Below, one piece after another: positions 1 to 34,701 of a stretch of DNA of 34,701 bases (position 1 is the first letter of the stretch; every line of letters begins with the position of its first letter). The translations under genes and the position numbers were made by a program. The notes under the pieces are model-generated. The model saw nothing but the letters and a program-made list of their open reading frames with translations. It was not told the origin of the DNA and did not search any database. Origin of the DNA: Candidatus Kapaibacterium sp. (GTDB taxonomy: Bacteria; Bacteroidota; Ignavibacteria; Kapaibacteriales; WFXC01); the NCBI GenBank assembly GCA_015490805.1, contig WFXC01000015.1, positions 1 through 34,701 on the forward strand, read 5' to 3'.

Positions 1-1439
1 CGTGGTTGAAGAAGGAAGGGGAGAAAGTGGAGCGGGATGAGCCGTTACTGGAAATCTCCACGGACAAAGTGGACACGGAGATTCCGGCGCCAGCCAGCGG
101 GACGCTGGTGAAGATTTTAGCACAGGAAGGAGAAACCGTCGAAGTCGGCAAGGTGATAGCACTGATTGCGACCGGTGAAGGCGGAGCGGCGGCAACGAGT
201 GCAGCCGAGCAGCCGGCAGTAGCATCCCAGCCAGCACCAGCACCCCAGCCGGCAACACCAGCAGCGCCACAGCCAGCGCCACAACCGGCACCACAGCCAG
301 TGGCACCGGAAGCACCGCAGCCAGCACCGCAACCGCCAGCACCAGCTCCAATTACGGGTAATGGACACACCGTTGAGATTCCTCGAACGACGGGCAAGCG
401 CTTCTACTCTCCATTGGTGCGGACTATTGCGAAAAAGGAAGGCATTACGCTGGAAGAGCTGGAGCAAATTCCGGGAACAGGATTAGGGGGACGGGTCACC
501 AAACACGATTTGCTGAAATACATTGAGCAGAAAAAAGCTGGAGCAGTTCCAGCGCCACAGCCGGCGCCACAACCCGCAACACCGGCAGCGCCACAGCCGG
601 CACCAGCACCACAACCAGCGGCACCGGCGCCACAGCCAGCAGCGCCACCACAACTAGCGGCACCATCACCAGCACCGGCAGTTGCCGCAGAAGTGGATAC
701 GGAGGAGATTTACAAGAAGTACGGCACCGATATTGAAATTGTGAAGATGGATCACATTCGCCAGTTAATTGCTGAGCATATGGTGCGGTCGAAGATGACC
801 TCGCCGCATGCCACCAGCATTGGCGAAGCTGACGTGACTGGTATTGTCAAGGTTCGGGAGAAATACAAAGAGGAATTCCAGCGTCGGGAAGGCATCAAAC
901 TGACATTCACTCCTTTCTTTGCCGCTGCCGTTGCTGCCGCAGTGCGGAAGTATCCCGGTGTCAATGTGAGTGTGGAAGGGAAATACATCATTCGGCACAA
1001 ACATATCAACCTTGGCATTGCAACGGCGTTGCCCGATGGGAATTTGATTGTTCCAGTGGTTCGAGATGCCGATGCGCTCAACATTACCGGTCTGGCACGG
1101 GCTATTACGGATCTGGCAGAGCGAGCGCGCTCCAAACGGCTCAATCCGGATGACATTAGCGGCGGTACCATTACGCTGACTAACGTAGGAAGCTTTGGGA
1201 CCCTCTTCGGAATGCCAATTATCAACCAGCCACAAACGGCAATCATTGGCGTTGGGGCAATCCATAAACGTCCGGTGGTCAAAGAGATCGAGGGTAACGA
1301 TCTGATCGTTGTGCGGCATATGGTGTACATCTCTATTACGTACGACCATCGGGTGATCGACGGGATGTTAGCCGGGCAGTGTCTGGCAGAGATCATTCGG
1401 AATCTGGAACAGATGAACGAGCAGACGGTGCAGCTATAA
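1..1439 (+). CDS. Dihydrolipoamide acyltransferase (E2) of a 2-oxoacid dehydrogenase complex, 5'-truncated
   Basis: E2 transfers an acyl group from its swinging lipoyl arm to CoA in a pyruvate or branched-chain 2-oxoacid dehydrogenase complex. The frame is open from base 3 and the first visible residues already lie inside the lipoyl domain, so the true start is upstream; a TTG at 6 is an internal Leu. The lipoylated Lys is in the STDKVDTE motif (codon 66-68). A first Ala/Pro/Gln linker follows (about 180-350), then a peripheral-subunit-binding domain (about 395-530, FYSPLVRTIAKKEG), a second A/P/Q linker (about 540-690) and the catalytic domain. Its active-site DHRVIDG motif has His at 1347-1349. 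The substrate class (pyruvate or branched-chain) cannot be decided from this part. The matching E1 and E3 genes are not in view. Confidence 0.95.
   Translation, partial: WLKKEGEKVERDEPLLEISTDKVDTEIPAPASGTLVKILAQEGETVEVGKVIALIATGEGGAAATSAAEQPAVASQPAPAPQPATPAAPQPAPQPAPQPVAPEAPQPAPQPPAPAPITGNGHTVEIPRTTGKRFYSPLVRTIAKKEGITLEELEQIPGTGLGGRVTKHDLLKYIEQKKAGAVPAPQPAPQPATPAAPQPAPAPQPAAPAPQPAAPPQLAAPSPAPAVAAEVDTEEIYKKYGTDIEIVKMDHIRQLIAEHMVRSKMTSPHATSIGEADVTGIVKVREKYKEEFQRREGIKLTFTPFFAAAVAAAVRKYPGVNVSVEGKYIIRHKHINLGIATALPDGNLIVPVVRDADALNITGLARAITDLAERARSKRLNPDDISGGTITLTNVGSFGTLFGMPIINQPQTAIIGVGAIHKRPVVKEIEGNDLIVVRHMVYISITYDHRVIDGMLAGQCLAEIIRNLEQMNEQTVQL
180..690 (+). repeat. Ala-Pro-Gln codon repeats encoding the two E2 linkers
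   Basis: Two low-complexity blocks (about 180-350 and 540-690) repeat short units coding for APQP/APAP. They flank the subunit-binding domain and match the flexible interdomain linkers usual in E2 proteins. Near-identical units make this a likely place for length variation or assembly error. Confidence 0.85.
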
Positions 1440-1477
1440 CAAGCAACGGGATTGCTCGTCTTAGCACACCGCACAGT

Positions 1478-1552
1478 GGGCAGATAGCTCAGTTGGTCCA
1501 GAGCGCCTGCCTTACAAGCAGGAGGGCGGGAGTTCGAATCTCCCTCTGCCCA
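1478..1552 (+). tRNA. tRNA-Val (anticodon UAC)
   Basis: A cloverleaf can be folded by eye. The 7-bp acceptor stem is GGGCAGA (1478-1484) with TCTGCCC (1545-1551), discriminator A1552. The anticodon stem CCTGC/GCAGG encloses loop CTTACAA, giving anticodon TAC. The T arm is GGGAG-TTCGAATC-TCCC. No CCA is encoded. It lies 38 nt after the E2 stop and 7 nt before tRNA-Leu, so the two tRNAs are probably co-transcribed. Confidence 0.96.
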
Positions 1553-1559
1553 CTCCAAT

Positions 1560-1643
1560 GCGGAAGTGGCGGAATTGGTAGACGCGCTGGACTCAAAATC
1601 CAGTGGGGTCACACCCGTGAGGGTTCGAGTCCCTCCTTCCGCA
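1560..1643 (+). tRNA. tRNA-Leu (anticodon CAA)
   Basis: Class II tRNA with a long variable arm. Acceptor stem GCGGAAG (1560-1566) pairs with CTTCCGC (1636-1642), discriminator A1643. The anticodon stem CTGGA/TCCAG encloses loop CTCAAAA, anticodon CAA (reads UUG). The T arm contains GGTTCGAGTCC. CCA is not encoded. Confidence 0.96.
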
Positions 1644-1842
1644 CACCCTCCATTCGGTTCTTCCTTTCTCCGTGGTGCATTCTTCAAACGCTGAATGCTG
1701 CTCGTCGACACCGGCTTTTGTTGCAGCATACGGGGAACACCAGCTTTCACCAGCGAGCGAAAGATGGTAAAGAAAGCTGCTGATCTGCTCTGAATAACCC
1801 AGCAGGTTGTCCTGCCAGGGGCGATCTATGCTGTGGCGAACC
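1644..1842. other. Intergenic, no gene recognised
   Basis: First part of the 528-nt gap between tRNA-Leu and gatA. Reading frames here run through the tRNAs or the hairpin repeats and show no protein-like composition. No terminator with a clear T-run was found after the tRNA pair. Confidence 0.5.
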
Positions 1843-2032
1843 GGGAGCGCCGACTTCAGTCGGCAAGGAAGGTGCACCCTAAGGGGTGCGTTCCCAGTAA
1901 ATGCACACTGAAGTGTGCGCTCCCAGTGATCGGGATTACCAACCGGAAGTACCACACGGGGAGCGCCGGCTTCAGCCGGCATCATTGCACACTAAAGTAT
2001 GCGCTCCCGGTAGATGCACGCTGAAGCGTGCA
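1843..2032. repeat. REP/BIME-like cluster of six small hairpins with a GGGAGCGC head
   Basis: Six hairpins occur in 190 nt. Type A (plus orientation): GCCGAC-TTCA-GTCGGC (1849-1864) and GCCGGC-TTCA-GCCGGC (1965-1980), each preceded by GGGAGC. Type B (the same design inverted, loop TGAA/TAAA, followed by GCGCTCCC or similar): 1903-1918, 1987-2002 and 2015-2032. A further hairpin, GCACCC-TAAG-GGGTGC, lies at 1874-1889. Stem sequences differ between copies but pairing is kept, while loop and head are conserved. A GGAG-type head 5' of a short palindrome, in facing pairs, is the REP/BIME design mobilised by RAYT (TnpA-REP) proteins. No RAYT gene is in the window. A second locus is at 23371-23450. 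Confidence 0.85.
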
Positions 2033-2136
2033 CTTCTTGCGGGCTAAAAGTGTCGACGGTCGCGGGCTCATAGGAACGCAGCACCGTCCGCTGTTCCTTG
2101 CTCGAACGTTCGTAGCAGCAATCGCCCCGTTTGCTG

Positions 2137-2144
2137 TATCTTTG
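2137..2144 (+). promoter_or_regulatory. Candidate Bacteroidota-type -7 element (TATCTTTG) for gatA
   Basis: TATCTTTG fits the TAnnTTTG -7 consensus known from Bacteroidota and ends 27 nt before the gatA ATG. No clear -33 TTTG was seen at the usual distance, so this is tentative. Confidence 0.35.
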
Positions 2145-2171
2145 CGTTTTGTTAATGAGGAGCAGAGCACT

Positions 2172-3590
2172 ATGCGGACGTATGAGACATTCCGGAAAGA
2201 GCGGGAAGCAGGAAGGCGTCGATGCGTTGAGGAGCTGGAGCACTTTCTGCAGCGGATTCAGGACCAAGAGCATTTGAATGCATTCATTACCGTTGTGGAT
2301 CCTGAACGGCTTCGGCAGCAGGCAGAGCAGGCAGATGAGCAGTTTGAGCGTGGGACTGCCCGTCCCCTGGAAGGATTGATTGTGGCAGTAAAGGACAATA
2401 TTTCCACGCAGGGAATTCGTACCACGTGTGCGTCGAAGATTCTGGAAAATTTTGTGCCGGTGTATGATGCAACGGCGGTGCAGCGGCTGAAAGCGGCGGG
2501 AGCGATTATCATTGGCAAAACGAATCTGGACGAGTTCGCAATGGGCTCTTCCAATGAAAATTCTGCCTTTGGTGCGGTTCGTAATCCACACAATGAGGCA
2601 TACGTTCCCGGTGGGTCTTCCGGTGGATCTGCTGTCGCTGTTGCTGCTGAAATGTGCCACGTTGCGTTGGGATCGGATACTGGAGGCTCTGTGCGGCAGC
2701 CGGCTGCTTTCTGTGGGGTCATTGGGTTGAAGCCGACGTATGGGCGGATTTCTCGCTTCGGACTGGTTGCTTTTGCCTCCTCACTGGATCAGATCGGGAT
2801 TCTGGCAGCTTCGCTGAATGATACGGCGGCGGTACTGGATGTGATCAGTGGCTACGATCCACGCGACAGTACCTCGGCGCCACTGGAGCCGACCGCAACA
2901 TTCCCGGTTGAGCCCCGGATGCCAGCGCGGGTTGCTGTGCTGGATGATCAGGCACTCGCAGAGTGTGACGAGCGGGTCCGACAACGGTACGCAGCCATTG
3001 TTGAGCAGTTGCAACGATCGGGTGTTCAATGTACCCCGGTTGCGTTCCCTGCCAGTGACGCATTGGTGGCTACCTACTACATCATTGCGACGGCAGAAGC
3101 TTCTTCCAATCTTGCCCGCTATGATGGGATTCGCTATGGATTGCGTGCAGAGGGCGAAGACATCATTACGGCAACCCGATCGGCTGGCTTCGGGATGGAA
3201 GTGAAGCGGCGGATTATGCTGGGAACCTATGTGCTATCTTCTGGATACTACGACGCGTACTACCGCAAGGCGCTGAAAGCACGCCGATTTTTTGCGGAAT
3301 GGTACGAGAAAATCTTCGCTGACAACGATCTTTTCCTGCTGCCTACCTCTCCTGTTCCTCCATTCCGGCTGGGAGAACGGCTGCAGGATCCGATCGCAAT
3401 GTATTTAGCCGATTTGTTTACGATTTCTGCGAATTTAGCAGCTATTCCCGCAATCAATTTGCCAGCCGGCACAACAACTGAGCATCTGCCGATAGGAATC
3501 CAGGTGCAGGTGCCAAAGTTTCAGGAAAAAGCGTTGTTCCAATACGCCCGGTGGCTGCTCCAGCAGTTCGCTGACATCAACCCTGCGTAG
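2172..3590 (+). CDS. gatA: Aspartyl/glutamyl-tRNA amidotransferase subunit A
   Basis: GatA is the glutaminase subunit of GatCAB. It releases ammonia from Gln to convert Glu-tRNA(Gln) or Asp-tRNA(Asn) to the amidated form. The 472-residue protein is a full-length amidase-signature enzyme. The Ser-cisSer-Lys triad is visible: K74 (VAVKDN), S149 (GGSSGGS) and S173 (DTGGSVRQPA). Spacings of 75 and 24 residues equal those of characterised GatA. ATG 2172 is chosen because GAGGAG (2157-2162) lies 9 nt upstream and the family N-terminus begins near here. An in-frame upstream extension runs into the REP-like hairpins and looks non-coding. gatB and gatC are not adjacent, so the subunits are dispersed in this genome. 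Confidence 0.95.
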   Translation: MRTYETFRKEREAGRRRCVEELEHFLQRIQDQEHLNAFITVVDPERLRQQAEQADEQFERGTARPLEGLIVAVKDNISTQGIRTTCASKILENFVPVYDATAVQRLKAAGAIIIGKTNLDEFAMGSSNENSAFGAVRNPHNEAYVPGGSSGGSAVAVAAEMCHVALGSDTGGSVRQPAAFCGVIGLKPTYGRISRFGLVAFASSLDQIGILAASLNDTAAVLDVISGYDPRDSTSAPLEPTATFPVEPRMPARVAVLDDQALAECDERVRQRYAAIVEQLQRSGVQCTPVAFPASDALVATYYIIATAEASSNLARYDGIRYGLRAEGEDIITATRSAGFGMEVKRRIMLGTYVLSSGYYDAYYRKALKARRFFAEWYEKIFADNDLFLLPTSPVPPFRLGERLQDPIAMYLADLFTISANLAAIPAINLPAGTTTEHLPIGIQVQVPKFQEKALFQYARWLLQQFADINPA

Positions 3591-3712
3591 CGTTCTATAC
3601 CATAGCTGCGCAGGCAATGCCAGATGAAGCCGGTCCCAATCTTATGTTGCGATTCCACAAATTTCCGTATTTTTACTGTGAGTGGTTAGTGAGTCAAAGG
3701 GGAGTGGCAAGA

Positions 3713-4489
3713 ATGTGGCGGCGGGCGGCGGTCACAGCGATTTTTCTTGTTTTTTCACTTACGGTCGTGGCTGCTCAAAAGGCGAAGAAAATTACTTTTC
3801 CCTCCAAAGATGGGCTTCAGATAACGGCGGAAGTTCTCAGAGCAACTTCTACCACGGCGCCGTGGCTGGTGTTGTGTCATCAAGCCCGATGGAGTCGGGG
3901 AGAATACCGGGAGACAATGCCGTGGTTTGCCGATCTTGGTTACAACTGCATTGCGGTTGATCTGCGCTCCGGTGGCGAAGTAAATGGGGTAGTGAACGAA
4001 ACGCATCAGCGGGCGGTTGCAAAGGGGTTGGGGACAACGTATGTGGATGCACAGCAGGATATGGAAGCGGCAATTGAGTATGTCCGCAGGCAGTTCAGAG
4101 CACAACAGGTCATTCTGGTTGGGAGCTCTTATTCAGCAGCTTTGGCACTGGTAGTAGCGGCCCAGCATCCAAGGCAGGTTGATGGGGTCATCGCCTTTTC
4201 TCCCGGAGAATACTTCGTCCGACTTGGGAAATCAGAAAATTTCATAGCACAACATCTTGCTGCTGTACAGTGTCCGGTGCTGATTACGTGTGCAGCGTCG
4301 GAACGCCATTTTTGCGAACATTTTCAGCAGGCGGTTCGCTCAGGACAGAATGTTCGTTTCTTTGTTCCGCCTAATGATGGCGCACACGGTTCACGAGCAC
4401 TCTGGAAACAATTTTCCCAGTCGCGAGCGTATCGCGAGGTTGTTCGGGAGTTCTTAGAACGTTTCTTCCCTGTCGGTTCAACAAAGTAG
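3713..4489 (+). CDS. Secreted alpha/beta-hydrolase, dienelactone-hydrolase-like
   Basis: A 258-residue protein starting with a signal peptide (MWRRAAVTAIFLVFSLTVVAAQ), so periplasmic or secreted. The mature part has an alpha/beta-hydrolase layout. An early strand WLVLCHQA is followed by a nucleophile elbow G137-S-S139-Y-S141, in which the usual final Gly is Ser, and a late His225 in NDGAHGS. The acidic member is not certain. ATG 3713 is preferred over an in-frame ATG at 3617 because AAGGGGAG (3697-3704) precedes it by 8 nt and the signal peptide follows directly. The gene ends 9 nt before the symporter start, suggesting one transcript. Substrate unknown. Confidence 0.8.
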   Translation: MWRRAAVTAIFLVFSLTVVAAQKAKKITFPSKDGLQITAEVLRATSTTAPWLVLCHQARWSRGEYRETMPWFADLGYNCIAVDLRSGGEVNGVVNETHQRAVAKGLGTTYVDAQQDMEAAIEYVRRQFRAQQVILVGSSYSAALALVVAAQHPRQVDGVIAFSPGEYFVRLGKSENFIAQHLAAVQCPVLITCAASERHFCEHFQQAVRSGQNVRFFVPPNDGAHGSRALWKQFSQSRAYREVVREFLERFFPVGSTK

Positions 4490-4498
4490 ACGGCAGCA

Positions 4499-5890
4499 AT
4501 GCAAGAGACGATCCGCTCTATTCTCAATGAGATCTCCAGTTGGGTGTGGGGACCGCCGCTGTTAGTGCTACTGGTTGGTACTGGCTTGTATTTGACGTTT
4601 TTGCTCCGGGGATTGCAGTTTCGACGATTGGGATATGCTCTCTGGCTGGCATTTGTGAAGCGGCGGGAAACAGGTGCTGCTGGCGATATTTCCCATTTCC
4701 AGGCGCTGATGACCGCATTGTCTGCTACCGTTGGGACGGGCAACATTGCAGGGGTTGCGACTGCTATTGCCCTTGGCGGTCCCGGTGCGCTGTTCTGGAT
4801 GTGGATCACTGGATTGGTGGGGATGGCGACCAAATACTCCGAGGCACTCTTAGGAGTGCATTATCGGGAGAAAGATGCACTGGGAACGATGAGCGGCGGT
4901 CCTATGTACTATCTGCGGAAAGGGTTGAACTCCCCATTGTTGGGAACACTCTTTGCGCTGTTTACTTCCATTGCTGCTTTCGGGATTGGCAATATGGTGC
5001 AATCTAACTCCGTTGCCGATGCTCTCCACCATTCGTTTTCGATACCCGTTGAGATAACAGGCGTCGTGCTGGCAATAGCAACGGCACTGGTTATCTTAGG
5101 GGGTATTCGCAGCATTGCCCGTGTGACCGAGGTGCTGGTTCCGTTTATGATCGCCGTTTATATGATCGGCGCCTTATGGGTCGTTGCATTGAATATTTCG
5201 GAAATCCCGGCAGTGATTGCGCTGGTCCTGCAATCTGCCTTTTCTCCCACGGCAGCCGCTGGTGGCTTTGCCGGTGCAACCGTGTTGTTGACTATCCGAA
5301 TGGGCGTAGCACGAGGGGTGTTTTCGAACGAATCGGGATTGGGCAGTGCGGCGATCGCTGCTGCGGCAGCACAAACGCGGCATCCAGTGACGCAGGCATT
5401 GGTGTCGATGACCCAGACGTTCATTGACACGATCATTGTATGCAGCCTGACCGGTTTTGTGATTCTGGTAACTGGCAGTTGGACAACGGGTGAAACCGGT
5501 GCTCCTCTTACCGCTATGGCATTTCAGCAGGCGCTTCCCGGTGAGTGGGGAGATCTGATTGTAACTCTGGGGCTGGTCCTGTTTGCCTATTCTACGGTTT
5601 TGGGATGGAGCTATTATGGAGAAAAAGCCTTTGAGTATTTGCTGGGAGAAAAGGTGGTCAAACCGTATCGTTTTGCGTTCGTCACCGTGGTATTGGTAGG
5701 TGCTGTTACCCATCTGGACATTGTCTGGACTTTTGCTGATATTATGAACGGGCTAATGGCAATTCCTAATCTGATTGGATTGATAGGTTTGAGTGGTATC
5801 ATTGTAAGGTTGACAAAGGAGTTTTTTGTTCAACAAGATAATGTACAGGGGGATGCGGATAGGAAAACCATTGATCCTGGCGATCGATGA
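4499..5890 (+). CDS. Na+/alanine (or glycine) symporter, AGCS family
   Basis: A 463-residue polytopic inner-membrane protein with roughly ten hydrophobic segments, normal for the amino acid-cation symporter family, which takes up small amino acids with Na+. Family signatures seen are the [16 protein letters not shown] segment near residue 75 and [15 protein letters not shown] near residue 275, plus a [10 protein letters not shown] motif. The last 65 nt overlap the start of the following receiver/kinase gene, so the two are very likely co-transcribed and translationally linked. Substrate specificity cannot be read from sequence. Confidence 0.92.
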
Positions 5891-7037
5891 TGTTGAAGAG
5901 AATCTAAATGCCATTTCTGAGATTCTCCGCCGAAATGATTTTGACGTGATGGTGGCACCGTCAGGCGAAGTAGCTTTGAAACTGTTGGAGCGTCGCAAAC
6001 CAGATCTTATCTTGCTGGATATTATGATGCCAGAAATGGACGGCTACACCGTTGCCACGATTATCCAGCGTCGGCAGGACTGGCAGGATATTCCTATCAT
6101 TTTCCTCAGTGCTTTAACCGACGTTGATGCGAAAGTCAAAGGGTTTGAAGTCGGTGGTGTCGACTACATTACCAAGCCCTTTATGGAGAAAGAAGTGGTT
6201 GCCCGAATCAATACTCATCTGGAGTTGTCCTGGCTTCGCAAATCGCTGGAGCATACGATTAATCAACTGCGAGAAGCGAATCAAGCAAAAGACGAATTCC
6301 TTCGGGTGATCTCCCACGATCTCCGTTCGCCGCTTTCTTCTTTGCAGAACCTGGGGGAGCTTCTCCAGCGGGACGATGTAGCGAAAGATCCGAATGCAAT
6401 CAAAGAACTTGGAAAAATGATCGGTGAGGTAAGCAGTCAGTTATTAGCGATGGTCAACGGTTTGCTGGATATCGCCAAAATTGAATCGGGGAAGTTTACG
6501 CTGAATCTGCTGGAAACGAATATGGTCGATCTTGCTAAGCGTAGCGCGGAGTTATTGCGAATAAATGCAGAGGCTAAGAATATAAACTTCAAAACGGATT
6601 TCGGTACCACCGATGTTCCGGTAGTTGTGGATACTGCCAAGATTGGTCAGGTTATTAACAATCTGTTATCAAATGCGATTAAGTTTACACATCCGGGGGG
6701 TACAGTCACGCTGCGGGTTAGGGATTGTGGTGATCTCGTACAAATACAGGTTTCAGATACTGGCATCGGTATTCCACAGGAAATGCTTCCCCATTTGTTT
6801 GAAAAGTTTGGTCCTCATCAGCGTCCGGGGACAGCGGGAGAAAAGGGAACCGGGTTGGGAATGCCAATTATTAAAGGATTTGTGGAATTGCACGGAGGAA
6901 CAGTTGATGTACAAAGCAAGGAAGGGGAAGGAACAACCGTGACGATTACGTTACCGAAACGGTTGGGCGTTGATGTAGAAAAGTCAGTGCGAACTTGTCA
7001 ACAGAACAACGATGGAAGTAATTCTGGTTCTCAGTAG
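5826..7037 (+). CDS. Sensor histidine kinase with N-terminal receiver domain (REC-HisKA-HATPase)
   Basis: A cytoplasmic protein of about 403 residues without membrane segments. The N-terminal receiver has the acidic pair in AIDDVEEN, phospho-acceptor D65 in [11 protein letters not shown] and the conserved Lys in YITKPF. A short helical linker leads to a HisKA domain with H164 ([10 protein letters not shown]), then HATPase_c with [18 protein letters not shown] and GTGLGMP. Numbering is from TTG 5826, which follows AAAGGAG (5815-5821) by only 4 nt. ATG 5841 and ATG 5853 are alternatives, the last giving the most usual N-terminus. It overlaps the symporter by 65 nt and the next kinase by 26 nt. 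There is no output domain, so it must pass phosphate or receive it from partners. Confidence 0.92.
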
Positions 7038-9963
7038 CCTTCTCAGCATTATCCTGTTGGCGCTCGGCATCGGGTTTTACCAGCGCTGGAAGCAATTTAC
7101 GGCACATCTTGATCATCGATTGGATGAATTGGAGGACTCCACAGTTCAAGAAACGGTAATCGATCGGCTGTCACAGCAACTCCAGCAGGTACACCAGCTT
7201 CAGCGGCAGATGGGTGCCCAAATAGAGCAGCAGTGGCAGTGGATACGACAACTCCAGGAGCAACAGCAGCAGGTGCTGAAACAGTTGCTGGACAAACATA
7301 CCAATCAGTTGCTGGAGCGATCAACTTACCAAGTCAGTGCATTGCAGCGTCAGTTGGAGCAATGGTATACCGCTACCACTGCTGCACAACAACAACAGCT
7401 CCAATTGCTGGAACCACAGCAGAAAGCCTTGTCTGAAGTAGCGCAGCAATTTTCAAAGCTGTTAGAACAGAGTCAAGCGCAGCAGCAGATATTCGAGCAA
7501 CTGGAGATGGCATTGGATCAACTGCGCTCTATGGTGCAACAGCAGATCGTCGATGGGTTGCAGCAACAGGAGGCAGCATTTCAACGACTCTTTCGCCAGC
7601 AAACGCAGTTGTTGCGGGGGTTCTTCAGTCCTCTGGAACGCGATGTGGATAAGCTGTTGGCGTATACTCGCGAATTTGGCAAGTTATCGAAGGTTTATCA
7701 GCAGTGGAGCTCTTCCGTTGGGAAGCACATTCAGTCCACGTTACAGAACTTACGTCGCATCTATCACCAATTAGAGCGCTTGTCGAAACAAGTTGTGCAG
7801 CCACTTCCGGAGCTGTCTGCAAAGGAAGAGAAACCGGTGGCAAGACCGCAACTGGTGGATGCTCATATTACGCAAGGAACGTTGACCGCCGAGATTGCCA
7901 GTCTGCTGCGGGAATTACGCTCTTTGCACGACCAGTTGCGGCATCGATCTGCTCAGGTAGATTCCCAGTATTTGTCGGAGGTCGAAGATATTCTGGTTGA
8001 GATGGAGCGTTCAACGCAGACGCTATTGGAACGACTGGATGGGGCAGAGCGACACCGCTCCGATACCCGCATTTTTGTACTGGAAGATTCCCGAATGTTC
8101 CGGGAACATCTGGAATATATCCTGGAACGACAGAATTATCAATTGCTCTTTGCATCTACTATCGCAGAAGCGCGCCAGATTTTAGATCAAGAAGTGCCTG
8201 ATCTGCTGCTTCTGGATATTGAATTACCCGATGGAAACGGACTGCAGTTGTGCCGGGAGTTGCGGAAAAGAAAAGAGTTCAAAGAATGCCCAATTTTATT
8301 TATCAGTTCGCTTACGGATAAAGAGACTAAGGTGCAGGGATTTCAGGCGGGAGCTGATGACTACGTTCCAAAACCTTTTGATGAGCTGGAACTCCTGGCA
8401 CGCATTGAGCGCCATCTGGAGTTGGCGCGGTCCCGACAGTCTTTGGAAGAAGGTCTTTTTTCCCTGGTGCGGATCTTAGAGGGAACACTCCAGTTGCAGC
8501 ATATCCTGGTGAAGTTACTGCAGCAGCTTGCTGAGGCACGGTATGCTGCTGAGCAGGCGAATCGGGCAAAGTCTACTTTCTTAGCCAGTATGTCGCACGA
8601 ATTGCGAACGCCGTTGAACGCTATCTTAGGTTTTGCCCAGATTCTTCGTCAGGATCCGAACCTCGCGCCGAAGCAGCGGGAATATGTGGAAACGATGTAT
8701 CGCAGCGGTAACCATTTGCTGGAAATGATCAATGACATTCTGGATCTATCCAAAATCGAAGCTGGAAAAATTCAGTTGTTGCCCGTCGATATTGAGCTGG
8801 CACAGTTTGTGGAGGATCTGCGGGGAATGTTTCATCTGCGGTGCCAGGAGAAAGGTTTATGGTTAAAATTTGAGGTTGATCCTCAACTGCCCCAGTATAT
8901 CGTTGCCGATGCGCAGAAACTGCGCCAGGTGCTCATTAACTTGATTGGCAATGCAATTAAATTCACGGCACAGGGGGGAATTACCGTCCGGGTTCGACAG
9001 GTAACGGATTCGGAGGGCAAGCCCCGAATTCGGTGGGAAGTAGAAGATACCGGGCGCGGTATTCCAAAGGAGCAACTGGAGAAAATTATGGAGCCGTTCC
9101 ACCAAGTAGAGGCAATGGTCAGCGAAGGAACGGGGCTGGGATTGACCATTTCGAAAGCACTGGTCGCATTGATGGAAGGACAATTGCAGGTGCGGAGTCG
9201 CGTGGGGCAAGGGTCTGTTTTCTTTTTCGATCTTCCACTGAAAACACCCGTTGCAGGTATGCCACAGTCACGTGAAACGGCAATGCAAGCCGCAGCTTCA
9301 ATGCCTCAGCGGCACATGGCTGCCAAGCCTGCTACAGTGCTGATAGTCGATGATAGCCGCACGAATCGGAAAATTTTGCGAGAGTTCCTTGCTGGAATGA
9401 ATATTACCTGCGTCGAAGCAGAGGACGGCTGGAAAGCGTGGAAACTGATTCAGGATCCACAGCACGCATTTGATGTGGTCCTGACCGATATCGTGATGCC
9501 TGAAATGAATGGCATTGAGCTGGTAAAGCGAATCCGTTCAGCAGAGCAGGAGCAGGAGGGGGAGCATCTACCGATCATTGGTATCACTGCCAGTGTACTG
9601 CAGCTTTCCGATGAAGAACTGCTGGAAATTGGCTTTGATGCTGTCCTCCATAAGCCGTTTAAATTGGAAGACCTGGTAAGACTGTTGCAGGAAAAAACCT
9701 CGATCGAACTGGTCGAAGTGGAAGAACAGCCAGTTGAAACGGAAGCGTCTGTGACGCCGGAAGAGATTCAGCAGTGGTTCGGCGAATTGCCTGAAGCAGT
9801 GCAGGAGCAGTTAACGGATGCAATGCTGGTGCAGGATCTGGATGCCATTGCCACAGTGTTGTCCTCCTTAGAGCCAGAGCATCCAGTCGTTCAATTCCTG
9901 CAGCAGAAGGTTCAAGATGGCGATGTGGTCTACTTTTCCAAGTTGTCGATGCAACTAACGTAG
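7012..9963 (+). CDS. Hybrid sensor kinase: TM, Gln-rich coiled coil, REC, HisKA, HATPase, REC
   Basis: A 983-residue protein. It has one N-terminal membrane helix (residues 2-22), a long Gln-rich helical region (about 35-350), a first receiver (about 353-470, phospho-acceptor near D401 in LLLLDIELPDGNG, Lys in VPKPF), HisKA with H529 (MSHELRTPLNAILGF), HATPase_c (LINLIGNAIKFT, DTGRGIP, GTGLGLTIS) and a C-terminal receiver (about 772-890, D826 in LTDIVMPEMNG, HKPF). A roughly 90-residue acidic tail follows. With no periplasmic domain, it probably senses through the coiled coil or first receiver. Its start lies 26 nt inside the preceding kinase gene, implying a paired signalling unit. ligA begins 10 nt after its stop. 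Confidence 0.93.
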   Translation: MEVILVLSSLLSIILLALGIGFYQRWKQFTAHLDHRLDELEDSTVQETVIDRLSQQLQQVHQLQRQMGAQIEQQWQWIRQLQEQQQQVLKQLLDKHTNQLLERSTYQVSALQRQLEQWYTATTAAQQQQLQLLEPQQKALSEVAQQFSKLLEQSQAQQQIFEQLEMALDQLRSMVQQQIVDGLQQQEAAFQRLFRQQTQLLRGFFSPLERDVDKLLAYTREFGKLSKVYQQWSSSVGKHIQSTLQNLRRIYHQLERLSKQVVQPLPELSAKEEKPVARPQLVDAHITQGTLTAEIASLLRELRSLHDQLRHRSAQVDSQYLSEVEDILVEMERSTQTLLERLDGAERHRSDTRIFVLEDSRMFREHLEYILERQNYQLLFASTIAEARQILDQEVPDLLLLDIELPDGNGLQLCRELRKRKEFKECPILFISSLTDKETKVQGFQAGADDYVPKPFDELELLARIERHLELARSRQSLEEGLFSLVRILEGTLQLQHILVKLLQQLAEARYAAEQANRAKSTFLASMSHELRTPLNAILGFAQILRQDPNLAPKQREYVETMYRSGNHLLEMINDILDLSKIEAGKIQLLPVDIELAQFVEDLRGMFHLRCQEKGLWLKFEVDPQLPQYIVADAQKLRQVLINLIGNAIKFTAQGGITVRVRQVTDSEGKPRIRWEVEDTGRGIPKEQLEKIMEPFHQVEAMVSEGTGLGLTISKALVALMEGQLQVRSRVGQGSVFFFDLPLKTPVAGMPQSRETAMQAAASMPQRHMAAKPATVLIVDDSRTNRKILREFLAGMNITCVEAEDGWKAWKLIQDPQHAFDVVLTDIVMPEMNGIELVKRIRSAEQEQEGEHLPIIGITASVLQLSDEELLEIGFDAVLHKPFKLEDLVRLLQEKTSIELVEVEEQPVETEASVTPEEIQQWFGELPEAVQEQLTDAMLVQDLDAIATVLSSLEPEHPVVQFLQQKVQDGDVVYFSKLSMQLT

Positions 9964-12132
<2,169 letters not shown>

Positions 12133-12135
12133 TGC

Positions 12136-12159
12136 ACGAGCTGATTGCTGTGCTCGTTT
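12136..12159 (+). terminator. Possible weak terminator between ligA and bshC
   Basis: ACGAGC (12136-12141) pairs with GCTCGT (12152-12157) around a 10-nt loop and is followed by a short T-run. The stem is only 6 bp, so termination would be weak at best. Confidence 0.3.
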
Positions 12160-12200
12160 CTGCCCCCTTTTGATAATGGCAGTGGGAGATCGAGAAGGGT

Positions 12201-13832
12201 ATGGAAATCGTGCGAAAGCTTCCGTTTGCATCCATTCCGGGTTGGCATCCAGTAGCGCAGTTGTTTGCAAGCTCTGCTGCCTTTCGTCAGGAACGATTCC
12301 CTGCAACGGCAAAACTCCAGTCCGATCCAGAAAGTGTGCTCCAGCGTCCCTATGATTGGACTCTCTGGGATCAGGTGCTGGCAGCGCTGCGGGAATCGAT
12401 GGCTTCGCTATCGCTGACGGAAGCACAACAGGCAATGATGCGCAGGGCGGAAACGCAGCGTACTGTTCGGTTTGTCATCACCGGACAGCAGCCGGGCATT
12501 TTCAGTGGTCCTTTGTATACGCTGCTTAAAGTCTGGACAGCAGTTGCGGCTGCGCGGCAGCTTCAGGAACGATTTCCAGCGTACCACTTTGTTCCCGTGT
12601 TCTGGGTGGATGACAATGATAGTGATTGGGAGGAAGTATCGACGGTCTGGAGCTACGATGAAGAGTTCCGATTGCATAAACTCCAGATGGATTGGGAACC
12701 TCATCCGGCGCGGGCTCCTGTTTCGGAAGGAGTGTTCGGCAAACAGGCGCGAAACACGCTTCGCCAGTTCTACCATTGTCTGCCGCACACGGAAGAGCGC
12801 AAAGCAGCGCTTCGGATTCTGGAGCCTTTATATCGATATCGCACCCCCTTTCTGGAAGCGTTTTTGCAGGAAATGCAATGGATGCTGGGTGATACGGGAA
12901 TTTTGTTTCTCCGCGCTTCGGTGCTCCGACGGCGAGGACTGCTTGCCACTGTGCTGATCAAAGAGCTGGAACATCCGGAAAGAATTCGCCGGATTATCGA
13001 GACCCATCAGCAGTGGCTTCAGCGGTGGAATGTAACATTGCAGGCAGAACCGAAAGTCTTCAATCTGTTTGTACTTCACAACGGTGAGCGGACATCTCTC
13101 CACTGGGATGGAGAATTTGCTTTTCTCAATGGGCAGCGGTTCACCATTGACCAGTTGCTGGCGCTGGCAAAGACCCAGCCGGAGCGATTGACCACCACGG
13201 TGTTGTCGCGTCCGCTGGTTCAGGATGCCATTCTGCCGACGGTTTTAAGTATTCTGGGTCCATCAGAGCTGGCATATTGGGCAGAGTTGCGGGAAGTCTT
13301 TGAGGATTATGGCATTCCGATGTCAGCGGTGCAATTGCGATACTCGGTGACGCTGCTGGAACCCAAAGCGCGGCGCAGCCTGCGCAAATTGCCCCTTTCG
13401 TACGAATCCCTGCTGCAACGGTATGAAGATGTTGAAGCCCAACTGCTGCAAACAACCGACTGGCAACAGTATGAACAGCAACTGGTGGAAGCAGAACAGG
13501 CAATTCGCCATACGATGGAGCCGATTCAGCAGGCAGCAGCCGAGATCGATCCCGGATTGCAGGCAACGGCGGACAAAGCAACAACAGCAATGATCAAGCA
13601 ATTGGAAATTCTCAGGGCGAAAATGCGGCGGGCTTACAAGTTCCGTTTGGAAGTACAGCTTTCGCATTTGCAAAAAGCTCACCGGTATTTCTATCCGGAA
13701 ATGCAGTTGCAGGAGCGTCGCATTACACCCTGGTATTTCATTGCCCGCTTCGGTCGCCACCGATTACTGCAAGCGTTGCAATTGCTCCAGTTTGAAGATC
13801 CTCAGGCGGGACACTTTCTGGTGGAGTTATAA
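12201..13832 (+). CDS. bshC: Bacillithiol biosynthesis cysteine-adding enzyme BshC
   Basis: BshC adds Cys to GlcN-malate in the last step of bacillithiol synthesis. The 543-residue protein has the normal family length. Signatures seen are TGQQPGIFSGPLYTLLK (from about residue 93), PVFWVDDNDSDWEEV (about 131-145), a long helical coiled-coil arm (about 395-490), and a late LQERRITPWYF motif resembling the family's LQER segment. bshA and bshB are not in view. The start at ATG 12201 follows a purine-rich GAGAAGGG. It is the last gene of the 4.5-13.8 kb co-directional run and faces a minus-strand TPR gene. Confidence 0.9.
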   Translation: MEIVRKLPFASIPGWHPVAQLFASSAAFRQERFPATAKLQSDPESVLQRPYDWTLWDQVLAALRESMASLSLTEAQQAMMRRAETQRTVRFVITGQQPGIFSGPLYTLLKVWTAVAAARQLQERFPAYHFVPVFWVDDNDSDWEEVSTVWSYDEEFRLHKLQMDWEPHPARAPVSEGVFGKQARNTLRQFYHCLPHTEERKAALRILEPLYRYRTPFLEAFLQEMQWMLGDTGILFLRASVLRRRGLLATVLIKELEHPERIRRIIETHQQWLQRWNVTLQAEPKVFNLFVLHNGERTSLHWDGEFAFLNGQRFTIDQLLALAKTQPERLTTTVLSRPLVQDAILPTVLSILGPSELAYWAELREVFEDYGIPMSAVQLRYSVTLLEPKARRSLRKLPLSYESLLQRYEDVEAQLLQTTDWQQYEQQLVEAEQAIRHTMEPIQQAAAEIDPGLQATADKATTAMIKQLEILRAKMRRAYKFRLEVQLSHLQKAHRYFYPEMQLQERRITPWYFIARFGRHRLLQALQLLQFEDPQAGHFLVEL

Positions 13833-13999
13833 GCGGAGGTCTCTTGCTTTTGTGTGATGTGCTGAGAACGGCGGGAGGCACATCCCGGCGTAGATCTTAG
13901 CGCTCAAATGCTGCTTTTGTGTGGTACGCTGAGAGCAGCGGAGGTAACAGCTTCTGGTAGAGGTTATAAGCTGAGTTTCCTGCTGGTTGACAGGAGGAC
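13827..13999. repeat. Imperfect tandem repeat of about 67-69 bp, 2.5 copies, starting at the bshC stop codon
   Basis: TGCTTTTGTGTG occurs at 13845 and 13912 (67 nt apart), each followed by a diverged GCTGAGA...GGAGG. A partial third unit starts with TGCTGGTTGA at 13981. The flanking TTATAAGC, which contains the bshC stop, recurs at 13964, with TCTTAGCG between them at 13895. The repeat fills the gap between the convergent bshC and TPR genes. No mobile-element gene is linked. Confidence 0.75.
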
Positions 14000-15103
14000 C
14001 TATGGCAGATTTAGTGGGAGTTCTGGATCCCACGGGATGCGAACAACGCCCAGTTCCGCATATTTTTGAAGAATGGGTTCGATAGGAGCGTCGGTCTGGA
14101 GTGCCCGAAGTAAGCGGGCGTGTTGCAGTTCGTATCGGTATTGGTGGTGCTGCGCAAGTTTGGACGCCTTCGACCAATATCGCTCAAATTGGCGCGGCTG
14201 TTGCTTGATCAGTGCTACTTCTGCTCGCGTCAGGGCACTGTATACCTCGCCGCGGGGGTCCCGCGTTGCCCGGAAAAATGCTGTCGCCCGTGCTAAGGTA
14301 TGCCGATAGCGTTCCCACTGCTGCTGGATTTTGTAAATGGTTGCTTCTGCCCAGAGCGTGTAGGCGTAGCTTACCCGGTCATTCAGCGCTGTGTACCGTT
14401 CCCCTGCTTTCGCAAAGTAATGGAGTGCTTTTGAAAAATCCTTACGCATTCGATGGACATTGCCAATGCCGCAGTAGGAATAGGCGGTGCCGAATTGATC
14501 TTTGCGCCGCTGCATCCGCCTGTTTGCTTCGGAGTAAAAAGCGAAGGATTCATCGAGCATTCCACGCAGTCGAGAAACGCCACCCAGCCCACACAACGTG
14601 TAGGCAATTCCCTCCGCATTCCCCTGTTCCTGGAATAACTGGTGAGCAGTTTCAAATCGGTGGTAGGCGCCGGCTAAGTCGCCGAAAAAGCGGAGCGCGC
14701 CAGCCGACGCCCACAGGGTATACGCATACCCTTCGGCATCACCATCGTGGAAGTACTGTTCCAGTAGGCGGTCGAACAACCTCAGGGCTCTGGGAAGATC
14801 GCCAAGCGCTCGATAGCACATTGCCTGCCCGGTCAGCACATCTGTGGCTGCTTCTGCATCTTTCAGTCGGGTTGCCAGGCGAGCAGCCCACTGGTAGTGC
14901 TGGAGCGCTTTGCCGAATTGGCCTAAAAGGCGGAAGCAGTGGGCACGCCCTAAGTGGACCGCAAGGCGATAGTCAATGTCCGATCGAGGAAGCAGTCGTC
15001 CCGCCTGTCGGTAATACCGCTCCGCTTCTGCGAATTTCCCCTGCTCCTGAAGCTGCTCTGCTGTGCGCAGCAATTTGTAGGCATCACGTGTTTTCCGGGA
15101 CAT
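14000..15103 (-). CDS. TPR protein with exact 40-residue repeats
   Basis: A 367-residue soluble helical protein with no signal peptide. At least four consecutive units begin with a [GS]-x-A-Y-[TS]-x3 motif (GYAYTLWA, GIAYTLCG, GTAYSYCG, SYAYTLWA), each exactly 40 residues from the next. This is the longer TPR type that forms superhelical protein-binding scaffolds. Earlier and later units are more diverged. ATG 15103 is preferred over TTG 15109 because GAGG lies 7 nt upstream. It is divergent from murB (95-nt gap) and convergent with bshC. The partner and role are unknown. Confidence 0.85.
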   Translation of the reverse strand: MSRKTRDAYKLLRTAEQLQEQGKFAEAERYYRQAGRLLPRSDIDYRLAVHLGRAHCFRLLGQFGKALQHYQWAARLATRLKDAEAATDVLTGQAMCYRALGDLPRALRLFDRLLEQYFHDGDAEGYAYTLWASAGALRFFGDLAGAYHRFETAHQLFQEQGNAEGIAYTLCGLGGVSRLRGMLDESFAFYSEANRRMQRRKDQFGTAYSYCGIGNVHRMRKDFSKALHYFAKAGERYTALNDRVSYAYTLWAEATIYKIQQQWERYRHTLARATAFFRATRDPRGEVYSALTRAEVALIKQQPRQFERYWSKASKLAQHHQYRYELQHARLLRALQTDAPIEPILQKYAELGVVRIPWDPELPLNLP

Positions 15104-15125
15104 CGTCAACCTCTGTTGTCTTTTG

Positions 15126-15168
15126 TTCGTCGCCCTGTTGACGAAACATTCAGCGACACCATTTCGTC
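15126..15168. promoter_or_regulatory. Alternating TTCGTC/GACGAA inverted repeats in the TPR-murB divergent gap
   Basis: TTCGTC (15126-15131), GACGAA(A) (15140-15146) and (T)TTCGTC (15162-15168) can form two mutually exclusive hairpins. They could also be operator half-sites between two divergent promoters. Function is inferred only from position and symmetry. Confidence 0.35.
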
Positions 15169-15198
15169 GATTGCCAGAGTAGATGGAAGAAAGAGCGG

Positions 15199-16200
15199 AT
15201 GGAAATACAGGAACAACAGGCGATCAGGACAACATTGCAGGTGCCGGTTCGTGCCCGATGGATTATTGACATTGACCACGAGGAGGAAATAGGGGAAGCA
15301 ATCGCTTTCGCTCGGTCCCACAATGTTCCGTGGCTGGTGCTGGGGGAAGGAAGCAATGTGCTGTTTCGTGGTGCCGGCGTACTTCCTGTCGCAATTCTGC
15401 ATTTGCGAATGCAAACCATTCGTGTCCTTGCTGATGGAGTACAACCTCTGGTGCAGGTTGCTGCTGGCTATCGGTGGCACCAATTCGTTGAATGGACGGT
15501 TGCTGCCGGGTTGTGGGGCATTGAGAATTTAGCCCTTATTCCCGGTAATGTTGGGGCAGCCCCTGTCCAGAACATTGGTGCCTATGGCGTTGAACTCCAG
15601 GATGTGCTCTGGAGTGTTCGAGCGTATGATACGGTTGCCGAACAGATGGTGGAATTAACGCCGGAAGATTGCCAATTTGGTTATCGCAACAGCGTTTTCA
15701 AACAGCATCCCGATCGGTGGATTATCACTGAGATCACGGTGCAGTTGTCGCGCTCACCGAAACCGCAGCTTCAGTATCCTGATCTGGCTGCTCTGCGGGA
15801 ACGGTCATCGCTGACGCCCCGTGAAGTAATGGAAACAATCATCCGCATTCGTCGCCGCAAGCTACCAGATCCGCAGCGGCTGCCAAATGCAGGGAGCTTT
15901 TTCAAAAATCCAGTACTTCCCCGATCCCGATGGGAGCAACTGCGTCAGAAATTCCCATCGATGCCCGGCTACCCGTTGCCGTCGGGACAGGTTAAGATCC
16001 CGGCAGCCTGGCTCATCGAAACCTGTGGATGGAAAGGCAGGCGGATCGGCAACGCTGGCATTTCCCCGAACCACGCTGCCATTGTGGTGAATTATGGCGT
16101 CGCTTCCGGTGACGAAATTGTTTCCCTTGTTGAGCGCATACAGGATTCAGTCTTCCGAACTTTTGGCATCTTGCTGGAGCCGGAGGTCCGGATTCTCTAA
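15199..16200 (+). CDS. murB: UDP-N-acetylenolpyruvoylglucosamine reductase
   Basis: MurB is the FAD enzyme that makes UDP-MurNAc from UDP-GlcNAc-enolpyruvate with NADPH, in cytoplasmic peptidoglycan precursor synthesis. The 333-residue protein has the FAD-binding segments LGEGSNVLF and LIPGNVGAAPVQNIGAYG. The proton-donating Ser is S233 in NAGSFFKNP, and the C-terminal LLEPEVRIL carries the active-site Glu. The long form with the extra YRNSVFK segment resembles type I MurB. The 3' end overlaps the minus-strand TerC gene by 54 nt. The gene is not next to murC or ddl, so it lies outside a mur cluster. Confidence 0.96.
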   Translation: MEIQEQQAIRTTLQVPVRARWIIDIDHEEEIGEAIAFARSHNVPWLVLGEGSNVLFRGAGVLPVAILHLRMQTIRVLADGVQPLVQVAAGYRWHQFVEWTVAAGLWGIENLALIPGNVGAAPVQNIGAYGVELQDVLWSVRAYDTVAEQMVELTPEDCQFGYRNSVFKQHPDRWIITEITVQLSRSPKPQLQYPDLAALRERSSLTPREVMETIIRIRRRKLPDPQRLPNAGSFFKNPVLPRSRWEQLRQKFPSMPGYPLPSGQVKIPAAWLIETCGWKGRRIGNAGISPNHAAIVVNYGVASGDEIVSLVERIQDSVFRTFGILLEPEVRIL

Positions 16201-16938
16201 GGAACCGTATGGCTCGTGGAGTGGAACAACCGAGCGTTTCTTGCGCATCCGTAAATTGAGCAATTCCACAAACAGGGAAAATGCCATTGCAAAGTAAATG
16301 TAGCCGCGAGGAACGTGAATGCGGAATCCTTCCAGCACTAGCAGAACACCGACTAACAGAAGGAATGCTAAGGCTAACATTTTCAATGTTGGATGGCGGT
16401 GAATGAAGCGCGCAACAATACCGGCAAATGCCATCATCATCAGCATTGCCACAACGACAGCGATGATAATGGTCCAGATGTGATCTACCAGTCCAATGGC
16501 GGTGATGATAGAGTCCAGTGAGAAGACAAGGTCCAGCGCGACAATCTGCAATACAATGGCTCCCATCGAAGCGCTACCAAGTTTTTGGGATAAGGATTCA
16601 TCGTCTCCCTCTAACCGATTGTGAATCTCTACGGTGCTTTTTGCTAATAAAAACAATCCTCCTGCCCAGAGGATTACGTCGCGGTAGCTCACTGTAAAGC
16701 CTTGAATGGTAAGCAACGGTTGGGTCAGATGAGTTATCCACGAGATTGTCAGCAACAGGAGGAGTCGGAAGATCAGAGCTAAGCTCAAGCCTAAGGTTCG
16801 AGTTTTTGCTCTTTGATGCTCTGGCAAGCGCTGGACAATAATCGAGATAAATACAATGTTATCAATGCCCAGAACAATTTCCAGAGCAGTCAGTGTCAGT
16901 AAGCTCCACAAACCCTCCAGAGTGAGCAAGTATTCCAT
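16147..16938 (-). CDS. TerC-family integral membrane protein
   Basis: A 263-residue polytopic membrane protein of the TerC family, whose members are linked to metal ion (Mn2+) export or tellurite resistance. The first membrane segments carry the family motif ALEIVLGIDNIVFISII with its intramembrane acidic residues. A second acidic membrane motif, LDLVFSLDSIITAIGL, is near the middle. The C-terminus is a short basic cytosolic tail. The stop lies within the murB coding sequence on the other strand (54-nt tail-to-tail overlap). Ion specificity cannot be assigned. Confidence 0.9.
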   Translation of the reverse strand: MEYLLTLEGLWSLLTLTALEIVLGIDNIVFISIIVQRLPEHQRAKTRTLGLSLALIFRLLLLLTISWITHLTQPLLTIQGFTVSYRDVILWAGGLFLLAKSTVEIHNRLEGDDESLSQKLGSASMGAIVLQIVALDLVFSLDSIITAIGLVDHIWTIIIAVVVAMLMMMAFAGIVARFIHRHPTLKMLALAFLLLVGVLLVLEGFRIHVPRGYIYFAMAFSLFVELLNLRMRKKRSVVPLHEPYGSLENPDLRLQQDAKSSED

Positions 16939-17306
16939 TCAGCTAAACCTTTATTCTTCAAAAAACAAGCAAGCAACGAACGATGCAGACGAACATTATG
17001 ATAGTCAGACTGGTGTGGTTTATACACCCAAAGGCGGTGCAGAGAGGAATTTGAAGAAGATTGCGAGAAAGGGTTGAACCTTGTTGAAGGCAGAGACGGA
17101 TAGCTTGCTGTACAGAGCTAGGGGATACCGCCTGAACATTCCATTCTGTGGAGTACAGTATTCCCTGAACATAGGGCACAATAAATGCTGTTCCATCCGC
17201 ATTTTCAGGGAAGCACAGAGAAACAACGGTGAGATGATTCGTTGCTGTTGCTTTCGAACGTTCGCTTGCGACGCAATGACTGTCTTTTTCAACGAACTCG
17301 ATGAAT
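16939..17306. other. Intergenic, terC upstream region
   Basis: A 368-nt gap between two minus-strand genes. Short frames here are rich in Cys, Phe and Arg and have no family resemblance, so no gene is called. It should hold the terC promoter, but no convincing -35/-10 or -33/-7 pair was found. Confidence 0.5.
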
Positions 17307-17642
17307 CTATGTCGCTGCTTCTCCCAAGGCAACCTGATTAAGCCGTTCCTGAACGATGAGAGGCGCAACGACGCTGAAGGCGAAGGAGGAGAGGATGAAA
17401 TAGAACCACAGTAATGGAGCGTTATCTTTGCCGACGGTTTGATGGACTCCTTCTGCATATTTGTACAGCCAGTAAAGGGTGCCGATGGGGAAGAGCAGGA
17501 GGAGCCACGCTGTGGGAATTTTTGCGCCTAAGGAGTTCAGTTCGGACTTTGTACGTACGAACCAGTAGATCAGGTAGATTCCAGCAGTGACAACAGAGAG
17601 GATCGCAACCAACACGAGATTGCGGTAGCGGATTTCTTGCAT
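17307..17642 (-). CDS. DUF4234-type small membrane protein
   Basis: A 111-residue protein with three to four hydrophobic segments. The opening YRNLVLVAILSVVTAGIYLI and the following YWFVRTKSELN match the DUF4234 pattern (x-R-N-x-x-x-x-x-L-x-x-x-T-x-G-I-Y). GGAG lies about 8 nt before ATG 17642. Role unknown. A palindrome at 17707-17721 lies about 65 nt upstream and could be an operator. Confidence 0.8.
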   Translation of the reverse strand: MQEIRYRNLVLVAILSVVTAGIYLIYWFVRTKSELNSLGAKIPTAWLLLLFPIGTLYWLYKYAEGVHQTVGKDNAPLLWFYFILSSFAFSVVAPLIVQERLNQVALGEAAT

Positions 17643-18067
17643 TGCAGCTCTCCAGTTTTGTGGAACACCGTTGCCTCATTTTTTCATTGTTCCAGAGCAC
17701 TAAGTTATGAAAATTTTTCATTTCAACAAGCAAGGCAATGCTGGTACTGAAAAAGCAATAAAGCAGTTCTGGTACCGAAGATAGTCAATCTCTGGGCTCT
17801 GTCTCGATGGATTACGCTGGAAGCCTGTGAAAATCGGCGGGTTGCGGTGTCAGGAAAGAGGAAGAGGCTGACGCCATCGCCATCACTGCCATTGTCGTCG
17901 CCATCGGTTGTAGTGTTAGGGAGGGCGAAGAGGCTGGCAGGTACGACGGGCTTTGGAGCGATCAAAGGAGCCTGGAGCAGGTGGTGCCGATGCCCGTTGC
18001 GTCCTCCCTGTTTTGCGGTTTTTTCGTAGTTTTGTAGCTTCGCAAAAGAGAAGGACAAGCGCTGGAT
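17643..18067. other. Intergenic between DUF4234 gene and nuoF
   Basis: A 425-nt divergent gap. It contains the palindrome ATGAAAATTTTTCAT (17707-17721), a short direct repeat CTGGTAC(T/C)GA at 17741 and 17769, and a 66-nt-spaced repeat at 17847/17913. Minus-strand frames across 17860-17930 read as Asp/Gly-rich low complexity and are not called as a gene. Promoters for both flanking genes should be here. Confidence 0.5.
17847..17938. repeat. Direct repeat with 66-nt spacing
   Basis: A 26-nt segment starting GTGTCAGG at 17847 recurs at 17913 as GTGTTAGG. About 20 of 26 positions are identical and both end in GAAGAGGCTG(A/G)C. The spacing matches three other repeat loci in the window although the sequences are unrelated. 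Confidence 0.6.
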
Positions 18068-18073
18068 TTGAGG

Positions 18074-19383
<1,310 letters not shown>

Positions 19384-19405
<22 letters not shown>

Positions 19406-19481
19406 TGGGGGAACCAGTTTGTGCTTATTGAGGAGTTGCGGTGGGCGATCGTTTGAGTTTGTGTATCAGTGATGGGGGAAC
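19384..19481 (+). repeat. 31-bp exact direct repeat duplicating the nuoF 3' end, 67-nt spacing
   Basis: Positions 19384-19414 and 19451-19481 are identical over 31 bases, starting GTTTGAGTTTG and ending GATGGGGGAAC. The first copy encodes the last residues (FEFVYQ) and stop of nuoF. The second copy lies downstream, and its GGGGGA serves as ribosome-binding site for the small membrane protein at 19486. Between them, GTG 19421 opens an 11-codon frame ending at TGA 19456, probably without function. Confidence 0.95.
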
Positions 19482-19485
19482 GGTA

Positions 19486-19668
19486 ATGGTGCATTTTGTC
19501 GATCTGTTTGTTCGAAGCATTGTCATCACCATTTTTGCTTTTTTCTTTTCTATTACGCTGGTGGTTATCGGGGATGAATTCGGAGTTCTCCCTGCTGTGC
19601 TCTTTTTCGCCGCCGTTGCTGCTGCTGTTTACTGGCTTTTTGTGCAAACAGTGGTGAAGCGCTACTGA
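19486..19668 (+). CDS. Small two-helix membrane protein, unknown function
   Basis: A 60-residue protein made almost entirely of two hydrophobic segments (about 8-28 and 33-54) with a short acidic turn (GDEFG) and a basic end (VVKRY). ATG 19486 is chosen because GGGGGA (19474-19479) lies 6 nt before it; this site belongs to the duplicated nuoF tail. The next gene starts 3 nt after its stop. I do not recognise the family. Confidence 0.65.
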   Translation: MVHFVDLFVRSIVITIFAFFFSITLVVIGDEFGVLPAVLFFAAVAAAVYWLFVQTVVKRY

Positions 19669-19670
19669 TC

Positions 19671-20123
19671 GTGCGCTCGTATCGCGACAAGGTGCGCCGC
19701 CTGTCGGATCATCGCCTGCTCAATGCCCTGCGTTATCAGCATATCCACTCTTTCCCCCCAGAATATGTGGAAGCGTGTCGAGAGGAGTTGTTGCGGCGAG
19801 GATATACGATGGAAGAAATTGCCCGGGAGCTGGAGCGGTTCCACCATCCTGATCGAGATGTGCCGCTGACCCGGCTGGAATATCGACGCCGGCGCCAGCA
19901 TCTCATTCGATGGCGCTGGATTTGGCTGGGAACCCTGGCGTTCCTGATCGCCGTATTGCTCCGCGCACAACAGACGGTTGCTCCGTACGCGCCCCTGCTG
20001 GCATTGATTGCATTGGTAGTGCTTGTGCTCCTGCTACGAGTACAGTTTCAGTTAAACGCGCTGGAAAAGGCAGTGGCATCCAGCGATAGCTGGAGCAGAG
20101 ATGGGGAGCAGGGGTCTCCGTGA
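19671..20123 (+). CDS. Membrane protein of unknown function with a soluble helical N-terminus
   Basis: A 150-residue protein. The N-terminal 80 residues are charged and helical (LLNALRYQHIHSFPPEYVEACREELLRRGY), followed by two membrane segments (about 85-101 and 107-123) and a polar tail. It begins with GTG 3 nt after the previous stop, so translation is probably coupled. The pattern of a small regulatory-looking helix bundle before two membrane helices is not one I can name. Confidence 0.65.
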   Translation: MRSYRDKVRRLSDHRLLNALRYQHIHSFPPEYVEACREELLRRGYTMEEIARELERFHHPDRDVPLTRLEYRRRRQHLIRWRWIWLGTLAFLIAVLLRAQQTVAPYAPLLALIALVVLVLLLRVQFQLNALEKAVASSDSWSRDGEQGSP

Positions 20124-20153
20124 CAGGCTTAGCGCTTGCGGAGTGTAAGAAAC

Positions 20154-20195
20154 GTTTGCGAACTGCAAACTCTGCTGAAGCAAATGCTCAGCAGA
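20154..20195 (+). promoter_or_regulatory. Two adjacent perfect hairpins upstream of ldcA
   Basis: GTTTGC (20154-20159) pairs with GCAAAC (20165-20170) over a 5-nt loop. Directly after, TCTGCTGA (20171-20178) pairs with TCAGCAGA (20188-20195) over a 9-nt loop. Neither is followed by a T-run, so a leader structure or operator is more likely than a terminator. They lie 84 nt before the ldcA ATG. Confidence 0.4.
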
Positions 20196-20278
20196 TTTGG
20201 GCAAATTCGCAGATTAAGTTGTTCCATAGCTGCATCGTTCGTCGCGCTCCAGAAAACGAAAATCTGAAAGGCAATGGA

Positions 20279-21199
20279 ATGGAGCAGGTTTACTGGTATC
20301 GACCGCTGCCACCTCGTGGCACGATTGCGCTGGTAGCTCCCGCGTCGCCACCGCGGTCGGCAGATGATGTTGATAAAGCAGTGCGATATCTGGAGCAACT
20401 GGGATATCGGGTGGAGGTTGGACCCAGTTGTTTCGAAGCATCTCGGGTATTTTCTGTGCAGCAGGATCGCGAGCGTGCTCAGGAACTGCAATCTTTTTTC
20501 GAGAACCCCGGCATTGATGCCATTTTCTCGCTGCGAGGTGGCTACGGAGGTATGCGCCTGCTCCACCTGCTTGATTATCGACGCATTGCTGCAACGCGGA
20601 AACTATTCGTTGGTTTTTCAGACCTGACAGCTTTGCAAATTGCCTTGTTTCAGTCGGCGCAGTTGGTTACCGTTTCGGCACCCTTTCCGTACCAATTGGC
20701 AGCGATCGAAGGAACGGCAGAAGAGCAGTTTTTCTGGGATCTTGTGACCGGTAAGCCGCCCGCAGCGATGGAGTTTCTTGAAAGCCATAGGCGAGGTTCA
20801 ATCAGTGCTCAGGGATTTCTGCTGTGTGGAAACTTAACGCTGTTTGCCGCGTTGTGCGGCACCGCTTTTCTTCCGCAGAATGTTCCGGTCGTGGGATGCT
20901 TTGAAGATGTCAACGAAGCTCCCTATCGGATTGATCGCCTGTTCCGTCAACTGTGGCTTGCCCGGATGCCGCTTTCAGGATTGCTTCTGGGACGTTTTCA
21001 GTGGAGAGATGCTGAGCAAGTAGCAATGCAAAAAGTACTATCTCAGGTGATTACGTTTTTTGATCTCCCCACGCTCTATGGGATCAACTACGGGCACCAC
21101 CTACCGTCTCGCCCTTTGCCATTTGGTGTACCGGTGACGCTGAATCCAGAAGGTCGTCGGTTAGAACTGCGCCACGATCGAATTATAGTGTCGGCGTAA
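20279..21199 (+). CDS. ldcA: Muramoyltetrapeptide (LD-)carboxypeptidase, peptidase family S66
   Basis: S66 LD-carboxypeptidases remove the terminal D-Ala from murein tetrapeptides in cell-wall recycling. The 306-residue protein shows the N-terminal GTIALVAPASPP, the catalytic S114 in GFSDLTALQ, the Glu motif FEDVNEAPYRIDRL (E209/E213) and H273 in GINYGHHLPSRPLPFG. ATG 20279 follows GAAAGG by about 7 nt and matches the family N-terminus. A longer in-frame extension from about 20120 crosses the hairpins and is not family-like. The protein is probably cytoplasmic as no signal peptide is present. Confidence 0.93.
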   Translation: MEQVYWYRPLPPRGTIALVAPASPPRSADDVDKAVRYLEQLGYRVEVGPSCFEASRVFSVQQDRERAQELQSFFENPGIDAIFSLRGGYGGMRLLHLLDYRRIAATRKLFVGFSDLTALQIALFQSAQLVTVSAPFPYQLAAIEGTAEEQFFWDLVTGKPPAAMEFLESHRRGSISAQGFLLCGNLTLFAALCGTAFLPQNVPVVGCFEDVNEAPYRIDRLFRQLWLARMPLSGLLLGRFQWRDAEQVAMQKVLSQVITFFDLPTLYGINYGHHLPSRPLPFGVPVTLNPEGRRLELRHDRIIVSA

Positions 21200-21393
21200 T
21201 CAGGAGATCGTCTTCCCAATCGTATTGCACGATGCCAGGTCCGTCAATATCGGGGAGTGTTACCTATTGGCTATTGACACTGTGGAGGAAATGTCTTTTG
21301 CAGCCTGCGACACGTACTCCTTCGCAACGGTTTCTATCAAGTGAGCGGATGTCCCCAGCAGAGAGGTTTTCGGCGGCGATTCTGATTTAGTTG

Positions 21394-21464
21394 CTGAAAA
21401 TTTTATCAGTATTAAGAGCTATTCCACAATGGATACTGAATAAATTTTCAGTATCAGAAGAGCT
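21394..21464. repeat. 42-nt imperfect direct repeat with a 9-bp hairpin
   Basis: The unit CTGAA..A.TTT.TCAGTAT...AAGAGCT occurs at 21394-21420 and 21436-21464. The second copy forms GATACTGAA (21432-21440) paired with TTCAGTATC (21447-21455), loop 6 nt. It is AT-rich relative to its surroundings. Confidence 0.55.
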
Positions 21465-21541
21465 CATCCGGGATATTCTGACAATGGGAGCAGCGGTGGT
21501 TTTGTAAACGAGGAATAATTACAATAAAGTCACCCAAAATC

Positions 21542-21564
21542 TGCGATTTTTAGCAAAAATCGCA
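21542..21564. repeat. Perfect 10-bp palindrome upstream of mraZ
   Basis: TGCGATTTTT (21542-21551) pairs with AAAAATCGCA (21555-21564) around AGC. It lies 182 nt before the mraZ start and 91 nt before the MraZ boxes. It lacks a following T-run on either strand, so it is more likely a protein site or RNA hairpin than a terminator. Confidence 0.6.
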
Positions 21565-21654
21565 AAAAATGGGAGCGATCTGAAGGAGAAAAGCGCCATT
21601 TAGCAGGAAAATTTGCAGAAAAATTGCGGGTTTTGTTGTTTTGCGCTCGTGTTG

Positions 21655-21670
21655 GTGGGAGAAAGTGGGA
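21655..21670 (+). promoter_or_regulatory. MraZ operator boxes
   Basis: GTGGGA (21655-21660) and GTGGGA (21665-21670) lie in direct repeat with a 4-nt GAAA spacer, the arrangement bound by MraZ upstream of its own operon in other bacteria. Further 10-nt-phased G-rich segments follow but do not match well. They lie 76-91 nt before the mraZ start, which supports autoregulation of mraZ-rsmH. Confidence 0.75.
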
Positions 21671-21745
21671 GAAAATGTAGGGTGACGGGGTGTAGGTGGA
21701 GAGGTCAGGGGCAGATGAAGCAGGAAGGGCAACAAAAGATCGGTG

Positions 21746-22204
21746 ATGTTTAAGGGACAGGAAACATATTCCGTTGACGACAAGGGGCGGGTTAGCGTTC
21801 CGGCGAAGGTGCGGCGGCAATTGTCGCCTGAGGCAGATGATACCTTTGTCCTGACCCGCGGCGTTGACCGCTGTATTGTTGCCTATCCACTGGATGTGTG
21901 GAAACGGTATGAACAGCGGCTGGCAGAATTGAATCCTTTTAATGCGGAAGATCGCCTGTTCCTGCGCTCTCTGTTACGATGGAGCGAGGATGTGCAATTG
22001 GATCGGCAGAATCGGATTATGTTGCCCAGACGGCTGATGGAGTTTGCAGGCATTACGGATCGGGTGACTATTGTGGGAATGATAGATCATCTGGAACTGT
22101 GGAATCCAGAAGAGCTGGAGCAGCAGGTTGCGGAGCAGGAAAAGGCTTTTGCACAAATTGCAGAGAAAGTGATGGGCGAGCATATAGATCGAGATTTGTT
22201 GTAG
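21746..22204 (+). CDS. mraZ: Transcriptional regulator MraZ
   Basis: MraZ is a SpoVT/AbrB-like DNA-binding protein that forms rings and regulates the division/cell-wall cluster and itself. The 152-residue protein has two AbrB-like halves: DDKGRVSVPAKVRRQL near the start and LDRQNRIMLPRRLMEFAG in the middle. ATG 21746 gives the usual MFxG N-terminus; the GTG one codon earlier is less likely. No strong Shine-Dalgarno is seen (GGAAGG is 17 nt away). rsmH follows after 36 nt. Confidence 0.95.
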   Translation: MFKGQETYSVDDKGRVSVPAKVRRQLSPEADDTFVLTRGVDRCIVAYPLDVWKRYEQRLAELNPFNAEDRLFLRSLLRWSEDVQLDRQNRIMLPRRLMEFAGITDRVTIVGMIDHLELWNPEELEQQVAEQEKAFAQIAEKVMGEHIDRDLL

Positions 22205-22240
22205 AGGCAGTAGCGAGACGGCGGATAGACAGACGGGAGT

Positions 22241-23242
22241 ATGAGCAGGCAGCGGGGCGAGCGTTCTTTGAAAAAACAAGCAGGAGCTGGCACACAGGAT
22301 GTCGGGGGGGCATTCCATCAGCCAGTACTCCTGCAGGAGGCGGTTGCGCTGCTGGTGACCGATCCCACCGGGATCTATGTTGACGGAACGATCGGCGGGG
22401 GCGGTCATACCGCAGCGATTTTACAGCGGTTGCAACCCGGCGGCAAAGTGTACGGGTTTGATCTGGATGAAGATGCCATTGCGCAGTGTCAGCGCCGCTT
22501 TGCCCGGGAAATTGCTGCTGGACGCCTCATCCTGATTCACGCCTCCTACCGTAAGGCATGCAGCATACAAGAGGAACGGAAAGCCCCGTTTCTCGCAGGT
22601 CTTCTGCTGGATCTCGGGGTCTCTTCCTACCAACTGGATGTTGGAAGGAAGGGATGGAGCTACCGTGTGGACGCCCGCCTGGATATGCGCTTCGGTCCAC
22701 ACGGCCAGCCGGCAGAAGACCTCCTCGCCTCCTGCTCCGAGCAGGAATTGATCCGCATTTTTCGGACCTACGGCGAAGAGCCGTTAGCGGCGAAGATCGC
22801 ACGAGCGATTGTGCAGCGCCGACAGCAAGCGCCTATTCGCACGACATTTGATCTGCGGGATGCCGTTGCCACGGTTGTGTCCAAAGCGCGGTTGCGGAAA
22901 ACATTGTCGCGCATTTTTCAGGCTCTCCGCATTGCCGTCAACGAAGAGTTGCAGGTGCTGGAGGAAACGCTGCGCTGCATTATTCCGCAGTTGCAGCCGG
23001 GGGGACGGATCGTTGTTATTTCCTATCACTCGCTGGAAGATCGAATTGTCAAGACGGTTTTTCGTGAGTATGCCCGAACCCGCCGTCCCACGAAGAATAA
23101 TCCTTATGCAACGTGGGAACCCATCCAGCCGCAACTGCGGATTCTTACGAAGCGCCCAATTGTCCCATCGCCGGAAGAGGTTGCCCGGAATCCCCGTGCC
23201 CGCAGCGCAAAGTTGCGAGCGGCAGAAAAGTTGCCTGGCTAA
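22241..23242 (+). CDS. rsmH: 16S rRNA (cytosine(1402)-N4)-methyltransferase
   Basis: RsmH (MraW) methylates N4 of C1402 in 16S rRNA using SAM. The 333-residue protein has the SAM motif DGTIGGGGHTAAIL, the LLLDLGVSSYQLD segment, the MRFG segment and the late SYHSLEDRIVK motif, with a basic C-terminus. GGGAG precedes ATG 22241. The gene is followed not by ftsL/ftsI but by a 392-nt gap and an mlaE-like gene, so the division cluster stops here. Confidence 0.96.
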   Translation: MSRQRGERSLKKQAGAGTQDVGGAFHQPVLLQEAVALLVTDPTGIYVDGTIGGGGHTAAILQRLQPGGKVYGFDLDEDAIAQCQRRFAREIAAGRLILIHASYRKACSIQEERKAPFLAGLLLDLGVSSYQLDVGRKGWSYRVDARLDMRFGPHGQPAEDLLASCSEQELIRIFRTYGEEPLAAKIARAIVQRRQQAPIRTTFDLRDAVATVVSKARLRKTLSRIFQALRIAVNEELQVLEETLRCIIPQLQPGGRIVVISYHSLEDRIVKTVFREYARTRRPTKNNPYATWEPIQPQLRILTKRPIVPSPEEVARNPRARSAKLRAAEKLPG

Positions 23243-23322
23243 ACAATATCCACAGATTGAGAGCTCACTTTCGTGTTTGCTTTGCCTGTTTCCGAGATCC
23301 GGTTTGTAGCTGTTCGGTGCCA

Positions 23323-23343
23323 ATTTCCACAGTGTGTGGAAAT
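23323..23343. repeat. Perfect 9-bp palindrome ATTTCCACA-GTG-TGTGGAAAT
   Basis: The 21-nt palindrome is followed 1 nt later by TGTGGAAAA (23345-23353), which fits a relaxed DnaA box on the minus strand. ATATCCACA occurs at 23246-23254. The surroundings are not AT-rich, so an operator or RNA hairpin is as likely as an origin-type site. Confidence 0.45.
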
Positions 23344-23370
23344 GTGGAAAATCCGGTCAGGAGCTGTGCC

Positions 23371-23450
23371 GGAGCGCCAACTTTCGCCGGCACGTACTGG
23401 GAGCGCCGACTTTAGTCGGCAAAGAGGATGCACACGGAAGCGTGCACTCC
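23371..23450. repeat. Second REP/BIME-like locus
   Basis: It has the same design as 1843-2032. GGGAGC precedes GCCGAC-TTTA-GTCGGC (23405-23420), and an inverted partner, GCACAC-GGAA-GCGTGC (23430-23445, one A-C mismatch), is followed by ACTCC. A decayed copy (GGAGCGCC, stem imperfect) lies at 23371-23392. Confidence 0.8.
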
Positions 23451-23634
23451 TAGGAGATACGCGCCTGAGAGCAAGCGTTTCCAGTAGATACTAAAAAGAT
23501 GAAGTGCGGAAATCTCGCTTTGTTTCTGGGGCAAGAGTAATTAAATCTCGCTGAAAGAGTTGCGGGTTCGTCGCAACAACCCCTGTAAGAAAGCGTCAAT
23601 GAAAGCCGATTGTGGTAGGTAAACGGAGCACAAA

Positions 23635-24414
23635 GTGCGGCGGTTTCTGGCAACGATTGGATTTGCTGTGCTGGGTTTTCTTCGGGAGCTGGGGGCAATG
23701 GTACAGATGATTTTTGCGACCTTTCGCTTCCTGCCTTCGCTCTGGGCAGATCGTCGGATGGTGCTCAAGCAAATGCTCATCATTGGCAACAATTCATTGC
23801 CGCTGGTGCTCCTGATCGGCGGATTTACTGGGGCAATTGCCGCATTGCAGGCAACGAATTTATTCGCCAAATTTCACCTGATGGGATTGGCACGTCCTTA
23901 CATCGGAGGCTCCATTGCAACGGTTGTGTTTACCGAGCTGGCGCCGGTGTTGACGGCGCTGGTTATTGCCGGGCGCGTCGGTGGCGCGATGGCAGCAGAA
24001 ATTGGGACGATGGCAGTGTCCGAACAGTTGGATGCACTGGAAATGATGGCGATCGATAAGTATCGATTTCTGGTGTTGCCCCGTGTTTTTGCGGCATTCA
24101 CAATGATTCCCCTATTGACTGTTTTTTCCAACGTGGTTGCATTGTTGGGAGCGGTGACACTGATCATACTGAAGTTCCAATTTCCCGCGCCGGTTTTCTG
24201 GAGCTCTGTTCAGCGATTTTTCAGCGAGGCAGAGGTGATATTGGGGCTGGCAAAGGCAGCCGTTTTTGGATTGCTCACCGCTGTTGTTGCCTGTCGTATG
24301 GGGTTTACGACGGTCGGCGGTGCCGAAGGGGTGGGGCGGTCGACGGTTCGGGCTTTTACGATCATTGCTTCCGGCATCCTGATCTTTGATGCTCTGTTCG
24401 GATATGTGTTTTGA
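23635..24414 (+). CDS. MlaE-family ABC transporter permease
   Basis: MlaE permeases form the inner-membrane channel of ABC systems moving phospholipids or other lipids between the membranes. The 259-residue protein has five to six membrane segments and the family motifs TELAPVLTALVIAGRVGGAMAAEIGTM, the EQLDAL coupling motif and a C-terminal GAEGVGRSTVRAF. It starts with GTG 23635; GGAG lies about 8 nt upstream. The usual partner genes (MlaF ATPase, MlaD MCE protein) are not next to it. kdsD follows directly, which fits an outer-membrane biogenesis context. Confidence 0.92.
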   Translation: MRRFLATIGFAVLGFLRELGAMVQMIFATFRFLPSLWADRRMVLKQMLIIGNNSLPLVLLIGGFTGAIAALQATNLFAKFHLMGLARPYIGGSIATVVFTELAPVLTALVIAGRVGGAMAAEIGTMAVSEQLDALEMMAIDKYRFLVLPRVFAAFTMIPLLTVFSNVVALLGAVTLIILKFQFPAPVFWSSVQRFFSEAEVILGLAKAAVFGLLTAVVACRMGFTTVGGAEGVGRSTVRAFTIIASGILIFDALFGYVF

Positions 24415-24428
24415 GGAAACAGGTGGGA

Positions 24429-25421
24429 ATGGAACAGCACAGTCCATTTTCAGATCAAACAGCGTTAGAGGAGGCGCACCGAATTTTGCGCGAAGAAATT
24501 GAGGCGTTACGCCAGTTGGAGCAGGTGATTGGTGAACCACTGGTGCGGGCGGCGCAAATGTTAGCACAGGCGCGGCAGGTCATTACCAGCGGTGTTGGGA
24601 AGTCTGGAATTGTTGCGCAAAAACTGGCAGCAACGTTGCGGAGTGTTGGCGTGGCGGCTCACTTCCTCCATCCGCTGGAGGCACTTCACGGAGATCTGGG
24701 CATTGTTCGACCCCAAGACATTGCACTGATGATTTCTAAGAGCGGCACCACAGCGGAGATATTGACGCTGGCACAAATCCTGCGGCATCGGAACATTCCG
24801 GTGATTAGCCTGGTTCATACCGCTGACACGCCGCTGAAACGGCTGTCGACCTTGACACTGGAATGCCTGGTTCGCCGGGAAGCGTGTCCCTTGCAGTTAG
24901 CGCCGACGACCAGTACAACGGTTGCCACGGTTGTGGGGGATATGCTGGCAGGATTGATCATTCGGTACAATGGGGTAACTGTCGAGGATTTTGCTGCCAA
25001 CCATCCGGCAGGGCAGTTGGGGCGGAACACGTTGTTGAAAGTAGCAGATGTGATGCATACCGGTGCAGAACTGCCACTATTGGCACCAACAGCTTCATTT
25101 CGGCAGGTGCTGGTGGAATTATCGGAAAAGCGTCTGGGCTGTGTTTGCATCGTTGATGATCACCAGCATTTGTTGGGGATCATTACCGATGGCGATGTGA
25201 AACGAATTTTGCAGAAAGTGTCATCGCTGGAAGCGGTAACAGCGGCTGAAGTAATGACACCCGATCCGGTAACGATCCATCCTGATGCATTGCTGGCAGA
25301 GGCAGTAAGAATTATGGAAGATCGACCATATCAGATCAACGTGCTCCCGGTAGTTGATGATCACCGACGGTGTATTGGCGTACTCCGGCTCCACGATGTA
25401 TTCCGGGCAGAACTGGGATGA
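24429..25421 (+). CDS. kdsD: Arabinose-5-phosphate isomerase (KpsF/GutQ family)
   Basis: This enzyme converts ribulose-5-phosphate to arabinose-5-phosphate for KDO, so the cell makes LPS. The 330-residue protein has an N-terminal SIS domain (TSGVGKSGIVAQKLAATL, LHPLEALHGDLG, SKSGTTAEI) and two C-terminal CBS domains (about 200-330). ATG 24429 lies 14 nt after the mlaE stop. A TTG at 24411 is in frame but would overlap that stop. The gene ends in a convergent gap before the methyltransferase. Confidence 0.93.
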   Translation: MEQHSPFSDQTALEEAHRILREEIEALRQLEQVIGEPLVRAAQMLAQARQVITSGVGKSGIVAQKLAATLRSVGVAAHFLHPLEALHGDLGIVRPQDIALMISKSGTTAEILTLAQILRHRNIPVISLVHTADTPLKRLSTLTLECLVRREACPLQLAPTTSTTVATVVGDMLAGLIIRYNGVTVEDFAANHPAGQLGRNTLLKVADVMHTGAELPLLAPTASFRQVLVELSEKRLGCVCIVDDHQHLLGIITDGDVKRILQKVSSLEAVTAAEVMTPDPVTIHPDALLAEAVRIMEDRPYQINVLPVVDDHRRCIGVLRLHDVFRAELG

Positions 25422-25515
25422 TAGGCGAAAGAAGATAAAAACTCGCTATCGCAGCTCTTTTACTCCAGGTTGCCGGGAAGGCATTTCCAGGGGAAACGAT
25501 CACACGTCCCAGAGG

Positions 25516-25605
25516 TTTCTCAACGAATGCGCACACGCTGGACCCTTGTAGCTATCAGAAGCTTGTGTCCATCCTTGCCCATTTCTCAACGAATGCCTAA
25601 CGCTG
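25516..25605. repeat. Direct repeat with 66-nt spacing in the kdsD-methyltransferase gap
   Basis: TTTCTCAACGAATGC occurs at 25516 and 25582, each followed within 3-5 nt by CGCTGGA. The remaining bases of the 66-nt period are diverged. The gap separates two convergent genes and holds no reading frame of interest. Confidence 0.75.
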
Positions 25606-25613
25606 GAACGATC

Positions 25614-26522
25614 TTAGAACAGTCGGGGCGAGCCGGCTGTTGCGTGCCATTGCTGGATTCGCCTTTGTGCTAAGGCGACGTACTCAGGACTGATGTCATA
25701 TCCAATGTAATACCGCCCTGTTCGCAGGCATGCAAGTGCTGTTTGTCCACTGCCCATAAAGGGATCCAGTACTACCTCGCCCTTGAAGGTATATAGCTGG
25801 ATGCAGCGGTAAGGAAGTTCTTCAGGAAAGGGGGCTGGATGCCCGACTTTTTTTGCTGATACAGCAGGGAATGTCCAGACGCTCCTGGTGAATTCCAGGA
25901 ACTCATCGCGGGAAATTGTTCGTTCTCGCTGGTATGGATTAGCACGACGGAAGGTCGCTTTGGAAAAGATGAGGATGTATTCGTGGATGTCCCGCAGCGT
26001 TGGATTTTTCGGTGATAACCAGCTTCCCCAGGCAGTGGAGGGACTGGCGCTACTTCCTTTGTTCCAGATCACTTCGCCACGCATAAGGAAGCCCAGCTCG
26101 AGAAGATCTTCAATGAGGTAAGCGTGGAGAGGAATATAAGGTTTTCTTCCTAAGTTGGCGACGTTGATGCAAATTCGTCCACCAGGAACCAGAACCCGAT
26201 AAACTTCCTGCCAGACGCGCCGGAGGAAAGCTCGATATTCGCTAAAGCTGAAGTTTTGATCGTATTCCTTTCCAACGTTGTAAGGAGGAGAAGTTACCAT
26301 TAAGTGTACACTGTTTTCCGGAAGCTCGTCCATTTGTTCACTGCTTTTGCAAAAAATGCTGTTGAGCACAGCCTCTGGAATTGGATTTTCCTGGTATTCT
26401 ACGGATGCTTCCGAAGGAAACTCTTCGTACAACCGACTCGCGTAAAACGTGCTGGAATCGTGATTGATTCGACCGGGAACTCCAAAAGCGCTGGTTTTGG
26501 TACCTTTCCGTTTCTTGCTCAT
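25614..26522 (-). CDS. DNA methyltransferase, beta class (N4-cytosine or N6-adenine)
   Basis: A SAM-dependent modification enzyme of 302 residues. The catalytic motif IV, TSPPYN (about residue 77-82), comes before the SAM-binding motif I, DPFMGSGQTALAC (about 257), which is the beta-class order. SPPY is more typical of N4-cytosine enzymes, but this is not decisive. HPAPFPEEL is the usual segment before motif I. Its ATG shares one base with the stop of the upstream endonuclease (TAATG), so the pair is a restriction-modification operon with translational coupling. The target sequence is unknown. Confidence 0.92.
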   Translation of the reverse strand: MSKKRKGTKTSAFGVPGRINHDSSTFYASRLYEEFPSEASVEYQENPIPEAVLNSIFCKSSEQMDELPENSVHLMVTSPPYNVGKEYDQNFSFSEYRAFLRRVWQEVYRVLVPGGRICINVANLGRKPYIPLHAYLIEDLLELGFLMRGEVIWNKGSSASPSTAWGSWLSPKNPTLRDIHEYILIFSKATFRRANPYQRERTISRDEFLEFTRSVWTFPAVSAKKVGHPAPFPEELPYRCIQLYTFKGEVVLDPFMGSGQTALACLRTGRYYIGYDISPEYVALAQRRIQQWHATAGSPRLF

Positions 26523-27417
26523 TAGTGAGTTTCCCTTAATAGTTGCAAAAATTTTTCCGCTCGCTGTCTATCTGTCGGTTCACTATGAGCCAGCTTGATA
26601 ATTTTGCCAAGTTGCGCTTTTGACATCATTGATGCAAAGAATTCTCTTTCATCGGAGAGTACATTCCGGAGTTTATGATAAAGCTCCTCAACACTATCAA
26701 TTCTGAGGAATCCTTCCGATGGGGTTCTCTTGAGGTTGTAGAGTAAGGATTGTGCAGGGTTATCCAGGGGATGGGGATTTAAAGAGAAGAAACCCTGGAC
26801 GATGCCGAACTTTTTCAGAAGATCAACTTTCGTATGGTAGCTCTGAGAAAGAGGAGTATTCCCGAATACAAAAATGGGGATTGCAACAGACTTTGCGTCA
26901 GAGATTCGAATATTGAGGCTTTTGCCAATGGCTTTGAGCACCGTATCCGATCGGAGCAAACCGGGCGTTCCCTCGTGGGTTGAAAAGTCCCCAATGCAGA
27001 AAATGCTGTCCTGAACCGGATCATATTCCCAGTTCCAGACGATAGACATTTTGACCTCTCCAATCAGCACAATGTCCTCCGGATCTACCGTTGGCTGGTC
27101 TTTTCGAACGATACAACATCAGCAGGAGAACGTTTCGTAAGCCCGAATTGAGGACAAATAACGCCGCGTTTTGCGAAAGCCCCTATTTGATCAGCTAAGG
27201 GTTGCAAGAGGTGTTCTACCCACCGTTCGGTAAATTCTCCTATGAAAGCATTCCTGCTCTGCAGCGTTGCTTTCGTTCCCTGATAGCTTTTGGGCCAATA
27301 TGCTAAGTGTCGGTGATCGGCTGTACGGTAGAACAATTGTTCGGGTTTTACTCCTCTCTGAAGAGTCTCGCGGAAAAACTCCCGTTCGGTTTCCTTGTTC
27401 CATAGAGTGCTGGACAT
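26522..27417 (-). pseudogene. Frameshifted type II restriction endonuclease (PD-(D/E)xK)
   Basis: Two minus-strand frames join into one protein of about 298 residues. Frame one (27417 to about 27114) ends PADVV then runs into a stop at 27085. The second frame, entered at about 27112, continues IVRKDQPTVDPEDIVLIGEVKM without interruption to 26522. One missing base at about 27110-27114 restores a PAD...GEVK pattern, the PD-(D/E)xK nuclease core. The second frame's apparent GTG start at 27070 would lack the catalytic Asp. No slippery sequence is visible, so a mutation or a sequencing error is more likely than programmed shifting. The start is uncertain: AAGGAA lies 14 nt before ATG 27417. Exact endonuclease family not recognised. 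Confidence 0.8.
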
Positions 27418-27523
27418 AGGGATCGAAGAGAATTCCTTGTCTCGCCCAAGGATTATACGGGGTACACGGATAACGCCGTGCGATGTTGTGCAATGACCAA
27501 GTTATCCGTACTTGTGGGGAAAG

Positions 27524-30500
27524 TCACACTGATCTATCGTTTTCTTGATGTCCGTTGGCGTGCAACCGCTGGTTGTTCGGTTGCAGGGGAAGCTCGACCC
27601 GGACGATTGTTCCCTTATTTTCTTCGCTACGGATGGAAATTTTGCCGTGCAGCAGCTCTATGAAGTCTTTGAGCAAAGCTAAACCTAAGCCAGTGCCTGG
27701 AATATGCCCTACGTTGCTTCCCCGGAAGAAGGGGCGGAACACTTCGTGGATTTCGTCCTTCGGAATGCCGATGCCCTGGTCCTCCACTTCGATGACCAGC
27801 GAATCATCTGTAGCCATAACACGACACCAGATTGTGGAGTATGGGGGCGAAAACTGGCTGGCATTCTGCAGCAATGTTCGGAAGATGTAGTCCAGCAGGG
27901 GACGATTGTACTGAAAAGTCGGAGGTAAATTGTGCGTTTGAATTTCCAGCGTCTGCTGCTTTTCCTTAGCGATGGATTCAAAGGTTGCTCGGATATGCAT
28001 TGTAAGGTCGCGGGTTTCAATTGTATCGGTAAATTGTCCGCGGATCTGGTTTTCGTAAAGGGAATTATAGAAGGAAAAGTCATCCATCAACTTCCCCAGG
28101 TCCCGGGATCGTTGTATAATGCTTTCGATCAGCTTGTTCATCTGCTCTTCCGGAAGGCGGTGAGCATAGCGGTGAATAATGTCGGCAGAGGAAAGAATGC
28201 CGGTCAGAGGGGTTCGGATTTCGTGAGAGAGCAGGCGGATAAATCGAGAGCGCAGTTGATTGAATTCTTGCTCACGCTGCAGAGCTTCACGTAGACGCAG
28301 CTCTGAAAGGCGGTTTAGCGTCACATCATAGCAGTAAATGCGTAATCCTTGCGTCTCTGGGATAAAGAAGATTCGCTCTTCATAAATTTTGTCATTTACT
28401 TTGATTTCACGAATGAACGGTCGGTGAATGTAGCGAGTGAGCTCACCTTTAATATTGTCTAATCCCTTCAGAATGGGATGTTCCAATCGGCGCTTTGGAA
28501 GATCGGGAAATTGCTTTTGTGCGGCAGGGTTACAATACGTGACCGTCCCATCAGGTTGAATTTCAATAATGGGGTCAATATTTTGTTCTGGAAAGGAAGC
28601 TAAGTAGGCAAGCCGTTGTTCGGCATTTTTTCGATCGGTAATGTCAATTCCAATTTCAACAACTTCAAAAACCAGCGGATCGGCAGTGGGTAACTTCGCT
28701 GCATAGAGCTCAATCCAGCGGTATTCCCCGGATTTGTGCCGAATCCGGTATGACATTGTCAGGATAGAGTTGTCAGAAGGATTGTCCAGCCATGCTCCCC
28801 AGCGTTGCCAGAGCGTTTCGAAATCATCGGAGTGGATGATCTCATTCGAAGGGATCTGCTTGAATTCTTCCATAGTGTAGCCAGTGGATTGGACGAAAGC
28901 TGGGTTAGCATATGTGAGTTCTGTACGGACGACTCGATATTGGTTCGCTTTTTCCTCTCCCTCCGAATCCCCAGATTGAGGAGCATACTGGACCTCCAGA
29001 ATCATTAGACCAGCCGGTAGCATTTCCAGCAATTGCTGGTATCGTTGCTGGCTAGCTTTGAGCTCGAGTTCATATTGTTTCAACTGTGTAATGTCCAGAA
29101 CCGAAGCAACTACTTCCAGCGTTTGCCCATCGGGGGATTGGATCGGGTGATTAACAGCCAGCAGCCAGCGTCCTTGAGAGTGGATTTCTAAGGTATGTGG
29201 TTTACCGGTTTCAAAGACGGAGGAGATGGCTTGATAGACAATTTTGGCATACTCCGGATCAAAAACTTCTTCCGGGGATTTTCCTCGGACTTTTTCAGTA
29301 GTGAGTTCGCCGGCCAATTGGCCTTCCCGCAGAAGGTAGACGATTTTACCCTCAGGAGTTTTGCGGAGCCGGGCGACAATTCCCTGAAGGTTTTGCAGGG
29401 TCTTGCGGAAGTCTTCTTCCATTGATTGTTGCAGTGCCTGTTGGGCACGACGGAGTTCAGTAATGTCTGAGCATAATTGCACAATGGCATACGGATGACC
29501 TTCAGCATCGAATTCTGCGTACAGGAAAGTATCTAACCACAGTTCTTGTCCATTGCGATTGATGATTCGATAATCAAGGCGCTGAATGCCGGGGAAGTTC
29601 TGGGCGGACCATTGACGATAGAATTGGAAGACACGTTGGCGGTCTTCCGGATGAATCATTTCAATCAGTTCTTTGTCGCTGAGTTGCTCAAACTCCTCCA
29701 GCGTACAGCCTGCTTGCCGTTCGAATTCTGCATTGGCAAATTCGTAACGGTTTTCTTTTAGGAGAAAACGCGTGATAGCAATAGGGGCATTTTGGACTAA
29801 GCGAAACCATTGTTCTTGCTGCCTTCGGAATTGCTCCTGAAGTTGGCGGTGGGCGATACCGGCTGAAAGAGTATGTCCAATATGTTGGAGATTGGATTCA
29901 ATATTAAACGGTATACGTCGTATGTCTCGGTAGCCAACAACGCAAAGCCCCAAAGATGATTGGTCAGCCCACAGAGGCAGTACGTAGAGTGCCTGAATTT
30001 GGAGTTGTTGCAATACGGATCGAACGGTTTCCGGCAAGTCTTCGTCGTGTGGATGGTAACTTGTAACTGTTACGTTGGCTTGTTGAAACAAGAAATTCCA
30101 GAAGGTTTTCAGTTGTTGTTCTAAGGTTGGAGGAAATTTCTCTGGGATGCCAACGGCAGCTACGCATTGTAGCGCAGTCTGGGATTCTGTATCGGGTTGT
30201 TTCAAAAGGAGGCCAACGTAGTCACCACTGAGATATTCGTTCAGGAGTTTAGCAGTTGATTCATAAAGATACGAGAGTGTTTCAGCATTGAGAATAATGC
30301 TGTGGAGTTCATTGAGCAATTGTGAGATTTTTAGCGAAGACCGAAGTTGGTTTTCCAACAATTGTTGTTCTGTTACATCTAATTGCGTGCCCCATGCGCC
30401 AACTAAATGATCGTTTTCAATCATACCGATTAGGGAGTTGCGAAAATATTTGTCTCTCCCCTGACGATCAAGCTCGTGAGATAGAACATCCCGGAGCTGA

Positions 30501-31198
30501 TATCCTGAGAGGATGAAAGCTTCTAAGAATGCGTGATTTTCTGGATCATCTGGAATTAAAAAATCTCGCAATGGTTTGCCAATGATTTCAGCAGGGGATT
30601 GGTAGCCGTACATTTTTGCAAAAGTTTCATTGCAATAGGCAAAGTAGCCGTATTGAAACATCATAGCAATCTGAGTCTCCGGATCTGCTGAAGTTGGAAT
30701 TGGTTCAGCAGCGCGAGCAAACCAGATTCCTTCTTGGGCTAAGGAGAAATAAAGCTGGTATTCCCGATTTTGTTGTGATAATTGAGACCATTGCTGGTGA
30801 ACTCGAAGCAGTTGCTGAAGGCGAAAGTGGAAGAGGGGGGACTCGATGGCGTCGATGCCGATAACATCGATAAGGAGAGGGCTTGTTGGCTCAAAGGATT
30901 CAATAAGTCCAAGGTGCTCTTGTTTTTCCAGTAGTACCAACGTGGGGAGAGCAGAAGAATCGATAGTTTCTAAAAGAGATTGGGAACACAGTGAAGATTC
31001 TACGATGAGTCCAGAGTGGGTAGCCAGACTTAAGCGTGTCCGTAGGTCTTCTTCCGACTGGACCACGAATAAGGGGCAGTTAATCGTGGATTGGAGCGAA
31101 TGAATGATTTTTTCTAAAAAATGCTGAGGGTGGTGTTGACTAATGTAAATGAGAATAGGCTTTTGCGTTACCTCAAAGGTTAAGCTCATAGCGCACAT
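27524..31198 (-). CDS. Large multi-PAS/GAF sensor histidine kinase with a receiver-like N-terminus
   Basis: A soluble 1,224-residue kinase. The order from the N-terminus is: a receiver-like fold without phospho-acceptor residues (about 10-140), PAS (150-285, YCNETFAKMYGY), GAF-like (310-460), PAS (475-600, FANAEFERQAG), a further PAS-like segment (610-720), PAS (735-880, YANPAFVQSTGY), PAS (about 885-960, TYCNPAAQKQF), HisKA with H992 (LLSHEIRTPLTGIL) and HATPase_c (DQGIGIP, GTGLGLALL). Domain limits are approximate. The first Met or Met4 (ATG 31189) could start it. It is the last gene of a four-gene minus-strand cluster, 24 nt after the small unknown gene. No receiver partner or DNA-binding output is nearby. 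Confidence 0.92.
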   Translation of the reverse strand: MCAMSLTFEVTQKPILIYISQHHPQHFLEKIIHSLQSTINCPLFVVQSEEDLRTRLSLATHSGLIVESSLCSQSLLETIDSSALPTLVLLEKQEHLGLIESFEPTSPLLIDVIGIDAIESPLFHFRLQQLLRVHQQWSQLSQQNREYQLYFSLAQEGIWFARAAEPIPTSADPETQIAMMFQYGYFAYCNETFAKMYGYQSPAEIIGKPLRDFLIPDDPENHAFLEAFILSGYQLRDVLSHELDRQGRDKYFRNSLIGMIENDHLVGAWGTQLDVTEQQLLENQLRSSLKISQLLNELHSIILNAETLSYLYESTAKLLNEYLSGDYVGLLLKQPDTESQTALQCVAAVGIPEKFPPTLEQQLKTFWNFLFQQANVTVTSYHPHDEDLPETVRSVLQQLQIQALYVLPLWADQSSLGLCVVGYRDIRRIPFNIESNLQHIGHTLSAGIAHRQLQEQFRRQQEQWFRLVQNAPIAITRFLLKENRYEFANAEFERQAGCTLEEFEQLSDKELIEMIHPEDRQRVFQFYRQWSAQNFPGIQRLDYRIINRNGQELWLDTFLYAEFDAEGHPYAIVQLCSDITELRRAQQALQQSMEEDFRKTLQNLQGIVARLRKTPEGKIVYLLREGQLAGELTTEKVRGKSPEEVFDPEYAKIVYQAISSVFETGKPHTLEIHSQGRWLLAVNHPIQSPDGQTLEVVASVLDITQLKQYELELKASQQRYQQLLEMLPAGLMILEVQYAPQSGDSEGEEKANQYRVVRTELTYANPAFVQSTGYTMEEFKQIPSNEIIHSDDFETLWQRWGAWLDNPSDNSILTMSYRIRHKSGEYRWIELYAAKLPTADPLVFEVVEIGIDITDRKNAEQRLAYLASFPEQNIDPIIEIQPDGTVTYCNPAAQKQFPDLPKRRLEHPILKGLDNIKGELTRYIHRPFIREIKVNDKIYEERIFFIPETQGLRIYCYDVTLNRLSELRLREALQREQEFNQLRSRFIRLLSHEIRTPLTGILSSADIIHRYAHRLPEEQMNKLIESIIQRSRDLGKLMDDFSFYNSLYENQIRGQFTDTIETRDLTMHIRATFESIAKEKQQTLEIQTHNLPPTFQYNRPLLDYIFRTLLQNASQFSPPYSTIWCRVMATDDSLVIEVEDQGIGIPKDEIHEVFRPFFRGSNVGHIPGTGLGLALLKDFIELLHGKISIRSEENKGTIVRVELPLQPNNQRLHANGHQENDRSV

Positions 31199-31222
31199 AG
31201 TCAGAAAACGCCTTTGTAGTCA

Positions 31223-31549
31223 TTATTTACTCCGTCCTGAGATGATTGTGGATCCTCCGGCTTGAGATGTTAGTTTACGAAGCATCGATAGCGGTACAGG
31301 GTAAGTCTCATCGTGAAAGAGCGTTCCACGGATAGCCTTAATTTCTGCCAGATTCTGATCAGGTAAGATGTCTTGTACCAAGTACTGGATACCATCGGGC
31401 CATTCAATGGCATATTCGACAATATCCCCTTTATGAATGACCGCAGGGTCAGTGGTAGGATGATGTTCGGGAGAATTCCAATAGATGCCACGAGGATCCC
31501 ATCGGTACTGTTTTGTGAGAGCATTCAGAATTTTGCCCACAATGCCCAT
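31223..31549 (-). CDS. Hypothetical protein, small soluble
   Basis: A 108-residue protein without signal or membrane segments. The middle part (KGDIVEYAIEWPDGIQYLVQDILPD) reads as several short beta strands, possibly an SH3-like barrel; the C-terminus is polar. I do not recognise a family. It starts 14 nt after the DUF3467 gene and ends 24 nt before the large kinase gene, so it is almost certainly part of the same transcript. No clear ribosome-binding site precedes ATG 31549. Confidence 0.7.
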   Translation of the reverse strand: MGIVGKILNALTKQYRWDPRGIYWNSPEHHPTTDPAVIHKGDIVEYAIEWPDGIQYLVQDILPDQNLAEIKAIRGTLFHDETYPVPLSMLRKLTSQAGGSTIISGRSK

Positions 31550-31563
31550 AGGTATGTATTTTC

Positions 31564-31890
31564 TTAGTGAAACTGTACGTTTCCTTCACCAGCTACGGGG
31601 AAATTTGCAGGTGGCATTCCCCGAGGATCAACTTTAATTTCACCATATTGCTTCTCATATCGTGCAATATTTTCCTGTAACGCTTGCAAAAACATCTTAG
31701 CGTGTTGGGGCGTCATCACGATTCGCGCTAATACTCGCGCTTTGGGTACTCCAGGTAACAGCCGAGTAAAGTCAAGCACAAATTCCGCTGGGGAATGGGA
31801 AATAATAGCCAAATTGGAGTAAATCCCTTCTGCTTCTTTTTCACCTAACTCAATAGTGATTTGCTGAGGTTTAGTATGATCTTCCGCCAT
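31564..31890 (-). CDS. DUF3467 family protein
   Basis: A 108-residue protein with the family pattern: an acidic N-terminal strand (ITIELGEKEAEGIYSNLAIISHSPAEFVLDF), LPG, a VLARIVMTPQHAKMFLQAL helix and a final ENIARYEKQYGEI helix. DUF3467 proteins are common in Bacteroidota and relatives; their role is not known. AGGAG lies about 10 nt before ATG 31890. It sits between the TPR gene (22 nt) and the small unknown gene (14 nt). Confidence 0.88.
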   Translation of the reverse strand: MAEDHTKPQQITIELGEKEAEGIYSNLAIISHSPAEFVLDFTRLLPGVPKARVLARIVMTPQHAKMFLQALQENIARYEKQYGEIKVDPRGMPPANFPVAGEGNVQFH

Positions 31891-31912
31891 AAGTGTTTTT
31901 CTCCTGGTTTTG

Positions 31913-33433
31913 TTACTGTTTCTCTCTTAGTTGATCTGCCTTTTGAAAAGCAGCTTGAGCTTCCGCTATTTTGTTTTCTCGTAAGAGAATTTGTCCCAAT
32001 AGCTCGTAGTAGTCAGGATTATCTTTGTTTAATGGTTCTAATGCTTTGAGTTCAGCAACCAGCTCTTTATAGCGTTGCTTTTGTTGGAGCACCTGGTAGA
32101 TGTTGATTAATTCTCGCAGTACGACAAAATTGGTGTGTTTCCCCGGCAATTGTCGATAGCGTTCAAAGTAAACGGCTGATTGACGCAGCAGCGGAAAATA
32201 CCGGGAAGTATCTTCCGAACGCTTTTTGCCTGCCTCCACCAGCGATTTTTCCTGTTGCTGAATCTCACTCGCCATATTTTTATAGAGGGCACCCAGATTG
32301 AAAAGGGCAACATCAAATTGAGGATCCAGCTCTAAGGCCTTTTCAAATTGCTGGATTGCCTCCTGGCGTTTACCCAACTGCAATAGCGTTGTACCATAGA
32401 CTATACGGTAAGTCTTGTTCTCAGGGTGTTTGGCAATAAGTCGTTTGAGCGCATCTAAGGCTTCTTCTTGTTTGCCCAGTTGTTGAAGGATTCCCACTCG
32501 AAGGCGCATCAGATTTTCCTGAGGGCCCCACACACTCAAGGCTTCGTCAACATACTGCAATGCTTTTTGGAGCTGCTTGTGCCGGTTGTAGTAGTCGATA
32601 AGCATAAAGAACGGAGTTGAGGAGAAAACAGTAAAGCGTTTTTTCTCTTGCTGTAGCCAGTGGGAGGGCGGTGCAACGCGGAGCCCTTTGAGAAACCATA
32701 TCGTATCGTTGTCCATTGGCTCCTTCATCAAGAAAATATAGATTGTATCCCCGTTTTTGAGATAAGTTTCCACCCGGCGCCGTTGATTGACCATAGAGGT
32801 GTCAACAGCAACAGGTGTACCCAAGATTTGGTGCACTTTGGGTAATGGCGCGTTGAGCACAAGTTGATGCTGACGCAGAAATTCCCGTTCTTTCGCCCAG
32901 CGATTCAGGTATGCTTCAAAGGCACGAATGGTGCCTAAGGTATCGCCCATCGTTTGCTTGATAAAGCCCATCAGTTCATAATTTTCCGGGTTTTCGGGTT
33001 TGAGAGCAATAGCACGCTGTAACGCTTCCAGTGATTGCCGCAGAATAGTTGTATCTTGCTTATCGCTCCCCTGATTGAAAAGCTGTGCCGCTTTGTTGAA
33101 CTGTTCAACCCACGAGCGATAGAGCAGAATTTCTAAGTCACGGCGCTGACGGGGATTTTTGACACGCTTTCGTGCTTCCTGAATAGCTTCCAGCATTCCT
33201 TCAATATTCCCCGTCTCGTATCGAACGCGGGCTAAAAGATACCACGCTTCTCCATTGTCAGGGCGTTTCCGCAGTTCCTTCAATAAATTTTGTTCCGCTT
33301 TCTTCCACTCCTTTTGTTTCATTGCTAATTTCGCAGTGGTCATTTCTGAAGAAACACACTGGAAACTCTGCGCAGCAATGAAAATAATGCCCAAACTGAG
33401 CCATGCGAGGAGATGAAGACGCCGAACGTGCAT
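31913..33433 (-). CDS. Exported TPR protein, possible lipoprotein
   Basis: A 506-residue protein with an N-terminal export signal (MHVRRLHLLAWLSLGIIFIAA) ending near a Cys in QSFQCVSSEMTTAK. The Cys followed by Ser-Ser fits a lipoprotein, but SFQC is not a standard lipobox. TPR units follow at about 35-180 (AEQNLLKELRKRPDNGEAWYLLARV) and again at about 300-500 (EAIQQFEKALELDPQFDVALFNLGALY). A non-TPR insert at about 195-270 (VHQILGTPVAV, YLKNGDTIYIFLM) reads as a small beta domain. GGAG lies 10 nt upstream of ATG 33433. It is the first gene of the four-gene cluster. Confidence 0.88.
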   Translation of the reverse strand: MHVRRLHLLAWLSLGIIFIAAQSFQCVSSEMTTAKLAMKQKEWKKAEQNLLKELRKRPDNGEAWYLLARVRYETGNIEGMLEAIQEARKRVKNPRQRRDLEILLYRSWVEQFNKAAQLFNQGSDKQDTTILRQSLEALQRAIALKPENPENYELMGFIKQTMGDTLGTIRAFEAYLNRWAKEREFLRQHQLVLNAPLPKVHQILGTPVAVDTSMVNQRRRVETYLKNGDTIYIFLMKEPMDNDTIWFLKGLRVAPPSHWLQQEKKRFTVFSSTPFFMLIDYYNRHKQLQKALQYVDEALSVWGPQENLMRLRVGILQQLGKQEEALDALKRLIAKHPENKTYRIVYGTTLLQLGKRQEAIQQFEKALELDPQFDVALFNLGALYKNMASEIQQQEKSLVEAGKKRSEDTSRYFPLLRQSAVYFERYRQLPGKHTNFVVLRELINIYQVLQQKQRYKELVAELKALEPLNKDNPDYYELLGQILLRENKIAEAQAAFQKADQLREKQ

Positions 33434-33470
33434 TGCTGTGATACTCCAGTTGTTATTCTGTATATCAATT

Positions 33471-33478
33471 CAAAGATA
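33471..33478 (-). promoter_or_regulatory. Candidate -7 element (TATCTTTG) for the TPR-DUF3467-kinase cluster
   Basis: The minus strand reads TATCTTTG, the same octamer as upstream of gatA, 37 nt before the ATG of the TPR gene. A matching -33 TTTG is not evident. Confidence 0.35.
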
Positions 33479-33812
33479 CGAAAATTTCGTTACTTGCTTG
33501 ATAAATGTTCCAATATTCAGAGTCAGTCAAGGATGGAACAACAACGCAAATCCAGAAGGAAGAGTGGATTTTTTCGCTGATATGATTTTTTTTCTTTGCA
33601 GAAGAAAGTCTGTCGGGTGCTTCACTTGTCTTTCACGTTTGTGTGTATTATAAACTTCAGCAGAGAGTGGTGTAGTCTTGGACATTGGTTTTTGTTTCGT
33701 GCAATTTTCTCCGGCACTGGTGAGTTAAGATACAGGAGATGCATCTCTTAACGGCGGAGTGAAGCATAGAGGAGAACACGTGGGGATAGGCAGACTATAG
33801 TTAGCGGATGTT

Positions 33813-33840
33813 TTGGAATTTTTCGATAAATTTGTACAAT
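33813..33840 (+). promoter_or_regulatory. Candidate promoter of the terminal secreted-protein gene
   Basis: Two readings overlap. TTGGAA (33813-33818) and TACAAT (33835-33840) with a 16-nt spacer resemble sigma-70 -35/-10 boxes. TAAATTTG (33827-33834) fits the Bacteroidota -7 consensus TAnnTTTG. Either would start transcription about 40-50 nt before the ATG. Confidence 0.4.
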
Positions 33841-33890
33841 CGTGGTAGCATTAGTAGGTAAGTTTCACAATACCATCGCGAGGAACTGTG

Positions 33891-34701
33891 ATGAGACGAT
33901 TAGCACTTTTCTTTCAAGCGTGGCTGATTCTTCTTAGCGCTACGAGCGTGGCAGAAGCTCAGTTAGTCTTTGATGTCACAGGAGGACCGGGGAGTATTCA
34001 GCAATGGACAATAGGTGGGGTCTATAATCCCTATACTGATTGGTACTGGACCATTAAAAACCAGTACTTTGTTCGGGCTTCGGATATGCAGGCGGCGGGT
34101 ATGCCGCCAGGACTGATTGTGGGAGTAGCAGTGCTGGTGCGCAATGTGCCGTCAGGAATGCCCGCGCGGCAGATGACGGTAAAATTTGGGCTGACGAGTT
34201 TAACCCAGATGCCGGTGGGATGGAATTCGCCTTTCCCAACCGGGCTGACGGAAGTGTATTCCAACCCCAGTTTCGTGCCGCAGCCGAATCAGTGGAATGT
34301 GCACATGTTCTCAACGCCGATCCAGTGGGATGGGCAATCGAATGTGCTGATTGAGTTTTGTAGCTATCGGACTGGTTATTCCTCGCGCTGGCCAGAGTTC
34401 TGGATGACCACAACCAATCCTCCAGTGCCATCGCTCAAATATCGCTGGCGAGACCTCGGTAACTGGTGTAGTATGACTACCGGATATACTTCGACTTACC
34501 ATAACCGCCGCCCTGTATTCCGCTTCTTTGTTCAGACCGGCATCACTGAGTCCTTCCCCGATGATGTGGACCCGCGGCGGATTCTGCGCTCTGGTGAAGT
34601 ATACGACGGTAGCGATGCACAGCATCCGCATCCATACCTGAAGTTCCGCACCTCACCGGGACAACAACTCCAGTTGACCTACAAGATCGTGGGACCGCTG
34701 C
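33891..34701 (+). CDS. Secreted protein of unknown function, 3'-truncated by the window
   Basis: 270 codons are visible and the frame is still open at the end. It starts with a signal peptide (MRRLALFFQAWLILLSATSVAEAQ) and continues as a beta-rich, Trp/Tyr/Pro-rich exported domain (QQWTIGGVYNPYTDWYWTIKN; WNVHMFSTPIQWDGQSNVLIEF). This gives the look of a surface or adhesin-like domain. Around residue 215 a new segment starts (FPDDVDPRRILRSGEVYDG). The start is supported by AGGA at 33881-33884, 6 nt before ATG 33891. No family is recognised with confidence; large modular surface proteins of this type are common in the FCB group. Confidence 0.8.
   Translation, partial: MRRLALFFQAWLILLSATSVAEAQLVFDVTGGPGSIQQWTIGGVYNPYTDWYWTIKNQYFVRASDMQAAGMPPGLIVGVAVLVRNVPSGMPARQMTVKFGLTSLTQMPVGWNSPFPTGLTEVYSNPSFVPQPNQWNVHMFSTPIQWDGQSNVLIEFCSYRTGYSSRWPEFWMTTTNPPVPSLKYRWRDLGNWCSMTTGYTSTYHNRRPVFRFFVQTGITESFPDDVDPRRILRSGEVYDGSDAQHPHPYLKFRTSPGQQLQLTYKIVGPL

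Follow-up and report, generated by a model that had tools for sequence, protein, structure and literature searches.

By anatomy and behaviour, the hairpins described here are a REP/REPIN/BIME-like family of Candidatus Kapaibacterium, and their unit is an asymmetric doublet in which two dimorphic hairpins of 23 nt each form an imperfect inverted pair, i.e. a REPIN/BIME. An earlier note had proposed a REP/BIME-like nature, and the high copy number, intergenic position, dimorphic inverted doublets, mosaic tandem arrays, copy turnover and paired stems support it well. We consider it probable, at roughly 70%, that this is a REP/REPIN (BIME-type) family whose arrays expanded in place and whose doublet was spread as single-stranded DNA by a RAYT that either acts in trans or is now lost or unassembled.

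The window, the whole stretch of 34,701 nt that was analysed, is contig C13 of a 2.67-Mb draft genome (G000) and carries two arrays, one of six hairpins between tRNA-Leu (1560-1644) and gatA, and one of three hairpins flanked by rsmH and an MlaE-like permease gene (Table 1). An Rfam scan of the window returned the two tRNAs and nothing else. Read head-first, the six hairpins aligned without gaps and shared the form GGGAGCGCMNRC-TTYA-GYNKGCA with a 6-bp stem, the head being GGGAGCGC in four of them, GGGAACGC in one and AGAAGTGC in one. All 36 stem cells were paired while three of the six base pairs differed on both sides, and the covariation score of 0.633 was reached by none of 500 shuffles (slid controls ≤0.067), so that the compensatory stem changes claimed earlier for this six-hairpin family are real. 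Folding as single-stranded DNA recovered the drawn stem in five of the six hairpins, one with a slightly extended stem; the weak one was the GCATAC/GTGTGC hairpin, which has a T-G pair. A loose pattern that did not require pairing matched 9 times in the real window vs. 17 times in total over 60 simulated windows. The suggestion that the hairpins face each other in pairs applied to the tails-facing doublets 1843/1873 and 1959/1986, but not to the hairpins at 1902 and 2015, which are extra tandem copies of the GCAC class.

Table 1. Coordinates of the hairpins, arrays and neighbouring genes in the window, and of the RAYT-type genes of the genus.
Feature	Position	Strand	Sequence or evidence
Hairpin 1, GCCG class, left half of first doublet	1843..1865	+	GGGAGCGCCGACTTCAGTCGGCA, exact consensus
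Hairpin 2, GCAC class, right half of first doublet	1873..1895	-	GGGAACGCACCCCTTAGGGTGCA, 4 substitutions, stem paired
Hairpin 3, GCAC class, tandem copy	1902..1924	-	GGGAGCGCACACTTCAGTGTGCA
Hairpin 4, GCCG class, left half of second doublet	1959..1981	+	GGGAGCGCCGGCTTCAGCCGGCA
Hairpin 5, GCAC class, right half of second doublet	1986..2008	-	GGGAGCGCATACTTTAGTGTGCA
Hairpin 6, GCAC class, tandem copy, decayed head	2015..2037	-	AGAAGTGCACGCTTCAGCGTGCA, 3 substitutions
Whole array of six hairpins	1843..2037	.	alignments and flank matches vs. G001/G002
Second array, three hairpins (GCCG +, GCCG +, GCAC -)	23370..23451	.	
tRNA-Val and tRNA-Leu, upstream of six-hairpin array	1478..1644	+	ARAGORN, Rfam
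gatA, downstream of six-hairpin array	2172..3590	+	TIGR00132 4.6e-173
RAYT-type genes beside restriction-modification-like genes	L011:1117-1755, L052:1072-1908, L053:5729-6400, L054:2009-2653, L055:6392-6979		

The family was then counted in G000 and in two further genomes of the same genus, G001 and G002. A relaxed exact pattern matched 262 times in G000, against the more than 100 copies per genome that mark a short REP/BIME palindrome, and 200 times in G001, and a tighter pattern matched 228, 175 and 86 times in G000, G001 and G002, respectively; the reversed-pattern controls gave 0 matches, as did a reversed 1.16-Mb sample of G000. The genome-wide search proposed in the earlier note, with a covariance model of the six window hairpins, returned 163, 159 and 145 matches in the three genus genomes and none in 18 other members of the order, with at most 150 candidate stretches scored per genome. 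The note would have been refuted by a family confined to the two window loci in a genome with no RAYT gene; hundreds of copies and two RAYT-type genes were found instead. Among 58 genomes of the same order and 393 drawn from the phylum (overlapping sets), no genome beyond these matched the hairpin pattern; the plasmids searched gave no match and IMG/VR one contig. When the composite doublet pattern was run against one genome for each of 84,980 species, a search in which records of the window's own genome were possibly omitted, only two Candidatus Kapaibacterium MAGs matched; variants too diverged for the exact and composite patterns would escape them. In these sequence searches the GGGAG hairpin family turned up in a single Candidatus Kapaibacterium genus only, and its sequence appears to be new as far as they show, the kind of element being already known. 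The arrays were unevenly spread in G000, where C4:1282-113808 and C12:938-105984, each more than 100 kb, were hairpin-free beside stretches with an array every few kb.

The organisation of the arrays was determined in the 1.16-Mb sample of G000, which comprised mostly larger contigs and of which 86% was called coding by a simple in-house dicodon gene caller. The sample held 252 hairpins in 54 arrays of 1-11 hairpins each, and the intergenic bias that the note had asked about was nearly complete, 251 of the 252 lying outside called genes as expected of extragenic REP/BIME elements. Clusters of alternating orientation, another REP/BIME trait, were the rule, with at least two hairpins in 49 of the 54 arrays. 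Of the 97 convergent gene pairs 17 had an array between them, as did 6 of the 95 divergent and 26 of the 622 codirectional ones. Hairpins close to each other were most commonly arranged as a tails-facing doublet, of which there were 65 with a spacer no longer than 14 nt. Its layout is ACTGGGAGCGCCGRCTTYAGYCGGCA (GCCG class, left), a spacer that usually measures 4-7 nt and is often rich in A, and TGCACRCTGAAGYGTGCGCTCCCAGT (GCAC class, right). Within an array the GCCG class lay on one strand and the GCAC class on the other, with 0 violations among 216 in the G000 sample and 0 among 48 in G002, as the two oppositely oriented stem classes of the note had foretold; the chance of no class mixing would be ~2^-71 if doublets had landed independently in either orientation. 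The outer flanks of doublets were mostly ACT, and their outer ends mostly CY followed directly by GGGAGCGC: at the outward-facing array ends, C stood at -2 in 55 of 74 heads and Y at -1 in 70, CT preceded 30 of the 74 outer heads (p about 1e-17), A at -3 was weakly kept, and no conservation was seen further out. Positions 1-6 of the hairpin read GGGAGC, with GGAG as the tetranucleotide nearest to the GT[AG]G or CGTC foot of REPs, neither of which is present. In codirectional arrays, the GCCG strand was the coding strand in 21 of 26 (p 0.0025). Array polarity followed gene strand and GC skew alike in the sample (15 of 15 codirectional arrays where both agree), and the effects of replication and transcription on it were inseparable in the sampled arrays. 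The intergenic islands of the GGGAG hairpins also contained GTAG REPs (GTAGGGGCGACC..GGTCGCCCCTAC), which are a second family, as well as a CCCTCTCC..GGGTGAGGG repeat, and were thereby mosaics (L112:1239-1350; G000 C44:36369-36838; other arrays); many of the GTAG REPs lay within or beside GGGAG arrays.

Comparison of orthologous sites indicated how the arrays differ between species. At the window locus, the six hairpins of G000 corresponded to one doublet in G002, its right half degenerate, and to six rearranged hairpins in G001 together with an apparent GTAG REP and a CCCTCTCC-type repeat; at C44:88894, eleven hairpins in G000 corresponded to one doublet in G002, which aligned with the last doublet of that array. 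For ten G000 arrays both flanks were located in the G002 sample; at seven of these sites each species had hairpins, mostly in differing numbers, and at the other three only G000 had them, while in the reverse comparison seven of eight G002 arrays had an occupied site in G000. No clean empty site was recovered among the one-sided sites examined and no doublet insertion was seen directly. The inverted doublet may be the propagated unit, given the predominance of doublets and the lone doublets at the two orthologous sites in G002. A lone doublet vs. 6 or 11 hairpins at these sites suggests that arrays grow in place, and growth around a founding doublet fits the orthologous-site data; alternatively, the arrays may have contracted in G002. 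Expansion of a founding doublet by tandem duplication would also account for the fixed strand of each class in any one array.

RAYT-type genes were present in all three genomes. PF01797 at its default threshold found nothing in G000, whereas a looser search gave one RAYT-type gene and a protein search a second. These encode HUH-Y proteins at C44:112420-113055 (NCBIfam REP_Tyr_transpos 3.5e-15, below the curated cut-off) and C38:1168-1707, and G002 likewise had two; HUH, WQ and Tyr motifs were present in all four. The catalytic Tyr, whose loss was at first suspected in some RAYTs, is kept in both G000 and both G002 proteins, as Y115 of E. coli RayT aligns with the Y of RQYILENP. The sole RAYT found in G001, where the hairpin family is nonetheless abundant, had no conserved C-terminal Tyr region. 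A PDB sequence search with a RAYT-type protein gave no match. The motifs NHIH, WQ and YI-x-ENP of the RAYT-type proteins resemble the published ones of RAYT subclass 2.4, in which GTAG-type palindromes lie inside the reading frame (PMC6006769); such in-frame palindromes were clear in G000 C44 and G002 C109 and decayed in C38 and G002 C23. Across the order, RAYT-type genes carried in-frame GTAG...CTAC-type palindromes ~245-350 nt in, with stems differing between genomes (L056:12751-12782; L053:6091-6118; several of L033-L050). The five RAYT-type genes of the genus all had neighbours that, judged from their translations, are restriction-modification-like (hsdS-, hsdM-, hsdR- or PglX-like), and most touched or overlapped a neighbouring gene by a few bases. 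The specific link to a RAYT that the note had raised was not supported: a search for a TnpA-REP gene flanked by the same hairpin in inverted orientation, as in a REPtron, found none among the five RAYT-type genes of the three draft genomes, and the REP that most of these RAYTs carry is of the different, GTAG kind. The GGGAG copies nearest to the G000 RAYTs were 1.7 and 3.4 kb away, distances that are unremarkable because 19% of G000 genes lie within 1.7 kb of a hairpin. The genes between close arrays, viewed as REPtron candidates, were apparently ordinary host genes as judged from sequence in the sampled arrays.

We propose that the doublet spreads as single-stranded DNA and that a Y1 HUH TnpA-REP (RAYT) recognises it as hairpins and would cut it at the CY that precedes GGGAG. 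This enzyme would be a resident subclass-2.4-like RAYT acting in trans, or one since lost or unassembled. The TnpA-REP of E. coli cuts next to the REP at CT (PMC8266576), and the CY before the outer heads is compatible with such cleavage. The CY boundary and the resident RAYTs support mobilisation by a RAYT, which we nevertheless only infer since the hairpin family has neither the GT[AG]G foot of RAYT-associated REPs nor, among the RAYT-type genes found, the flanking RAYT that goes with them. It is unlikely, though conceivable, that one RAYT with its own GTAG-kind REP mobilises the GGGAG-foot family in trans and so acts on both of the REP families that make up these mosaic islands. A competing reading, with a chance somewhat short of even, is an orphan repeat family whose spreading transposase is gone and whose copy number changes only by slippage and recombination inside arrays. 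The absence of a flanking RAYT among the genes found, the 200 exact copies in G001 despite its only RAYT lacking the Tyr region, and the occupation of most orthologous sites in both species, which differ mainly in copy number, all speak for it; yet a few sites, none of them a clean empty site, are occupied in one species only, and a cognate RAYT may be unassembled in the incomplete drafts.

The paired stems also bear on whether the hairpins act in RNA, as transcript-end or mRNA-stability structures under transcript-level selection. REPs of E. coli can stabilise mRNA, and this analogy, the enrichment of arrays between convergent genes and the preference of the GCCG strand for the coding strand of codirectional arrays would favour such a role. 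However, the stem mismatches showed no G-U excess: A-C mismatches (49) were as frequent as G-T (53), which fits strand-symmetric change at the DNA level and leaves selection on an RNA structure unsupported, the earlier note having named selection on structure as one possibility. Moreover, the T-rich stretch after the GCAC hairpin lies on the GCAC strand, the non-coding strand in most codirectional arrays, the number of hairpins per site is not conserved, and gene strand is inseparable from GC skew in array polarity, so that we regard a role in RNA as quite improbable. In 203 hairpins with at most two substitutions, the covarying pairs 9-20, 10-19 and 11-18 were paired in 191, 193 and 177, respectively, vs. 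shuffle maxima of 124, 120 and 147. Under mobilisation by a RAYT, the stems would stay complementary because well-paired copies propagate and array units are copied from each other, with no selection on an RNA fold. It is highly improbable that a DDE transposase moves the doublet as a MITE-like element bounded by ACTGGGAGCGC as terminal inverted repeats, for although the doublet ends are near-perfect inverted repeats, no target-site duplication was evident at six doublets read by eye without a clean empty site, no transposases appeared, as judged from sequence, among the host-like genes between close arrays of the sample, and an element defined by its terminal repeats has no need of the covariation seen in the internal stems.

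These results add a genus-specific REPIN-like family in a little-studied lineage and provide sister-species sites at which a lone doublet can be compared with an expanded array. For REP specialists, to whom the kind of element itself is not new, they pose the question of whether subclass 2.4 RAYTs act on hairpins without a GTAG foot or whether abundant REP families outlive their transposase.

Compared with known systems, the family shares with the REP/BIME of E. coli (y and z units, RAYT/TnpA-REP) dimorphic hairpins as inverted pairs and tandem mosaics between genes, but has the tag GGGAG instead of GTAG, a 6-bp stem without a bulge and no flanking RAYT found. With the REPINs of Pseudomonas fluorescens SBW25 (PMC3116915) it shares the inverted doublet unit, ordered tandem clusters and high copy number, whereas sequence and tag are different, most arrays have 3-11 hairpins and not a lone doublet, and no cognate RAYT was found. 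The REP Mb of Marinomonas (PMC8266576) likewise has a short perfect stem, a TTTA-type loop, a tag slightly off the stem and CT cleavage sites, which are predicted in Kapaibacterium, but it has a GTAG tag and a linked transposase. CGTC-tagged REPs, also reported from Chlorobi and Bacteroidetes (PMC3733652), are similarly abundant palindromes without a dedicated transposase, but their stems are 8-9 bp vs. 6 bp, and by position profile the Kapaibacterium hairpins have no CGTC tag. The GTAG REPs with RAYT subclass 2.4 (PMC6006769) are unrelated in sequence and lie inside RAYT genes, where the GGGAG hairpin does not, and they share both genome and intergenic islands with the GGGAG hairpins.
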